Part shown: one piece after another, positions 1-64,000 of the stretch
How the letters are laid out: each line of letters opens with the position of its first letter
How positions within the stretch are numbered: position 1 is the first letter of the stretch
NCBI GenBank assembly: GCA_002706405.1
Contig: PALN01000096.1
Coordinates: 1-64,000, forward strand
Direction of reading: 5' to 3'
From: Rhodospirillaceae bacterium
GTDB lineage: Bacteria > Pseudomonadota > Alphaproteobacteria > Rhodospirillales > Casp-alpha2
Length of the DNA stretch: 64,000 nt
Notes under the pieces: model-generated
Told to the model about the DNA's origin: nothing
Database searches by the model: none
What the model saw: only the letters and a program-made list of their open reading frames with translations
Position numbers and translations under genes: made by a program

Positions 1-3000
1 GCCGCCGATTCCGCGCGCGACACCGTCGAGACCCTGGAAGCCGTGGCACAGGCCGAATTGGCCGAATCCTTGGCCGCCATCAACGCGCTGGCCGAGGCCC
101 AATCGGCCGAAGCCCAGGCGGAAGGCTATCTTGCCGTGGCACAGGCCGCGGCGGAGGCCCAGGCCGATGCGGCGCTGGAGATCGCCGTCGACGACGTCAC
201 GACCCTGACCAATCAACTGGTGGCCCTCGCCGATGCCGTCAATGGCTACGCCGAGGATGCCCAGGCCAACGCCATCGTCGGAACCGCCGACAAGGTCGCC
301 GCCAATGCCGCCGCCAAGTCGGCGCTTGAGGCGCTTCTAGATCTCGCCGTCGAGGTCGCCGGCTTCGATGTCACCGCGTTCCTGGCAAACGATACGGCCG
401 GCGGAAATGCCGACCTTCAGGCGCGCACGGACATCCTGGACTTCCCCGCCGCCGCAACGGACGACCCGGCGCTGCGCACCCAGGTTGCCGCGGCCGAGGC
501 GGAAGTCCGCGATGCCTTGATCGACGCCCTTGATGCCTACGTCACCTCGACCAAGGCCGCCGTCACCAGCGCCGCCAACCTGAGCTATGCCAGCGACGGC
601 ACCGAAGCCGTCGCCGCCCGTGCCGCCGCCGTGACCGCGGCCAATGCGCTAAGCGACCGTGCCGATCAATTGATCGATCTGATCAAGGCCAAGTCCGCCC
701 TCGCCTCGGCGGCCGGGGACCTCGCCGACTTCATCAATCCGGAGCCGGAGAGCCCCGAAGCCGCCGCCGCGGCCTTCGCCTTGTCTCAAAAACAGGAAAC
801 CGTCGCCGACGAAGGGCTGGTGTCCGCGACCGCCGGTTCCACCCCCGACACCATCGTCATCACCGGGAATGTCCCGAACCAGACGTTCACGGTTTCCGTA
901 ACCGGAACCAACGGCGGCGCCACCGACGACAACGACGGCACGGCCGTTCTGACCACGGCCACCACGGAAAGCGGTGGGCAGGTCACCACCGTAACCATCC
1001 TGGGCACGCCGGAAATCGGCGATACCTACGCCATCACCATTACGGCGGACCTGGATCCGGACGTCGATACCGAGGTCGCGGTAAGCAGCACCGTCGAAGT
1101 CACCGTCGATGCCGAACTGACCAGCGTCGCCGCCCTGCGCGCGGCCCTGGCCCAGGCGATCAATTTCGACGATATCCTTGGGGGCGCCGAAGGCCGGCAG
1201 GAAGCCGCCGATGCGGCAGCCGAAACCGCCGATGCGGCCGCCGCCGCGAAGACCGCCGCCGACCTCGCCGCTTATAATGAAGCACTCGGGTTTGCCGATG
1301 CCGCCGTCGCCGACGCCGCCACCGCCGCCCAATATGCCGCGACCGCCGCCGAACTGGAATTGACGGCACGGCAGGCGGCCCAGGATGCCGCCACCGCCGA
1401 GGCCAACAATGACGCGGCCGCCGCCGATGCCGCCGCGACCATCGCAGAGACCGCCGCCGATGCCGCCGAGTTGGCGGAACAGCTCGCCGCAACCGCCGCA
1501 GCCTCCGCCGAATTGAACGGCAACCGCGCCATCGTGGCCGCCAGCGGCGCCGGAAAGATCGTCGTCAATGGCGCATCGACCTCCGCCGCGGCACAGGCCA
1601 ACCGGGCGTCCGTTGCCGCCGCCGAGGCCGCCGCCGCCGCCGGTGCGGCCTTGCAATCGTTGAACAATGCCGAAGCCTCGGCCAGCGACGCGCGCAGCGA
1701 CGCCGAACTGCAGTCCGCCGAAGACGAGGCCGCCGAACAGGCGCAGACGGCCGCGGAAGAAGCTCTGGCCGCCGCCGCCGCTGCCGCCGAAGCCGCCCAG
1801 GAACAGGCCGATGCCGCCGCCGCCCAGCGCGCCGCCGAACGGGCCCAGGCAGCCGAGGAAGCCGCCCTGTTCAAGGAACAGGCGGAAGCCTTCGAACAAG
1901 ACGACGACCCGGAAACGCTGGATGCGGCCCAGGCTCTGGCGACGGCGCAAGCCCTGGCCGCCAGCAACGTGCCGGGTTCCGCCGCGCTTGCCGCCGATGC
2001 CGCCGAGGCCGCGCGTAATGCGGCCAACAAGGCACAGACCGCCGCCGATGCCGCCCAGACCGCCGCCCGCGGCAAGGGACCGGATGCACAAGAGCAGGCC
2101 GATCTGGCGCAGGCCGCCGCGACCCGCGCCGCGCAAGACGCCGGCGAGGCCGAGGCCGCCGCCGTGGTCGCCGCCAATGCGGACGCCGCCGTGACCGCTT
2201 GGACTTCGGGGGAAGCCTCCGAGGACCGCGCCGCCGCCGCCCTGGCCGCCCGTGATGCCGCGGCCGCCGCCGCGCGCGCCGCCGATGCCGCCGAAACCGC
2301 CAACGCCACCGCCGATCAGGCAACCGCCGACGCCGTGGCACCGAACGTGGCCCTGGCGGCCGCCCAAGCCACGGTGACCTCGCGCACCAATTCCCTGGCC
2401 CAGGTCAAGGAAGCCCGCGATGCCGCCTCGGACGGCGACGACAGCGTCACCACGGCCATTGAGCAGGTCTGGCAGAATGCGGTCGCGCAGGCCGAACAGG
2501 CGCTGAGCGATGCTGAAGACGCCTTGGCCCAGGCCCAGGCCGCCGCCGACGCCGCCAACGAAAACGTCACCATCGCCCAGGCCAATGCCGATGCGGCGTC
2601 GCAAGCCGCCGCCGAGGCCGCCTCCCAGGCCGCCCAGGCCGCGTCCCAGGCCAGCTTCGCCGCCGCCTTCGAAATCAACGCCCAGGGTGCCGCGCAAACC
2701 CGCGTCGACAACTTCCTCGATGATCTGACGGACGAAGTCGGCGATGCCCTGACCGACGCCAAGGCCCAGGCCACCATCGCCAGCCAGCAGGCGGCCCTTG
2801 CCACCGCCGCCGCGACCGGCGACACCCCCGACGCCGACGCGGCGCAAGCCGCCGCCGATGCCGCCGCCACCGCCGCCCAGGCCGCCCTCGATGCCTTGTT
2901 GCAGGTTGCCGAGGACCTTGATCTGCCGATCTCCGCCGAATCGGCGCAGGCGGTCATCAACGCCATCAACACCGCCGCCGACGCCGCTGCCGCGCTGGAC

Positions 3001-6000
3001 GATCTGGACGATGACGTCGTCACCACGGACAACCTGAGCACCGCCCAGGACGCCGCCGATACGACACAGCTGGCGGTCGTCGCATCAATCAAGGCCGCCG
3101 CCGCCTCCGCCCAGCAGGCCGTGGCCGCCGCCAATGCCGCCCGGCAGGTGGCCGAGAAACAGGCCGCCGTCGCCGCCGCGGACGAAGCGGGCCTTGATGC
3201 CGCCCGCATCGAAGCGGCCGAAGCCGCCCTGGCCCAGGCCCAGGCCGATGCTCAGGCATCCGCCGATCAGGCCGCGGCCGACTCCGCCGAGGCGGCCTCC
3301 GCCCAGGCGTCGGCTCAGACCCGCGTGTCCGACATTCAGGCCATCGTCAATGCCGCCACCGCGGCGCGCACCGCCGCGACCACGGCGGGAGACGCCGCGA
3401 CCGACGCTCAGACCAGCCTGAATGCGGCACAGACGGCGCTGGCCACCGCGCGTACGGCGGCCGATGCGGCACAGGCCGATTTCACGGCCTCCGCCGACGC
3501 CCAGACCATCGATCCCGCCGCGTATCAGTCGGTCAAACAGGCCAACGACCGCGCCCAGGCCGCGTTGCAGGACGCTCTTGATGCCGTCGCCGCGGCGCAG
3601 GCCGCCTATACCTCCGCCAGCGAGGCCGCGACCACCGCCGACGAAGCCGCCGATCTTGCCGAATTGTACCGCGACGGCGGCGTCCACCCGGACACGGGCG
3701 CAACCGTCGTCGGCGTCAATCTCACCGCCGCCCAGGCCGCTCTAGCCACGGCGAACACGGCTGCCGCGGCCGCGCTGGCAGCCGCCAATACGGCAGCAGC
3801 CGAAGCGGCAGAAGCGGCGGGACGCGCCGCCGCCGGTGCGGACCTTTCGGATATTCAGGCCGCCGCCGATCTCGCTCTGGCCGACGCCGCCGCGGCCGAT
3901 GCCGCCGCCACGACGGCAGAGACCCAGGCGAACACCGCAACCACGGCACTGGCCGACATTCCCCGCGCCGCCGCTGCCCGTTCCGCCGCCCAGGCCGCCG
4001 CCGACGAAGCGCAATCCGCCGCCGCCACCGCCGAGGGCGTGGCCCAGACAGACACGGTGACCCTGGACGGCACGATCGAGAACGGCGACGTCTACCGCGT
4101 CACCATCGACGGCGACGTGGTCTCGGTTATCGTCGGCACGGACACCGCCGATGCCGCGACCGGCATCACCATCGCCGACGTGCGCACCGCCCTTGTCAAC
4201 GCCATCAACGACGCGGCCAATGGCGCCACCGATTCCGTGGTCGCCGCCGCCGGCGGCGAGGACGGCGCCATCACCCTGACCGCGGCCATGCCGGGCGTCG
4301 GGTTCACGGCGACGGCATCCGCCACCAACAACGGCGCCGTCGACGATCAGTCCGCGACCGCCTCGACGGTGACCGGCAATCTGGGCGGGGCGACGCAGGT
4401 CGCGCAGCTCGACACCGTGACCCTGCAGGGCACGGTTCAGGCCGGCGATACCTATTCGGTGACGATCAACGGCACCGTGGTCAGCCTGGTCATCCCGACG
4501 GATAATTCCATCACCACCCTGACCCAGGTCCGCGATGCCCTGGTCACAGCGATCAACGACAGCGCCGCCGGCGCCGCCGTCACCGCCTCGGCCGGCGATA
4601 CGGACGAAACGCTGGCCATCACCGCCGACGTTCCGGGCGTCGCCTTCACCGCCACGGCCACGGCCACGGACGGCGGCGGCAACACGGACAACGCGGCGCA
4701 ATCGGTGACGACCACCGCCAACCTGCGCGGCGCCGACGACCTGGCGGCCCAGGCCGCGACCGATGCCGAAACCGCCGCCACGACCGCCGAGGCCGAAGCG
4801 GCCAAGGCCGAGACCGCCGCCGAAACCGCCGCCGCTTCCATCGCGGCCAAGAACGCCAACGACGACGCGGTCGTTGCCGCCGATGACGCCGCGACCCAGG
4901 CCGCCACGGCCAAGACGGCCGCCGCCAACGCCGCCCTTTACGCGCGCACGGCCAAGGCCGTCGGCGACGCGGTCAGCGAAGCCTTGAGCCGTAACAACCC
5001 CGACGCGCCCGACGATGACGACCTTCTGGACGCCGTCGAAGCCCAGTTGGAGACCGCGCAGGTGACCCGCGTGACCCTGTCCGGGACGATTGAGGCCGGC
5101 GACACCTTCACCATTACCGTCGGCACGACCCAGGCGACCTTCACGGTCACCACGCAAACCACCGCGACCGAGGTCCGCGACGCCTTTATCCAGCAACTGG
5201 CCGACGACGACACCTTCGACGGTCTGGTGGACGTCAGCCAGGGGGCGACCGGCGATTCCATCCGCCTGACCGGCGTCACGCCCGGCACGGCCTTCACCAC
5301 CACGACCTCCGCAACCAACGTTGCCAACGGCACCAACGATCAGGCCGCCCGCGTACAACGCCAGATCGAAGCCGACCAGGTGACGCAGGAAGATACGATC
5401 ACCGTCGACAGCGACACCGTGGTCGCCGATGGCGACAGCTTCTCGTTCGAGGTTGCCGGAACGACCATTTCGGTATCGACCGCCAGCGGCGAGATCAATG
5501 TCGGTGACGACGCCGATGCCGTGCGCGACGCCCTGGTCACGGCAATCCAGAATGCCGGAATTGCGGCTGTCACCGTCGCCGCGGGCGGCGCGGGTGCGCT
5601 GGTCCTGACCGCGACCCAGGCCGGTGCCGCCGGCGCCTTCTTGACGGTAGTCGCGGAAGACGGCCCCCTCGACCTGGATGCCGTTTCCAACGACTCCGTC
5701 GCCGACCGCGCCGCGGCAAACGCCGTCGAGGCCAGCGACGCCGCCCAGGCCGCACTTGCCGCCGCCAATGCGGCCAGCGATGCCGCCGATGACGCCCAGA
5801 CCGCGGCTCAGGCCGCCGCCAATCAGGACGGTGCGGGCAGCGTCGCCCAGGCCTACCTGACCGATACCCAATCCCAGGTCACCGCGACCAATTCCTCCGT
5901 CGCATCGGCCGTGCGCGATGCCGCCGCCGCCGCCCAATCAGCCACCAGCGCCCAGGCGCAGGCCGATCTTGCCGGCGCCGATGTGGGCGCCATCGCCGCC

Positions 6001-9000
6001 GCCATCACGGCTGCGAACAGCGCCGCGATCCTGGCGGCGGACGAAGACGCCGACACCGCCGCCGAGGCCGCCGAAGCCGCCTTGGCCCAAGCCAAGACCA
6101 GCGCCACCGCCGCCCTGTCGAAGGCGCAGGACGCCATCGACGACAGCGCGGAGATGCTGGAGCTTGCCACCAGCTTCAATCAGATCACCCTGACCGGCAC
6201 GCCCGCGGCGGACGACGTATTCACCCTGACCATCGACCCAACGCCGGGGGATGCCGGCAACGGCGACGCCATAACCGTGACGGTCACGGCCAATGACGGC
6301 GACACCATCGACGACATCCGTGATGCCCTGGTCGGTGCGGTCAACGACGAAGCCGACCTGCAAGGCATCGCCAAAGCGTCGGCGACCAGCGGTTCCGGCG
6401 GCTTCGTGGTTGCCGCCGCCACGTCCGGCAACAGCATCGGCGTGACGGTCACCGAAGACGGCGATGCGACCGGCGCCGAAAATGCGTCGGAGCTGATTCT
6501 GAATGCCCTGGCCGCCGCCAACACCGCCCGGACCACGATCAACGACCTTCTGGCCGACAACGAATTGGACGGCGATGGCGACACCACGGCGGCAGCCCTG
6601 GACAACGTGGTGGACGCTTTGGATGATGCCATCGCCGCGACTCGCCAGACCGTGTCGGTCACCATCGGCGGCACGTTGGAAGTTGGCGACACCCTGACTG
6701 TTTCCTTCGACAGCGACGGCGATGGCACCGTGGATCTCCCCGTCGTTCTTACGGTCGGCGCCGATACAGCGGGCAGCACCGACCTTGCCGATATCCGCGA
6801 CGCCTTCGTGGCCAAGATCAACACGGCGCTCAACGGCAACGTCGAATTTACGGCGTCGGCGGCGCTCCAGGATGGCGAACTGGCGCTGATCTCTGACAAT
6901 CCGGCAGCGGATTTCATGCGGATTACCGCAAGCGCCGTCAATGAGGACGGCGTGGCCGGCGAGGCGCCGTCCATCAGCGCCGCCCGCACGGGCACGGAAG
7001 CGGCGCTGCGGGCATTGAAAAACGGGTTGGTAGAGGCCTCCGCCGTCGCCGACGTCATTGAGGCCGCTGTCGACATCGCAGGCACGGCCGCCGGAACGGC
7101 GCGCGCTGCCGCCGACGGCCTGAATCCGGAAAGTGCCGCCACCATCGTCGGCACCGCCAACAGCCTTGGCAATCTGTCTCCCGCCCTGGACGCGAACGTG
7201 CCGGCGGACGTCGTGACCGCCGCTCAGCTTTTGGCGGAAATCGCCGAAGGCTACGTGCCCGACGCTCTGTCCGGTGCCGCCACGGCGAATGCCCAGGCGA
7301 CCATCGCCCAGCAGGCCGCGTTCCAGGCGGCGGCGGGCCTTGCCCAATTCGAACAGGTGATCAACAAGGCCCGCAACGAGGCCGAGTTGAGCATTCAGCA
7401 GGAAGCCCGCGATGCGGCCCCCGTGGCCGGCGACGACGTCATCGGTGATGGGGACGCCGCGAACGGCGGGCCGGTCAGCGGCGACGACGAGGTCCTGGAA
7501 GACCAGGCCATCACCTTCGACATCCTGAGCAACGACAAACGCGCCGACGGCGGCGACCTCGCCAACGCAACCATCGCCGCGGTCGGCCAGCCGGCCCACG
7601 GCAAGATCACCATCGTGCCTGAAGTCAGGGAATTGAATTTCACCACGGGTTTCAGCGACGGCGACACGATCACCCTGACCGTCAACGGCGTCAGCATTAT
7701 CTATACGCTGGATGGGGATTTAATCCCCCAATCGAACGCCGATGAGTTCGCGGCCCTGATCAACAACACGCCGGCCATGTCGGCCGTGGTAACCGCGGCC
7801 GGCGCCGGTCGCGGCGGCGCCATCACCCTGACCTCGGCCGTGCCCGGCACGCCGATCGTCGCCAGCGTCGAGGTCGATGGCAATTTCGATGCCGATGTCG
7901 ATACCGTCACCGTTCCCAACGGCCGGGTGACCTACACACCCACCGCCGATTACAACGGCACGGACACCTTTACCTATACGGTATCGAATGGCGCCACGCC
8001 GCCGTCCTTCGACACGGCGACCGTCACCATCGAGATCACGGCGACCAACGACAACCCGGACGCCAAGAACGACTTCATCACCACGTCCGACGACAGCACG
8101 GCGATCAGCAAGACCGCCGCGACGGGCCTGCTGGCCAACGACACGGATATCGACACCGGCGACAGCCTGACCGTCATCGAAGTGAACGGCGACAGCAATG
8201 ACGTCGGAAACGCGCAAAGCGTGAACTTCACCCTGCCCAACGGCGACCCGGCGGTCGCCCTGGTCACGATCAACGCCGACGGCAGCTACACGGTCAATCC
8301 GAACGGCGAGTTCGAACAGTTGGCCGCCGGCCAATCGGCGACGGGGACCCTGACCTATACGGTGTCCGACGGCCATGCCGGAACGGATGATCAGACAATT
8401 TCCCTGGCCAACACCGTGGCCAACGCCACCGGGGTCAACCAGGTCTCGACCTATACCGTCGGCGGCACAATCGAACGCGGTGACGTGTTCGAGATCACCG
8501 TCAACGGCACCCGCATTTCCCATGCGGTGACCGACGAGACGACCGCGAACGAGGTGCGCGACGCCCTCGTCGCCAAGTTGAACGCCAACGGCGTGATCGC
8601 CGGCAAGGTCGCCGCTTCGGCCGGCGGCGGCGGCGAAGTGGTGATCACCGCCAATCTGGCGGGTCAGGCCTTCACGACCTCGGCCCAGGCGATCAACGCC
8701 GGCACCGACGTCGCCACCCTGTCTGTGACGATCACCGGATCGAACGATGCCCCCGTGGCCGACGCCGACACGGCGAGCGGCGACGAAGACACGACCATTA
8801 CCGGCACCCTGACCGCGACCGACCCGGACCTGGGCGACACGCTGACCTTTGCCGTTGCCGGCGGCGGACAGGCCACCAACGGCACCGTCACGATCCAGTC
8901 GGACGGCAGCTTCAGCTATGTCCCCAATGCCGAGTTCAGCGGCACGGACAGCTTCACCTTCCGCGTTATCGACGCCGCAGGTATCGCCAGCACGGCGACA

Positions 9001-12000
9001 GTGTCGATCACCGTCAACAACGTGAACGACGACCCCGTCATCACGGCCGGCGGCGATCCGACGCCGACCTTCGAGGAATCCGGCCCCGCCGTGATCATCG
9101 ACGGCGCCATGACCATCGCCGACGTCGATACGGCCAACTTCAACACCGGCTTCCTGCGCGCCCAGGTCACGGGCAACCTGGATCCCGGCGATCATCTGCT
9201 GATTCAGGAATCGGGCGATATCACGCTTTCCGGCTCCGATGTGCTGTTCGACGGGGTCGTGATCGGCGTCATCGACGGCACCGACGACGGATCCACCGGC
9301 AACCTGCTGATCACTCTTGATGCCGACGCCACGCCTGCGGCAGTGCAGGCCCTGGCCCGCACCATCGCCTTTACCAACGACGCGGCCGAACCCACCACGG
9401 TCGCCCGCACGGTAACCTTCACGGTCGACAGCGGCGACGGCGGCACCACCACCCAGGACGCGACCGTCCAGGTCGCCCTGGAAAGCGGACTGACGCGAAG
9501 CGACCACAACCAATTGAACTTTAGCGGCGATTGGTTCGACGCCGCCAACTGGACCTCGGGCATTCCCGACGCAACGACCATCGCCGTCCTCAACGACGGC
9601 GGCTATGCCCCCATCACCTTCAACAACGGCCCGGTCGACGAAACCGTGGGTCAGTTGGTGGTCAACGCCGACCTGAACATTCTGGCCGGCACCCTGAACG
9701 TGCTGGAACCGTCGGCAGTCGAACAGGACGCCACGGTGACCGTCAGCAATGCGTCCGTGCTCGGCACCGGCGACCTGAACATCGCCGGCACGGTCGCCCT
9801 GGGCGGCGCGGCAACCCTGGGGCTGCCGCTGATCACCCTGGACGCGGCCGAAAACGGCGGTATCCACGGGGAATTGACCGTCACCGGCAGCGGCAACCAG
9901 ATCGATGGTGCCCTGGCCATTATTGTCCACAGCGGCTATTTCGGGGAACTCATCCTGGGGGGATCGGGTAGCGGCAATGTCGCCCTGGATGTGACGCTCG
10001 GCATCGTCAACGCCGGCGCCATCGTCATCGACAATTTCGACGCAGCCCCCGCCGATGCGATCCTGACCGTGGGCAACCCGGGCATCGCCAACACCGGCAC
10101 CATCACCTTCAGCGATACATCGGGCGGCGGCGGTCAGCGCGTCATCGAAGGCAGCATCGACACCGCCAACGGCACCATCACCGTCAACGCCGGCGCCACC
10201 ATCGACCTTGCGGGCGGCATCCTAAATGCTGTCGGTGGCACCATTGATCTTGCGACGGCGACCGTGCTGACGGTCAGCGACGGCCAGACCGTCGTCGACA
10301 GCGACACCTATCTGTCCGGCACCGGCACCCTCGATCTGGCCGGCACGGGCAGCCTGACGCTGACCAGCGATTTCACCCTCGACCTGGGCGACCCGGAATT
10401 GACGCTGAGCGGCGCGATCACCATCGAAGGCTCGGGTTCTGATATCCTCACCATCGGTGACGGGCGCAGCCTGACGCTGGACGGCGACGAGGTCAGCGGT
10501 TCGGTAAACCTCGCCGTCGACGGCACCTTGACCATCGAAGGCACCGGCACCCAGATCGCCGCCCCGACCACCATCAATTCGCCGAACGGCGCGTTCACCG
10601 TCGCCCCGGGCGCCACGGTGACGATCACCGCCCCCGGCTTCCTTTCCAACAACGGCGGGGAAATCTCCGTCGGCGCGGGCGCGACGCTTGTCCTCGATGG
10701 CGTCAATATCGAAAACGCGGGCATCATCACCGGCGAGGGCACGATCCAATTAGCCAACGGCGCCGATATCGCGGGTGAAGGCGTCATCGACGTCGCCGGG
10801 GTGGACAACATCGGCACCCTGGACATCACCGGCGGCGAAGTGGTGTTCGACACCAACGCGGCCCTCGACATCGACATCGGCGGCGGCGCCAGCGATGTCC
10901 TCCACCTGGACACCATGGACCTGACGGCGGCGGGCGACACCCTGAACCTGACCTTCGCGGCCGGTTTCGATCCGACGGTCGACGGCCATACGTTCCAAGT
11001 GCTGACCTACAGCAGCCACGACACGGACCTGAATGACGACACGGTCCTCGACAACATCTTTGACAACATCACTCATAATCTGGGCCCCGAGTATAACGTC
11101 ACCATCGACTACGGCAGCACGGCCGCCACGGTCACCGTCAGTCGCCTTCCGGAGATCGCCGTCACCACCAACGGCGCGGGCATGCAGTTCGACGGGGTCG
11201 ACGACAAGATCGTCGCGACAGATGCGGCACTTGCTATCCAGGGCGGCGCCTTCACGGTTGCGGCGGTGATCACGACAACGCAAGTCCCCGCGGCCTCGAC
11301 GTATGGCGTCATCCTCAGTCTTGGCGATGGCGACACGACGAACGCCGGGTTCAATCTCTCGATTAACGAGAACGGCTTCCTGGAGGGCGGCTTGATCAAT
11401 GCCGGCGGCGTCAATTCCACAATCGCCATCAATGACGGCCTACCTCATCATGTGGCGGCGGTACATGATGGGTCAGGGAACTACGAAATATTCGTCGATG
11501 GCGTATCCTCCGGTTCATTCAACGTCTCACCGACACAAGCCATCACCCTTGGAGAATTGATCCTGGGCCAAACCGATGATGGTTCCTTCTCTTATGAAGG
11601 CCTGATCGACGAGGTTCAGGTGTACAACCAAGCACTCAGCACCGAAGAGGTGGCTGCGGTCGCCGGTGGCGGCGCTGGCACGACCGATGGCATCACCGCT
11701 GATCCGCTGATTCACTTCGATTTCGCCGATGGACAGGCCATCAACCTGGGCTCGCTGGGCAGCAATGCCGACGGCGTTCTCGGCACCTCGGCTGCGAGCG
11801 GCGAAGCCGATGACCCCTTCGCCGTGCCACTGATCGGCCAGGCGCTCAGCTTCGACGGCACGGTGTCCGTCGAAGCCGTTGACGCCAGCGTGATCGACTT
11901 CACCGCTTCGGGCGGCAACACCCTTCAGTTCTTCGCCGCCACGGATCAGATCGTCGCCGGGCAGGCCGGCACTTTCTCCGAGCTGTCGGCGGGCCAGACC

Positions 12001-15000
12001 TTTACCATCTCCGAATCCGTGACCCCGAACGATGGCATCTACACGGTCGCCAGCGTCTCGGCGGACGGCAGCACCATCACCGTTCAGGAAACGGGAGCCA
12101 TCACCGACACGGTCGCCTTGGCATCCGGCGCCAACATCGTCTCGGACAGCATCTCGCCGCTGGCCACCGGCACGGGTGCCTTCACCTACGAAGCCTGGTT
12201 CCGTACGGATGACCCCGCCAATCCTCAAACGATCATCCGCGTCGGTGACCCGGCCGGCGATTACGCGCAAATTCGCGTCACCGGCGATGGCCGGGTTCAA
12301 GCGCTTGCCCCGGACGCAGGGCAGACGACGCTGGAAAGTTCCCTCGGCACGAATGACGGCCTGTGGCACCATGTCGCCTACACCCATGACGGTGCGGGTA
12401 ACCTGGAGCTGTTCCTCGACGGCGTGAGCGTCGCCACGACCACCACCGCGATCAACAGCATCGACAACGGTTCCGTGACGATCGGCGGTTGGCAGACCGC
12501 CAACCAACCCTTCTTCGGCGAGATTTTCGACGTCCGCGCCTATGACGTGGCGCGCACGGCGGGCGAGATCCAGGCCGATATGAACGACCTGCCCGACGGC
12601 ACGGACCCGGCCCTGACCGCCGCCTGGCATCTGGACGACGTGCTGAACGGCACGACGGATCAGTTCCGCGACGTCACCGGCAACGGCGCGACCGGCACCT
12701 ATTCCGACAGCACGCCGGAGTTTGCCGAAACCAACCTGTTCACGATGGCCGAGGAAAGCACCCTGCACGGCCGGATCATCGCCACCGACCCCGATGATGT
12801 GAATGACACCGAGGTCTTCACCTTCGACGTCGCGGCCCAGGGTGCCAACGGCACCGTTACCGTCAACCCGGCCGACGGCACCTGGGAATACACGCCGAAT
12901 GCGGACTTCACCGGCACCGACAGCTTCGAGGTCAAAGTGACCGACAGCCTGGATGCCACGGCGACCAAGACGGTTTCCGTCACCGTGCTGAACGTCAACG
13001 ACGCGCCGGACGTCTCCTCCGCCGGGCCTGCGGCCGACTTTACCGAAGACGGCGCCCCGGTCTTCGTCGATCCGGCCCTGACCATCAGCGACCTGGACAG
13101 CGCCGATTTCGACGGTGGCACCCTGACCATCGATGTTACCGGCGGCCATCAGACCGGCGACGTGCTGGCCATCGATGCTGGCGGGCCATTCACCCTGAGT
13201 TCCGGCATGTCGAGCGGCAGCCTCGTCAGCCTCGGCCAGGACATGATCGGTGTCATCGGCCTGGACGGCACCACGGGCACGCTTTCCATCGACCTGACCA
13301 GCAGCTTCGCCACGCCAGGCGTTGTCGAACAGCTGGCCCGCGCCGTGACCTTCCAGAACGACACGGCAGAACCGGGCGCCGGGTCGCGCAACATCGAGTT
13401 CACCCTGACGGACGGCGACGGTGGCACCTCCGCCGCCCTCAGCCAGACCGTCAACATCTCGCCGATCAACGACGCGCCGGAAATTCTCGGTGTGGTGCAG
13501 TCAAGCAATGCCGCGTGGTTCGACGGCATCGGCGACAGCATCAGTCTGGCCAATCCGGCGGGCCTGCCGAACGGCGCTGCCGACTTCACCTGGTCCGCCT
13601 GGGTCAAGACAGACGCAACCGCTGTCAATCACGCCATCCTGTCGGTCGGCAATGCCACCGGCACCGGCACCAACGGGCAATTGTTCATTCAGGCAAACGG
13701 CCAGTTGGCGTTCGATTCATTGAACGTCAACTTCGTTACCGGCGGGCCGGCAATCAATGACGACGCCTGGCACCATGTCGCGGTTACGACGTCCGGCGGC
13801 TTCTCCGAGATTTTCGTCGACGGCGTTTCCGTCGCCGCCCCCGTCGACCTTTCCCTCGCGATCGGAACGGACAGCGCCTTTATCGGCCAGGCGCCCGACG
13901 GGACAAATCAGTTCGATGGTGAGATTTCCGACGTCCGCATTTATGACGTGGCGCGCACCGTCGACGACATCGCCGCCGACATGGGCACGCGCCTGACCGG
14001 CGGCGAGCCCAACCTGGTTGCCTATTATCCGCTCGACAATGATGGCGGCGGCTTCGTGAATGACCTTGCCGGCGGCGACAACATCGGAACCTTGCTGGGT
14101 GACGTGACGATCGGCGGGGTCTCGCCGGACTTCCTGATCGGCGCGGGTGCATCCTTTACGGACAGCTTTGACGACGGCTCGTTGAGCACCGATTACACCG
14201 TGGACACAACCAACGCCGGTGCCGCGGCGACCGAAGGCAGCGGCGTTCTCTCGCTGTCCAGCCGGGCGATCGTTTCGACGGCCGTGGAATACGTCCCGAC
14301 CGCCGCGGCGCCCATCACGATCGAAACCAGCCTTCAGTTCAACGATATCAACGATTTCATGGCGATCGCGACACGATCCGACGGCATCGCCGACCCCGGC
14401 AACTACAACTTCATCACCAACGGCGTCTACGCCACGTTCGGCAACGCCGGCGGCGTCAACCAGATGGCCATCTACCGCGTCGTCGGCGGAACGGTAACGC
14501 CGATCGTGGATACGGGTAGCGGCGCGTTCACCTTCAACAACGGCACGACCTACGATGTGGTCGTCACCGACGATGGCCTCAACCTGTCGATCACCGTTAC
14601 GGAACAGAACAACCCGTCGAACACGCTGACGCTGGAAGCACAGGACTCGACCGAGTTCACGGACAACCACATTTCGTTCTTGAACCGGGAGAACGTGGCG
14701 AACGGCCCGCAGATCGACAGCCTGGAAATCACCCAGCCGGCCGGCCTTCCGGTCGTCCCGGAAGACGGAACGTTCTCGTCGCAGATCGTCGCCGGTGACG
14801 TCGACAATCTACAGGGCGACCTGACCTTCACCCTGGATGCAAATGCCGAAAACGGCACGGTAACGCTCCAATCCGACGGCAGCTTTACCTACACGCCCGA
14901 TCCCGACTTCAACGGAATCGACCGTTTCTCCGTCACCGTCGACGATGGCAACGGCGGTATCAGCACCCAGGCCATTACCCTGGACGTGGCGCCCACCAAC

Positions 15001-18000
15001 GACGCGCCGACGATCCTGGGCACGCAGGCCAATCTCCGCACGCCGCAGTTCGACGGCATCGACGACTTCGTTCAGGCCATCGACCCGAACAGCCTGCTGA
15101 CCGAGGTCGGCGGGGCCTTCACCATCGAGGCCTGGGTCCAGCCCGCGGCCGCCGGCACCCTGGCGTCGCTCGGCACCGCGACGGGCAATCAGGGCCTTGA
15201 AATCTTCATCACCGGAAGCGGCGAGCTTGGCATCGGCACGGACGACCGCACCACCATCGAGATCGTCGACACCGGCAACGCCATCGACGACGGCGCCTGG
15301 CACCATGTCGCCGTGGCCTATGACGGCACGACCTTCCGCCTGTATGTGGACGGCGCGGAAACGGCTTCCGGCACCGGCGCGCTCAACATCGACAGCAGCG
15401 GCGAGGTCACCTTCGGCAAGGGCTTCAACGATACCGACCACTTCAAGGGCGCCATCGACGACATCCGCATCTGGTCCGACAACCGCACCGCCCAGGAAAT
15501 CGCCGACAACTTCCAGCAGAACGACCTGTCCGGCTCCAACGGTCTGGCGGCACGCTATACCCTGGACAACACGAATTCGGAGGCCCTCGACAACGACCCG
15601 ACCCTGATCGACGTATCGGGCAACGGCCACGTGATTTCGGCGGGCGGCCCGCCGTCGGACCCGTTCAGCGCCTATGCCGTGCTCGACGGCGCGGGCGACA
15701 TGATCAACTTCACCCAGATCAATCCGGTCGACGGCACCGGCAAGATCACCATCGCCGCCTGGATCAAGCCGGACGACCTGATCGGCACCCAGGCCATCGC
15801 CACTATCGGCGCCGGCGACCTGGTGTTTGCCCGCAACGGCAACGGCCTGTCGTTCACCAACGCCGGGGTTTTGGGCAGTGCCGCATCCGGCACGCTGACG
15901 GCCGGGGAATGGAACCACGTCGCGGTCACCTACGACAACACGACCGGCACCTTCGAAACCTTCGTCAACGGCACGCTTCAGGGCGCGGGTAATGTCGGCA
16001 TTAACCCGCTGCCGGCGGCGACCACCATGGCCATCGGGTCGTCGAACGGCGACGGCAGCGAAACCGCCGAGGATTCCTTTGCCGGCGGCATCGCGCAGGT
16101 CCGCATCTACGACGAGGTCCGCCAGCCCGCGGACGTCCAGGCCGACATGATGAAACGTGATTTCAATGGCGAGACCCCGGCCAGCCTGCGGAACAACCTG
16201 TCGCTCGACGGCCGCCTGAGCAACAATCAGGATTACCAAGGCCTGGCCGACGGCACCTTCGTCGGCGACGGCCAGTTTGTTGATCACTCGCCGCTCTTGC
16301 TGGGCCCCAACGTGACGTCCGGCGCCGTCACCTTCGACGGCGTGGACGATGCCATCAACTTCGGCCAGGAAATGGCGTTCGAGGTCGATACCACCTTCAC
16401 GCTGGAAGCCTGGATCAATCCGAAATCATCTTCCGACTGGGCCGGTATCGTCACCAACATCACCGACGACGGCGGCAACGAAAGCGGCTATGGCCTGCAT
16501 CTGGCCGCGAACGAGGCCATCCGCTTCGCGTTCACCGTCGACGGCACGCTGCACACCATTGATACGCCCATCAATACGATTGACCTGGGCCAATGGTCCC
16601 ATGTCGCCGCCACTTATGACGGCGGGACGGCGCGGATTTTCGTCAATGGCATCGAAGTCGCGGCGCAGGACATCTTCGGTGCGGCAATGACCTATGATTA
16701 TCCCAATGATCTGCGGCTCGGCGCCTACCACGACAGTGACGAAGACTATTTCTTCGACGGCGAAATCGCCGACGTGCGCATCTGGGACGTCGCCCGCACG
16801 GATTGGGAGATTGAGAACGATGCCGAGCACCCTGTCTCGGGAGAAGGCTCCGGTCTGGTCTTCAACGCAAGCCTGAACGAGGGTGTTGGCGGGGAGCCTG
16901 TGTCATCGGTCAATGACGCCGTCAACAACCTCAGCGGCACGCCTTTAGGGGGGCCGGTGTACATCGGCACGGGACCGGAAATTTACGGCGGGCTCGATCC
17001 TGCCGCGCCGCTGGCCGGCACGGAAGACACCATCCTGCGCGGCCGCATCGCGGGCCAAGACACCGAGGGCGACGGGCTGACCTTCACCCTGGACGTCAAC
17101 GCCGCCAACGGCTCGGTCGCGCTGAATCCCGACGGCAGCTACGAATACACCCCCAATCCCGATGCGTTCGGCACGGATTCCTTCACCGTCACCGTTTCCG
17201 ACGGCTTCGGCGGCACGGACACGCGGACCGTCTATCTGGACATTGCCCCGGTGACCGACGTCTTCATCGGCGGCAACGGGGACGACATCCTGTACGGCAC
17301 CGAAGGGGACGATATCCTCGACGGGCGGGCCGGCGAGAACATCCTGATCGGCGATGCCGGCGACGACTATCTGACCGGCGGCACCCGGGGCAAGGCCGGC
17401 GTCGACCGCAACGTCGCCGACTATTCCGACGCCGGCGCCGGGATTACAGTGACCGGCGACACGGTCACGGGCGATGCCTCGGTCGGCACCGACACGCTGG
17501 GCAATATCGATCAGATCATCGGCAGCGCCCACGACGATGACTTCGACATGACCGGCTGGGACAACGGCCAGTTCGATGCCTTTGATCCGGACAACGGCGG
17601 CGCTTTCAACCCGACCGTCGGCGATTTCAACGTCGTCCGCGGCGGCGACGGCGACGACACCATCACCGGCAACGGCTTCACCCGTGTTGATTACAGCGAT
17701 GCCATGGGCGGCGTGACCGTGACCCTGGACGATGCTGTCACCTTCGGCGGCGGCGTCACCGGCTTCGGGAAGCGGACCGACAACAGCGGGAACGCGACCG
17801 GCACCATGGATGGCACTGGCCTCGACAAGTTCATGGGCGGCGTCAACGAGATCGCCGGCTCCGAATACAGCGACACCCTGACCGGCGACGCCAACAACAA
17901 CGTGCTGATCGGGCGCGGCGGCAACGATATCCTGAACGGCGGCGGCGGCACGGACCGCGCCGATTACCGCTCAGACGTCGCCGCCATCACGGTGACCTAT

Positions 18001-20070
18001 GACGTTGGGTCCGCATTTGACGCCACGGTCACCGACGGTTCCGGCGGCGTTGATGACCTATCCTCCATCGAACAGGTGCGCGGCTCGCAGTTCGACGACT
18101 TTTTCAACGGCAACGATGCCGACAACCGCTTCCGCGGCGAAGGCGGGGCCGATACGTTCACCGGCGGCGACGGCGACGACCGCTTCGAATACACCCGCGG
18201 CGACGAATCCGTGGACATGGCCTACGACACGATCACCGATTTCACTAGCGGCGCCGACACCATCCGCTTCAAGGGGATGGACGGTCTGGAACTGATGACC
18301 GTCGAATACGACCATGCGGGCCCGGTCCAGGCGACCGTCGACGCCATCGCCATCGACGACGGCGTCCAGGACCGGGTCGTGTTCTTCACCATCAACACGG
18401 ACGGCTATCTTTACGTCAAAGGCCGGGGCACCGGCACGACCAACTACGACGGCACCTTGATCAAGCTCGACGGCGTCACCACGCCGCTGGCGGGAACGGA
18501 TGTCCGGGACGGCAACGGTACCGCCCTGATCGAAACCACCGCCGGCACGAACACCATCGCCGCCCTGACCGGCCAGCAAACCCATACCGGCGGCGCGGGC
18601 CCGGATTACTTCGTATTCACGGCGGAAACGGATTCCGATGTCGGCATCGGCAACCGCGATACCATTACCGATTTCGTCGCTGGCGAGGACAAGATCGTGC
18701 TTGAAGGCGTGATCGACGATGGTCGGGATTTCTCCTTCGGCAGTATCCTTGACGTGGGCCTTGGCAGCAATGCGATGGCCGGCTTTGGCCTAGCCAGCCT
18801 AAGCGACGTGCTGCGGATTGACACAGACGGCGATGGCCTGAACGTGCTGGGGGTAATTTCCGGCATCGACATGGAAATTGAATTTTCCAGCATAACTGGC
18901 ACCCTCGACACCGACGACTTCATCATCATCACCACGGGCACCACGGGCGACGACAGCTTTGTCGGGCGCACGGGCAACGACTGGATTCTGGCCTCGGCCA
19001 CGACCTCCATAGCGACGGACGTCGCTTCGGTCACCGGCGGCGACACGATCAATCTGGCAGGCGGCGGCAGCGGCGGCGACGATACCCTGATCTTCCGCGA
19101 CCCGATGGAGTTTGTCGGCGCCGAATGGTCGGGCACGGACCTGATGTTCTTCTATGAAGACACGGTCGGCCTAGATTTCCACAAGGTCACCGTGACCAAC
19201 CAGGTGGCCAATCCGATCGAATTCGTCGAATTCGAATTCAACGACGGCGACGATCTGGACCGCTTCGCCGTCGCCAATGGATCGGATGCCTCCGGCGGGG
19301 CGGACAACACCCTGGTCGCCGGCGGCAGCGGCATCGACACCCTGATCGGCACCGACCACAACGATATCCTGCTCGGCAACGACGGCGACGACAACCTGGA
19401 CGGCGGCGACGGCGACGACCTGCTGATCGGCGGCGCGGGCGAGGACATCCTGGACGGCGGCGCGGGCAACGATACCGTCAGCTATTTCCAGAACCCGACA
19501 AACGGGGTCATCGTCAACCTGAGCAACACCACGGAAGGCATCAGCCCGGAGGCCGTTTCCGGTGGCACCGCTTTCGACCCCTACAGCGCAGAAATCGACA
19601 CCCTGATCAACATCGAAAACGCCGAAGGCAGCAGCTTCGAAGACTTCCTGATCGGCAGCGACGGCGCCAACCGCCTGTCCGGCGACGCCGGCGACGATCA
19701 TATCTACGGCGGCGGCGGCGCGGACATTCTCGAAGGCGGCGCGGGCATGGACGTGTTCATCTATGGCTCGACCGAAGACAGCGGCTTCGACGCCGCCCTG
19801 CGCGACGTGATTTTGGATTTCGACGCGATCGGTGCCGACAAGATCGATATCTCGGCATTCAATCAGGGCATGTTCATGTTCGTGGGGGACGATACCAACG
19901 ACTTCGCCGGCTTCGGCGCCAGTTCGGCCCGGTTCAACAATGAGACCAAGATTCTGGAAATCGATGCCGACGGCGACGCCCAGGCGGACATGGAAATCGA
20001 ACTGCAGAATGTCAATGGCGCCGATCTGGACAGTAACGACTTCGTGGTCTCCGGCGGGCAGATCGCCTAA
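1..20070 (+). CDS. Giant RTX/LamG/cadherin-like type I-secreted adhesin (5' end outside window)
   Basis: The reading frame is open from base 1, so the true start lies upstream; the visible part is 6689 residues. The C-terminus carries RTX nonapeptide repeats (GGxGxDxxx type) at about 17260-20030 and ends in a short uncharged tail typical of T1SS substrates. An ABC exporter and HlyD adaptor follow immediately. Before the RTX part lie Ala-rich low-complexity helical tracts (1-780, 1160-4040, 4740-5050, 5700-6165, 6480-6640, 6990-7430), recurrent ~100-residue beta domains, cadherin/VCBS-like domains with NDAP-type linkers, a beta-solenoid-like stretch, and six LamG-like domains. It is most likely a calcium-stabilised cell-surface adhesin or matrix protein; the LamG domains suggest carbohydrate or glycoprotein binding (inference). 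The N-terminal retention region cannot be examined. All ORFs on the opposite strand here are shadows created by GCC-rich codons. Confidence 0.93.
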   Translation, partial: AADSARDTVETLEAVAQAELAESLAAINALAEAQSAEAQAEGYLAVAQAAAEAQADAALEIAVDDVTTLTNQLVALADAVNGYAEDAQANAIVGTADKVAANAAAKSALEALLDLAVEVAGFDVTAFLANDTAGGNADLQARTDILDFPAAATDDPALRTQVAAAEAEVRDALIDALDAYVTSTKAAVTSAANLSYASDGTEAVAARAAAVTAANALSDRADQLIDLIKAKSALASAAGDLADFINPEPESPEAAAAAFALSQKQETVADEGLVSATAGSTPDTIVITGNVPNQTFTVSVTGTNGGATDDNDGTAVLTTATTESGGQVTTVTILGTPEIGDTYAITITADLDPDVDTEVAVSSTVEVTVDAELTSVAALRAALAQAINFDDILGGAEGRQEAADAAAETADAAAAAKTAADLAAYNEALGFADAAVADAATAAQYAATAAELELTARQAAQDAATAEANNDAAAADAAATIAETAADAAELAEQLAATAAASAELNGNRAIVAASGAGKIVVNGASTSAAAQANRASVAAAEAAAAAGAALQSLNNAEASASDARSDAELQSAEDEAAEQAQTAAEEALAAAAAAAEAAQEQADAAAAQRAAERAQAAEEAALFKEQAEAFEQDDDPETLDAAQALATAQALAASNVPGSAALAADAAEAARNAANKAQTAADAAQTAARGKGPDAQEQADLAQAAATRAAQDAGEAEAAAVVAANADAAVTAWTSGEASEDRAAAALAARDAAAAAARAADAAETANATADQATADAVAPNVALAAAQATVTSRTNSLAQVKEARDAASDGDDSVTTAIEQVWQNAVAQAEQALSDAEDALAQAQAAADAANENVTIAQANADAASQAAAEAASQAAQAASQASFAAAFEINAQGAAQTRVDNFLDDLTDEVGDALTDAKAQATIASQQAALATAAATGDTPDADAAQAAADAAATAAQAALDALLQVAEDLDLPISAESAQAVINAINTAADAAAALDDLDDDVVTTDNLSTAQDAADTTQLAVVASIKAAAASAQQAVAAANAARQVAEKQAAVAAADEAGLDAARIEAAEAALAQAQADAQASADQAAADSAEAASAQASAQTRVSDIQAIVNAATAARTAATTAGDAATDAQTSLNAAQTALATARTAADAAQADFTASADAQTIDPAAYQSVKQANDRAQAALQDALDAVAAAQAAYTSASEAATTADEAADLAELYRDGGVHPDTGATVVGVNLTAAQAALATANTAAAAALAAANTAAAEAAEAAGRAAAGADLSDIQAAADLALADAAAADAAATTAETQANTATTALADIPRAAAARSAAQAAADEAQSAAATAEGVAQTDTVTLDGTIENGDVYRVTIDGDVVSVIVGTDTADAATGITIADVRTALVNAINDAANGATDSVVAAAGGEDGAITLTAAMPGVGFTATASATNNGAVDDQSATASTVTGNLGGATQVAQLDTVTLQGTVQAGDTYSVTINGTVVSLVIPTDNSITTLTQVRDALVTAINDSAAGAAVTASAGDTDETLAITADVPGVAFTATATATDGGGNTDNAAQSVTTTANLRGADDLAAQAATDAETAATTAEAEAAKAETAAETAAASIAAKNANDDAVVAADDAATQAATAKTAAANAALYARTAKAVGDAVSEALSRNNPDAPDDDDLLDAVEAQLETAQVTRVTLSGTIEAGDTFTITVGTTQATFTVTTQTTATEVRDAFIQQLADDDTFDGLVDVSQGATGDSIRLTGVTPGTAFTTTTSATNVANGTNDQAARVQRQIEADQVTQEDTITVDSDTVVADGDSFSFEVAGTTISVSTASGEINVGDDADAVRDALVTAIQNAGIAAVTVAAGGAGALVLTATQAGAAGAFLTVVAEDGPLDLDAVSNDSVADRAAANAVEASDAAQAALAAANAASDAADDAQTAAQAAANQDGAGSVAQAYLTDTQSQVTATNSSVASAVRDAAAAAQSATSAQAQADLAGADVGAIAAAITAANSAAILAADEDADTAAEAAEAALAQAKTSATAALSKAQDAIDDSAEMLELATSFNQITLTGTPAADDVFTLTIDPTPGDAGNGDAITVTVTANDGDTIDDIRDALVGAVNDEADLQGIAKASATSGSGGFVVAAATSGNSIGVTVTEDGDATGAENASELILNALAAANTARTTINDLLADNELDGDGDTTAAALDNVVDALDDAIAATRQTVSVTIGGTLEVGDTLTVSFDSDGDGTVDLPVVLTVGADTAGSTDLADIRDAFVAKINTALNGNVEFTASAALQDGELALISDNPAADFMRITASAVNEDGVAGEAPSISAARTGTEAALRALKNGLVEASAVADVIEAAVDIAGTAAGTARAAADGLNPESAATIVGTANSLGNLSPALDANVPADVVTAAQLLAEIAEGYVPDALSGAATANAQATIAQQAAFQAAAGLAQFEQVINKARNEAELSIQQEARDAAPVAGDDVIGDGDAANGGPVSGDDEVLEDQAITFDILSNDKRADGGDLANATIAAVGQPAHGKITIVPEVRELNFTTGFSDGDTITLTVNGVSIIYTLDGDLIPQSNADEFAALINNTPAMSAVVTAAGAGRGGAITLTSAVPGTPIVASVEVDGNFDADVDTVTVPNGRVTYTPTADYNGTDTFTYTVSNGATPPSFDTATVTIEITATNDNPDAKNDFITTSDDSTAISKTAATGLLANDTDIDTGDSLTVIEVNGDSNDVGNAQSVNFTLPNGDPAVALVTINADGSYTVNPNGEFEQLAAGQSATGTLTYTVSDGHAGTDDQTISLANTVANATGVNQVSTYTVGGTIERGDVFEITVNGTRISHAVTDETTANEVRDALVAKLNANGVIAGKVAASAGGGGEVVITANLAGQAFTTSAQAINAGTDVATLSVTITGSNDAPVADADTASGDEDTTITGTLTATDPDLGDTLTFAVAGGGQATNGTVTIQSDGSFSYVPNAEFSGTDSFTFRVIDAAGIASTATVSITVNNVNDDPVITAGGDPTPTFEESGPAVIIDGAMTIADVDTANFNTGFLRAQVTGNLDPGDHLLIQESGDITLSGSDVLFDGVVIGVIDGTDDGSTGNLLITLDADATPAAVQALARTIAFTNDAAEPTTVARTVTFTVDSGDGGTTTQDATVQVALESGLTRSDHNQLNFSGDWFDAANWTSGIPDATTIAVLNDGGYAPITFNNGPVDETVGQLVVNADLNILAGTLNVLEPSAVEQDATVTVSNASVLGTGDLNIAGTVALGGAATLGLPLITLDAAENGGIHGELTVTGSGNQIDGALAIIVHSGYFGELILGGSGSGNVALDVTLGIVNAGAIVIDNFDAAPADAILTVGNPGIANTGTITFSDTSGGGGQRVIEGSIDTANGTITVNAGATIDLAGGILNAVGGTIDLATATVLTVSDGQTVVDSDTYLSGTGTLDLAGTGSLTLTSDFTLDLGDPELTLSGAITIEGSGSDILTIGDGRSLTLDGDEVSGSVNLAVDGTLTIEGTGTQIAAPTTINSPNGAFTVAPGATVTITAPGFLSNNGGEISVGAGATLVLDGVNIENAGIITGEGTIQLANGADIAGEGVIDVAGVDNIGTLDITGGEVVFDTNAALDIDIGGGASDVLHLDTMDLTAAGDTLNLTFAAGFDPTVDGHTFQVLTYSSHDTDLNDDTVLDNIFDNITHNLGPEYNVTIDYGSTAATVTVSRLPEIAVTTNGAGMQFDGVDDKIVATDAALAIQGGAFTVAAVITTTQVPAASTYGVILSLGDGDTTNAGFNLSINENGFLEGGLINAGGVNSTIAINDGLPHHVAAVHDGSGNYEIFVDGVSSGSFNVSPTQAITLGELILGQTDDGSFSYEGLIDEVQVYNQALSTEEVAAVAGGGAGTTDGITADPLIHFDFADGQAINLGSLGSNADGVLGTSAASGEADDPFAVPLIGQALSFDGTVSVEAVDASVIDFTASGGNTLQFFAATDQIVAGQAGTFSELSAGQTFTISESVTPNDGIYTVASVSADGSTITVQETGAITDTVALASGANIVSDSISPLATGTGAFTYEAWFRTDDPANPQTIIRVGDPAGDYAQIRVTGDGRVQALAPDAGQTTLESSLGTNDGLWHHVAYTHDGAGNLELFLDGVSVATTTTAINSIDNGSVTIGGWQTANQPFFGEIFDVRAYDVARTAGEIQADMNDLPDGTDPALTAAWHLDDVLNGTTDQFRDVTGNGATGTYSDSTPEFAETNLFTMAEESTLHGRIIATDPDDVNDTEVFTFDVAAQGANGTVTVNPADGTWEYTPNADFTGTDSFEVKVTDSLDATATKTVSVTVLNVNDAPDVSSAGPAADFTEDGAPVFVDPALTISDLDSADFDGGTLTIDVTGGHQTGDVLAIDAGGPFTLSSGMSSGSLVSLGQDMIGVIGLDGTTGTLSIDLTSSFATPGVVEQLARAVTFQNDTAEPGAGSRNIEFTLTDGDGGTSAALSQTVNISPINDAPEILGVVQSSNAAWFDGIGDSISLANPAGLPNGAADFTWSAWVKTDATAVNHAILSVGNATGTGTNGQLFIQANGQLAFDSLNVNFVTGGPAINDDAWHHVAVTTSGGFSEIFVDGVSVAAPVDLSLAIGTDSAFIGQAPDGTNQFDGEISDVRIYDVARTVDDIAADMGTRLTGGEPNLVAYYPLDNDGGGFVNDLAGGDNIGTLLGDVTIGGVSPDFLIGAGASFTDSFDDGSLSTDYTVDTTNAGAAATEGSGVLSLSSRAIVSTAVEYVPTAAAPITIETSLQFNDINDFMAIATRSDGIADPGNYNFITNGVYATFGNAGGVNQMAIYRVVGGTVTPIVDTGSGAFTFNNGTTYDVVVTDDGLNLSITVTEQNNPSNTLTLEAQDSTEFTDNHISFLNRENVANGPQIDSLEITQPAGLPVVPEDGTFSSQIVAGDVDNLQGDLTFTLDANAENGTVTLQSDGSFTYTPDPDFNGIDRFSVTVDDGNGGISTQAITLDVAPTNDAPTILGTQANLRTPQFDGIDDFVQAIDPNSLLTEVGGAFTIEAWVQPAAAGTLASLGTATGNQGLEIFITGSGELGIGTDDRTTIEIVDTGNAIDDGAWHHVAVAYDGTTFRLYVDGAETASGTGALNIDSSGEVTFGKGFNDTDHFKGAIDDIRIWSDNRTAQEIADNFQQNDLSGSNGLAARYTLDNTNSEALDNDPTLIDVSGNGHVISAGGPPSDPFSAYAVLDGAGDMINFTQINPVDGTGKITIAAWIKPDDLIGTQAIATIGAGDLVFARNGNGLSFTNAGVLGSAASGTLTAGEWNHVAVTYDNTTGTFETFVNGTLQGAGNVGINPLPAATTMAIGSSNGDGSETAEDSFAGGIAQVRIYDEVRQPADVQADMMKRDFNGETPASLRNNLSLDGRLSNNQDYQGLADGTFVGDGQFVDHSPLLLGPNVTSGAVTFDGVDDAINFGQEMAFEVDTTFTLEAWINPKSSSDWAGIVTNITDDGGNESGYGLHLAANEAIRFAFTVDGTLHTIDTPINTIDLGQWSHVAATYDGGTARIFVNGIEVAAQDIFGAAMTYDYPNDLRLGAYHDSDEDYFFDGEIADVRIWDVARTDWEIENDAEHPVSGEGSGLVFNASLNEGVGGEPVSSVNDAVNNLSGTPLGGPVYIGTGPEIYGGLDPAAPLAGTEDTILRGRIAGQDTEGDGLTFTLDVNAANGSVALNPDGSYEYTPNPDAFGTDSFTVTVSDGFGGTDTRTVYLDIAPVTDVFIGGNGDDILYGTEGDDILDGRAGENILIGDAGDDYLTGGTRGKAGVDRNVADYSDAGAGITVTGDTVTGDASVGTDTLGNIDQIIGSAHDDDFDMTGWDNGQFDAFDPDNGGAFNPTVGDFNVVRGGDGDDTITGNGFTRVDYSDAMGGVTVTLDDAVTFGGGVTGFGKRTDNSGNATGTMDGTGLDKFMGGVNEIAGSEYSDTLTGDANNNVLIGRGGNDILNGGGGTDRADYRSDVAAITVTYDVGSAFDATVTDGSGGVDDLSSIEQVRGSQFDDFFNGNDADNRFRGEGGADTFTGGDGDDRFEYTRGDESVDMAYDTITDFTSGADTIRFKGMDGLELMTVEYDHAGPVQATVDAIAIDDGVQDRVVFFTINTDGYLYVKGRGTGTTNYDGTLIKLDGVTTPLAGTDVRDGNGTALIETTAGTNTIAALTGQQTHTGGAGPDYFVFTAETDSDVGIGNRDTITDFVAGEDKIVLEGVIDDGRDFSFGSILDVGLGSNAMAGFGLASLSDVLRIDTDGDGLNVLGVISGIDMEIEFSSITGTLDTDDFIIITTGTTGDDSFVGRTGNDWILASATTSIATDVASVTGGDTINLAGGGSGGDDTLIFRDPMEFVGAEWSGTDLMFFYEDTVGLDFHKVTVTNQVANPIEFVEFEFNDGDDLDRFAVANGSDASGGADNTLVAGGSGIDTLIGTDHNDILLGNDGDDNLDGGDGDDLLIGGAGEDILDGGAGNDTVSYFQNPTNGVIVNLSNTTEGISPEAVSGGTAFDPYSAEIDTLINIENAEGSSFEDFLIGSDGANRLSGDAGDDHIYGGGGADILEGGAGMDVFIYGSTEDSGFDAALRDVILDFDAIGADKIDISAFNQGMFMFVGDDTNDFAGFGASSARFNNETKILEIDADGDAQADMEIELQNVNGADLDSNDFVVSGGQIA
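787..8715 (+). repeat. Recurrent ~100-residue beta domain, about nine divergent copies
   Basis: Within the giant gene one domain recurs with the pattern: strand with GT.E.GD.Y.VTI.GT, helix VRDALV..IN, then VTASAG, ITLTA, and PG..FT.TA.ATN. Approximate copies are 787-1155 (two half copies in swapped order), 4045-4392, 4402-4740, 5059-5355, 5377-5700, 6169-6483, 6643-6990, 7624-7917 and 8434-8715. The copies are diverged, so this is an old expansion and not a recent tandem duplication. Several are separated by Ala-rich helical tracts. I know similar 'GD.Y.VTVNGT' units from other giant bacterial surface proteins and phage tail proteins, but I cannot give the family name with certainty. Confidence 0.75.
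9500..11150 (+). other. Beta-solenoid-like segment within the giant adhesin
   Basis: This stretch of the giant protein opens with a W-containing motif (GDWFDAANWTSGIPD) seen at the start of autotransporter-like or G8-like beta-helical segments. It continues with short repeated rungs such as LTVTGSGNQI, LNIAGTVALGG and GTITVNAGATIDLAGG, rich in G, T, N and V and lacking Cys. The pattern suggests a right-handed beta-helix stalk. Fold assignment is inference from sequence texture only. Confidence 0.6.
11174..16960 (+). repeat. Six LamG-like (concanavalin-fold) domains within the giant adhesin
   Basis: Six domains each carry the LamG strand motif (W/P)(H/N/S)HVA..(Y/H)DG....(I/L)(F/Y)VDG: WHHVAYTHDG near 12363, WHHVAVTTSG near 13770, WHHVAVAYDG near 15298, WNHVAVTYDN near 15911, WSHVAATYDG near 16594, and a diverged PHHVAAVHDG near 11445. 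Approximate extents are 11174-11820, 11836-12720, 13507-14130, 15043-15650, 15676-16160 and 16321-16960. Cadherin-like domains with NDAP linkers sit between groups (12733-13010, 13010-13480, 14750-15010, 16995-17250). A different beta domain occupies 14152-14745. The second LamG is interrupted by an extra module at about 11899-12160. Confidence 0.8.
17266..19765 (+). repeat. RTX calcium-binding nonapeptide repeat blocks
   Basis: Blocks of GGxGxDxLx repeats occur at about 17266-17390, 17640-17680, 17870-17960, 18125-18190, 19310-19480 and 19660-19760, for example GGDGDDNLDGGDGDDLLIGG. They are separated by non-repeat beta segments. RTX blocks bind calcium outside the cell and drive folding after type I export; this role is established for the family. 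Confidence 0.92.
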
Positions 20071-20232
20071 GCACCGGCCGTCCCTGTTCACCAATCATTC
20101 ACCTGACAACCCTATGATTTCGCCAGGATCGCCGCGAAGATTGCCGATGTGGTATGGTGGCGGCGCCTCTGTCGCCGATTGCGGCGCAGCGCGGAAATCC
20201 GGGGATATTCGCGCGCAGATGAGTGAGCGAGC

Positions 20233-22029
20233 ATGAAGGAACTGTTGAAACGGGTCTTCGCCAGGCCGGCGATCGCGACGGAACTGATCGTCGCGACCCT
20301 GTTCATCAACATCCTGGCCATGGCCAGCCCGCTGTTCGTCATGCAGGTGCTGAACCGCTATGTCAGCCAGGGCGTGGACGCGACGCTCGCGACCCTGACG
20401 TCCGGCGTGCTGCTGGCGATCACCCTGGAATTCCTGTTCCGGCAGGCGCGGGGGGCCCTGGCCCGCGGCGTCAACGTGGAGCCGGATGAAAAGCTCGCCA
20501 TCGCCGGCTACGGCATCCTGACCCGGGCGCGGGCCGGCGACCTGGAACAGATTCCGCCGGAAACCCGGCGCGAAATGGTCAACGGCATGGCGTCCGTCGA
20601 ACAGGCCTATTCGTCGTCCAACATCGCGACGATCCTCGACGTGCCGTTTTCGCTGATTTTCGTGTTCGTGCTTTACCTGCTGCATCCGCTGCTCGCCATC
20701 GTGGTCCTGGCCTTTCTGGTCGGCGTGTTTGCGCTGGGCGTCTATGGCTCCATGTCCATGCAGGAAAAGACGGCGGAACTGCAGAACGCGACCGGCGTCG
20801 GCAGCGCGCTTCTGGGCACCGCGACCCGCGAACAGGATCTGGTGCGCGCCTTCAACGCCGGCGGGTTCCTGCGCCGGGCCTGGGAAAAGCATGTGCATTC
20901 GTCGCAGCGCCTGCGCCGCGACGTGACCTCGCGCCAAGGCATGATCCAGACCATCACGCAAACGGCCAACGGCCTGATGAGCGTCGCCGTCATCACCACG
21001 GGGGCCTTGCTGGTGGTGTCTGGCCAGATGGACGTGGGGGCCATGATCGGCGCCAACATCCTGTCGGCCCGGGCGTTGCAGCCGGTCACCAAGCTGTCGC
21101 AACTGGGCAGCGCCTTCGCCAAGGCGCGCCAGGCGCTGACCATGTTCGCGGAATTGGTCAAGGTCCCGCTGGAACCGGAAAAGGGCTCCGCCGTCAGCAA
21201 GTATTCCGGGGCCATCGAACTGCGCGACCTTTCCTTCGGGTTCAAGGGGGCGCCCATGCCGCTGTTCGAATCCCTGAACCTGAAACTGGGCCCCGGCGAC
21301 GTGCTGTTGGTGGTCGGCGACAACGGCAGCGGCAAGACGACCCTGGGCCGCCTCATCATGGGCCTGTTGGAACCGGACCGGGGGCAGATCCTGATCGACG
21401 GCCTGGACCTCAAGCAGGTGGCGCTGGAATGGTGGCGCCGCCAGGTCATCTACATGCCGCAGGAACCGGCCCTGCTGAACGCGACGATCGAGGAAAACCT
21501 CAAGGTCAACGCGCCCGACGCGGAGACCTCGGACCTCAACCGCATCATCGACGCGGTCGGCCTGCGCCGTTTCCTGGATGAAAGCCCGCAAAGCTTTGAA
21601 ACACCCGTGGTCGATAACGGCTGGCGCCTGTCCGAAGGCACCCGGCGGCGGCTCGGCCTGGCCCGGGCGCTGGCGACCAACGGCGCGCTGGCGGTGATCG
21701 ACGAGCCGACGGAAAGCCTGGACGCCGACGGCTGCGCCGCCGTGCACAAGATCATGGGCTCCCTGGTCAAGCAGGGCCGCACCATCATCATCATGTCCCA
21801 CGACAAGAACATCGTGCGCGGCGCCCATTATCTGTTGGACCTCAACCAGAAACCGGTCCCCGTCGTGCGCCATGTGCCCGGCGTTCAGGACCCGCAGGGT
21901 GCCGCGCGGCCCGCGCCGCCGGCCCCCGCGCCCAAGGCACCGGCCCCCAAGGCCCCGGCCGCCGGTCCGACCGCTGCCCCCGCCGAGGCGGGCACGCCGC
22001 AGGCCAGCCGGCCACGGGGCGGAGACTGA
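20233..22029 (+). CDS. Type I secretion ABC transporter (PrtD-like, no C39-like domain)
   Basis: This is a 598-residue fused membrane/ATPase exporter. It should energise export of the giant RTX protein that ends 162 bp upstream. The N-terminal half has hydrophobic segments from about residue 15. There is no C39 peptidase or C39-like domain, so it resembles PrtD/HasD-type rather than LapB-type exporters. The ATPase half shows Walker A GDNGSGKT (about 361-368), a Q-loop in MPQEP, Walker B ending in VIDEP, and an H-loop in IIIMSHD. The ABC signature reads LSEGTRRRLGLARAL in place of LSGGQ, a clear departure. After the ATPase comes a ~50-residue Pro/Ala-rich tail, which is unusual. The adaptor gene starts 2 bp after the stop, so the two are co-transcribed. 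The start is preceded only by a weak GAG-type ribosome site. Confidence 0.92.
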   Translation: MKELLKRVFARPAIATELIVATLFINILAMASPLFVMQVLNRYVSQGVDATLATLTSGVLLAITLEFLFRQARGALARGVNVEPDEKLAIAGYGILTRARAGDLEQIPPETRREMVNGMASVEQAYSSSNIATILDVPFSLIFVFVLYLLHPLLAIVVLAFLVGVFALGVYGSMSMQEKTAELQNATGVGSALLGTATREQDLVRAFNAGGFLRRAWEKHVHSSQRLRRDVTSRQGMIQTITQTANGLMSVAVITTGALLVVSGQMDVGAMIGANILSARALQPVTKLSQLGSAFAKARQALTMFAELVKVPLEPEKGSAVSKYSGAIELRDLSFGFKGAPMPLFESLNLKLGPGDVLLVVGDNGSGKTTLGRLIMGLLEPDRGQILIDGLDLKQVALEWWRRQVIYMPQEPALLNATIEENLKVNAPDAETSDLNRIIDAVGLRRFLDESPQSFETPVVDNGWRLSEGTRRRLGLARALATNGALAVIDEPTESLDADGCAAVHKIMGSLVKQGRTIIIMSHDKNIVRGAHYLLDLNQKPVPVVRHVPGVQDPQGAARPAPPAPAPKAPAPKAPAAGPTAAPAEAGTPQASRPRGGD

Positions 22030-22031
22030 CC

Positions 22032-23510
22032 ATGGCCAATCAACCCATCGCCGCCACGGGGCGGCTCAAGGAACTGATGGCGAAGGCCCGCGCCGTACCG
22101 GAAACGGCGGCGGCGACGGCATCGGCCTATATGGCCCGGAAAGCCGCCGGCGGCACCCCGCCCCCGCCGCCGGAAGGTTCCGCCCCCGACGGCGCGGGCG
22201 GGTCGGACGATGCCCCGAACGCCCCCGGCGGCTACCAGCCCTCGGAAATGATCCCGCTCAAGACCCATGTCGTGTTCGGGCTGTGCGCGGTGATGGTGGT
22301 CAGCTTCGGCATCTGGTCAGCAATCAGCGAGATCGACATCGTTTCCATGGCCATGGGCGAAGTCATTCCCTCGACCCAGGTCAAGACCATCCAGCACCTG
22401 GAGGGCGGCATCGTGCGTTCGATCAAGGTGGTCGAAGGCGCCAAGGTAAAGGCCGGCCAGGAGCTGGTCGTGCTGGAGCCCACCGCAAGCAACGCCGACG
22501 TGGGCGAGCTGGGCGAACGCCTGGTGTCGCTGCGCTTCGATTTGGCCCGTCTGCGCGCCCTATTGCAGGGGGACCGCTCGCTGACCCTGGACCCGGAGCT
22601 GGTCCGCGAACGCCCCGATCTGGCCAATTCGGCCCGTCAGCGCTTTCAGGCGGACCTGGAAAAGCACCTGAGTGACCTCAAGCGCCAGAACGCCGCCATC
22701 GTGCAGCGGACCCAGGAAATCCACGAAATCCGGACCCGCATCACCAATGCGGGCAAGAGCCTGAAACTGGTCGATGAACAGGTCAAGATCAGCGAAGGCC
22801 TGTTGAAGCGCGACCTGACCAACCGCTTCGTCCATCTGAACCTGCTGAAAGAGGCCGAACAGCTGCGGGGCGGGATCGAAACGGACGAGGCCTCCCTGCT
22901 GCGCGCCGAGGCGGCCCGCAAGGAGGCCCAGGCGGTGCTGGAAAGCGTGACCAGCGAATTCAACAAGGAAACGCAGCGCCTGCTGGACGAAGCGCAGCTC
23001 AATTTCCGCGAACTGACCCAACGCATCCAGAAATTCCGCGACAACCTGCAGCGCACGGTCGTGCGCTCGCCGGTCGACGGCACGGTCAAGACGCTCTACG
23101 TGGTCACCGTGGGCGGCGTGATCCGGCCGGGCGATCCGGTCGTCGACATCGTGCCGGCGGGCGACAAACTGGTGATCGAGGCCAAGCTGCAGACCCAGGA
23201 CATCGGCTATGTGGTGCCGGGCCAGGCGGCCATCGTCAAGCTGGCCTCGGGCGACGCCATGCGCTTCGGCGCTCTGAAGGGAACCGTGACCCACGTCAGC
23301 CCCGATACCCTGCAAACCCCCGACGGCAACCCGTATTACCGGGTCCGCATCGTCACCGAAGACGATCACTTCAGCCGCGGGTCCCTGGTCTACAACCTGT
23401 TTCCCGGCATGCAGGTCATGGCCAGCATCCAGACCGGCACGCGCACGGTGCTGCGCTATCTGGTCGATCCCCTGCTCGCCAATCTGGACGTCGCCATGGG
23501 CGAACGCTAA
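22032..23510 (+). CDS. HlyD-family type I secretion periplasmic adaptor
   Basis: This 492-residue membrane-fusion protein bridges the inner-membrane ABC exporter to an outer-membrane TolC-type channel. The first ~75 residues are Pro/Gly/Ala-rich and probably disordered in the cytoplasm. One membrane segment follows at about 78-98 (VVFGLCAVMVVSFGIWSAIS). The lipoyl half-motif IQHLEGGIVRSI and the long coiled-coil hairpin (about 155-340) are as in PrtE/HlyD. The second lipoyl half (VVRSPVDGTVKTL) and the beta-barrel follow. A GGAG ribosome site precedes the ATG. No TolC homologue is nearby, so the channel must be encoded elsewhere. Confidence 0.94.
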   Translation: MANQPIAATGRLKELMAKARAVPETAAATASAYMARKAAGGTPPPPPEGSAPDGAGGSDDAPNAPGGYQPSEMIPLKTHVVFGLCAVMVVSFGIWSAISEIDIVSMAMGEVIPSTQVKTIQHLEGGIVRSIKVVEGAKVKAGQELVVLEPTASNADVGELGERLVSLRFDLARLRALLQGDRSLTLDPELVRERPDLANSARQRFQADLEKHLSDLKRQNAAIVQRTQEIHEIRTRITNAGKSLKLVDEQVKISEGLLKRDLTNRFVHLNLLKEAEQLRGGIETDEASLLRAEAARKEAQAVLESVTSEFNKETQRLLDEAQLNFRELTQRIQKFRDNLQRTVVRSPVDGTVKTLYVVTVGGVIRPGDPVVDIVPAGDKLVIEAKLQTQDIGYVVPGQAAIVKLASGDAMRFGALKGTVTHVSPDTLQTPDGNPYYRVRIVTEDDHFSRGSLVYNLFPGMQVMASIQTGTRTVLRYLVDPLLANLDVAMGER

Positions 23511-23596
23511 GGGCGCGGCAACGCCGCCGCCATACACCCGCCCCATCGGAACGGATGCGCCCCCGTGGCGGATTATTGAAATTCAGGAAATGACGA

Positions 23597-23887
23597 CTAT
23601 TTTTTGGCCGCAGGCTTCCCGGCAGGCTTTTTCTTGGCCGTGGCGGCAGCGCCCTTGCCGCCGTCGTCCTTGGCCTGGCTTTGCAGCTTTTCGCGGATTT
23701 CATTGGCGCCGTCGGCGATGCCGCGCAGCACGGCCTGAAGCTGGTTCGCCGGAATTAACAGGCGTGTCACCGGCCGGGCGCTACCGGCTTCGAGCTGTTG
23801 GCCCAGGGTGATACGGAAGACGCCGTTGGCGTGCGACACGCTAGAGACGAGTTCGACGAAATGCTCGTCCAGTTGTTCATCGGCCAT
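23597..23887 (-). CDS. DUF3467-like small protein with Lys/Ala-rich tail
   Basis: This 96-residue protein starts MADEQLDEHFVELVSSVSHA and contains the pattern typical of DUF3467 proteins: a short beta-rich core with VFRITLG and RLLIPANQLQAVL, then a helix. I chose the internal ATG because a GGGGG-type ribosome site lies about 7 bases upstream; a longer frame would begin in AT-rich DNA. The last ~25 residues are Lys/Ala/Pro-rich (KKKPAGKPAAKK), resembling the histone-H1-like protein encoded at 60415-61002. Function is unknown. It converges on the T1SS adaptor gene with 86 bp between them. Confidence 0.75.
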   Translation of the reverse strand: MADEQLDEHFVELVSSVSHANGVFRITLGQQLEAGSARPVTRLLIPANQLQAVLRGIADGANEIREKLQSQAKDDGGKGAAATAKKKPAGKPAAKK

Positions 23888-24213
23888 ATTCCACCCCCTG
23901 TCGCGCTTTAAATCCTGCAGAAATTGATTGTCCTTTGCAGGGACGTGAGGGTCAACAGCGTTATTTGCAGTGAACAAACGCCCAATTCGGTACGATAAAT
24001 AACGCTATCGGACAAAAGAAATATGGCAGATTTGCCCCCTTCCATATCGATGAAATTTGTAAAATACGTTGTAAAAGCGTGCATACAATACTAATTTCGC
24101 CTTGAAAGTTCACGTAGGCCCATTTCCCAGTGTGATATAATGCCACGCATGGTTGAGGGGCTCACAAAGATTAGGCGCCCAGATACAACCCCGGGGCGCA
24201 AAAAGGAAAACAA
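23888..24213. promoter_or_regulatory. AT-rich intergenic region between divergent small-protein and XRE genes
   Basis: This 326-bp stretch holds no convincing gene. It is visibly more AT-rich than its surroundings and must contain promoters for the leftward DUF3467-like gene and the rightward XRE regulator. A TATAAT hexamer lies at 24136-24141, about 75 bp before the XRE start, but no good -35 box sits at standard spacing. A short frame beginning at 24140 was rejected as non-coding. Confidence 0.5.
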
Positions 24214-24678
24214 ATGCCTAAAGCCTCAAGCAAGAACGAAAGCCACCGGCAAAAGCGGCTTCCGCCGGGCGTCTCCAACCCGGTTGATATCCATGTCGGC
24301 CAACGCCTGCGGCTTCGTCGCACGCTTCTTGGCATGAGTCAGGAAAAGCTCGGCGATGCGGTGGGCCTGACCTTCCAGCAAATTCAGAAGTACGAACGGG
24401 GCGCCAACCGCATCGGCGCCAGCCGCCTGTACATGTTTTCGCGGATTCTCGACGTGCCGGTCGCCTATTTCTTCGAGGAACTGCCGTCGCAGATCCGTAC
24501 CCACGAAGGACAGATGCAGATCGGCCTGTCCGATTTGCCGCAGGACACGCTGGAACGCGACCCCATGGCGCGCCGCGAGACCCTGGAACTGGTTCGCGCC
24601 TATTACGCCGTGGGCAACCCCAAGGTTCGGCGCCGGATCGTCGATCTTGTCCGTTCCCTGAGCGGCGAGGAAGACTGA
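24214..24678 (+). CDS. XRE-family helix-turn-helix regulator (paralogue 1)
   Basis: This 154-residue DNA-binding protein has a Lys/Arg-rich N-terminus followed by an HTH_3 domain at about residues 28-85: VGQRLRLRRTLLGMSQEKLG, then GLTFQQIQKYERGANRIGAS with the recognition helix. The C-terminal half (about 90-154) ends in a helix with VRAYYAVGNPKVRRRIVDLV. This architecture is common and often multi-copy in alphaproteobacteria. A paralogue lies at 35240-35698 with a near-identical core. Target genes are unknown. It converges on the carbamoylase-type hydrolase gene 37 bp downstream. Confidence 0.9.
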   Translation: MPKASSKNESHRQKRLPPGVSNPVDIHVGQRLRLRRTLLGMSQEKLGDAVGLTFQQIQKYERGANRIGASRLYMFSRILDVPVAYFFEELPSQIRTHEGQMQIGLSDLPQDTLERDPMARRETLELVRAYYAVGNPKVRRRIVDLVRSLSGEED

Positions 24679-24715
24679 CCCGGCCGGCGGCATTCCCGCC
24701 TGATTCAACGAAGGA

Positions 24716-25957
24716 TCAGGCAACCCCCGCCCGCGCGACCATCGCTTCCAACAACACCTGACAGCCTGCGGCCAAATCCTCCGGCGCGGCGTATTCCCGC
24801 TCGTTGTGGCTGATCCCGTCCTTGCACGGCACGAAGATCATACCCGTGGGTGCGGCCTGCGCCAGATTGCAGGCATCATGCCCGGCGCCGGAATGGATAT
24901 CGCGGCAGGCCAGCCCCAGCCGCTTGGCGGCGGCCCGCACGGCCTCGACGCAATCCGGGTCGAAACGGATCGAATCACGGCCAAACATCTCCGCGACCTC
25001 CACCTCCAGCCCGGTTTCCCCGGCGACGGTTCGGCACAACGCCTCGGCGCGGGCGCAGATATCGGCCAGCAAGGCATTGTCCGGATGGCGGATATCGACG
25101 GAAAAGGTAACCCGTCCCGGCACCGTGTTGCGGGAATTGGGCCGCACCTGCAGATAGCCCGTGGTGATGACCGGCAGGGGATCAAACTCGAAGGCCAGGC
25201 GGTTGAGCCCGTCGATCATGCGCGCCGCCCCGACCAGGGCGTCGCGGCGCAGGGGCATCGGCAGTGTTCCCGCGTGACCTTCCTCGCCGGTCACGGTGAC
25301 GGTGTAACAACGGCGCCCCTGGGCGCCGAGCACGGCGCCGATGACCGCCCCTTCCCGTTCCAGAATCGGGCCCTGTTCGATATGCGCCTCGAAGAAGGCC
25401 GAAATGGGATAACCGCCACAGGGGGCATCGCCGTCATATCCGATACGCGCCAGTTCCCGGCCCAGGGTGGTCGTGCCCTCGCGGTCGGGCAGATTGCGCC
25501 CGAAATCCAGATCGAACTGCCCGGCATAAACCCCCGAGGCGACCACCCCGGCGGTGAAGCGCACGCCTTCTTCGTCCGTCCAATTGATGATTTCAAGGGG
25601 GGCTCGGGTGGTGAGTCCGGCCTCGTTGAGGGCCCGCACCACCTCTAGCCCGGCCAGCACGCCGTAGGCGCCATCGAACTTTCCGCCGAGGGGCTGACTG
25701 TCCAGGTGACTGCCGGTGACGACCGGGGGGGCCGTGTCGTCCGTGCCGGCGCGGCGGCCGATGATATTGCCCATGCGGTCGACCCGAACGGCCAGGCCCG
25801 CCTCCTTGCACCAGTCGACGAACAGATCCCTGCCCGCCTTGTCCAGATCGGTGAGCGCAAGGCGCCCGACACCGCCGCCCGGCGTCGCGCCGATCCGGGA
25901 CATCTCCATGAGAGACCGCCACAGGCGGTCCCCGTCCACTGCTGCCGTCACCGCCAT
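24716..25957 (-). CDS. Zn-dependent M20 amidohydrolase (N-carbamoyl-L-amino acid hydrolase / allantoate amidohydrolase family)
   Basis: This 413-residue protein matches the hydantoinase/carbamoylase branch of M20. Metal ligands are seen in GSHLDSQPLGGKFDG (His and Asp, about residue 82-96), the acidic pair in WTDEEGVRF, and the late His in SGAGHDACNLA. The bacterial exopeptidase dimerisation domain lies between, about 205-325. Family members hydrolyse N-carbamoyl amino acids, ureidoglycine-type compounds or related amides; the substrate here is unknown. Its start overlaps the end of the amidase gene by 10 bp, so the two are translationally linked and follow the TAXI binding-protein gene. No hydantoinase or allantoinase gene is present, which argues against a purine or hydantoin pathway confined to this locus. 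Confidence 0.9.
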   Translation of the reverse strand: MAVTAAVDGDRLWRSLMEMSRIGATPGGGVGRLALTDLDKAGRDLFVDWCKEAGLAVRVDRMGNIIGRRAGTDDTAPPVVTGSHLDSQPLGGKFDGAYGVLAGLEVVRALNEAGLTTRAPLEIINWTDEEGVRFTAGVVASGVYAGQFDLDFGRNLPDREGTTTLGRELARIGYDGDAPCGGYPISAFFEAHIEQGPILEREGAVIGAVLGAQGRRCYTVTVTGEEGHAGTLPMPLRRDALVGAARMIDGLNRLAFEFDPLPVITTGYLQVRPNSRNTVPGRVTFSVDIRHPDNALLADICARAEALCRTVAGETGLEVEVAEMFGRDSIRFDPDCVEAVRAAAKRLGLACRDIHSGAGHDACNLAQAAPTGMIFVPCKDGISHNEREYAAPEDLAAGCQVLLEAMVARAGVA

Positions 25958-27264
25958 TCGCCGACCTTGTCCGCCAGCCAGCGGCAGATCCGCAGCAGTT
26001 TGGCATCCTGCCCCCAGGGACAGATCACCTGCACGCCGATGGGCATGCCGTCGGCTCCTTTCAGCAACGGCACGCTGGCCGCGGGTGCCCCCATGAGGGT
26101 CCAGTAACCGTTGAAGGACGCATCGCCCGTGCGGGTGAGCTCACGCGGCGCCTGGCCCGGTGCCGCCGGGGTCAGGATCGCATCGACGCCGTCGAAGAAC
26201 CCGGCCAGGGCATCCTGCATTTCCTCGGCCTGATAGAGGGCATCCAGGTATTCCCGGGCCGTGACCGGGCGGCCGCGTTCGACCCGGTCGGCCGTGATCG
26301 GGTCCAGGCCCGCGCGATCGCGGTCGTAATAGGGACCAAGCGATTGCCCGACCGCACCGTTCATCACCATGCCGTGGCATTCAAGGGCGGCATCGAACAC
26401 GGGCGGCAGGTCCGCTTCCCGCACGTCGTCGCCCAGATCGCGGGCCAGACCCTCGATCGCCTGCTGCATGTCCGCTTCGCCGCGCCCCCAGGCCGGCCCG
26501 CGCACGAAGGCCAGACGCGGCGGCGCGGTGAGCGGGTCCGCCTCGCCCATCTTCGGATGTGCGCGCATGTCCTTGTCCGCCGGATCGCGCTGCATCAGCA
26601 CCCGGCCGGCCAGGGCCATATCCTCGGGCGTGCGCGCGAAGATGCCGGGATGGTCCAACCGCCGCGATAGGGGCGACATGCCGGCACGGGAAATCGTGCC
26701 GAAGGTGGGTTTAAGCCCGTAAACGCCGTTGAAGGACGCCGGGCGCAGCATGGACCCGCCGGTCTGCGAGCCGATGGCCAGCGGCACCATGAAATCGGCG
26801 ACCGCCGCCGCCGAGCCCGAGGACGAGCCCCCCGGCGTGCGGGCCGGATCATGGGGATTGCGCGTCTTACCGGGGGCCGAGAGGGCGAATTCCGTGGTCA
26901 CGCATTTGCCCATGATGACCGCCCCGGCCTGGCGCAGCAGGGCGACCAGGGTCGCGTCCGTGTCCGGGCGTCGCCCGGCACACAATTGGGAGCCGTTTTC
27001 CGTCGGCTGATCGGCGGTATCGATGATGTCCTTGATCCCGACGGGAATGCCGTTGAGCGGCCCGGCTTGCCCGTCGCGGCGGCGCTGGTCGGCGGCATCG
27101 GCCTGGGCCAAGGCCAGGTCCGGATCCAGGAAGGTCCAGGCGCGGACGGTGTCTTCGCGCTCGGCGATGCGGTCCAGGCAGGCCTGTACCAGTTCACGGG
27201 CGGATAGGTCGCCCGATTCCATGCGGGCAAGCGCCGCTTCGGCGCTCAGTCGGCAGATATCCAT
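25948..27264 (-). CDS. Amidase-signature family enzyme
   Basis: This is a 438-residue amidase of the GatA/AtzF-like signature family. The Ser-cisSer-Lys triad region is visible: Lys in GIPVGIKDIIDT (about 77), the GGSSSGSAAAV signature with cis-Ser, and the nucleophile Ser in GSQTGGSMLRPASF. These enzymes hydrolyse amides or carbamoyl compounds to acids plus ammonia. No GatB or GatC gene is near, so it is a free-standing catabolic amidase and not the tRNA amidotransferase subunit. It lies 13 bp after the TAXI gene and overlaps the hydrolase by 10 bp, forming a three-gene operon in which binding protein, amidase and carbamoylase probably act on one nitrogenous substrate (inference). Confidence 0.9.
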   Translation of the reverse strand: MDICRLSAEAALARMESGDLSARELVQACLDRIAEREDTVRAWTFLDPDLALAQADAADQRRRDGQAGPLNGIPVGIKDIIDTADQPTENGSQLCAGRRPDTDATLVALLRQAGAVIMGKCVTTEFALSAPGKTRNPHDPARTPGGSSSGSAAAVADFMVPLAIGSQTGGSMLRPASFNGVYGLKPTFGTISRAGMSPLSRRLDHPGIFARTPEDMALAGRVLMQRDPADKDMRAHPKMGEADPLTAPPRLAFVRGPAWGRGEADMQQAIEGLARDLGDDVREADLPPVFDAALECHGMVMNGAVGQSLGPYYDRDRAGLDPITADRVERGRPVTAREYLDALYQAEEMQDALAGFFDGVDAILTPAAPGQAPRELTRTGDASFNGYWTLMGAPAASVPLLKGADGMPIGVQVICPWGQDAKLLRICRWLADKVGEWR

Positions 27265-27277
27265 TTTATTGTTTCCT

Positions 27278-28342
27278 CTATGGGGCGGCTGGCGCTTTGT
27301 ACACGCCCTTTTCCTTGTAAAAGCGGGCGGCGCCCGGGCAATAGGGGATGGAAACGCCGGCGTGATGGCTTTCCAATGTCAGGTTTTTCCCCTTGGCATG
27401 GCCGTTTTTCAACAGGTGCGGCGCCTGCATGTTGCCGTAGAGCCCCTTGACCACGCCGTAGTGAAGATCGTCCGGCAGGTTCAGGCGCGACACCCAGAGG
27501 GCGGAGACGCTGACGGTTTCCACGGGGGTCGGATTGCCCCGGTAGGTGTTTCCCGGAATGATATCGGCGGAATAGAACGGCGCCTTGGCGATCAGGGCGT
27601 CGCGTTCCTTGCCCTGCACCGGAACCAGGGTCAGGCCCGTCGAGTTCGCCATCTCGAAGACCCCCGCGATGGGATAGCCGGACACGTCGATGAAAGCGTC
27701 CAGATGACCGTCGCGGACAAGTTCGGTGGCGGTCTTGGATTTTACGTACTCAGGCATGAAATCGCGATTTTCCACCAACCCGTGGGCGCCCAGGACCAGA
27801 CGGGCACCGACCTGAACCCCCGATTCCGGCAACCCGATCGAGACCCGCTTGCCCTTCAGGTCGTAGATCGACTTGATGCCGCGGTCCTTACCGGCAACCG
27901 CATGGACGTGTTCCGGATAGAGGCTGGAGAGCACGCAAAGTTTCTTGAATGCCTTCTTGTCGGCGAAGGGGCCCGTGCCCGTGTACGCCCAGTAGGTCAC
28001 ATCGGATTGGACGAAGGCGGATTCGACCTGGTCCGCGTCCAGGGCGGAGACATTGGCGACCGAGCCGTGGGCCGATTGGGCGAAGGCAACCAGCCCCTCC
28101 ATGCCGCAATTGCCGCCTTTGCTGCAACTGCGCGCCCCCGGCGGATTGGAAATCACCTGGGCCAACAGACCCGCCATGGGAAAGTACGTGCCGCCGGCGG
28201 CACCACTGGCGATCCGGAAGAACAGCATCTTCTGAGCCATGGCCGTGCCGGCATGCATCCAAAAAGCCACACCGCTTGCCAGGGCGGCGGCGACAACCAC
28301 GCATCGAATCAGCCGTGGGCGCTTCGCTTTTCCAAGGTTCAT
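27278..28342 (-). CDS. TAXI-family TRAP transporter solute-binding protein
   Basis: This 354-residue exported protein has a signal peptide with a hydrophobic core at about 13-35 and AMA-type cleavage. The mature part starts FFRIASGAAGGTYFPMAG, the hallmark of TAXI receptors, followed by a type II binding-protein fold with KGKRVSIGLPESGVQVGAR. TAXI proteins deliver small carboxylates or amino-acid-like solutes to a fused TRAP permease. No TRAP permease gene lies in this window, so it is an orphan receptor here. It heads the amidase/carbamoylase operon, so the ligand is probably the substrate of those enzymes or a precursor. It shares a 171-bp promoter region with the divergent thioesterase-GntR operon. 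Confidence 0.92.
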   Translation of the reverse strand: MNLGKAKRPRLIRCVVVAAALASGVAFWMHAGTAMAQKMLFFRIASGAAGGTYFPMAGLLAQVISNPPGARSCSKGGNCGMEGLVAFAQSAHGSVANVSALDADQVESAFVQSDVTYWAYTGTGPFADKKAFKKLCVLSSLYPEHVHAVAGKDRGIKSIYDLKGKRVSIGLPESGVQVGARLVLGAHGLVENRDFMPEYVKSKTATELVRDGHLDAFIDVSGYPIAGVFEMANSTGLTLVPVQGKERDALIAKAPFYSADIIPGNTYRGNPTPVETVSVSALWVSRLNLPDDLHYGVVKGLYGNMQAPHLLKNGHAKGKNLTLESHHAGVSIPYCPGAARFYKEKGVYKAPAAP

Positions 28343-28426
28343 GCTTATCCTCCCCCGCCATGGTGATCAATTTCACCCGCCGGGGCAACAGAGCAAGAGG
28401 GTTTTCCCCTGACGAAAAAGACAAAT

Positions 28427-28452
28427 ATTGTATACATTGGTATTATATACAG
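28427..28452. promoter_or_regulatory. Candidate GntR/FCD operator pair (ATTGTATACA / ATTATATACA)
   Basis: In the region between the divergent TAXI and thioesterase genes, ATTGTATACA (28427-28436) is followed by ATTATATACA (28442-28451). TTGTATACAA-type palindromes are typical targets of FCD-class GntR regulators, and one such regulator is encoded in the rightward operon at 28967. Autoregulation and control of both operons is an inference. Confidence 0.5.
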
Positions 28453-28513
28453 ACACAGACCGGCCTGAAAAAACAGGGGTCGACCGATAAAAGAAGGGGG
28501 GAGCAATCTGCCT

Positions 28514-28966
28514 ATGAACGAGCATTCGCCGACCATCGATACCACCCGGGCAGAAACCTTCCGCCACTGGACACCGGTCACCCTTCGATTTTCCGACCAG
28601 GACAGCATGGGACATGTGAACAATGTCTCCTACGCCGCCTTTGTCGAAGCGGGGCGCAACGCCTTCGTCACCCAGTATCTCAAGCCGGACACCCATCCGG
28701 GGATCGATTTCGTGCTGGCCCGCGTAACCATCGATTTCCGCGCCGAAATGCATTACCCGGGCACCGTCGATGTCGGCACCTGCATCAAGCGGATCGGAAA
28801 CTCGTCGATCACCATCGGCACCGGCCTGTTCAAGGACGGGCGCCTGCACGGCACCGCGGAAAGCACCAACGTGTTTATCGACCTGGGCACGCGCAAGCCC
28901 TGCCCCATTCCCACCGACGTGCGGGCCGAACTCGAACGCCAACTCAGCGAAGCGGCGGGCGCGTAA
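28514..28966 (+). CDS. Acyl-CoA thioesterase, 4HBT hotdog family
   Basis: This 150-residue YbgC/FcbC-like hotdog thioesterase carries the active-site motif FSDQDSMGHVNNVSYAAFVE, with Asp followed by GHVNN on the central helix, at about residues 27-46. It would release CoA from a short or aromatic acyl-CoA in the cytoplasm. It is the first gene of a rightward operon: the GntR regulator starts at the base after its stop codon. A GGGGGGAG ribosome site lies about 10 bases before the ATG. Substrate unknown. Confidence 0.88.
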   Translation: MNEHSPTIDTTRAETFRHWTPVTLRFSDQDSMGHVNNVSYAAFVEAGRNAFVTQYLKPDTHPGIDFVLARVTIDFRAEMHYPGTVDVGTCIKRIGNSSITIGTGLFKDGRLHGTAESTNVFIDLGTRKPCPIPTDVRAELERQLSEAAGA

Positions 28967-29659
28967 ATGACCAGCAAAGAGGACAACACGGAACAGCTGT
29001 CGCGCGGCGAATTCGTCCACGCGCGCCTGCGGGACGCGATCCGTGCCGGGCGGTATCCGCCGGGCACGCGCATCCGCGAGACCGAAGTCGCGGCCTGGCT
29101 CAGCGTCAGCCGCACGCCCGTGCGCGAAGCCCTTCGCCGCCTGCAGGCGGACGGGCTGCTGGTGTTCGAACCCTGGCGCGGCGTTGTCGTCGCCGAACTG
29201 GATCAGCAGCAGGTTGTCGAATTCTATGCCATGCGCCGGGTCCTGGACGGCGCGGCCGCCCGCCTGGCGGCGCAGCATGCGTCGGAGCCGGAACTGGCCT
29301 ATATGGAGGACTGCCTGAACGCGGCCTCCCCCGGTAAGGGCGATGTCGCCCAGATGGCCGAAGCCAACCGCCGCTTCCACGAAGCCCTGTTCCAGGCCGC
29401 GCACAACCGCTATCTGCTGAAATCGGCAGCCGCGCTTTCCGATGCGTTGGCCCTGTTGAAGGGAACGACTTATTCCTTTCCCGACCGGGCCGATACGGCC
29501 CATGAGGAGCACCGCGCCCTGATGGACGCCATCCGCGCGCGCGAGCCGGAAAAAGCCGAACGCCTGGCCCGCAAGCACATTGCCAAGGCAGAGAAGGCGC
29601 GGCTCAAGCTGCTGGGGAATCAGCGCGACGTGAAATTGTCCGAGGACAAATCGGAATGA
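28967..29659 (+). CDS. GntR-family transcriptional regulator, FCD class
   Basis: This 230-residue protein has an N-terminal winged helix (about 12-75) with TRIRETEVAAWLSVSRTPVR, the classic GntR recognition region. An all-helical FCD ligand domain follows (about 80-215), with likely metal or carboxylate ligand residues in RRFHEALF, EEHRALMDA and ARKHI. FCD regulators respond to small organic acids. It abuts the thioesterase upstream and overlaps the serine hydrolase downstream by 4 bp (ATGA), so it sits in the middle of the operon. It is the natural candidate to bind the TTGTATACA-like sites at 28427-28452. Confidence 0.92.
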   Translation: MTSKEDNTEQLSRGEFVHARLRDAIRAGRYPPGTRIRETEVAAWLSVSRTPVREALRRLQADGLLVFEPWRGVVVAELDQQQVVEFYAMRRVLDGAAARLAAQHASEPELAYMEDCLNAASPGKGDVAQMAEANRRFHEALFQAAHNRYLLKSAAALSDALALLKGTTYSFPDRADTAHEEHRALMDAIRAREPEKAERLARKHIAKAEKARLKLLGNQRDVKLSEDKSE

Positions 29660-30768
29660 CCTACTTTCCGCCCTCAGGCGGCGCTTGGGAAACAACCTCC
29701 GCGGAACAGGCCGGCCTGCATCCCGGCCGCCTGGCCGAGGCCGTAACCTTCGCCGAAAACGCGGAAACGTCCTGGCCGCGCGACCTGGACCGGGCGGAAT
29801 TCCTGCCGACACTGACCCAGCACGAACCCCCTCCGTGGAACGAAATTCTCGGCCCTGTCGCCGCCCGAGGCGGCCCGGCGGGCCTGTTCATCCGGGGCGG
29901 ACGCATCGTCACCACATGGGGCGATCCGGCCCGCGCCGACATGACCTTTTCCATCGCCAAAAGCTATCTCGCCGTGCTTGCGGGATTGGCGCTGGGCGAG
30001 GGGCTGATTTCCGACCTGGACGATACCGTCGCGGGCTATGTGGACGGCGACTGGTTCGCCTCGGAGCACAACGCGTCGATCACCTGGCGCCACCTTCTGA
30101 CCCAAACCTCGGAATGGCAGGGCACCCTGTTTTCCAAGCCCGATCAGGTCGATCATTTCCGCACGCTCGGCCATGGCGGCGGCGAATCGAAAAAGGGCCA
30201 GAAGCGCGACCTGGGGGCCCCCGGCACCTATTGGGAATACAATGACGTTCGCGTCAACGCCTTGGCACTTGCATTGCTGCATGTGTTCCGCCGGCCCCTG
30301 CCCGAGGTACTGCGCGATTCCATCATGGCTCCGATCGGGGCATCGGACGATTGGCGCTGGATGGGGTACCGCAATTCCGGGGTGATCATCGACGGCGTCG
30401 AGATGAGTTCCGTGCCCGGCGGCACCCATTGGGGCGGTGGCCTGCAGATTTCATCCCTCGACCATGCCCGGTTCGGCCTGCTGATCAAGGAAGACGGCGT
30501 GTGGAACGGTCACCGCATCCTGCCCGAAGGATGGGTCAGCGCCCTGCGCACGCCCTGCGCGCTCAATCCCGTCTATGGCTATCTGTGGTGGCTGAACACG
30601 GATCGGGCGCAGTATCCGTCGGCACCCGAAAGCAGCTTCTTCGCCATGGGGGCCGGCACCAATTTGATCTGGATCGATCAGGAACTGGACATCCTGGCCG
30701 TGTTCCGTTGGGTCGACCAACCGTCGCTGGACGCGGTAATATCAGGCTTCATGGCGGCGATGGAATGA
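29656..30768 (+). CDS. Beta-lactamase-fold serine hydrolase (esterase/DD-peptidase-like)
   Basis: This 370-residue cytoplasmic protein without a signal peptide belongs to the class C beta-lactamase-related serine hydrolases. The catalytic S-x-x-K is in FSIAKSYLA (about residue 98-106) and the second motif Y-x-N appears as YND in YWEYNDVRVN. Lack of an export signal argues against antibiotic resistance or wall metabolism and favours an esterase or amide hydrolase in the catabolic operon. It overlaps gntR by 4 bp and the dioxygenase gene follows 30 bp downstream. Confidence 0.86.
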   Translation: MTYFPPSGGAWETTSAEQAGLHPGRLAEAVTFAENAETSWPRDLDRAEFLPTLTQHEPPPWNEILGPVAARGGPAGLFIRGGRIVTTWGDPARADMTFSIAKSYLAVLAGLALGEGLISDLDDTVAGYVDGDWFASEHNASITWRHLLTQTSEWQGTLFSKPDQVDHFRTLGHGGGESKKGQKRDLGAPGTYWEYNDVRVNALALALLHVFRRPLPEVLRDSIMAPIGASDDWRWMGYRNSGVIIDGVEMSSVPGGTHWGGGLQISSLDHARFGLLIKEDGVWNGHRILPEGWVSALRTPCALNPVYGYLWWLNTDRAQYPSAPESSFFAMGAGTNLIWIDQELDILAVFRWVDQPSLDAVISGFMAAME

Positions 30769-30798
30769 CCGCCTGACCCGTTCCCGGAGCATCCGAAC

Positions 30799-31761
30799 AT
30801 GACCCCTGAAGACATTCTGCGTTATCCCGCGCGCGTCCTGACCCAGGCCCAGCGCGAAGCCTATTTCCGCGACGGCTATCTGGTCGCCGAACGCCTGATC
30901 CCCGACGACATCGTCGACGAGATCAACCGCGTCACGGCGGACTGGATCGAACGCTCCCGCGCGCTGACCAAACCAAACGATGTGCTGGACGTGGCCCCCG
31001 GCCATACGGCCGACAGGCCCGTGGTGCGCCGCCTGAAAAAGCCCGACGGCATGGACCCCGCCTATTGGCAATTCGCCAACGGCATCATCGCCGACGTGGC
31101 CGCGGACCTTCTGGGCCCCGACGTCTGCTTCCATCATTCCAAGCTGAATTTCAAATGGTCCGACGGCAAGGACGAGGTCGCCTGGCATCAGGACATCGCC
31201 TTCTATCCCCATACCAACCATTCGGTGCTGGCCATCGGCACCTATCTGGCCGACGTCATGCCGGGGGACGGACCGCTCGGCGTCATTCCGGGCAGCCATC
31301 TGGGGCCGGTCTACGAACATTATGATGCGAATGGTATCTGGACCGGACGCCTGACCGACGCGGACGTGGCCGAACTGCCGACCGACACGGCGGTCTATTG
31401 CCCCGCCCCCAAAGGCTCGATCACCGTGCATCACGCCCGCGCCGTGCATGCCACCGAGGCGACGACCCAGACGGTGTCCGGGCGGCCGCTTTTGATCAAT
31501 TCCTATGCCTCGGCCGATGCCTTTCCCTATACGGCGCTGAAGGACACCTACACGGAGCATTTCCGGGCCCTGGTGCGCGGCCAGGCTGCCAAATGGGCGC
31601 ATATGGACCCGGAGCCCTGCCCCACACCGCCGGACTTTTCCGCGGGCTATACGTCGATTTATGCTCAGCAGGCGGGCGAAGCGGGCACGCCGACGCCGCG
31701 CGATCCCGGCCACCGTCCGCCGGCGGCCGTCGCGGCGGCGCTCAAACCGGCTGCCGAATAA
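30799..31761 (+). CDS. Phytanoyl-CoA dioxygenase (PhyH) family protein
   Basis: This 320-residue Fe(II)/2-oxoglutarate oxygenase has the iron ligands His-x-Asp in VAWHQDIAF (about residue 132-140), the distal His in VHHARAVHA (about 211-219), and the 2-oxoglutarate Arg in SGRPLLINSY. PhyH enzymes hydroxylate acyl-CoAs, amino-acid-like compounds or secondary metabolites; the actual substrate cannot be read from sequence. It is the last gene of the thioesterase-GntR-hydrolase operon. The C-terminal ~40 residues are Pro/Ala-rich and probably disordered. Confidence 0.9.
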   Translation: MTPEDILRYPARVLTQAQREAYFRDGYLVAERLIPDDIVDEINRVTADWIERSRALTKPNDVLDVAPGHTADRPVVRRLKKPDGMDPAYWQFANGIIADVAADLLGPDVCFHHSKLNFKWSDGKDEVAWHQDIAFYPHTNHSVLAIGTYLADVMPGDGPLGVIPGSHLGPVYEHYDANGIWTGRLTDADVAELPTDTAVYCPAPKGSITVHHARAVHATEATTQTVSGRPLLINSYASADAFPYTALKDTYTEHFRALVRGQAAKWAHMDPEPCPTPPDFSAGYTSIYAQQAGEAGTPTPRDPGHRPPAAVAAALKPAAE

Positions 31762-31944
31762 TCAGCCGCCGCGGGCGGCGCCCCGGGTCACGGCCGGACT
31801 GCTGATCGACCGGCCGCCCTTGGGCGCGCCGTAGGATTTGGCACTGGCGCTCACGCCGGGGCCGTGCTGAGGGCCGGATTTGTCGTTATCGACGGACGTG
31901 CGCTTCTTCTTGGGCTTGCGATTGGGACGTTTTGTACCAGGCAT
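31762..31944 (-). CDS. Small basic protein of unknown function (60 aa)
   Basis: This 60-residue, strongly basic product (start MPGTKRPNRKPKKKRTSVDN) contains no hydrophobic segment. A GGAG sequence lies about 10 bases before the ATG on the minus strand, and the gene fills an otherwise empty 300-bp gap. It converges end to end with the dioxygenase gene. The composition suggests a nucleic-acid-associated or disordered protein, but I do not recognise a family. Confidence 0.5.
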   Translation of the reverse strand: MPGTKRPNRKPKKKRTSVDNDKSGPQHGPGVSASAKSYGAPKGGRSISSPAVTRGAARGG

Positions 31945-32061
31945 GGTTTTGAGACTCCGCTGATCGGGGAAGGTCCCAGATTACGCCTTCCTGGGCGGAA
32001 CGCAATTGCCCTGGGATGGTCAGGGCGCTATAGCCTAAGGAAAACCGCGTAGGAGACGAAC

Positions 32062-32586
32062 ATGAAGTATTCCCTGGGTGACCTTAAGGTCCAGACCGAT
32101 GGCGACAACTATTGGATCGCGCCGAACGCCGTCGTGATCGGCAACGTCATCCTGAAAAAGGATGCCAGCGTCTGGTTCGGCGCCACTGTCCGCGCCGACA
32201 ACGACGTCATCACCATCGGCGAAGGCACGCAGATTCAGGACGGCAGCGTGCTGCACGCGGACCCCGGGTTTCCCCTGACCATCGGCGACCATTGCACGGT
32301 CGCCCATATGGCCATGCTGCACGGCTGCACGATCGGCGACGGCACCATGATCGGCATCGGCGCCGTGGTCCTGAACGGCGCCAAGATCGGCAAGAACTGC
32401 ATCATCGGCGGCAAGGCGCTGATCGGCGAAGGCAAGGAAATTCCCGACAATTCCCTGGTCATGGGCATCCCCGGCAAGGTCATCAAGGAAGTGTCCGACG
32501 CGCAAAAGGAAATGCTCGCCCGCATTCCGCCCCACTACGTGGAACGCTGGAAGCGCTATAAGACCGAGATGACGCCTCAGGACTGA
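32062..32586 (+). CDS. Gamma-class carbonic anhydrase family protein (YrdA/PaaY-like)
   Basis: This 174-residue left-handed beta-helix protein shows hexapeptide repeats such as [21 protein letters not shown] and ITIGEGTQI. The three zinc-ligand histidines are placed as in the family: one in VLHAD and two in [10 protein letters not shown]. Members bind zinc or iron; some have carbonic anhydrase activity, others are of unclear activity. A GGAG ribosome site precedes the ATG. It stands 25 bp ahead of the acyl-CoA synthetase gene and may share its transcript. Confidence 0.93.
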
Positions 32587-32611
32587 TCCGCCGTCCCTTC
32601 CTCAGACCAGC

Positions 32612-34156
32612 ATGAAGATTCCCGCCATGGACCTGCCCATCGACCACTTCCTCCGCGCCGCCGCCAAGGCGCCGGATCGCATCGCCATCAAGGACGGGGA
32701 TCTGACCCTGTCCCACGGCGATCTGGCCGCCCGCGTCAACGCCGTCGCGGCCGCCCTGCAAGACATCGACCCGGCACCACAAAGCCGGGTCGGCATTTGC
32801 GGGTACAACACGGTGGAGCATCTGACCGCGTTCCTCGGCACGCTGGCCGCCGGCAAGACCTGGGTTCCCCTGAATCCCCGCAACGGGGAAGAGGAATTGT
32901 CGCGCATGGTCGAGGCAACAGCGCCCTCGATCATCGTCGCCGACGCCGACTGCATGGGCCGCTTCGACCCCGGCAGCGCCACGGTGGTGCGGGGACGGCC
33001 GACCGGCGGCAGCCAGCACGCCTGCGGCGGCGATCTCAACCTGGCGGCCTTGATGAGCGATTTCGCCGGTCGCATGCCGAAACGCCATGACCTGGCCCCC
33101 GACGACGTCCAGGCCATCAAGTTCACGGGCGGCTCGTCCGGCCGGCCCAAGGGCGTGCAGCAGACCTATCGCGTGTGGCACACCTGCATCGACCTGATGA
33201 CCCGCGCGTTCGAACTGGACGGCGACGACCGCAACCTGCTGGCCGCCCCCATGACCCACGGCACGGGCACCCTGCTGGTGCCGATTCTGGCCCAGGGCGG
33301 GATGCAGGTCTTCATGCCGCAGCCGGCGCGCCCGGCGGCGATCATCGACGCCATCGAAAAGGACCGGGTGACCACGGTGTTCCTGCCGCCCACGGTGATC
33401 TACATGATGATGGCCGAGGAAGACCTGACCAAACGCGATTTCAAGAGCCTGAAGCATGTCATCGTCGGCGGCGCCGCCATGCGCCCGGACGAAATCAAGC
33501 GCGGCCTACCCATGTTTAACAATGCCCTGGAAACCTGCTACGGCCAGACCGAAGTGCCGCAGATCGTCACCGTCATGCGGTCGCGCGACTGGCTGGACAA
33601 CGACCATCGCCTGGCGTCCTGCGGTCGGGCCACGGATCGCTGCGACCTGCGCGTGGTCGATTCCGAGGGCAATTTCCTGCCGACCGGCCAGGCCGGCGAA
33701 ATCGTCATCAAGTCCGACCTGGTGATGAAGGGCTATCTGGACATGCCCGAAGCCACGGCCGAAACCATCAAGGACGGCTGGCTCTATACGGGCGACGTGG
33801 CGGCGATCGAGGAAGACGGCTTCATCTACATCAAGGACCGAATTCGCGACATGATCGTCACCGGCGGCTTCAACGTGTTCCCGTCCGATGTCGAGGCCGT
33901 TCTGGGCCAGCATCCGGCGATCAAGGAATGCGTCGTGTTCGGCCTGCCCGACGACAAATGGGGTGAGGCCGTGCAAGCAGCGGTGGAGGTCCACAAGGGC
34001 CAAACGCCGGGTGAGGACGAGATCATCCAATACGTCAAGTCGCGCCTGGATTCCGTGAAGGCGCCGAAGCGCGTGCATTTCGTCGACGAGCTGCCGCGCA
34101 GCCCCGTGGGCAAGGTGCTCCGGCGCGAAGCCAAAGCTCAATTCCAGGAGGCGTAG
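32612..34156 (+). CDS. AMP-forming acyl-CoA synthetase (class I adenylate-forming enzyme)
   Basis: This 514-residue enzyme activates a carboxylic acid with ATP and joins it to CoA. Seen are the P-loop-like FTGGSSGRPKGVQQTY (about residue 170-185), the YGQTE motif (about 310), the hinge YTGDVAAIEEDGFIYIKDR, and the C-terminal catalytic Lys in SPVGKVLRREAK. There is no strong ribosome site; the start at 32627 (MDLPIDHF) is equally possible. A citrate-synthase-like gene begins 8 bp after the stop, so the two are co-transcribed and may act in sequence on the same acyl-CoA. Substrate class (long chain, aromatic or dicarboxylic) cannot be fixed. Confidence 0.93.
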   Translation: MKIPAMDLPIDHFLRAAAKAPDRIAIKDGDLTLSHGDLAARVNAVAAALQDIDPAPQSRVGICGYNTVEHLTAFLGTLAAGKTWVPLNPRNGEEELSRMVEATAPSIIVADADCMGRFDPGSATVVRGRPTGGSQHACGGDLNLAALMSDFAGRMPKRHDLAPDDVQAIKFTGGSSGRPKGVQQTYRVWHTCIDLMTRAFELDGDDRNLLAAPMTHGTGTLLVPILAQGGMQVFMPQPARPAAIIDAIEKDRVTTVFLPPTVIYMMMAEEDLTKRDFKSLKHVIVGGAAMRPDEIKRGLPMFNNALETCYGQTEVPQIVTVMRSRDWLDNDHRLASCGRATDRCDLRVVDSEGNFLPTGQAGEIVIKSDLVMKGYLDMPEATAETIKDGWLYTGDVAAIEEDGFIYIKDRIRDMIVTGGFNVFPSDVEAVLGQHPAIKECVVFGLPDDKWGEAVQAAVEVHKGQTPGEDEIIQYVKSRLDSVKAPKRVHFVDELPRSPVGKVLRREAKAQFQEA

Positions 34157-34164
34157 ATCCCCCC

Positions 34165-34983
34165 ATGTCCAACAAAACCGACAGAATCAAACCGACCCAG
34201 AAGCTGGCGACCCACACGCTGACCGATCTTTATTACCGGGATCAAAATCTGGTCACCGAGATGATGGGCAAGATGAGCTTCACCGAAGCCATGATCGGCC
34301 ACATCCTGGGCCGCCCGGCCACACCCGCGGACATCGCGATCATCGACGCGGTCCTGCTGGCCCTGATGGAACACGGCCTGACGCCCAGCGCCGTCGCCAC
34401 CCGCCTGACCTATCATTCGGCGCCCGAAGCCCTGCAGGCCGCCGTCGCGGCGGGACTGCTCAACGTCGGCTCGACCTTCGTCGGCACCATGGAGAACTGC
34501 TCCAAGCTGCTGCGCGAGATGGTCGACGGGACGGAGCCCCTGGACGCCGCGGCCAAGCGAATCGTCGCGGAGCATCGGGCGGCACGCAAGCATCTGCCCG
34601 GATTCGGCCATCACCTGCACAAGCCGGATGATCCGCGCACCCCGAAACTGTTTGAAATCGCCCGGGCGAACGGCGTCAGGGGCGATTACATCCGCGCCAT
34701 CGAGGTCCTGAGTCAGGCCGTCGACGATTCGTTCGGCAAGCACATGACCATCAACGCCACGGGCGGCACGGCGGCGGTGCTGTCGGAAATCGGTATCCCG
34801 CCGGAGATCATGCGCGGCTTCGCCGTGATCGCCCGCGCCGCGGGCCTTGTCGCCCACATTGCCGAGGAACGGGAAGTCCCCACGGCGCGGACCATCTGGG
34901 ACCTCGTCGAAGAGGAAATTCCCTATTCGGGGAATGCCGACCTGGGCAATCTGGACGACGGCAACGACGGCGGCGACGACTGA
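34165..34983 (+). CDS. Short citrate-synthase-like protein (citryl-CoA lyase family)
   Basis: At 272 residues this is much shorter than canonical citrate synthase (about 370-430), matching the citryl-CoA lyase-type group. The GFGHHLHKPDDPRT motif (about residue 149-162) corresponds to the citrate synthase GFGH....DPR block. Two active-site positions differ: the HGGAN block reads FVGTMEN, and the NVD block that normally supplies the catalytic Asp reads NATGG. A loss of Asp would point to changed chemistry or a different acyl-CoA. The C-terminal ~25 residues are Asp/Gly-rich. It follows the acyl-CoA synthetase by 8 bp, suggesting condensation or cleavage of a 3-hydroxyacyl-type CoA ester (inference). 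Confidence 0.82.
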   Translation: MSNKTDRIKPTQKLATHTLTDLYYRDQNLVTEMMGKMSFTEAMIGHILGRPATPADIAIIDAVLLALMEHGLTPSAVATRLTYHSAPEALQAAVAAGLLNVGSTFVGTMENCSKLLREMVDGTEPLDAAAKRIVAEHRAARKHLPGFGHHLHKPDDPRTPKLFEIARANGVRGDYIRAIEVLSQAVDDSFGKHMTINATGGTAAVLSEIGIPPEIMRGFAVIARAAGLVAHIAEEREVPTARTIWDLVEEEIPYSGNADLGNLDDGNDGGDD

Positions 34984-35239
34984 CCTGTCGCCCCGGTCCG
35001 GCCCGGTCGGACCCAGGAACCCCCATATACGACCTATAGATGTGCTGTTCCGCCAATCGGAACTATAATTCCGTGCATTTCGCGATGATGATAGGCCTTT
35101 CGTCTAGATAACATGCGGATATGCAGTGTGTTAGCGTGCGCGCGGATTCAAAGGGTTAGCTCGCCCTGAAATCCTCCATAAATCAGATTAATTATCCGGG
35201 CATTCGACCGGATAGTAAAAACGGAGGTTGAAACCGTAT
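34984..35239. promoter_or_regulatory. Intergenic region with palindrome and TATAAT upstream of XRE paralogue 2
   Basis: This 256-bp non-coding region contains a perfect inverted repeat GTTCCG-CCAAT-CGGAAC (35047-35063) directly followed by TATAAT (35064-35069). It looks like an operator overlapping a promoter; no good -35 hexamer is seen. A weaker hairpin GGTCCG/CGGACC (34995-35013) just after the citrate-synthase-like gene lacks a T-run and may or may not terminate. A GGAGG ribosome site at 35223-35227 fixes the start of the downstream gene. Confidence 0.5.
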
Positions 35240-35698
35240 ATGCCCAGAGTATCTAAAAAATCGCACCCAAACCGCATGCCACCCGGGGTTGCACACCCCG
35301 TAGACATCCATGTCGGCGGGCGGGTTCGCGGGCAGCGAAAATTGAAGGGAATGAGTCAGGGGGAACTGGGGGATGCTCTCGGTCTGACGTTCCAACAAAT
35401 TCAGAAGTATGAACGCGGCGCCAACCGCATCGGCGCCAGCCGGCTCTATCAGCTCAGCCGGATTCTCGACGTTCCCGTCGCCTATTTCTTCGATGGCATG
35501 GCGCAAGACATTCAAATGACCCAGGATAATTTCGACCTGGATGTCGTGTTCACCGAAGACCCGCGGGATTCTTCGGCGGTCATGGGATCCAGCGAGACGA
35601 CCGACCTGGTCACCGCCTATTACAGCATCGACAATCCGCGCAAGCGTCGCGCGGTCCACGATCTGATCGCGTCGCTGTCCAAGGCGGATTGGGACTAA
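35240..35698 (+). CDS. XRE-family helix-turn-helix regulator (paralogue 2)
   Basis: This 152-residue protein has an HTH_3 domain at about residues 23-80 with MSQGELGDALGLTFQQIQKY, and shares the blocks NRIGASRLY and SRILDVPVAYFF with paralogue 1 at 24214. The C-terminal helix keeps VTAYYSIDNPRKRRAVHDLI. I chose the ATG at 35240 with GGAGG 12 bases upstream; a TTG at 35228 in the same frame is less likely. The perfect palindrome at 35047-35063 could be its own operator. It converges on the cytochrome c gene 9 bp downstream. Confidence 0.9.
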   Translation: MPRVSKKSHPNRMPPGVAHPVDIHVGGRVRGQRKLKGMSQGELGDALGLTFQQIQKYERGANRIGASRLYQLSRILDVPVAYFFDGMAQDIQMTQDNFDLDVVFTEDPRDSSAVMGSSETTDLVTAYYSIDNPRKRRAVHDLIASLSKADWD

Positions 35699-35707
35699 TC
35701 CGTCCCG

Positions 35708-36109
35708 CTACTTTCCTTCGATCGGGGTGATGTCCGAATTTCCTTTGGGGACGGGCAGCGCCTCGACAAAGGCGAAGATGTCCTCGGCATCACCGGGCGC
35801 GATCGTGATCGGCGTGGCGTAGGGCGCCAGCTTGGTCAGGGGCGCCAGCCCCTCGACCTTGATGAAGGCAAGGTGCGGACGACGGACGTAAAACGTCTGA
35901 AACCGCTCGCGCCAGTCGGGGAGTTTCTTGATCCATTGCAGGGACGGGGTCGATCCGATCCCGCCATGGGGATTCACATCGCCGACCACATGACAGCGCG
36001 TGCAATGGCGCTCCGCAAGGGCGCGGCCGTTCGTCGGATCGGCCGCCGCTGCCGGCGGCGCGGACGCAAGCAGCAGGAGCGCTGCCGGCACCGCAAGCCG
36101 GCGCGACAC
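35708..36109 (-). CDS. Periplasmic monohaem cytochrome c
   Basis: This 133-residue protein has a signal peptide (hydrophobic AVPAALLLLASAPPAAA) and one haem-binding CxxCH motif, in RHCTRCHVVGD at about residue 36. The ligand Met may be distal; none is obvious in the short C-terminus, so the sixth ligand is uncertain. The start is GTG at 36109: it lies 3 bp after the M20 peptidase stop and has GGAG five bases upstream, whereas the longer ATG at 36151 would add a charged leader that spoils the signal peptide. Co-transcribed with the M20 gene. Electron-transfer partner unknown. Confidence 0.85.
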   Translation of the reverse strand: MSRRLAVPAALLLLASAPPAAAADPTNGRALAERHCTRCHVVGDVNPHGGIGSTPSLQWIKKLPDWRERFQTFYVRRPHLAFIKVEGLAPLTKLAPYATPITIAPGDAEDIFAFVEALPVPKGNSDITPIEGK

Positions 36110-36111
36110 GA

Positions 36112-37275
36112 CTACTCCAGCGTCTCGAACAGGCGGATCATCAGGCGGCAACGCTCGACTAGGGACGAGTAGTAGATGAACTCGTCATGGGAATGGGCGC
36201 CATGGCCGTCGGCTCCCAAACCGTCCAGCGTGGGAATCCCCAGTGCCCCGGTGAAATTGCCGTCGGACCCGCCGCCGGTCTTCAGGTCCTGCAAATCAAA
36301 CCCGATCTCCGCCGCCAGGCCCTTGGCGTGTTCGAACAGCTTTTCGATGCCGTCGAATTTCTCGTAAGGCGGACGGTCGACGCCGCCCTCGATCTGCAAG
36401 ACGCAATCTGGATCGACGGGCGTCATGCCCTCGACCTTGGCCTTGATCTCCTCGGCTGCATCCATATCCGGCACCCGAAGATCCACGGTGATGGAACATT
36501 TGGCCGGAACCACGTTGGTCAGGGTGCCGCCGGAAATCGTGCCGACGGAACAGGTGATCGAACGCTCGTAATCCGTCAGCCCTTCGAGAAACAGGATTTG
36601 ATGGGCCATTTCCCGGATCGCGCTACGCCCGTCCATATGGCGCAGGCCCGCATGGGACGGCCGGCCGGTCACGGTAATGTCGTACTTCAGCCGTCCGTTG
36701 CGCGCCGTGACGACCTTGCCGCCATCGCGCGCCGGTTCGGTGACCAGCACGTATTTGTTCTTTTTCGCCAGTTCGACAATCATCTGTCGCGACGTGGGGC
36801 TGCCGATTTCTTCTTCCGGAACGTACATGAAGGTGATCGGCAGCGGCGTTTCCTTGCCGCATCGCACCAGGTGCCGGTAGGCGTGATTGGCGATATAGGC
36901 GCCGGACTTCATGTCGTAGATGCCGGGGCCGTACACCTTGTCGCCCTCGCGCCGTACCTTCAGCTCGTTGTCGATGGTGCCCATGGCATGAACCGTATCC
37001 AGATGGGACAAGACGAGAATCCCCGGCCCGTCCCCGCCCCAGGGCGTGCGCGTCACCAGAATGTCGCCGAAGCCGTCACGTCCTGGTGTGCGCTCGATCC
37101 TGGCGCCCAGGGCGGCATAGCCCTGTTCGACATGGTCAACCATACGGTTGACGGCAACGCCGTCATGGGACGGGCTTTCGATGGTGACCCATTCAAGGAT
37201 ACCGGCGAGGATTTCGTCGGCGTCCAGGACTGGTTCGTTGGAGGATGCTTGGGGCGATGCGGGACGGTCGGTCAT
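36112..37275 (-). CDS. M20 family metallopeptidase (glutamate carboxypeptidase/CPG2-like)
   Basis: This 387-residue dinuclear zinc hydrolase carries the motifs LVLSHLDTVHAMG (His and Asp ligands, about residue 87-99), GPGIYDMKSG (bridging Asp), PEEEIGS (Glu base and ligand), and the terminal HSHDEFIY His. A dimerisation domain lies at about 195-300 with GRPSHAG. No signal peptide is seen, so it is cytoplasmic, unlike CPG2 itself. It would cleave C-terminal Glu-type residues from folates, acyl-amino acids or dipeptides. It lies just upstream of the cytochrome c gene in the same operon. Confidence 0.92.
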   Translation of the reverse strand: MTDRPASPQASSNEPVLDADEILAGILEWVTIESPSHDGVAVNRMVDHVEQGYAALGARIERTPGRDGFGDILVTRTPWGGDGPGILVLSHLDTVHAMGTIDNELKVRREGDKVYGPGIYDMKSGAYIANHAYRHLVRCGKETPLPITFMYVPEEEIGSPTSRQMIVELAKKNKYVLVTEPARDGGKVVTARNGRLKYDITVTGRPSHAGLRHMDGRSAIREMAHQILFLEGLTDYERSITCSVGTISGGTLTNVVPAKCSITVDLRVPDMDAAEEIKAKVEGMTPVDPDCVLQIEGGVDRPPYEKFDGIEKLFEHAKGLAAEIGFDLQDLKTGGGSDGNFTGALGIPTLDGLGADGHGAHSHDEFIYYSSLVERCRLMIRLFETLE

Positions 37276-37349
37276 GATGCGGTCGTATCCTCGTTGAAAC
37301 GCGCGAAACCCTATTTAACCCCTGGTACGCGCGGAAGGAAACACCGGCG

Positions 37350-37853
37350 TCACCTGGTTCCGACCTGATCGACGCACGTGATGATTTGCGACACCTTGTC
37401 GTCCGTATCGCCTAAGGGGAAATACCCCCGCTCATGCAGATGATAGGTGCTTTCATCGACCTCGCCGGGCGCGAGCAGCACGGGCCCGCCCAGTTTAACG
37501 ACCTTGGCGCAGGCATCCAGCATGGGCGCCGGATCGAACGGCCAGGCGACTTCGTCGAGGCATCGACCGGTGGGATCGGCGGGAACGAGTTGGCTGCGCG
37601 CTTCGACCAGCATCGTGCCGCAAAAGCGGTAACGGAAACAGAAACCGCCGCCCAGATCTTCCACATCGAGAACCGCCAGATATGATGCGACATCATAGAT
37701 GTCCATCAATTTGACATCGGCCCATGCCGGGTACCGGCGATCGCCGCGAAGATCGCGCCAAAAATCGAAAAGGCGTTTAATTTTCGAGCTTTGCACATCT
37801 CCGAGTCCAGGAGAATGCTGGCCGTCATCACTCCCGAATTCACTAGACGGCAT
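37350..37853 (-). CDS. PAS_5-type PAS domain protein
   Basis: This 167-residue protein has a single domain matching the alphaproteobacterial PAS_5 pattern: FDFWRDLRGDRRYPAWADVK, then the core FRYRFCGTMLVEARS and a CLDE helix. No output domain is attached, so it is a stand-alone sensor or adaptor. I chose the start MPSSEFGSDD at 37853, preceded by GGAGGGGG; the longer frame to 38042 adds a leader from AT-rich non-coding sequence. It lies 74 bp beyond the M20 start on the same strand. Confidence 0.78.
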   Translation of the reverse strand: MPSSEFGSDDGQHSPGLGDVQSSKIKRLFDFWRDLRGDRRYPAWADVKLMDIYDVASYLAVLDVEDLGGGFCFRYRFCGTMLVEARSQLVPADPTGRCLDEVAWPFDPAPMLDACAKVVKLGGPVLLAPGEVDESTYHLHERGYFPLGDTDDKVSQIITCVDQVGTR

Positions 37854-38040
37854 ACCCCCTCCCCATATTCGATGCGCATGCCGTCGCAGGCCTCGCCCTA
37901 TCCGCTTAACAACGAATAATTTTATGTTCAATAAAATTCCACAATTTAAGTAGTATTTGTCTACAATTTGGAAAAATGCATCGTGGCGCCGTCCGGCGTG
38001 ATTTTGACAGGCGTCCGGCCCGATCTGGTAAAGTGGCGAC

Positions 38041-38490
38041 ATGAAACTTCGGGACGCTACCGCGGACGATCTCGTCCATATTGTCGCCTTGCTGGCCGAT
38101 GACCCGATCGGCCGGCGGCGGGAACGTTTTGAAACACCCCTTCCCGCCTGCTACGGGGAGGCCTTCCGGGCGATCCAGGACGACCCGAACACCCGCCTGC
38201 TGGTCGCCGACGACGGCGACGGGGTCGTCGGCTGCCTGCAGATCACAATGCTACCGAACATCTCTCATCAAGGCGGCTGGCGCGCATTGATCGAAGGCGT
38301 GCGGGTTGCCGCCCGGGCCCGCGGCAGCGGCCTGGGCCGGACGATGTTCGAACATGCCATCGGCCTGGCGCGGGAAAAGGGCTGCCGCATGGTGCAATTG
38401 ACCACGGATCGGGAACGCCCCGACGCCCTGGCGTTCTATGAAGCGCTCGGCTTCGTGCACAGCCACGCCGGGATGAAGCTGGCGCTTTAG
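38041..38490 (+). CDS. GNAT family N-acetyltransferase
   Basis: This 149-residue acetyltransferase contains the acetyl-CoA pyrophosphate-binding motif A, seen as VAARARGSGLGRTMFEHAI (R/Q-x-x-G-x-G/A type, about residue 88-106). The final strand reads PDALAFYEALGFVHSHAGM, typical of YncA/PhnO-like enzymes. Substrate is unknown. Its stop codon overlaps that of the convergent ABM gene by two bases. The promoter region upstream (37854-38040) is AT-rich and holds no other gene. Confidence 0.9.
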   Translation: MKLRDATADDLVHIVALLADDPIGRRRERFETPLPACYGEAFRAIQDDPNTRLLVADDGDGVVGCLQITMLPNISHQGGWRALIEGVRVAARARGSGLGRTMFEHAIGLAREKGCRMVQLTTDRERPDALAFYEALGFVHSHAGMKLAL

Positions 38491-38774
38491 TCCGCCAGAA
38501 CCCAGGTCTTGACCTCTTTCGACGCCAGCCAGGGTTGGACCAGGGCGTCGAAGGATTTGAAGTGGTCGGTCGCCTTATGGGCCTCGAACGCCGCCGCATC
38601 GTCATAAACTTCGTAAAGAAATGTAACCGCCGGATTCTTGGGATCGCGGCACACGTCGAACTGCCGGCAGCCGGGCTCCGTCTCTTCCGAAGCGCGCGCG
38701 TTCTCGATCATCGCCGGCGCGAAATCCGCGATATGCTCAGGTTTTACGACGAAGGTGACGGTGACGACGAACAT
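38487..38774 (-). CDS. Antibiotic biosynthesis monooxygenase (ABM) domain protein
   Basis: This 95-residue ferredoxin-like alpha/beta barrel protein starts MFVVTVTFVVKPEH and continues through EPGCRQFDVCRDP and FLYEVYDD, the standard ABM/YgiN layout. Such proteins are small cofactor-free monooxygenases or haem-degrading or quinol-oxidising enzymes. I chose the internal ATG at 38774 because it gives the full single-domain length; the longer frame upstream adds unrelated basic sequence. Confidence 0.85.
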   Translation of the reverse strand: MFVVTVTFVVKPEHIADFAPAMIENARASEETEPGCRQFDVCRDPKNPAVTFLYEVYDDAAAFEAHKATDHFKSFDALVQPWLASKEVKTWVLAD

Positions 38775-39012
38775 GCGGGAATTCCTTCTGGTCCGATTGC
38801 GCGCCCCCTCGCCATGGTCGGCGCGGGTCGCCTTGATGCCCCCCGGCCAAACCGAAGTGCGACATCTTGTTACAAAATTCCGGACGCGAACGCCATGAAA
38901 CTTGGTAAATTCTGCGCCGTTGCCGGTTAAGCTGCATGCATTAGGAATTTGTGTGGAATTGGCCGGTATCCTACGGCGTCTGACACCACGGAACCGCATC
39001 GAGACCGCGACC

Positions 39013-40143
39013 ATGACCCTGCGCACCCAATTTGCCATCCTCATCGGCCTGGCTGTCCTTCTCGGCGCCGGCTGGTATGCCCTGAACGGCAATCAGGTCG
39101 GCGCCCAGCCCAAACCGTCCCCCCGTGCCAGCGGCGGCGGCACGCGGGTTCTGGTCGAAAAGGCGCCGGCCGCGACGGACAAGATCATCGTCCGCGCCGT
39201 CGGCACGGGCGAGGCGCGCAAATCCGCCGACCTGTACCCGAAGACCGCCGGCGAAGTCGTCGCCGTGTCGTTCCGCAGCCAGGACCGGGTCCATAAAGGC
39301 CAGATCCTGCTGCGCCTGGAAGACGTCCACCAGCAGATCGCCGTCCGTCTGGCCAAGGTTGCGGTCAAGGACGCGACCCGTCAATTGAAGCGCCTGGAAA
39401 AGCTGGCGCCGTCGGGCACCGCCTCCCAGGCACGCCTGGAAACCGCGCAGACCGACCTGGAATCCGCGACCCTGCGCCTGGACCAGGCGGAACAGGCGCT
39501 CGACGACCGCATCGTCTACGCCCCCTTCGACGGCATCATCGGGCTGACCGAGATCGACCGTGGCGACCGGGTGACCACGGACACGAAGATCGCCACCCTC
39601 GACGATCGCTCGGAAATCCTGGTCGAATTCGAATTGCCCGAGGAATACGCCGGGCGCATCAAGATCGACGACCCGGTCACGGTTCGGCCCTGGACCGCCC
39701 CCGACCTGCGGCTAACGGGCAAGGTTACCCAACTGGGCAGCCGCATCGACCCGATCACGCGCACGCTCCGGGTCAAGGCGACTATTCCCAACCAGGAAGA
39801 CCTGATCCGCCCCGGCACGTCGTTTGAGACCGAACTGGCCTTTACCGGCAAACCCTATCCCACCGTCCGCGAGGTCGCCGTTTTGTGGAGCCGCGACGGT
39901 GCCTATCTGTGGCGGGTCGCCAAGAAGGACGGCAAGACCGAGACGGCGGAAAAGGTCTTCGTGAAAATCGTCCGCCGCGACCGCGGCCGTATCCTGGTCG
40001 ACGGACCGCTGAACGCCGACGACCTGATCGTCGTCGAAGGCGTGCAGGGCCTGCGTCCCGGCCAGCGCATACAGGCCATTCCGTTCGACAAATTCGCCGC
40101 CGGCGAAACCGCCCCCAAGGGCAAGAAAAAGGCGACCCCGTAG
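39013..40143 (+). CDS. RND efflux periplasmic adaptor subunit
   Basis: This 376-residue membrane-fusion protein has an N-terminal anchor or signal (FAILIGLAVLLGAGWYAL), a lipoyl domain (KTAGEVVAVSF), a short coiled coil (about 125-170), the second lipoyl half VYAPFDGIIGL, and a beta-barrel. It pairs with the RND pump that starts one base after its stop. The start at 39013 (MTLRTQF) puts the hydrophobic segment at the N-terminus; the frame from 38902 would bury it. Gap 38775-39012 is the shared promoter region with the ABM gene. Confidence 0.94.
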   Translation: MTLRTQFAILIGLAVLLGAGWYALNGNQVGAQPKPSPRASGGGTRVLVEKAPAATDKIIVRAVGTGEARKSADLYPKTAGEVVAVSFRSQDRVHKGQILLRLEDVHQQIAVRLAKVAVKDATRQLKRLEKLAPSGTASQARLETAQTDLESATLRLDQAEQALDDRIVYAPFDGIIGLTEIDRGDRVTTDTKIATLDDRSEILVEFELPEEYAGRIKIDDPVTVRPWTAPDLRLTGKVTQLGSRIDPITRTLRVKATIPNQEDLIRPGTSFETELAFTGKPYPTVREVAVLWSRDGAYLWRVAKKDGKTETAEKVFVKIVRRDRGRILVDGPLNADDLIVVEGVQGLRPGQRIQAIPFDKFAAGETAPKGKKKATP

Positions 40144-40144
40144 C

Positions 40145-43100
40145 ATGTCCCGGTTCAGCGACCTGCCGTCCCTGTCGGTCCGCCGGCCCACGCTGGTCGT
40201 CGTCATGAACCTGTTGATCATGATCGCCGGTCTGGCCGCGATCATGGGTGTCGAGGTCCGCGAACTGCCCGACGTCGACCGCCCCATTGTCACCGTGCGC
40301 GCATTCTTCGACGGGGCCTCGCCGGAAACCATGGATGCCGAGGTGGTCAGCGTGCTCGAAGGGGCCGTCGCCCGCGTGTCCGGGGTCAAACGCATCGAGG
40401 CCGCGAGCGAGGAAAACAACGGCCGCGTCCGCGCCGAATTCTCCGCCAACGTCAATCTGGATGTCGCCGCCAACGACATCCGCGAAGCGGTCGCCGGGGT
40501 CGAGCGCCAATTGCCGGAGGGTGTCGAGGACATCACCGTCGTCAAGGCCGACGCCGATTCCCAACCGATCATCCGTCTGGCCCTGGTCTCCGACAAGGTG
40601 AACCAGGAAGACCTGACCCGCATCGCCGAAGACGACATTTCGCCCGAATTCCTGTCCATCGACGGGGTCGCCTCGGTCGACCTGTTCGGCGACCAGGAAC
40701 AGGTTCTGCGCATCGTTGTCGACCCCATGAAACTGGCGCGCTACGGCCTCAGCATCGATGACGTCGCCAAGGTGCTGCGCTCGACCCGGCTCGACGTGCC
40801 CGCCGGCAGTTTCAAGTCCGACGACCAGATGCTGCTGGTGCGCGCCGATGCCTCGGTGTGGGAGCCGGCCAAGGTCGAGGATCTGGAATTGCGCAAGGAC
40901 GTCCGCCTGGGCGAGGTCGCGCAGGCCTTCTACGGCCCGGCCGAGGCCGAAAGCTATTCCGTTCTCAACGGCTCCAAGGTGGTCGGCCTGGGTATCGTGC
41001 GCCGCGCACAATCCAACACCATCGCCATTTCCGATGCCGTCAACAAAAGCGTCGATCGCCTGAACAAGCGCCTGAAGGACGTGCGTCTGGTCAAGATTTC
41101 CGACGATGCGCGCTTCATCCGCTCATCCGTGCGCGAGGTCATCAACAGCCTGCTGATCGCCGTCGCCGTGGTCATCGCCGTTATCTTCATGTTCATGGGC
41201 GGCCTGCGCCCGACCCTGATCCCCACCGTCGCCATCCCTGTCGCCATCATGGGCACCGTCGGGGCGATCTATCTGATGGGGTTCTCGGTCAATATCCTGA
41301 CCTTGCTGGCCATGGTCCTGGCCACGGGCATGATCGTCGATGACGCCATCGTGGTGCTGGAAAACATTCAGCGCCACCGCACACTCGGCATGAAGTCCTA
41401 CGCCGCCGCCGTCAACGGCACCCGCCAGGTGTTCTTCGCCGTGCTGGCGACCACGGCGACCCTGATTTCCGTGTTCCTGCCCATCGCCTTCCTGCCGTCG
41501 ACGGCGGGCAAGCTGTTCACGGAATTCGGCTTCACCCTGGCCGTGGCCGTGGCGATTTCGTCTTTCGTGGCGCTGTCGCTGGTGCCCATGCTGGCGTCGC
41601 GCCTGCCTGACCGGGGCGATGCCGGGCCGACCAAACCGCCGGCCGTCCTGGTCGCCGCCGGACAGCGCATCAATGCGGCCTATGCCAGGATGCTGGAATT
41701 CACCCTCAACGCCCGGCTGCTGATCCTGGGCGGCACGGCCATGCTCGCGGCGACGGCGTTGCTGGTCTATCCCACGATCAAGACCGAATTGCTGCCGCGC
41801 GAGGATCGCGGCGCGATCATCATCATGATGCAGGGGCCGGACGGCGTCGGGCTCGACTACATGGACCGCCAGTCGGTCCAGGCCGAAGCCTTGCTGCGCC
41901 CGTTGGTCGACAGCGGCGAGGCGGAAAACGTGTTCGCCATCGTCGGGCGCTGGGACCCGAACCGCGTTTATCTGATCGCCCCACTGGTGCCCTGGGACCA
42001 ACGCGAACGCTCGCAACAGGAGATCGCGAAGTCCCTGAACAAGGGTCTGAGAGCGATCCCGGGCGCGACCGCCCGCGTCCGCACCCCCAACAGCCTGAAC
42101 CTGCGCCGCGCCGGCGGCAGCATCGAATTCACCCTGACCGGGTCGAACTACAAGGACATCGCCGCCGCGGCCTTCGATTTCCTGGGTGCCATGCGCGAAC
42201 GCCTGCCCAGGCTGGAGGACCCGGAGGTCGAATTCCAGCAGACCCAACCGCAACTGTCGGTCAAGGTCGACCGCCGCCGGGCGGAGGACCTGGGCGTCCA
42301 GGTCGAAGGCATCGTCGATACGCTCCGCGCCATGGTCGCCGGGTTCGAGGTGGCGGAGCTGAACGTCAACGACCGGTCGATCCCGGTGATGCTGGAATCG
42401 GCGGCCGGCGCCATCAACGATCCGACCGATCTGTTCAATCTGTTCGTGCCGACGGGCGACGGGCGCCTGGTGCCGCTGTCGGCCTTCGTATCCCTGGAAG
42501 AGGTCGGCACGGCGGCCGAACTCGACCGGTCTGGCCAGAAGCGCGCGGTCGAGGTGGAAGCCGTGCTTCCCGCCGACATGTCGCTGCAGGAAGCCATCGA
42601 CGGCATCCAGGCCATCGCCGACGACACCCTGCCGCCCGGCATCGGGCTGCGCTTCATCAACGAGGCCGCGACCCTGCAGGACACCAGCAACGAGGTCGCC
42701 CTGACCTTCGCCTTCGCCGTGCTGATCGTGCTGCTGGTCCTGGCGGCCCAGTTCGAAAGCATCGTCAGCGCCCTGGTGATCGTGCTGACCGTGCCGTTCG
42801 GGCTGGCGGCGGCCGTGTTCGCGCTGAAACTTTCCGGCGGCACCATCAATATCTACAGCCAGATCGGCCTGGTCATGCTGGTCGGCCTGATGGCCAAGAA
42901 CGGCATCCTGGTCGTCGAATTCGCCGACCAGCTGCGCGACCGCGGCCTGTCCGTGGCCGATGCCATCCGCCAGGCGGCGATCATCCGCCTGCGCCCGGTG
43001 ATGATGACCATGCTGTCCACGGTGCTGGGGGCTTTACCGCTGATCCTGGCGACCGGCGCCGGGTCGGAAGCCCGGGTCGCCATCGGCTGGGTCGTGTTCG

Positions 43101-43279
43101 GCGGGCTCGGCATCGCCACCGTGTTCACCCTGGTCCTGATCCCGGTGATCTATTCCCTGCTGGCGCCGCTGTCATCCAACCGGGCTCATGCGGGCGTGCG
43201 GCTCGACCGTGAACTGCGCGAAGCGGAGCATATGGACACGACCGAAGCCCCCCTGGCCACGCCCCGGGCGGCGGAATAG
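40145..43279 (+). CDS. RND efflux pump permease (AcrB/MdtB-like)
   Basis: This full-length 1044-residue RND transporter has twelve predicted membrane segments in the usual two halves. The proton-relay residues are present: the Asp pair in TGMIVDDAIVVLEN (TM4) and the Lys in GLMAKNGILVVEF (TM10). The large periplasmic loops follow TM1 (LPDVDRPIVTV) and TM7. It exports drugs, lipids or metabolites by proton antiport together with the adaptor just upstream; the outer-membrane channel is not encoded here. Substrate is unknown and no regulator sits directly next to the pair. Confidence 0.95.
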   Translation: MSRFSDLPSLSVRRPTLVVVMNLLIMIAGLAAIMGVEVRELPDVDRPIVTVRAFFDGASPETMDAEVVSVLEGAVARVSGVKRIEAASEENNGRVRAEFSANVNLDVAANDIREAVAGVERQLPEGVEDITVVKADADSQPIIRLALVSDKVNQEDLTRIAEDDISPEFLSIDGVASVDLFGDQEQVLRIVVDPMKLARYGLSIDDVAKVLRSTRLDVPAGSFKSDDQMLLVRADASVWEPAKVEDLELRKDVRLGEVAQAFYGPAEAESYSVLNGSKVVGLGIVRRAQSNTIAISDAVNKSVDRLNKRLKDVRLVKISDDARFIRSSVREVINSLLIAVAVVIAVIFMFMGGLRPTLIPTVAIPVAIMGTVGAIYLMGFSVNILTLLAMVLATGMIVDDAIVVLENIQRHRTLGMKSYAAAVNGTRQVFFAVLATTATLISVFLPIAFLPSTAGKLFTEFGFTLAVAVAISSFVALSLVPMLASRLPDRGDAGPTKPPAVLVAAGQRINAAYARMLEFTLNARLLILGGTAMLAATALLVYPTIKTELLPREDRGAIIIMMQGPDGVGLDYMDRQSVQAEALLRPLVDSGEAENVFAIVGRWDPNRVYLIAPLVPWDQRERSQQEIAKSLNKGLRAIPGATARVRTPNSLNLRRAGGSIEFTLTGSNYKDIAAAAFDFLGAMRERLPRLEDPEVEFQQTQPQLSVKVDRRRAEDLGVQVEGIVDTLRAMVAGFEVAELNVNDRSIPVMLESAAGAINDPTDLFNLFVPTGDGRLVPLSAFVSLEEVGTAAELDRSGQKRAVEVEAVLPADMSLQEAIDGIQAIADDTLPPGIGLRFINEAATLQDTSNEVALTFAFAVLIVLLVLAAQFESIVSALVIVLTVPFGLAAAVFALKLSGGTINIYSQIGLVMLVGLMAKNGILVVEFADQLRDRGLSVADAIRQAAIIRLRPVMMTMLSTVLGALPLILATGAGSEARVAIGWVVFGGLGIATVFTLVLIPVIYSLLAPLSSNRAHAGVRLDRELREAEHMDTTEAPLATPRAAE

Positions 43280-43416
43280 CCCGGTTTCAGGAACGAGTGT
43301 TCCAGAATTCAATGCATCCTGATCCTTGGGGGAAAAGGTGTCATTCCCCCCTGCCCCCTTGCCAATCGCCGGCGAAGGCCGCAGATTCGCGGGAACGAAC
43401 CGTTTAGGAGACGATC

Positions 43417-44268
43417 ATGTCCCAAGCCGCCGCCAATACCCGGCCGCATGCCGACCGCACGGTCCTGGCCCCGATCAACTTTATGACCCACGCGCAGGCC
43501 GAAAAGCCACGGGTCTACATGTCCGCCGACCATGCCCAACCGAACGAGCGCCTGGGCAGCTTCGAAGAAGCGGCGGTGGAAATGCATGACGCCCGCACGC
43601 TGACCCCGGCGGCCAGCCTGGACGTCCATGGGTTCGAACTGGCGACCCTGCCGACCACCATGGCCGATTTCTACGACGAAGCCCGCATCGAGGCCGTCTA
43701 TTACCCGGAGATCATCGCGTTCCTGAAGCGCGTGACCGGTGCGTCGGACGTCCATATCTTCGACCATACGGTCCGGGTACAGGACGACGGCAAACGCGCC
43801 GCCACGGCCAAGCGCCTGCCGGTGCTGATCGCCCATAACGACTACACCGAAACATCCGGACCCAAGCGGGTGCGCGACGTGATGGATGCTGCCGCCGCCG
43901 ACCGCTACCTGGGCCACCGCTTCGCCATGGTCAACGTGTGGCGCTCGATCGGCGCCAGCGCCGACCGCACGCCGATCGCCGTGGCCGATGCCCGCACGAT
44001 GCGGACCGAGGATTTCCTGGCCACGGACCTTGTCTACAAGGACCGGGTCGGCGAGATCTATCAGAACGCCCATTCGGACGGGCAGAAATGGTACTGGTAT
44101 CCCGGCATGGGCGGGAACGAAGTTCTGCTGCTCAAATGCTTCGACACGGCGACGGACGGGCGCGCCCGTTATACGGCGCATACGGGGTTTGAAAATCCGA
44201 ATGCCGCCCCGGACACACCGCCCCGGGAAAGCATCGAAGTCCGCACCATGATTTCCTTCGCGCCTTGA
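43417..44268 (+). CDS. CmcJ/AsaB-like oxidoreductase or methyltransferase-family protein
   Basis: This 283-residue protein matches the CmcJ/NvfI/AsaB group known from cephamycin and fungal natural-product pathways. Family landmarks seen are VHIFDHTVR, IAHNDYT (with His/Asp), NVWRSIG, PGMGGNEVLLLKCFD, and the C-terminal PRESIEVRT. The family resembles a 2-oxoglutarate oxygenase fold and several members are described as hydroxylases or desaturases, but the bacterial homologues mostly have no known reaction. A GGAG-type ribosome site precedes the ATG. It follows the RND pump by 137 bp; functional linkage is unproven. Confidence 0.8.
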   Translation: MSQAAANTRPHADRTVLAPINFMTHAQAEKPRVYMSADHAQPNERLGSFEEAAVEMHDARTLTPAASLDVHGFELATLPTTMADFYDEARIEAVYYPEIIAFLKRVTGASDVHIFDHTVRVQDDGKRAATAKRLPVLIAHNDYTETSGPKRVRDVMDAAAADRYLGHRFAMVNVWRSIGASADRTPIAVADARTMRTEDFLATDLVYKDRVGEIYQNAHSDGQKWYWYPGMGGNEVLLLKCFDTATDGRARYTAHTGFENPNAAPDTPPRESIEVRTMISFAP

Positions 44269-44284
44269 GGGCGCGAACCCACCC

Positions 44285-44725
44285 CTAGCCTTCGATCGTC
44301 ATCGACGCCGGCGTCCATTTGTGGCGCCGGCGTTCGCGTTTGCCATCTTCGGTTTCGACGCCGTATTCGATGGGCTCGGCCGGCGCCCAGATGTCGCGCT
44401 CGTCCATGGCATTGGCCATGACGTTGGCCCAGGCCCGCCCGTCTTCTCCGGGGGCGCCGTCTTCCATATAGGCCGAAACGTAGACCCCGCAGGATTTGCA
44501 GAACACATAATCACCGACCTTCAGACCGAAGCGGTAGCGTCCCAACAGGCCGGCATCCTTGACCTGCAGATGGATATGGCCCGCGTTGTCGGACAGGGCG
44601 CGGGTCGCGTGCTTGCGGCAGAACGAACATTGGCAGGCCCGGGGCACGATCGTGGCCGGGTCCTTGTCCGTGGTGAAGGTGACGGCGATGTTGCCGCAAT
44701 GGCAGCCGCCCTTATGGTCGGCCAT
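44285..44725 (-). CDS. GFA family zinc-binding protein
   Basis: This 146-residue protein has the GFA (glutathione-dependent formaldehyde-activating-like) fold. Zinc-binding cysteines are visible as CHCGNI near the N-terminus, CQCSFCRKH (about residue 33-41), and CKSCGVY (about 77-83). Most such proteins are not true formaldehyde-activating enzymes and have no assigned role. It converges on the CmcJ-like gene with a 16-bp gap. Confidence 0.9.
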   Translation of the reverse strand: MADHKGGCHCGNIAVTFTTDKDPATIVPRACQCSFCRKHATRALSDNAGHIHLQVKDAGLLGRYRFGLKVGDYVFCKSCGVYVSAYMEDGAPGEDGRAWANVMANAMDERDIWAPAEPIEYGVETEDGKRERRRHKWTPASMTIEG

Positions 44726-44807
44726 GATGTAGGTTTCCTTGTGGTCTCGCCGAAGGCCCCTGGGCTCATATTAGAAACCGCACGCACCCGTGGGCGCAAG
44801 GTCGGCT

Positions 44808-45731
44808 CTAGCGCCGCCGCCCCGGCAGGGTCATGGTGATGACTCCGGCGACGACGCAGGCCATGCCCGCCCAGGCGGACAAGGGCAGCGTTTCCCCCAG
44901 GACCAAGGCCCCCAAGGCAACCCCGATGGGCACCCTGAGATAGGCCTGCGCCGCCGTGCCGACGGAGCCCAGAGACTTGAGCAGGCGGAAATAGATCACG
45001 AAGGCCAGGGCCGTCGACAGCACGGACAGGCCGAGCAGTGCCAACGCCGAGTCCACGGAAACCGAGAGCGCCCAAGGTTGATCCACGATCAGGCTGGCCG
45101 GGATCAGCACGGCGCCGCCGGCGATCATCGATCCGGCCGCCGGGACGATGGCGGACATGCCGGAAAATCGCCGCCCGAACACGGCGGCCCCGGCATAGCA
45201 GACAGTGGCGGCGACGATGGCCAGCTGCGACATCAGTTCTCGGGTTAGCCCCTGCAGCGCGTCGGTGCCGATCACCAGAACGATCCCCGCGAAGCCGAAG
45301 GCGACCCCCAGGAACTTGCGCCAGGTCCGCTCCCCTTCCAGGTGCAGGATCAGGGCGAACAGGAAGATGAAGATCGGCGAGGTCGAGTTGAGGATCGTCG
45401 CCAGCGCCGCATCCACGGTCTGTTCGGCCCAGGCAATGGCCGTGAACGGCAGCACGCTGTTCAGGCAGGCCTGCACCATGAACGACCGCCAGGACGCCGG
45501 ATCGCGCGGCATGCGCAGGCCGAGCGCACGCATGACCATCAGCAACACCATCCCGGCGATGGCCGTGCGTCCGGCGATCAGGGTGATCGGCGGGATCGTC
45601 TCAACCCCGACCTTGATGAAGCTGTAGGACGCCCCCCAAAGCGACGCCAGCAGAACCAGCAGGCCGATGTTCACGGCCAGCGCCAGGGACGCGGGCGGGT
45701 CGGTGGCAGGGGGGATCGGAGGCGTTGTCAT
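44808..45731 (-). CDS. EamA-family (DMT) metabolite exporter, copy 1
   Basis: This 307-residue protein has ten predicted membrane helices and two EamA repeats (about 20-150 and 160-300). It starts MTTPPIPPAT with a hydrophobic helix from about residue 20 and contains SLWGASYSFIKVG and the internal AWAEQTVDAALATIL. The much longer frame upstream (to 46553) is an artefact that crosses the ArsR gene on the other strand. It likely exports amino acids or related metabolites. It is divergent from the ArsR-type regulator with 129 bp between them, so the latter may control it. Confidence 0.92.
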   Translation of the reverse strand: MTTPPIPPATDPPASLALAVNIGLLVLLASLWGASYSFIKVGVETIPPITLIAGRTAIAGMVLLMVMRALGLRMPRDPASWRSFMVQACLNSVLPFTAIAWAEQTVDAALATILNSTSPIFIFLFALILHLEGERTWRKFLGVAFGFAGIVLVIGTDALQGLTRELMSQLAIVAATVCYAGAAVFGRRFSGMSAIVPAAGSMIAGGAVLIPASLIVDQPWALSVSVDSALALLGLSVLSTALAFVIYFRLLKSLGSVGTAAQAYLRVPIGVALGALVLGETLPLSAWAGMACVVAGVITMTLPGRRR

Positions 45732-45860
45732 GGAACACCGGTCAGGTTGCGGGACGGCGCACTGTGGCACGGATCGGGGCGGGCAGCGCCCGGGAACACT
45801 TCGACCGACGCCGAAGCGTGCCGGCGTGCGTTCGGGGCCGGGCGCGGGTACAATCACCTT

Positions 45861-46562
45861 ATGACGACGGTGAATGCAATGAACCTGGCGGAAGTCGGCA
45901 ACCTGGTCGGCGATTTGGCGCGGGCGCAGATGCTGACGGCGCTGCTCGACGGCCGGGCGCTGACGGCGGGCGAACTTGCCTGGTGCGCCGGGATCATGCC
46001 GCAGACCGCGAGCAGCCATCTGGCGAAGCTTCAGGGCGCCGGCCTGTTGGCCATGGAAAAGCAGGGCCGCCACCGTTATTTCCGTCTGTCCTCGCCGACC
46101 GTGGCCGCCATGCTGGAAAGCATGCAGGTGGTCTGTGCCGTCGATGCGCCGCGCCGCATCCGCCCGGAAAGCCGCATGGACAGGGATCTGCGCATGGCGC
46201 GCAGCTGCTACGATCATCTGGCCGGCGTGCTGGGGGTGTCCTTGGCCGATGCCTTGACCGACCGGGGGGCCGTCGACCTTGCCGCCGACGGCGGTGTCGT
46301 CACGCCCGTCGGCCGCAAGATTTTGGCCGAGTTCGGAATCGATGTGGATCAACTTAGCCAACAGAAGCGCTGTTTCTGCCGGCCCTGCCTGGATTGGAGC
46401 GAACGGCGCCACCACATCGCGGGCGCCTTGGGCAAAGGCCTGTCCGACCGGCTGTTCGACCTGGGCTGGGTTGAACGCATCCGCGACAGCCGGGTGATCC
46501 GCGTCACGCCCGAGGGTCGACGCGGCTTGAAGAAGACCTTCGCCATCGACCACCCCGCGTAA
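45861..46562 (+). CDS. ArsR-type winged-helix transcriptional regulator
   Basis: This 233-residue regulator has an N-terminal ArsR winged helix (about 5-85: MPQTASSHLAKLQGAGLLAM and the RHRYFRLS wing). A ~140-residue C-terminal half includes two nearby cysteines in QKRCFCRPCLDW. This longer ArsR group with a CxCxxC-like cluster might bind metal or sense redox (inference). The ATG at 45861 begins MTTVNAMNLAE. It is divergent from the EamA exporter and probably regulates it. Confidence 0.88.
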   Translation: MTTVNAMNLAEVGNLVGDLARAQMLTALLDGRALTAGELAWCAGIMPQTASSHLAKLQGAGLLAMEKQGRHRYFRLSSPTVAAMLESMQVVCAVDAPRRIRPESRMDRDLRMARSCYDHLAGVLGVSLADALTDRGAVDLAADGGVVTPVGRKILAEFGIDVDQLSQQKRCFCRPCLDWSERRHHIAGALGKGLSDRLFDLGWVERIRDSRVIRVTPEGRRGLKKTFAIDHPA

Positions 46563-46582
46563 GGCCGTCTATACTCCCGATA

Positions 46583-46592
46583 TTGTATACAA
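46583..46592. promoter_or_regulatory. Palindrome TTGTATACAA upstream of SDR gene
   Basis: A perfect 10-bp palindrome TTGTATACAA lies 28 bp before the SDR start, in the 58-bp gap after the ArsR gene. It matches the GntR-like sites at 28427-28452 and would be well placed to repress the SDR promoter. The binding protein is inferred only. Confidence 0.5.
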
Positions 46593-46620
46593 AAAGAACA
46601 CCCCTCGGGAGCATCCACAC

Positions 46621-47415
46621 ATGAGACTGAAAGACAAAATCGCCATCGTCGTCGGTGGCGGACAGCAGGCCGGCGAGACCATGGGCAACGGCCGCGCCAC
46701 CGCCCTTCGCTTCGCCCAGGAAGGGGCCACCGTGCTGATCGTCGATTATGACGAAGCCAGCGCCGCCGATACCCTCAAGATGATCACCGATGCCGGCGGC
46801 AAGGGATCGACCCTGCGGGCCGACATCCGCCGTGAGGATGATTGCCGCAATATCGCCGCGACCTGCGCCGAACGCTATGGCCGCATCGACATCCTGCACA
46901 ACAACGTGGGCCGGTCGCGCGGCGACAAGCCGACGACCGAGCTTGAGGCCGAAATGTGGGACGAACTGTTCGAGCTCAACCTGAAGGCCATGTTCATGAC
47001 CTGCAAACATGTCCTGCCGGTGATGCGCGAAAAGAAGTCGGGATCGATCATCAACATTTCCTCGACCTCGTCGCTGTGCTCGCGCGGCACCATCGCCTAC
47101 AAGACGTCCAAGGGCGCCATCAACACCATGACCCATATGCTGGCCATGGAGAACGCGCCCCACGGCATCCGCGCCAACGTCATCATCCCGGGCCTGATCG
47201 ACACGCCCATGGCGATCGAGCGCCGGGCCCAGGAACGCGGCGTCGACCGCAAGGTCGTACGCGACGAACGCGACGCCCAAGTGCCGCTTTACGGGCGCAT
47301 GGGCACGGCCTGGGACGTGGCCAACGCGGCCCTGTTCCTGGCCTCGGACGAAGCGCAGTACATCACCGGCGTGTTGCTGCCCGTGGACGGCGGGATCTCT
47401 TCAAGAATCGGATAA
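46621..47415 (+). CDS. Short-chain dehydrogenase/reductase
   Basis: This 264-residue Rossmann enzyme has the nucleotide-binding start AIVVGGGQQAGETMGNGRA, a variant of TGxxxGxG with a longer loop, and NNVG at about 96-99. The catalytic Ser lies in NISSTSSL and the catalytic YxxxK in AYKTSKGAI. The C-terminus ends VDGGISS, as in classical 3-oxoacyl-ACP reductase-like SDRs. Substrate is unknown. A GGGAG ribosome site lies 10 bases before the ATG, and the TTGTATACAA palindrome overlaps the likely promoter. Confidence 0.92.
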   Translation: MRLKDKIAIVVGGGQQAGETMGNGRATALRFAQEGATVLIVDYDEASAADTLKMITDAGGKGSTLRADIRREDDCRNIAATCAERYGRIDILHNNVGRSRGDKPTTELEAEMWDELFELNLKAMFMTCKHVLPVMREKKSGSIINISSTSSLCSRGTIAYKTSKGAINTMTHMLAMENAPHGIRANVIIPGLIDTPMAIERRAQERGVDRKVVRDERDAQVPLYGRMGTAWDVANAALFLASDEAQYITGVLLPVDGGISSRIG

Positions 47416-47422
47416 GGAACGG

Positions 47423-48832
47423 TCAGTCGTCATCATCGTCATCGTCATCATCGGCGGTGACGGTGCCGCGCCGATCGGTGGTCTTGCGGCGGGATTGTTC
47501 CTCGCGCCGGTCCTCCTCGGCGCGGCGGTCCTCGCCCTTGCGACGCTCTTCACCTTTAGGGCCGTCGTCGCGCTTGCGTCGGGCGCGCTTGCGCCGGTTC
47601 TTGCCGCGGCGATCTCGCTTGCGCCGGCGGTCGTTGCGGGTCATCAGATAGAATACGACCAGCACGGCAATCGCCAGCAGCACTGCCGTGATGGCGACGA
47701 TGGCCGCAACCCAGCGCCAAAAATCGACAGCGTCCGGTTCGGCGACGGGCGGCGGGACCTCGCCCTTGATCCGGGCCAAGACTTCGGCTGCCAGATCGGG
47801 GCGTTCGATCTTCACCGCTTCCTTCATGACCGCGCCGGGCATGGCAAAATCATGGGTGCCGGGACATAGCCGGAAGATCATCAATGGATCGACCACGGTC
47901 AGTCCCGGAATTTCCTTAACACTCCGGTTGCCGTGAAGGCTCAGGTAGGTGGTCGTTAGTTCGCTGTCGTCCTCGCGCTTGAGCACGAAGGACACGTCAT
48001 CGACCTTGCCGTTCGCATCTGAATCGACGGTAAACGCCCGGGCAATCCGAAATTTTCCGTTGTCGAGGACGACCCAGGCCGGATGCCACAAGTCCGTTAA
48101 CTCGAAATTGCACGGGCCGGGCTTGCCCGCCGGCGGCGACGCTTTGATTTCGGTCTTGGTCAGATCGATCTCCGGCTTCGGCGCTTCGCGCATCTGCGGA
48201 TGCGTCTCGAACGGCGCGTCGGCGTCTTTCTCGGTGGCCGCTGTGGAAGGCGTGGCGGCGTCGAGGGTCGCGGCCTTCGACGCGTCCGTGGCCAGGGAAC
48301 GTACGGGCGCCGCCATGGCGTCGCTGTAGCGCGCCGTGACCGCGTCGCTCGGCAAGGAGCGCACGGTGGTGCAGTCTTCCAGTTGTTCCAGGCGCTTTTG
48401 AATCTGATTGGTCGGACGGCTGCCTTCGGTAAGGCCGAGGGACAGATGCACGGCAACCAGCTTCTCACGCCCGAACAGGGGCTCCAGGGCGCGGTACAGG
48501 TCGCTCGACAGGTTCTTCATGTCGTACTGCCATTTCGCATCGGCGAGCTGGCGGTTGTAGGTATTGATCAGGAAAATGCTTTTGATCTCGGCCTGGTTGG
48601 CACAGACCTCACGCACGGACTTTTTCGTCACGGTCATGAAAAAATTCACGATCCGCTTCTCGACCTGGTTGTCGGGCGTAACGAAGGGGATCGCCTGGGG
48701 CCGCATGCGAACGGTGGCGAATTCGTCTGCGGCGGCCGCAGGCACGAACAGCGACAGTCCGCCCGCGATCAACAACAGGGCGGAAAGATACCGGAACAAA
48801 CCTTCGGCACGCGTCAAAAACCCAGACGGCAT
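47423..48832 (-). CDS. Membrane-anchored protein with basic cytoplasmic tail ending in poly-Asp; function unknown
   Basis: This 469-residue protein has a signal peptide (about 15-36), a periplasmic region of ~340 residues with two Cys in predicted soluble parts (VCANQAE, GPCNFEL), and one membrane helix at about 376-398 (AAIVAITAVLLAIAVLVVFY). A ~70-residue Arg/Lys-rich tail then runs out in nine consecutive Asp residues. The tail repeats RR/KR/EE blocks, such as GEERRKGEDRRAEEDRREEQ. The poly-Asp end corresponds to a GAY triplet run at 47426-47452. I recognise no family. Confidence 0.85.
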   Translation of the reverse strand: MPSGFLTRAEGLFRYLSALLLIAGGLSLFVPAAAADEFATVRMRPQAIPFVTPDNQVEKRIVNFFMTVTKKSVREVCANQAEIKSIFLINTYNRQLADAKWQYDMKNLSSDLYRALEPLFGREKLVAVHLSLGLTEGSRPTNQIQKRLEQLEDCTTVRSLPSDAVTARYSDAMAAPVRSLATDASKAATLDAATPSTAATEKDADAPFETHPQMREAPKPEIDLTKTEIKASPPAGKPGPCNFELTDLWHPAWVVLDNGKFRIARAFTVDSDANGKVDDVSFVLKREDDSELTTTYLSLHGNRSVKEIPGLTVVDPLMIFRLCPGTHDFAMPGAVMKEAVKIERPDLAAEVLARIKGEVPPPVAEPDAVDFWRWVAAIVAITAVLLAIAVLVVFYLMTRNDRRRKRDRRGKNRRKRARRKRDDGPKGEERRKGEDRRAEEDRREEQSRRKTTDRRGTVTADDDDDDDDD

Positions 48833-48998
48833 GGCAGCTCACCCTTGCATGCTGCCCCCAAGAACGCCGCCGCACGGTGGTCGGTTCAAAGTGCCGGCCT
48901 TGTCGATGTTTCGAATGGGCCAGCGGCGCCAGAGAAAAGCATAGAGCAGGCAAGGGCCGCGCCAAACCGAATTCCGGTCCAAAAAGGGAGATGACGGG

Positions 48999-49955
48999 TT
49001 AGGGCTTTCCGCCCAGACAACCCTCGAACGCCCGCAGATTGGCCGTCATCATGGCGCCATACAGGTCCGGGCCGGGAGTGAGGTCGCTGCCCAGCGGATC
49101 GAGAATACCGATCCGTGCTTGCGTGCCCTCGATCAACGCCGTTGCCAGACGTGACGGAAACTGCGGTTCCATGAACAGGCAGACGACATTCAGGCGTGTC
49201 ATCCGTGCACGCAGATCCGCGATATGCCGGGCCCCCGCCGGGCGGTCCGGATCAATGGCCAGGATCCCCTGGGCGACCAACCCGAAGCGCCGTTCCAGGT
49301 ATTGATAGGCATCGTGAAAGACGATGAAGGGCCGGTCCTTGAGCGGTGCCAGGCGGGCCTGGAAATCGGCGGTCAGGGCATCGATACCGTTCCGCGCGGC
49401 GCTGGCGTTGCGGACATAAAGGTCTTTCCGGGCCGGATCGGCGGCGACCAGCGCCTCGGCAATGGCGGCGATCATCGCCTTGGCATTCACCGGATCAAGC
49501 CAGTAATGAGGATCGTCCGCACCGGCCCCATGGTCATGGCCGTGGCCGTGGTCGTGGCCCTCATCGCCCAGGTGACGAACGGGAAGACGCACCAGGCCCG
49601 GCGCGCGCGACAAGGCGACCACGCGGGCATTCTTGGCCAGAGTCCCGATCGGCTTGGCAAGTCCTGTTTCCAGCCCGCCGCCGACCCAGAATACGATCTC
49701 GGCCTCGGCCAGCATGCGCGCCTGCGACGGGGACAAGGCGAAGCCGTGCGGCGAGGTGCCGCCGGGAATCAACAGGCGCGGCGACCCGGCGCCTGACATG
49801 ACCTGAGCCACCAGGGAATGCAGCGGCGGGATTGACGCCGTAACCTGAACCTCCGCCGTGGCGGGGCGCGGCGCACAAAGCGCGGCAGCCAACGCGATCA
49901 ACAGGGCAAGCGCGGGCCGCAAACGGGGGCCGCCGGCATTGACAGGGGCGTTCAT
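48999..49955 (-). CDS. znuA: Zinc ABC transporter substrate-binding protein
   Basis: This 318-residue periplasmic cluster A-I metal receptor has a signal peptide (LALLIALAAALCAPRPATA), then ASIPPLHSLVAQVM, containing the first zinc His. A charged His-rich loop GHDHGHGHDHGAG sits at about 132-144 followed by DDPHYWLDP with the second His. The third ligand His is in FIVFHDAYQYLERRFG and a late Asp in GILDPLGSDLTPG. The His-rich loop distinguishes zinc receptors from manganese ones. It is divergently transcribed from znuCB-zur across a 105-bp region holding the candidate Zur box. Confidence 0.95.
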   Translation of the reverse strand: MNAPVNAGGPRLRPALALLIALAAALCAPRPATAEVQVTASIPPLHSLVAQVMSGAGSPRLLIPGGTSPHGFALSPSQARMLAEAEIVFWVGGGLETGLAKPIGTLAKNARVVALSRAPGLVRLPVRHLGDEGHDHGHGHDHGAGADDPHYWLDPVNAKAMIAAIAEALVAADPARKDLYVRNASAARNGIDALTADFQARLAPLKDRPFIVFHDAYQYLERRFGLVAQGILAIDPDRPAGARHIADLRARMTRLNVVCLFMEPQFPSRLATALIEGTQARIGILDPLGSDLTPGPDLYGAMMTANLRAFEGCLGGKP

Positions 49956-49987
49956 TGGGCTATGTTCCGCCTTTCGTCCAAGAATGT

Positions 49988-50001
49988 AATGATATAACGT
50001 T
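49988..50001. promoter_or_regulatory. Candidate Zur operator in znuA-znuC intergenic region
   Basis: AATGATATAACGTT is an imperfect dyad (five of seven base pairs symmetric) in AT-rich DNA midway between the divergent znuA and znuC genes. It resembles the GTTATANNATAAC-type sites bound by Zur in other proteobacteria. A Zur gene closes the same operon, so zinc-dependent repression of both transcripts is expected. The assignment rests on position and resemblance only. Confidence 0.55.
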
Positions 50002-50060
50002 TATTGTCGGCAGTGACTTACACGATCCCGCCCGCGCAAGTAAACAGGAACCTGACAACC

Positions 50061-50999
50061 ATGCCCCAGACCGCCCGCGCCATCGGCCGCGATAGCGCCC
50101 CCAACACAGCGGGCGGCGTACTGTTCCGTGCCAAGGGCATCGGTGTTCAGCGCAGCGGTGACTGGCTGATAAAGGGCGTCGATCTGACCATCAATCCCGG
50201 GGAGATCGTGACCCTGATCGGCCCCAACGGCAGCGGCAAGACAACCACGGCCAAGGTTGTTCTGGGCCTGCTGCAGCCCGACGCGGGCCAGATTGAGCGT
50301 GCGCCCGGCCTGCGCGTCGGCTACGTGCCGCAACGCCTGTCCATCGACGACACCCTGCCCTTCACCGTCAAGCGCCTGATGACCATGACCGGGCCGGCGG
50401 ACGACGACGCCATCTCCCGTGCCCTGACCCGCGCCGGGGTCGGCCATTTGGCCGACGCGGCGGTGCAGCGCCTGTCGGGCGGCGAATTCCAGCGCGCCCT
50501 GATGGCCCGCGCAATCCTGCGCCGCCCCGACCTTCTGGTCCTGGACGAACCGGTCCAGGGCGTCGACTTCGCGGGCGAGGTCGCGCTGTACGAGCTGATC
50601 CGCAACATCCGCGACGAACTGGGCTGCGGCATTCTGCTGGTGTCCCATGACCTGCACTTCGTGATGGCGGAAACGGACCGAGTGCTGTGCCTGAACCACC
50701 ATGTGTGCTGCGCCGGCACGCCGCAATCCGTCGCCGCCGACCCCGAGTACCGGCGCCTGTTCGGCCCCCGCGCGGTCGAGGCCCTGGCCCTCTACCAGCA
50801 CCATCACGACCATGCCCACGGCCCGGACGGGGAAGTCATTCCCCTGGAAAGCCGCGACCCGGCCGCCCATAGCCACGGCGACGGCGCGGTCTGCCGCCTG
50901 GATCACGCGCATGAACACGATCACGGGCACTATGGCCGCAGCCATAACCCCGACGACATCGACCCCATCGACCCGGCGGGGGCCACCGATGGTCAGTGA
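50061..50999 (+). CDS. znuC: Zinc ABC transporter ATP-binding protein
   Basis: This 312-residue ATPase has Walker A GPNGSGKTTTAK (about 55-66), Q-loop YVPQRL, signature LSGGEFQRALMARAI, Walker B LLVLDEP and the H-loop in LVSHDLHFV. The C-terminal ~70 residues are rich in His and Asp (YQHHHDHAHG, DHAHEHDHGHYG), an extension that could bind or buffer zinc in the cytoplasm. I chose the ATG at 50061; an in-frame TTG at 50004 would overlap the Zur-box region. It overlaps znuB by 11 bp. Confidence 0.95.
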   Translation: MPQTARAIGRDSAPNTAGGVLFRAKGIGVQRSGDWLIKGVDLTINPGEIVTLIGPNGSGKTTTAKVVLGLLQPDAGQIERAPGLRVGYVPQRLSIDDTLPFTVKRLMTMTGPADDDAISRALTRAGVGHLADAAVQRLSGGEFQRALMARAILRRPDLLVLDEPVQGVDFAGEVALYELIRNIRDELGCGILLVSHDLHFVMAETDRVLCLNHHVCCAGTPQSVAADPEYRRLFGPRAVEALALYQHHHDHAHGPDGEVIPLESRDPAAHSHGDGAVCRLDHAHEHDHGHYGRSHNPDDIDPIDPAGATDGQ

Positions 51000-51792
51000 A
51001 TTCATCCTGCGCGCGGCCCTGGCCGGCATCGGCGTCGCCCTGGTGGCCGCCCCTCTGGGTTGCTTCGTCGTGTGGCGGCGCATGGCCTATTTCGGCGACA
51101 CCATGGCCCATTCGGCCCTGCTGGTGGCGGCGGCGGCCATCGCCTTCGACATCGACGCGACGCTCGGCGTGTTCGTCGTATCGGTGCTGGTCGCCCTTGC
51201 CTTGTTGGCCCTGGAACGGCGCGGCGGCCTGGCGACCGACACCTTGCTGGGCCTGCTATCCCATTCGGCCCTGGCCGTGGGTCTGGTGGTCATGGGGTTC
51301 ATGACCGGGCTCCGACTTGATCTGTTCGGCTATCTGTTCGGCGACATCCTGGCTGTCGGCACCAATGACCTGATCCTGATCTGGGGCGGCGGGGCCATGA
51401 TTCTGGCCGTGCTGCTGTGGATCTGGCGGCCGCTTCTGGTCGCCACGGTGGCCCCCGACGTGGCGGCGGCGGAAGGCATGAACCCGGCGCGCCAGCGGCT
51501 GATCTTCATGTTGCTGCTGGCCGGCGTCATCGCCATCGCCATGAAGATCGTCGGCATTCTTTTGATTACCGCGCTGTTGATCATCCCCGCCGCCGCCGCG
51601 CGTCGCCTATCCCGCACGCCGGAAATGATGGCCGTGATGGCGGCGGGCATCGGCGCCCTTGCGGTTGCGGGCGGACTAGGTGCTGCGGTCGCCGCCGACA
51701 CCCCCGCCGGGCCGACCATCGTCGTCGCGGCTTTGGTTCTGTTTCTGATCGGATTGATTCCCTGGCACGGAAAGGCAGCAGAGCATGGCTGA
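50989..51792 (+). CDS. znuB: Zinc ABC transporter permease
   Basis: This 267-residue ABC-3 family permease has about eight membrane helices. It starts MVSEFILRAALAGIGVALVA and keeps the family blocks GCFVVWRRMAYFGDTMAHSA and KIVGILLITALLIIPAA. It forms the inner-membrane channel with ZnuC and receives zinc from ZnuA. The start overlaps the end of znuC and its end overlaps zur by 8 bp, indicating translational coupling of the three genes. Confidence 0.95.
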   Translation: MVSEFILRAALAGIGVALVAAPLGCFVVWRRMAYFGDTMAHSALLVAAAAIAFDIDATLGVFVVSVLVALALLALERRGGLATDTLLGLLSHSALAVGLVVMGFMTGLRLDLFGYLFGDILAVGTNDLILIWGGGAMILAVLLWIWRPLLVATVAPDVAAAEGMNPARQRLIFMLLLAGVIAIAMKIVGILLITALLIIPAAAARRLSRTPEMMAVMAAGIGALAVAGGLGAAVAADTPAGPTIVVAALVLFLIGLIPWHGKAAEHG

Positions 51793-52210
51793 CCACGCCC
51801 ATCACGACGGCCCGCCCCTGACCCGCAACCAGCAGGCCGTACTGGCGGCGCTGAAAGGCGCGGACAAGCCGTTGACGGCCTATGACGTCCTGGGCCTGCC
51901 CGCCATCCGCAAGGCGGGGATGAAAGCCCCCCTGACCATCTATCGGGCACTCGACAAGTTGATCGACCAGGGCTTGGTCCACCGCATCGAAAGCCTGAAC
52001 GCCTTCGTCCATTGCGGTCACGGTCCCCACGATCACGCGACCGGCTTTCTCATCTGCACCGATTGCGGACGTACGTTGGAGGTTCACCTGGAATCCTGCG
52101 AAACCCATCTTGCCGGGCGGGCGCGGGAGCAGGGCTTCGCCGTCGACAACGTGCGCGTGGAAATGACCGGCCGCTGCCCCGAATGCGCGGCGCGGGCGGC
52201 CGCTTCCTAA
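51785..52210 (+). CDS. zur: Zinc uptake regulator, Fur family
   Basis: This 141-residue Fur-family repressor has a winged helix at about 12-70 (APLTIYRALDKLIDQGLVHR, the recognition helix region). The structural zinc cysteines are present as CTDCG (about 95-99) and CPECAA near the C-terminus. The regulatory His-rich site is in HCGHGPHDHATGF. The N-terminus carries MADHAHHDG. Placement at the end of znuCB and the candidate dyad at 49988 support Zur over Fur or Mur. It overlaps the convergent TPR gene by 4 bp at the stop codons. Confidence 0.93.
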   Translation: MADHAHHDGPPLTRNQQAVLAALKGADKPLTAYDVLGLPAIRKAGMKAPLTIYRALDKLIDQGLVHRIESLNAFVHCGHGPHDHATGFLICTDCGRTLEVHLESCETHLAGRAREQGFAVDNVRVEMTGRCPECAARAAAS

Positions 52211-53625
52211 CCCTTTCCGAGCCGGCTCAGGTCCGCCGCCACCCGCGTGACGACGAACGGCCAATCGCCCAAGGCAGGCTGGCGGTACAGCCGCAGGCTG
52301 TCGTACCAGAGCGTGGTTTCCCCGTTTGCCCCCCAACGCCAGTCGGGCACGAACGGCAGCAGGCCCCAGGCCGGCCGTCCCAAGGCCCCTGCCAGATGCA
52401 GGACCGCTGTATCGGCGCTGATGACAAGATCGAGCCCGGCCACGATCGCCGCCGTCGCGGCGAAATCGTTTAGCACCGGCGTTTCAGCGAACAGATCAGG
52501 CTGCCGGGCGATGAACTCTCCGTCGTCTGAACGCACCCCGACCTGCAGATTGACGAACTGCACGTTCGCAACCGCCAGTACAGGTGCCAGGTCGCGAAGA
52601 CACAGACTGCGCGCCCGGTCGCGGCGGTGAGCCGGGTTCCCCGACCAAGCCAGCCCGACACGCAGGCCGGCGCCCGCGCCTTTCCCCGCCGATGGAGCAT
52701 GCAGATAGGGCGCGCCGGAAATGTCGGCTGCGCCGATGTCCAGCACCGCGCCCAGGCTCATCAAGGGGCACCACAGCGGGGTCGCCGGAGGCGCCGCCGC
52801 ATCGACGACCTCCAGGTCCCAACCCTGCCCGGCCATGAGAGAGGTCAGCGGCCCGGGCACGGCCAGCACGGGCAGCCCGCCCCGGTCCCGCACATGGTGG
52901 GCGAACCGCGCGAACTGAATGACGTCGCCAAAGCCCTGTTCCGGGGTCAGCAGCACCCGCTCGCCCGCGAGAGCCTCCCCCCGCCAGCGCTGTCCCTGCG
53001 GCGTGGCCGTGGCCTGAAACGCCAGGCGGGCTTCGTACATCGGCCAGCCGGCCGCGACCTCGCCCGCCATCAGATGAAGGATCGCCCGGTTGAATCGGGC
53101 GCGGGCGTCATCGGGCTCGATGGCGAGGGCGCGGTCGAGGGCCGTTTCGCCATCCGCGTAGCGGCCGAGGTCCGTGAAGGCGATGCCCAGATTGCACCAG
53201 CCGGCGGCATAGCCCGGATCCGCCGCCACGGCGCGGCCGTGCAGGTCCGCTGCTTCCGCGTAGTCCCCTTCGCGGTGCCGCACGATGCCCAGGCCGTCGA
53301 GGGCGCGGGCGTTGGCGGGCTCGTGCTCCAGAACCGCCGTAAAGGCCTCTGCCGCCGGACCCAGGTCCTCCGCCGCCAAATGGGCGCGCCCCAGGTTGCC
53401 CAGGATCATCGCGTCACCGGGCATGAGGGCCGCCAGGCGTTGCAGATGCGGCCGCGCCGCCGCGATATCGCCGGCGGCGAAACACAGATTGGTCAGGATC
53501 ATCAGGGCGCCGACATGGACCGGGTCGTCGGCCAGGACGTGTTCGGCCGCCGCCTTCGCCTCGGCGCCGTTGCCCGCGCGCCAGGCGGATTCGGCCTGCT
53601 TGAACAGGGAGACGGCGTCGGCCAT
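52207..53625 (-). CDS. TPR protein with glycosyltransferase-like C-terminal domain
   Basis: In this 472-residue protein the N-terminal ~240 residues form about six tetratricopeptide repeats (for example AEAFTAVLEHEPANARALDG and AIEPDDARARFNRAILHLMA). The C-terminal half begins with the conserved LTPEQGFGDVIQFARFAHHV and ends with the DLVISADTAVLHLAGALG and WGLLPFVPDWRWG blocks found in glycosyltransferase-9-like proteins fused to TPRs. It may glycosylate surface or flagellar proteins (inference); such fusions are common in alphaproteobacteria. No signal peptide. It precedes no obvious glycan gene cluster. Confidence 0.85.
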   Translation of the reverse strand: MADAVSLFKQAESAWRAGNGAEAKAAAEHVLADDPVHVGALMILTNLCFAAGDIAAARPHLQRLAALMPGDAMILGNLGRAHLAAEDLGPAAEAFTAVLEHEPANARALDGLGIVRHREGDYAEAADLHGRAVAADPGYAAGWCNLGIAFTDLGRYADGETALDRALAIEPDDARARFNRAILHLMAGEVAAGWPMYEARLAFQATATPQGQRWRGEALAGERVLLTPEQGFGDVIQFARFAHHVRDRGGLPVLAVPGPLTSLMAGQGWDLEVVDAAAPPATPLWCPLMSLGAVLDIGAADISGAPYLHAPSAGKGAGAGLRVGLAWSGNPAHRRDRARSLCLRDLAPVLAVANVQFVNLQVGVRSDDGEFIARQPDLFAETPVLNDFAATAAIVAGLDLVISADTAVLHLAGALGRPAWGLLPFVPDWRWGANGETTLWYDSLRLYRQPALGDWPFVVTRVAADLSRLGKG

Positions 53626-53634
53626 CCCGCCGTC

Positions 53635-54336
53635 CTAGAAGGTCTCGACCCAGGGTCGGATTTCGACTTCCCAGGTCCAGGCCGAACGGGGCTGTTTCAG
53701 GATCGCCATGTAGGTTTCGGCGATGGCGTCGGGCTCCAGCCATTTGTCCGGCTGGTCGGCCGTGTTCTGCCGCCCCTCACGATGGTCGGCGGCGATACCG
53801 CCGTCGATCACGAAATGGGCGATATGGATGCCCTGAGGGTGCAACTCACGGGCCAGGCTCTGCGCCAAGCCGCGCAGGGCGAATTTGCCCATGGCGAAAC
53901 TGGACGACCGGGGATAGCCCTTCACGCTGGCCGAGGCGCCGGTGAAGAAGATCGCGCCGCCCCCCGCCGGCAGCATGCGCTGTGCCGCCTGCTGGGCGAC
54001 CAGAAAACCACCGAAGGCGGAAATCTCAATGGCCGTCCTGACCTCCCCCGGGTCTAGGTCGATGAGCGCACCAGGGGCACGACACGACGCGTTGTACAGT
54101 ACGAAGGCAGGTGCAGCCCCTGATTTATCGAGGTCGGCGAACAGGGCCGAGACCTGATCCGGATCGGTGGCATCGCAAGCATATGCCGTCGCCCCGATCT
54201 CGGCGCACAGGCCGTCCAGCTTTGCCGTGTTCCGGGCACTCAGGCAGACCTGCCAACCGTCCGCCGAAAGCTTCCGAGCGACGGCGGCACTAAGCCCCGC
54301 ACCGGCGCCGACGATAAGCGCGCGTCCTGGTGTCAT
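53635..54336 (-). CDS. SDR-family protein with Phe in place of the catalytic Tyr
   Basis: This 233-residue Rossmann protein contains IVGAGAGLSAAVARKL (nucleotide-binding), LYNASC (the NAG-like block), and a Ser block FFTGASASVKG. The usual YxxxK is replaced by FAMGK in SSSFAMGKFALRGLAQ, so the general-acid Tyr is missing while Lys remains. The same FxxxK form exists in a known subset of SDRs with the IHIAHFVIDGGI block, so it may be a natural subfamily. Reaction unknown. It overlaps the sodium-channel gene by 4 bp (ATGA), forming an operon with it; the TPR gene follows 9 bp downstream. Confidence 0.88.
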   Translation of the reverse strand: MTPGRALIVGAGAGLSAAVARKLSADGWQVCLSARNTAKLDGLCAEIGATAYACDATDPDQVSALFADLDKSGAAPAFVLYNASCRAPGALIDLDPGEVRTAIEISAFGGFLVAQQAAQRMLPAGGGAIFFTGASASVKGYPRSSSFAMGKFALRGLAQSLARELHPQGIHIAHFVIDGGIAADHREGRQNTADQPDKWLEPDAIAETYMAILKQPRSAWTWEVEIRPWVETF

Positions 54337-55277
54337 TTCTGTTCCCTTTCATCTCGCAGCTCGCGGATTTCAACGCGCAGTTTGCGGACTTCTTGTGCAA
54401 GGTCCTGGATGACGGCGTCGTGTTCTTCCGCTTCCTCCTGGGACACCTGGCTCATGGCCGCGACGACCATGGCGACGAACAAATTTACGATGCCATAGGC
54501 CGTCAACAGGATAAACGGCACGAACACCAGCGGTGCATGGGGATGTAGATGCATGACCGGCCGCACGATGCCCGACGCCCAGCTTTCCAGGGTCATAATC
54601 TGGAACAAGGTAAACAGCGAATTGTCGATGGACCCGAACAGACCCGGAAACTGTTCGCCGAACAGTTTCGTTGTGATCACCGAAAACATGTAGAACACGA
54701 CCGCAAGCAGAACCAAGGCGGCATTCATACCGGGCAATGCGCTCAGCATGGCCAACACAACCTTGCGCAGCTTTGGGATGACCGTCACCAGGCGCATGAT
54801 CCTGAGGACGCGCAGGACGCGGAAAATCTCAAGACCGCCGCCAACCGGCAACAGGGCGACGGAGACCACCACGAAATCAAAGATGCTCCATCCGTCGCGG
54901 AAGAACGCGCCGCGGTGTGCCAACATCCTCAGCGACAACTCGACGACAAAAAACCCAAGGGCATAGTCATCAAGGGAATGGAGGATATGCAGATGGGCGC
55001 CGTTCACTTCCTCCGTCGTCTGCAAACCGAGGATGATCGCGTTGAGAACGATGATGACAACGACGGTTGTTCGGAACCCGGTCCCATCGACTAGGTCGAT
55101 CAGATGCCCGCGCCAGCCGGCGACAGGCTCTCCCGCGTGACCGCCCGATAGGGGTAATTCTGGATCGTTGTCGGCGCTCTGCATGCCTGTTCCTGCCGGC
55201 TCCGTGGATGACGTTGATAGACTACGTTTAGACGCTGCCGCGGGCGACTGCAATTTATCGCCCCCCAGGGTCGCCAA
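54333..55277 (-). CDS. Bacterial voltage-gated sodium channel (BacNav/NaChBac-like)
   Basis: This 314-residue single-domain 6-TM cation channel has an S4 voltage sensor with Arg at every third position in IFRVLRVLRIMRLVTVIPKL (about 151-170). The pore selectivity filter reads TLESWASG (about 229-236), the exact sodium-selective motif known from NaChBac. The S6 helix is GIVNLFVAMVVAAM. A C-terminal Glu/Arg/Lys coiled coil (about 280-314) would tetramerise. The first ~50 residues are a polar cytoplasmic extension; an alternative start lies at 55184. BacNav channels influence motility and pH or sodium homeostasis in marine bacteria. Confidence 0.93.
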   Translation of the reverse strand: MATLGGDKLQSPAAASKRSLSTSSTEPAGTGMQSADNDPELPLSGGHAGEPVAGWRGHLIDLVDGTGFRTTVVVIIVLNAIILGLQTTEEVNGAHLHILHSLDDYALGFFVVELSLRMLAHRGAFFRDGWSIFDFVVVSVALLPVGGGLEIFRVLRVLRIMRLVTVIPKLRKVVLAMLSALPGMNAALVLLAVVFYMFSVITTKLFGEQFPGLFGSIDNSLFTLFQIMTLESWASGIVRPVMHLHPHAPLVFVPFILLTAYGIVNLFVAMVVAAMSQVSQEEAEEHDAVIQDLAQEVRKLRVEIRELRDEREQK

Positions 55278-55401
55278 TTCGCGAATTACGTGTGATAATT
55301 CAACACATCAACCCACACGTGGTGCGCAATGGTTTGACGCTCCGCATCGTCTAAATATCGGCGCAAATCCCGGTTCCAGACATTTCGCGGGGGGCGAAGT
55401 C

Positions 55402-58155
55402 ATGAAACGTTTTATTGCCATTTTCCTGACCATTCTTTTCACCACCAACACGGCCCAGGCCGCCACAACCACCGTCAAGGACGGCCTCAAGGAAGCCGGC
55501 TGGGCCACGGTTCCCGTGTTCCTGGATGTGGCGACATCGGACATCACCATCAAGTTTCCCAAGGAAATGGGCGGCGGAAAACTCAAGTTCGGCGGCACCA
55601 TCGATGCCGAGGAATTGAAGAACAAGACCTTCGTCTTCACGACCCTCGACGACAAGAAGCTGAAATGGGACAACGCGTTCGGCATGTCCTTTCTGGACCT
55701 GACCGATGTCGCCATGACCTTGAAGGCGGCCAAGGGCGTGTTCGAGATTGCCCTGGACGGCAAGGTCGGCGGCCCCTTCAGGAACGGCGGCAAGCCGCGC
55801 GAAGTGATCATCGAACTGGCGGTCGAGGAAAAGACGATCACCAATTTCGCCCTGTCCCTGCCCGACACTTCGCTGCACCTCAGCCAGGTTTCCGAAATGA
55901 AACACATTCCGGGCGCCGCCAAGATGGCGTTTTCATCACCGACGATTTCGTTGGACGCGATCGGCGGCAAGATGGAATTCAAGGGCGAGACCCTGGACGC
56001 CGTCGCCTTCTACGACAAGTCCCTGAAAAGCTGGAACGTCGGCCTGAACGTGGAAAAGCCCATGACCCTGGGCAAGCTGGTCGGCCACAACAAGGGTTTC
56101 CTCAAGGACGTGGTGATGCCCAAGATGCGCATCCTGTCGTCGACCAAGGGGCTGAAGGGGGCCTACAGCGATTTGCCGCTCGCCATGCAGCAGTTCTTTT
56201 CCACGGGCGGCAGCTTACCCGACGGTGACCTGGAATTGGTGTCGGGCATCAACATCCTGACCAGCTTCGACCCGGCAATCCAACCCAAGTCCGTCAAAAG
56301 CGGCCTGTCGACCATCGGCATCGTGCAACCCGTGGAAATCGACGGCACGGTCGAAGGCGTGTTCGGCGGCACCCCGGCGGTCGACCTGAAGGTCGCCTTT
56401 TCCGTTCCGTCCAAGCATGGCTTCCCGTTCATGAAGGCCAAGGCCGGCGCCGAAACGTCGTTCTTCATCAAACTATCCAAAATCGAACAGGCCGTCGGGT
56501 TTTCGACCGCCGTCGACGTCAAGTCGAAGAAGGAGACCCTGGTATTCGGGGTCGATTTCGACGTGGTCGATCGCGAAGAAGTGGTCGAGGTCGAGGCGTC
56601 CGGCCATATGCAGGGCAACTGGAAGAACGCGGCCGGCATTCATGGCCTGACCCTCGCCAATCCGTTCATGTCCGTGGGCATCAACGAAACCGGTGCCTTC
56701 GATGTGCTGATCGACGGCACCATCGGCATCGGCAAGGAGAATGTGCGCGCGACGGCCGACATGGTGATCCTGCCCGAAGCCGCCTTCGCACCGGAGGCCC
56801 TGGCCTTCGCGGGCACCCTGAACAAGCTGCCCTTCACGTCGCTGATGGCGCAGGCGCTCAAACACTCAAAGGTCAACGTCAACGGAATCAAGAAAGTTAA
56901 GGCCGAGTTCCGTGACGTCGCCTTTGCCTTCATGACGCCGGGGGCCCATCTGCCCGACGACCTGGTCGAGAAGCTGTCCATTGAAGGGGCGGGCATGGCA
57001 ATCTCGGGCCAGCTTTGGGCTCATGGCAGCGAGTTGGGCGGCGTCGCCGGTCACGTCTCGACAGAAGGAATTTCGTTCCTCGGCACCCTTGCGCCGATCA
57101 AACTGGGGCCGATGACGCTGAAGGATTCCGAACTTCAGATCGTGGGCAATACGTCGACCGCGCCCAGCTTCCTGATCAAGGGCGAGTTCGACCTGTTCAA
57201 GGGCTTCAAGGAGGCCTTCGACCTGGAATTGGGCGCCCGGAAGATGGTGCTGGCCACGGAAACCAAGTTCGGCGGCGCCTTCGATGCGCAATTGACCGTG
57301 GAATCGGACGGCTTCAAACCGGGCAGCGACCTCGCCTTCGAGGCGATCCTGAACTCCAAGCACCTGGACCAGTTCAAATCCCTGACCAAGGCGGCCCTGA
57401 AGGGCTTCGAGAAGGCGGACAAGGACATCAAGAAGGCCGAGAACGACGTCAAGAAAGCCGAGAACAGCATCAAGAGCATCAATGGCAAGATCAAACACGC
57501 CGAGGCCAAGGCGGAAGCGGCGAAGAAGAAGGCGGACAGCAGCCTGAACAGCGCCAAGAAGAAGGTCGACAGCCTGAGCCGCCAGATTTCCGACAAGAAG
57601 CAGAAGGCCCATGACCTGCGCAAGAAGGCCAAGCATGACGCCAAGAAACTGAAGCTGGGCAAGGCCGGCAAGGAAGAGGCGGAGGCCATCGGCCTGGAAG
57701 CCGAAATCAAAACCTTGGAAGCGGCCAGAAAGACCGCCGACTGGGCGCTGGGCGCGGCCAAGAAGGCCGCCGGGGCGGCGACCAAGGCCTCACCCGAAGT
57801 AATCGCCCTGGAGGCCGAGTTGAAGACCGCCCAGGCCGGCCTGGAGGTCGCCCAAGGCGTGCTTGAAGCGGCACGGGCCGTCAACAAGGGTGTGGCCAAG
57901 GCGACCGAGGCCGTGGCCAAGGCGGGGCAAGGGTTCAAGCTCAACGGTCTTGGGGCATCCGGCAGCCTGGAAGGGATTCTGACCGCCGGCAAGAAGGGCG
58001 ACAGTCCGACCCTGATCGCTGATGTCTCCATCCTCAACAAACGGCATGTCTACCGGGAGAACTTAGGCAACCTGGAAAAGGGGTTCGCGACGCTCGCCAA
58101 GGGAATCGCCAAGCAGGTCGCTCAGGAGCTGGTCAAAGCCTTCGAAGGAAAGTAG
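55402..58155 (+). CDS. Secreted 917-residue protein with long Lys/Ala coiled coil; function unknown
   Basis: The N-terminus is a clean signal peptide (MKRFIAIFLTILFTTNTAQA). Residues ~25-660 are a beta-rich region with many internally similar stretches, such as KGVFEIALDGKVGG, GTVEGVFGGTPAVDLK and LTLANPFMSVGINETGAFDV. Residues ~665-830 are a highly charged coiled coil (ADKDIKKAENDVKKAENSIK and onwards). The last ~80 residues are mixed. I chose ATG 55402 with GGGGGG upstream because it gives the signal peptide; the longer frame starts inside the channel's promoter region. I do not recognise the family. It is divergent from the channel gene with a 124-bp gap. Confidence 0.9.
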   Translation: MKRFIAIFLTILFTTNTAQAATTTVKDGLKEAGWATVPVFLDVATSDITIKFPKEMGGGKLKFGGTIDAEELKNKTFVFTTLDDKKLKWDNAFGMSFLDLTDVAMTLKAAKGVFEIALDGKVGGPFRNGGKPREVIIELAVEEKTITNFALSLPDTSLHLSQVSEMKHIPGAAKMAFSSPTISLDAIGGKMEFKGETLDAVAFYDKSLKSWNVGLNVEKPMTLGKLVGHNKGFLKDVVMPKMRILSSTKGLKGAYSDLPLAMQQFFSTGGSLPDGDLELVSGINILTSFDPAIQPKSVKSGLSTIGIVQPVEIDGTVEGVFGGTPAVDLKVAFSVPSKHGFPFMKAKAGAETSFFIKLSKIEQAVGFSTAVDVKSKKETLVFGVDFDVVDREEVVEVEASGHMQGNWKNAAGIHGLTLANPFMSVGINETGAFDVLIDGTIGIGKENVRATADMVILPEAAFAPEALAFAGTLNKLPFTSLMAQALKHSKVNVNGIKKVKAEFRDVAFAFMTPGAHLPDDLVEKLSIEGAGMAISGQLWAHGSELGGVAGHVSTEGISFLGTLAPIKLGPMTLKDSELQIVGNTSTAPSFLIKGEFDLFKGFKEAFDLELGARKMVLATETKFGGAFDAQLTVESDGFKPGSDLAFEAILNSKHLDQFKSLTKAALKGFEKADKDIKKAENDVKKAENSIKSINGKIKHAEAKAEAAKKKADSSLNSAKKKVDSLSRQISDKKQKAHDLRKKAKHDAKKLKLGKAGKEEAEAIGLEAEIKTLEAARKTADWALGAAKKAAGAATKASPEVIALEAELKTAQAGLEVAQGVLEAARAVNKGVAKATEAVAKAGQGFKLNGLGASGSLEGILTAGKKGDSPTLIADVSILNKRHVYRENLGNLEKGFATLAKGIAKQVAQELVKAFEGK

Positions 58156-58565
58156 GACGCAGAGCGGCTCAGCTGTCCGTCATTACCCATGATGCGCACG
58201 GCGGCATCGCCGCCGGCCAGCACATCCCAATCAACATCGCCCAGGATGCCCCGGGTATCGTCCGTATCGATGAAGACCTCGACTGCGGGCGTGACGACCG
58301 GATCGAAGCCGATAGGGTGGGTTCCCGGCCCGGGATGGGCAGTGCCGGGGAGCAAATTGCCGCTCCCGGACCGGGGCTCTTCGTTGGATGAGCGAAGAGC
58401 GAGCGTGGCATCGCCTGCCGCGGCGCCGTCGGCAGGTGCGAAATTGTTGAGGCCGTTCACATCGGCCGCGCCGACAACCAGGGTCGGGTCCGCCTTCTGG
58501 TTGTCGGAAAGGCTGCTACGGATTTCTTCAATCGCCGTGGCAACAAAATTACCTAGAATACTCAT
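58122..58565 (-). CDS. Hypothetical protein, 147 aa, overlapping the end of the secreted coiled-coil gene
   Basis: The product begins MSILGNFVATAIEEIRSSLS and its middle reads VFIDTDDTRGILGDVDWDVL. Codon use is strongly biased to G or C at the third position, as in neighbouring real genes, which supports coding. A GTGAGG sequence lies just before the ATG. It has no signal peptide or membrane helix and I recognise no family. Its last 34 bases overlap the 3' end of the convergent 917-residue gene. Its promoter would lie in the very AT-rich stretch 58596-58712. Confidence 0.65.
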   Translation of the reverse strand: MSILGNFVATAIEEIRSSLSDNQKADPTLVVGAADVNGLNNFAPADGAAAGDATLALRSSNEEPRSGSGNLLPGTAHPGPGTHPIGFDPVVTPAVEVFIDTDDTRGILGDVDWDVLAGGDAAVRIMGNDGQLSRSASYFPSKALTSS

Positions 58566-58595
58566 GGCCTCACCCCGACCGCCGATTCTCGCAAC

Positions 58596-58712
58596 ATTTG
58601 TATTATTATTACTTTCGTCTATGTTCCCATCAACTATATTATTTGTTCATAATTTTTGATTATATTTGTTATTTATTTAATGTAATTTTTCTTCAAATTT
58701 TATCTATCTGGC
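58596..58712. promoter_or_regulatory. Very AT-rich intergenic island before the kdsB-like gene
   Basis: About 115 bp with long A/T runs (for example TATATTATTTGTTCATAATT) stands out sharply from the GC-rich surroundings. It lies between the divergent 147-aa gene and the kdsB-like gene and probably carries both promoters, with an UP-element-like character or a site for a nucleoid protein. No ORF of note is present. Confidence 0.55.
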
Positions 58713-58790
58713 GGTACGGGCGGCCCAGGTGCTGTCCGCTGTTGTTTGCGAGGATGGCCTGACATAGAAAAGAGGCGGAGGAGAAACCCC

Positions 58791-59606
58791 ATGCCCAAAG
58801 GTCTCAGGACCGTCGTCGTCATTCCCGCCCGTTGGGGCTCGACCCGCTTTCCCGGCAAGCCGCTGGCCCCCGTGGCCGGGGTTTCCATGGTGCAGCGGGT
58901 CTGGGCGCTGGCCCGCGCGGCCGAAGGCGTGGACAGCGTCTGCATCGCCACCGACGACCCACGTATCGCCGAAGCCGCCGCCGGCTTCGGGGCCGAGGCC
59001 GTGATGACGCCCGAGGACTGCCGCAACGGCACGGAGCGCGCCCATGCCGCCGCCCTTGCCATGACCGAGGCACCGGACGTGATCATCAACCTGCAAGGCG
59101 ACGCGGTATTGACCCCGCCCTGGGTGGTGGCCGCCGTCGCCGGCGCCTTTGCCGACCCGGACGTGCGCATCGCCACGCCGGCGGTCGCCCTCAGCGATAC
59201 ACAGCTTGCCGCCCTCGAAGCGCACAAGAAGGACAGCCCGGCGAGCGGCACGACGGTCGTCTTGGATCGACAATCGAACGCGCTGTATTTTTCGAAAGCG
59301 GTCATTCCCTTTCGCCGCACCACCGCCGCGCCGATTTACCGTCATGTCGGCATTTACGGCTATCGGCGCGAGACCTTGGCCGCGTTGGTCGATCTGCCGG
59401 AAAGCCTGCTGGAGAAAACCGAGGGCCTTGAGCAGCTTCGGGCGCTGGAGAACGGTATCCCCATTCGGGTCGTGCCCGTGGACTACAAGGGGCGCACGCA
59501 TTGGTCCATCGACAGCCCCGCCGATCTTGCCGCCGCCGAAGACCTGATCGCCCGCGAGGGCGAACTGCTGACCGTCTACGATGGCACGGGCGCCGTCCGC
59601 CCATGA
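58791..59606 (+). CDS. kdsB: 3-deoxy-manno-octulosonate cytidylyltransferase-like enzyme
   Basis: This 271-residue nucleotidyltransferase begins with the CMP-Kdo synthetase signature VVIPARWGSTRFPGKPLAPV and contains DVIINLQGDAVLTPP and the late HWSIDSPADLAAAE. Canonical KdsB would form CMP-Kdo for lipopolysaccharide. The metal-binding block normally reads QGDEP and here is QGDAV, a subgroup seen in some alphaproteobacteria that may use a related 3-deoxy sugar acid; the Kdo assignment is therefore provisional. GGAGGAG lies 8 bases before the ATG. The histidine phosphatase overlaps by 4 bp. Confidence 0.82.
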   Translation: MPKGLRTVVVIPARWGSTRFPGKPLAPVAGVSMVQRVWALARAAEGVDSVCIATDDPRIAEAAAGFGAEAVMTPEDCRNGTERAHAAALAMTEAPDVIINLQGDAVLTPPWVVAAVAGAFADPDVRIATPAVALSDTQLAALEAHKKDSPASGTTVVLDRQSNALYFSKAVIPFRRTTAAPIYRHVGIYGYRRETLAALVDLPESLLEKTEGLEQLRALENGIPIRVVPVDYKGRTHWSIDSPADLAAAEDLIAREGELLTVYDGTGAVRP

Positions 59607-60271
59607 GGCTTCTCCTGGTCCGCCACGGCAATACCTTCGAAGCGGGGCAGACGCCGGTTCGGGTCGGCGCCAACGAAGACATGCCCCTGACCGCCGCCGG
59701 CGAAGGCCAGGCGCACGCATTGGCAGACGCCTTGAAGAAGACATCGATCCGCCCCGGCCTGTTTGTCTGTGGGCCGCTCAAGCGCACGCAGCGGCATACG
59801 GAAATTCTCATGACGGACCTCGGCGCATCGGAAACGGCCGAGGTCGACCCGCGGCTGACCGAAATCGACTACGGCCCCTGGGGCGGACTAAGTGACCCTG
59901 AAATCATCGACCGCTTTGGGCCGGCGGCGGCGCGCGAACTCGACGCTTGGGAAAAAGAAAGCCGCTGGCCGACGGAAACCGCCCAATGGCTGCCCGGCGC
60001 CGATACCGTACGGCGCGATATCAAGAACCTGACCGCGGACCTGTCGGCGCGCCTGGGCGCCGACGATACGGCGCTGATCTGTTCATCGAACGGAATTTTG
60101 CGCTATTTCCTCGACCTGACATCGGAAGGTCTGGCCGGCCATCAAGCCGCCGGTAATGCCAAGATGGCGACGGGCGCGGCATCGCTGCTCGACATCACGA
60201 ATGGCCATGTGCGCATTCGATTCTGGAACGTCAAAGCGGGCACGGCACTGCCCGACGCACAAGAGCGCTGA
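59603..60271 (+). CDS. Histidine phosphatase family protein
   Basis: This 222-residue phosphoglycerate-mutase-fold phosphatase has the catalytic RHG in LLVRHGNTFEAG (about residue 5-16). The second-half conserved positions appear in SNGILRYFL, where the usual catalytic second His is replaced: the block reads ICSSNG where VSHG is standard, so activity may be altered. It overlaps the kdsB-like gene by ATGA, which suggests a shared sugar-acid pathway, perhaps removal of a phosphate from the precursor (inference). Confidence 0.82.
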   Translation: MRLLLVRHGNTFEAGQTPVRVGANEDMPLTAAGEGQAHALADALKKTSIRPGLFVCGPLKRTQRHTEILMTDLGASETAEVDPRLTEIDYGPWGGLSDPEIIDRFGPAAARELDAWEKESRWPTETAQWLPGADTVRRDIKNLTADLSARLGADDTALICSSNGILRYFLDLTSEGLAGHQAAGNAKMATGAASLLDITNGHVRIRFWNVKAGTALPDAQER

Positions 60272-60287
60272 TCCGACCGGATCAGCG
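60266..60287 (+). terminator. Strong inverted repeat after the histidine phosphatase gene
   Basis: CGCTGATCC-GACC-GGATCAGCG forms a perfect nine-base stem with a four-base loop and includes the stop codon. There is no following T-run, so it may act as a factor-dependent terminator or an RNA-stabilising hairpin. Confidence 0.45.
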
Positions 60288-60414
60288 ACCATGGCGCGGA
60301 ACTGGGAAAGCCCCTGACATGATGGGGGAAAACCGCGTGACCGCCGGGACAAAAACCAAAACAGACAACGGCATCATCCGACCCTAAAGAAAGGGCCGGA
60401 CGCGCCATGCATGC

Positions 60415-60965
60415 CTATTTCTTCTTTGCAGCGGATTTCCGTGCAGCCGGCTTTTTCGCCGCGGTCTTTTTGGCTGCGGGCTTCTTGGCCGCCTTCTTCT
60501 TAGCGGCGGGTTTTTTGGCAGCGGCTTTCTTCGTGGCCGGCTTCTTAGCAGCAGCCTTTTTAGCCGCAGGCTTCTTAGCAGTAGCCTTCTTAGCCGCAGA
60601 CTTTTTGGCAGCGGTCTTCTTCGCGGCGGGCTTCTTCGCTGCCGACTTCTTCGCCGCAGGCTTCTTGGCCGCCTTCTTCTTGGCGGCGACCTTCTTCGCT
60701 GCAGGCTTCTTGGCTGCCGACTTCTTCGCCGCAGGCTTCTTCGCCGCCGTCTTCTTCGCCGCAGGCTTTTTGGCGGCGGTCTTTTTCGCTGCCGACTTCT
60801 TCGCCGCGGTCTTCTTGGCGGCGGGCTTCTTCACTGCGGACTTCTTGACAGCGGGCTTCTTCGCAACGGACTTTTTAGCCGTCGGCTTCTTGGCCGCGGG
60901 TTTGGCCGCCTTTTTCGCGGCGGGCTTTTTGGCCGTCGCGGACTTGGCCGCCGGCTTCTTTGCCG
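60415..60965 (-). repeat. Degenerate KPAAK-coding tandem repeat
   Basis: Imperfect 12-15-bp units coding for [15 protein letters not shown] and KKAAK run through nearly the whole H1-like gene. Synonymous differences between units (gcc, gca, gct, gcg) show an older expansion with drift. Such tracts change length by slippage between strains. Confidence 0.8.
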
Positions 60966-61002
60966 CGGGCTTCTTCGAAACTGTTTTCTTAGGTCCGGCC
61001 AT
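60415..61002 (-). CDS. Histone H1-like Lys/Ala/Pro-rich DNA-binding protein
   Basis: This 195-residue protein is built almost entirely from imperfect [14 protein letters not shown] and KKTAAKK units after a short [10 protein letters not shown] start, like bacterial H1/HctB/AlgP-type proteins. It is expected to be disordered and to bind DNA or RNA by charge, and may condense the nucleoid. The opposite strand also stays open here, giving a spurious Phe/Ala-rich ORF (60407-61018); the Lys/Ala frame is the real one by its known protein type and by the GGGG-type ribosome site upstream. Confidence 0.88.
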
Positions 61003-61210
61003 TGCATGCCCCCCTTAACCGTTGAACAAATGCGGCCCGAGTATTCGCGGGCCGCGTCGCCAGTAAATATGACATTTTTATCCTGAACGATCCATGCGCC
61101 ATTTATTCGGCCAGCCATTATGCTAGATTTTGCGTTCGAACTCGCCGATCAAGCCGCGCAACTTCCGGGCGAATCGACTCATCGGAACTGTACATTTGGG
61201 GAGAGCACTG

Positions 61211-61618
61211 ATGCACAAGTCATTCATTATTGCCGTTGCCACGGCCGCTAGTTTCGGGCTCGCCGCATGCGGCGCGAAGGAACCCAGCACATTGACCTTT
61301 GAGCAGATCGCACCGGAATTGGCCAAGGGCGCCGACAGCTTCAAGGCCTACGTGAAGGGCCTCGACAACAAACTCGTGAAATGGTCAGGCACGGTCACGG
61401 AAACCCGAAAATGGCACGAAGACGACTACGCGCCGGCGGCCGGCATGCTGGTCGATATGGATGGCGCGCCAGGACCGGAGCTGTTCGTCAACATCGGCGT
61501 CGACGACTTGGAGACAGCCAAGACCGGCGCCAAGGTATCCTTTACCGCGCGCCTCATCGAGAGCGTCGACGAGAAAGGCAAGCTTCTGATCAAGATGAAG
61601 GTCGAAGAGTTCCACTAG
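61211..61618 (+). CDS. Small lipoprotein, function unknown
   Basis: This 135-residue protein has a lipoprotein signal peptide ending in the lipobox LAAC (Cys about residue 20), preceded by the hydrophobic FIIAVATAASFG. The mature part KLVKWSGTVTETRKWHEDDY, LVDMDGAPG and VSFTARLIE has the strand pattern of an OB-like fold, as in tRNA_anti-like lipoproteins, though that is only a guess. I chose ATG 61211 because it yields the lipobox and has GGGGAGAG upstream. Confidence 0.82.
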   Translation: MHKSFIIAVATAASFGLAACGAKEPSTLTFEQIAPELAKGADSFKAYVKGLDNKLVKWSGTVTETRKWHEDDYAPAAGMLVDMDGAPGPELFVNIGVDDLETAKTGAKVSFTARLIESVDEKGKLLIKMKVEEFH

Positions 61619-61639
61619 GCGCCGACGGCGCTGGCGGGA

Positions 61640-62548
61640 TCACGCCCGGCTGAGGATCAGCAGCAGGATCGCCAAAACGATCAGGGCGATCCCGATCACT
61701 TCCAGGCGCGCCACCTTTTCTTTGAACAGGAAAATCGACGCGGCGAAGGTAAAGACCAGTTCGATCTGCCCCAGGGCACGAACGTAGGCCGCGTTCTGCA
61801 TCGTGAAGGCGAAGCACCAGGCGATGGAGCCGGCCATACCGACCGCACCTACCGCCGCAGACCATCGCCAATGGACGAAGACCGCCTTCAGGGTCGGCGC
61901 TTCTTTCCACGCCAGGAAGGCCCCCATGGCGATCGTCTGGATAACCAATGACACCGACACCGTATAGGCGACGGTCATCGCCAAATCGTCCCATTTCAAG
62001 GACAGCGCCGCCCCGCGGAAGAATACGACCGACGCCCCCAGGAAGGCGCCGCAGATGAGCCCGATCATGGTCGGCTTTTCCGTCACCCCGGCCACCAGCG
62101 CCTTCAGCGATATCTTCGACTGCCCCGCCGACAGCACGACGACGCCGACCCCCGCCAGCGCGATGGCGGCGGCGGCGGATGCGGTCACCGTGTCGCCCAG
62201 GATCAGAAAGCCTAAGACGGCGACCTGGAACACTTCGGTCTTGGAAAAGGTCGTGCCGACCGCAAAGTTGCGAAACTGGAACAGGTACAGCAACAGCACC
62301 GTAAAGAGGATCTGACTGGCCCCGCCGAGAACGCAATACATCAGGAAGGTCGTATTGAATACGGGCAGGTCCTTGCCCCCGATCTCATGCAGCCCCCACA
62401 GGTAAAGCAGCGAAAAGGGCATGGCATACAGGAAGCGGACATAGGCCGCGCCCAGGGTCGTCAGCCGCCCCTTCAGATGTTTTTGCAACGCCGACCGCGC
62501 ATTCTGAAGAAATGCCGCAAGGACGGTGATCGGGATCCAAAGTTCCAT
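61640..62548 (-). CDS. EamA-family (DMT) transporter, copy 2
   Basis: This 302-residue protein has ten predicted membrane helices in two EamA repeats. It starts MELWIPITVLAAFLQNARSA and contains YVRFLYAMPFSLLYLWGL and LGQIELVFTFAASIFLFKEK, the latter a typical second-repeat block with Glu and Lys at the helix end. Probable exporter of a small metabolite; substrate unknown. It is unrelated in close sequence to copy 1 at 44808. The end of the lipoprotein gene lies 21 bp beyond its stop. Confidence 0.92.
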   Translation of the reverse strand: MELWIPITVLAAFLQNARSALQKHLKGRLTTLGAAYVRFLYAMPFSLLYLWGLHEIGGKDLPVFNTTFLMYCVLGGASQILFTVLLLYLFQFRNFAVGTTFSKTEVFQVAVLGFLILGDTVTASAAAAIALAGVGVVVLSAGQSKISLKALVAGVTEKPTMIGLICGAFLGASVVFFRGAALSLKWDDLAMTVAYTVSVSLVIQTIAMGAFLAWKEAPTLKAVFVHWRWSAAVGAVGMAGSIAWCFAFTMQNAAYVRALGQIELVFTFAASIFLFKEKVARLEVIGIALIVLAILLLILSRA

Positions 62549-62989
62549 GATGTCGGGAAGGCCTTATCGGAGGTGGGAGCATCATCCATACCCCGTTCAA
62601 TCTTGGCGGGAAATGCAATTTTCCCGCCCGAACCGGCCCGACTACCGCGCAATGGCGCACGACACAAAAATTTCACCTTTTTTTGCATATAAAAATATTG
62701 CCAAATAACCCGCATATAGCGAATAATTAGGTACGTGATGCGCGAATACGTATGTATGCAATCACGATTGCCGGACCGACAAGCAACGCACCGATGCATT
62801 GACCTTTGTCTCCCCTACAACCCATGACGCTCGGCAGCGAAGACCACGCCGATGCGCCGCAGATCAACAAAGGTTGCACGATGGCCTTGCACAGCGACTT
62901 CATACGTCCACGTTGCCGCTGGTTTACCCCGGCGCGGCCGACCCGCGCTCACGATGGACCGTCTCAGGAAATTTCCACAGGACGGTGCC
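62549..62989. promoter_or_regulatory. Intergenic region with AT-rich core, no convincing gene
   Basis: This 440-bp stretch separates the leftward EamA gene from a rightward small gene. Positions 62665-62760 are AT-rich and contain TATAAA-like and TACGTA sequences, fitting two divergent promoters. Short frames at 62799-62997 show mixed third-position bias and no ribosome site, so I do not call them genes. Confidence 0.5.
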
Positions 62990-63226
62990 GTGACTGACCC
63001 TGACCTCATCGTTCTGCGATCGAAGACGGACCCCTATCTTTTCATCATCACCGAACGCAGCCGCTACCGCACCGCGATGGATGCCTTTCACACCACCAAT
63101 CCGGACGACAGTCTGATCCATGTGCCGCCCGACCGGGCCCAGGCCTTGCTGCGCGGGATGACGGACCTGTCCTATGTCGTGGACGCCATCAACGCCAAAG
63201 GATTGTACCGCTACCAGACCAACTAA
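62990..63226 (+). CDS. Small hypothetical protein, 78 aa
   Basis: The product reads TDPDLIVLRSKTDPYLFIIT then a helix with DRAQALLRGMTDLSYVVDAI, ending RYQTN. I favour the GTG at 62990 with an AGGAC-like ribosome site; an in-frame ATG at 62954 would add 12 residues. There is no membrane segment or recognisable family. The next gene starts 80 bp downstream. Confidence 0.6.
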   Translation: MTDPDLIVLRSKTDPYLFIITERSRYRTAMDAFHTTNPDDSLIHVPPDRAQALLRGMTDLSYVVDAINAKGLYRYQTN

Positions 63227-63306
63227 CGCCTATCCCCACGCTATTTCATCACCGATCCAACCAGGACCTTTGAGGGAAGGGAGGGTACGATCGAGGATGC
63301 CTACAC

Positions 63307-63786
63307 GTGAATTTCTACAAGAGCCTCGCCGTCGCCGGCGGCGTTACAGGAACCATCCTGGGCGCCGTGTTGCTGACAGGGCTGATGACCCACAAGCAAA
63401 CAGAACTGGACGAAGCGGCACGCAGCCGTCCCCAGACCCTGCGCATACAGGCGATTCCTGTGCGCCTGGGCGGGTATAGCCTGAAGTACAAGCGAGGCAC
63501 CGGCGACATTGTCATGCTGTCCGTATCGGTTACCGTCCCGGGCGCCAAAGAAAAGGAACTGGTCTGTCGCCTGGCGCCGCGCCTGGTGTCGACCGTCACC
63601 AACGACGTAACCATCCGCTATGCCGAAACAGATGCCCTGCGGGCCGACCTGACCCGCACCCTGCCGGACCATCTGCGCCGCCGTTTCAATCTCGCCCTGG
63701 GCGGAACGCTGATCCAGAGCGTGACCGTCGACACGGTGGACGCCGGACAATTTCCGCCGCAATCGACCTGCAACAACGCCTCCTGA
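63307..63786 (+). CDS. Membrane-anchored hypothetical protein, 159 aa
   Basis: The protein starts at GTG (MNFYKSLAVAGG) with a GAGG ribosome site about 11 bases upstream. It has one N-terminal membrane helix (AVAGGVTGTILGAVLLTGLM) and a ~120-residue periplasmic domain with alternating strands (YSLKYKRGTGDIVMLSVSVT) and a helix LRADLTRTLPDHLRRRF. The layout is reminiscent of FliL-like proteins but the similarity is too weak to name it. Cys residues in VCRLAP and STCNNAS might pair. Confidence 0.7.
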   Translation: MNFYKSLAVAGGVTGTILGAVLLTGLMTHKQTELDEAARSRPQTLRIQAIPVRLGGYSLKYKRGTGDIVMLSVSVTVPGAKEKELVCRLAPRLVSTVTNDVTIRYAETDALRADLTRTLPDHLRRRFNLALGGTLIQSVTVDTVDAGQFPPQSTCNNAS

Positions 63787-63892
63787 CGCACGGCACGCCG
63801 GCGCAGCCCCTTTGCGAGACGGCGGCCCGGTGGTATCTGTTGGGCCGACAATCGTGCGAACAACAATGAACAAACGGGGGAGCACCTCACCC

Positions 63893-64000
63893 GTGAGCAG
63901 GGCGAACAACATCTTCGAGACGGACCTGGGACCCACCCCGGCCAACCATCAGCCGCAGACGCCGCTGAGTTTTCTGACTTGGGCGGCGTCCGTCTATCCC
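63893..64000 (+). CDS. Fatty-acyl-CoA synthetase, N-terminal part (cut by window end)
   Basis: Only 36 residues are visible, but NIFETDLGPTPANHQPQTPL followed by SFLTWAASVYP matches the N-terminus of long/medium-chain acyl-CoA synthetases of the AMP-forming family common in alphaproteobacteria. I prefer the GTG at 63893 with GGGGGAG ten bases upstream; an in-frame ATG at 63866 lacks a ribosome site. The 3' end is outside the window. Confidence 0.85.
   Translation, partial: MSRANNIFETDLGPTPANHQPQTPLSFLTWAASVYP

Follow-up and report, generated by a model that had tools for sequence, protein, structure and literature searches.

Two divergent groups of genes at positions 24716-31761 of the window (the whole 64,000-nucleotide stretch analysed here, from the 3.6 Mb, 89% complete genome of an uncultured Rhodospirillales bacterium) raise the question of whether they act together, on which compound, and under which control. 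The reading favoured here, with a probability of roughly 60%, is that of a conserved island that catabolises an imported compound of amide or ureide type and carries the GntR/FCD repressor that switches it. The island is real and conserved, its enzymes come from ordinary families, combined in a way that has no name (no matching named pathway was found on follow-up, in agreement with the original prediction), and its most interesting feature is the regulator together with its operator.

Gene content and conservation of the island

Seven intact genes in two tightly packed divergent operons had been predicted between 24716 and 31761, and were borne out by the open reading frames, by their spacing (adjacent ORFs in either operon overlapped by 4-10 bp or were 0-30 bp apart) and by their Pfam domains (M20 peptidase, Amidase, NMT1_3, 4HBT_2, GntR plus FCD, Beta-lactamase and PhyH, as listed in the prediction). 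The minus strand encoded CARB, an M20-family hydantoinase/carbamoylase-type amidohydrolase (24716-25957, 413 aa; TIGR01879, NF006769), AMID, an amidase-signature hydrolase (25948-27264, 438 aa; PF01425), and a TAXI-type solute-binding protein without its permease (27278-28342, 354 aa; TIGR02122, Pfam NMT1_3). The plus strand encoded TE, a hot-dog (4HBT_2) acyl-CoA thioesterase-like protein (28514-28966, 150 aa; PF13279, 74 bits), GNTR, a GntR/FCD-family regulator (28967-29659, 230 aa; PF00392, 64.7 bits, and PF07729, 94 bits), SH, a cytoplasmic serine hydrolase with a predicted beta-lactamase/family VIII esterase fold (29656-30768, 370 aa; PF00144), and PHYH, a PhyH-family 2-oxoglutarate oxygenase (30799-31761, 320 aa; PF05721, 82 bits). 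Within the genus, dN/dS values of 0.03-0.26 indicated purifying selection on all of the island genes.

The nearest relatives were Rhodospirillales metagenome-assembled genomes, given genus labels from the genome search (g1 for the window's own genus; g2, g3, etc. for the others). SH, AMID and GNTR were found together in 8/8 g1 genomes, and TAXI in 7/8 (it was gone from L036). PHYH, whose relatives in other genera were not adjacent to SH, was added at the level of the genus; L033 has lost it, and L036 keeps only decayed fragments. The genes flanking the island were likewise syntenic within g1, and distant genera consequently weigh more as evidence.

In g2 (L037, L038 and L059/L143), CARB-AMID-TAXI was directly divergent from SH (47-64% identity), with neither the operator nor GNTR beside the module; the regulation is therefore not universal. 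A single 15-kb contig of g8 (L130) carried CARB-AMID-permease-TAXI, ECH-TE, a FAD monooxygenase, MmgE/PrpD and TcuA-like-GNTR-SH, and two further g8 loci (L131 and L146) resembled the two halves of this island, split by assembly. CARB-AMID was divergent from ECH-TE in g6, TE was divergent from AMID in g13, and LeuCD-like, TcuA-like, TE and AMID genes were grouped in g12. CARB-AMID pairing was present in g1, g2, g6, g8, g13 and g14, TE was divergent from AMID or TAXI in g1, g6, g8, g12 and g13, and GNTR orthologues (55-62%) adjoined SH or AMID in g3, g6, g8 and g13. Relatives with GntR-SH also carried a TcuA-like dehydrogenase, often together with MmgE/PrpD and LeuCD-like hydratases. Three associations are conserved, CARB-AMID(-permease-TAXI), TE next to AMID or TAXI, and GNTR-SH: of the co-occurrence of seven families for which a gene-neighbourhood search had been suggested, these sub-modules proved conserved, but not all seven as a single unit, PhyH being lineage-specific. 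The genes next to GNTR in g3 (QueA, Tgt and QueF-like) were queuosine genes and were taken as bystanders; the neighbourhoods of SH in Bosea, Phreatobacter and others, where it lay among unrelated genes, were set aside as a guide.

The plus-strand gene run did not end at 31761, as had been supposed: after a 300-bp gap it continued with GCA, a gamma-carbonic-anhydrase/PaaY-like hexapeptide protein (32062-32586; profile matches), LIG, an AMP-forming acyl-CoA ligase (32612-34156; PF00501, 241 bits), and CCL, a citryl-CoA lyase-like protein (34165-34983). GCA preceded LIG in g1, g2 and g14, and a flavin reductase accompanied the LIG-CCL pair where it recurred, in g2, g8 and g14. In a related genus the pair lay 2.1 Mb from SH in a one-contig genome (G046), on which ground LIG-CCL was rejected as an obligatory step of the pathway; GCA-LIG-CCL is a separate module outside 24716-31761.

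That only history has made the two operons neighbours, CARB-AMID-TAXI serving amide utilisation beside an unrelated TE-GNTR-SH-PHYH group with no common substrate, is improbable. SH is indeed widespread alone (Bosea, others), and both PHYH and LIG-CCL are found elsewhere without SH, but a single invariant operator lies in the divergent control region that the operons share, TE adjoins AMID or TAXI in five of the genera, and GNTR is beside AMID in nine g3 genomes. The original prediction had named, as what would refute it, related genomes in which the two operons never occur together; instead, the island was found in all eight genomes of the genus, and CARB-AMID(-TAXI) again adjoined SH in g2 and g8.

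Enzymes, transport and the putative substrate

CARB scored above the cut-offs of the hydantoinase/carbamoylase model TIGR01879 (405 vs. 204 bits) and of NF006769 (574 vs. 452 bits), and its profile matches place it as a putative carbamoylase/deacylase at the subfamily level. AMID (PF01425, 295 bits) had the catalytic Lys, Ser and Ser in the motifs GIKD (76), GGSSSG (145) and TGGS (168, TGGSMLRP), but was below the cut-off of all the named NCBIfam amidase models listed. Its closest solved relative was malonamidase E2 (234 bits), whose Lys-Ser-Ser motifs were kept in AMID, though malonamate as a substrate found no support; the likeness to urethanases was more distant. The AMID tree gave no clear placement of the window's AMID with or apart from the other CARB-AMID pairs.

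The confidently predicted structure of SH (pLDDT 88.9, pTM 0.91) had as its nearest solved folds Lsa45, PIB-1, EstG and the 6-aminohexanoate-dimer hydrolase NylB. The fold (Z 25-29 over 270-293 residues) and the SxxK/Y nucleophile motifs (SIAK at 99-102, plus YND, as in PF00144 serine hydrolases) were the same as those of family VIII esterases, PIB-1 and NylB, but identity to these was only 15-24%, and SH belongs to a distinct family with its own invariant residues (SIAK, EYNDVRVN and HWGGG in 30 sequences). There was no apparent signal peptide, and the modelled fold would fit an ester or amide hydrolase, without defining the substrate. PHYH matched its family with the iron site in place (HQD at 130 and the distal His in HARAVH, 212-217) together with Arg R229; a role in ectoine degradation was discarded, PHYH being far below the EctD cut-off (TIGR02408, 37 vs. 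336 bits). CCL was above the citryl-CoA lyase-like cut-off (NF004868, 301 vs. 193 bits), and its best solved relative was the citryl-CoA lyase 6hxp.

The TAXI protein was assigned to the TAXI receptors by TIGR02122 (264 bits vs. a cut-off of 84). Its operon held no TRAP permease, fused or otherwise: the gap between TAXI and AMID was 13 bp, while the g8 contig had an 885-aa DctM permease between the same two genes. DctM-type genes of the home genome were on other contigs only, at least two of them with TAXI partners of their own, so that the window's TAXI seems to be an orphan that would depend on a permease partner in trans. Compared by alignment with VcGluP, a TAXI-TRAP glutamate receptor (PMC11574862) and one with which the permease-less operon contrasts, the island TAXI seems to keep the pocket residues Y45, S75, Q93 and E125, but H123, Y200 and M201 are apparently replaced by Y, D and V. 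Because these three positions appear changed, L-glutamate is an unlikely ligand as judged from the alignment.

The catabolic role originally predicted, with two C-N hydrolases and import of a compound, was supported. The suggested class of an N-acyl or carbamoylated compound may still hold; the genes found in relatives favour a narrower one, and the substrate appears more likely to be a di- or tricarboxylic acid in amide or ureide form, since the TcuA-like, PrpD and LeuCD-like genes of the relatives suggest such an acid skeleton. The TcuA-type dehydrogenase of the relatives (580 bits, cut-off 369), which is shared with tricarballylate utilisation, was co-operonic with GNTR-SH, and the amide-cleaving enzymes are what the island has in addition to that system. 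It is unlikely that the pathway serves instead a pyrimidine, a hydantoin or an allantoate-type ureide, with CARB as an N-carbamoyl amino acid hydrolase: the subfamily scores of CARB would agree with this, as would the beta-alanine synthase and N-carbamoyl-L-amino-acid hydrolases among its solved relatives, but neither the island nor those islands of relatives that were annotated showed a cyclic amidohydrolase, CARB was far under the cut-off of the allantoate deiminase AllC (TIGR03176, 258 vs. 598 bits), and what the relatives' islands add are the three genes of di- or tricarboxylic acid type named above. An isonicotinate/citrazinate-type pathway, which we take to combine an amidase, TcuA and an aconitase, was considered as a lead and not adopted: a search of the home genome for a TcuA orthologue found none at E<=1e-90, and the literature search returned no paper describing it, nor any paper combining three of the queried island or neighbour families.

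The control region and its operator

The gap between the operons was exactly 171 bp (28343-28513, no strand), as had been predicted, and was delimited by the ORF spacing, with promoter-like pairs on both strands. The GntR-like site claimed for it is not a chance match. This operator, ATTGTATACATT (28427-28438, plus strand), lay inside the predicted rightward promoter, with its -35 hexamer (28418) and its -10 hexamer (28441) on either side, and immediately past the -10 (28442-28447) of the predicted leftward promoter, both promoters being consensus matches only, of a kind no more frequent in the scan than in shuffles. Its 10-bp core, ATTGTATACA, was invariant across the genus, while the surrounding sequence had diverged. 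With up to one mismatch, ATTGTATACAWT was expected 0.02 times in the window by chance and was found at two places, 28427 and 46582; the second copy (46582-46593, plus strand), followed after 28 bp by an SDR gene (46621), was conserved in the sister species G111.

GNTR has an N-terminal GntR helix-turn-helix (HTH) and a C-terminal FCD domain, and a putative operator with the palindromic TGTATACA accompanies the operon of GNTR itself, on or next to the predicted -10 box. The FCD regulator Atu1419 of Agrobacterium fabrum binds ATGTATACAT overlapping the -10 boxes of catabolic promoters (PMC7797058), and this precedent makes the proposed mode of control one of a known kind. Atu1419 and GNTR are alike in their HTH and FCD domains and in the palindrome core TGTATACA overlapping -10 boxes (predicted ones for GNTR), and the control by Atu1419 of adjacent catabolic operons together with its own is the arrangement proposed for GNTR. 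They differ in the operator and in the genes concerned (ATGTATACAT and a hydroxycinnamate-degradation region for Atu1419; ATTGTATACAWT and a divergent amide island for GNTR), and the GNTR operator has many more sites per genome. The literature search found no paper with TTGTATACAA together with GntR, and no description of the regulon, its enzyme set or its size.

The 12-bp palindrome ATTGTATACAAT followed GNTR across the family. Among the family genomes with SH, it was present in 13/13 with GNTR beside SH vs. 1/11 without (Fisher p=5.6e-6, kinship among genomes being ignored and GNTR being scored beside SH, not genome-wide), and the contrast was also seen inside g6 and g8. There were 7-12 copies per genome in g1, 1-5 in g3, 6 in g13 and 1-2 in the g6 and g8 members carrying GNTR; the palindrome was nearly absent in g2, g5 and the g6 and g8 members without GNTR beside SH. 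In g6, g8 and g13 it directly preceded TcuA-like-GNTR-SH. In the nine g3 genomes it separated AMID from GNTR, and in this genus it was also upstream of the TcuA-like gene on other contigs.

Candidate regulon and proposed mechanism

The core ATTGTATACA was present at 23 places in the home genome (33 strand matches, 10 palindromic places being counted twice), against 1 match for the reversed-sequence control. Twenty-one of the 23 sites were at the same position in G111, within regions 82-94% identical, where the persistence of a neutral 10-mer would be about 30% by our own estimate. Most were up to about 200 bp upstream of a gene, and the genes were mostly catabolic: TauD oxygenases (four), CoA-transferases of family III (two), acyl-CoA dehydrogenases (two), enoyl-CoA hydratases (two), MmgE/PrpD, a TcuA-like FAD protein, MFS transporters and an SDR.

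Because GNTR is the only one of nine FCD regulators in the home genome with a site at its own operon, it is the favoured candidate for a broad catabolic regulator. We tentatively propose, at a little short of even odds, that GNTR controls about 20 transcription units in the genus through ATTGTATACAAT, and that this regulon expanded from a smaller one, which in related genera comprises the operon of GNTR itself and a TcuA-type dehydrogenase. The operator might instead belong to another, genome-wide regulator, perhaps an FCD protein that shares its specificity, GNTR being local and the island one of about 23 targets; nearly all of the sites have no adjacent FCD regulator and eight more FCD proteins are encoded in the home genome, which would agree with this. 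It is nevertheless rather unlikely, as the palindrome counts follow GNTR presence, also inside g6 and g8, the site is at GNTR's own operon in five genera, and the only other FCD gene on a contig near a site (C54) is about 4 kb away from it. If GNTR governs all of the sites, knowledge of a single ligand could allow one to predict how about 20 operons of this uncultured lineage are expressed, and identifying that ligand would name the pathway. An unnamed gene combination becomes a testable regulon with a single operator, a single candidate regulator and a defined set of enzymes.

The genes with their order and conservation, the constancy of the operator and its distribution alongside GNTR were observed; repression, the inducer, the sequence of enzymatic steps and the substrate class belong to the mechanism that we would infer. 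In this mechanism, GNTR would occupy ATTGTATACATT when no inducer is present, and the position of this single site, within the rightward promoter and at the leftward transcript start, would therefore shut both operons. The substrate, or an early product, would bind in the FCD domain and both operons would open. TAXI would then bind the compound and pass it on to a permease whose gene lies elsewhere, two C-N bonds would be cleaved by AMID and CARB, SH would remove an ester or amide substituent, and TE, with other CoA enzymes in trans, would process the carboxylic-acid product. PHYH and GCA-LIG-CCL may have been later additions in this genus.

Regulator and operator in related genera

In two genomes of the related genus g6 (L054, L055), neither a TcuA-like gene nor the gene for the GntR/FCD regulator (GNTR) adjoined that of the beta-lactamase-fold serine hydrolase, and the palindrome forming the candidate GNTR operator was absent from both genomes. 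In genus g3 (L145, L148-L155), the palindrome lay between divergent GNTR and amidase genes, and most of these pairs adjoined queuosine genes (queA, tgt, queF-like) and an oligopeptide-type ABC permease gene.

Operator sites outside the island

A second copy of the operator core, ATTGTATACA, was located in the window at 46582-46593, 28 bp 5' of an SDR gene (46621-47415), and was kept in the sister species G111. The home genome contained about 20 additional candidate operator sites (L206-L225), four of them with TauD-family oxygenases downstream.

Receptor, oxygenase and flanking regulators

A TRAP permease adjoined TAXI in genus g8; none accompanied the TAXI gene in the window, where the amidase gene follows directly (junction at 27264-27278), and the TAXI product is likely an orphan receptor.

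In the relative G210 (L036), the PhyH-family oxygenase gene was decaying, being present only as fragments (7800-8500), and the rest of the island was largely intact.

Two mutually related Xre-type regulators, encoded on the same strand, flanked the island, one on each side (24214-24678 and 35228-35698), and showed approximately 50-60% identity across the genus.
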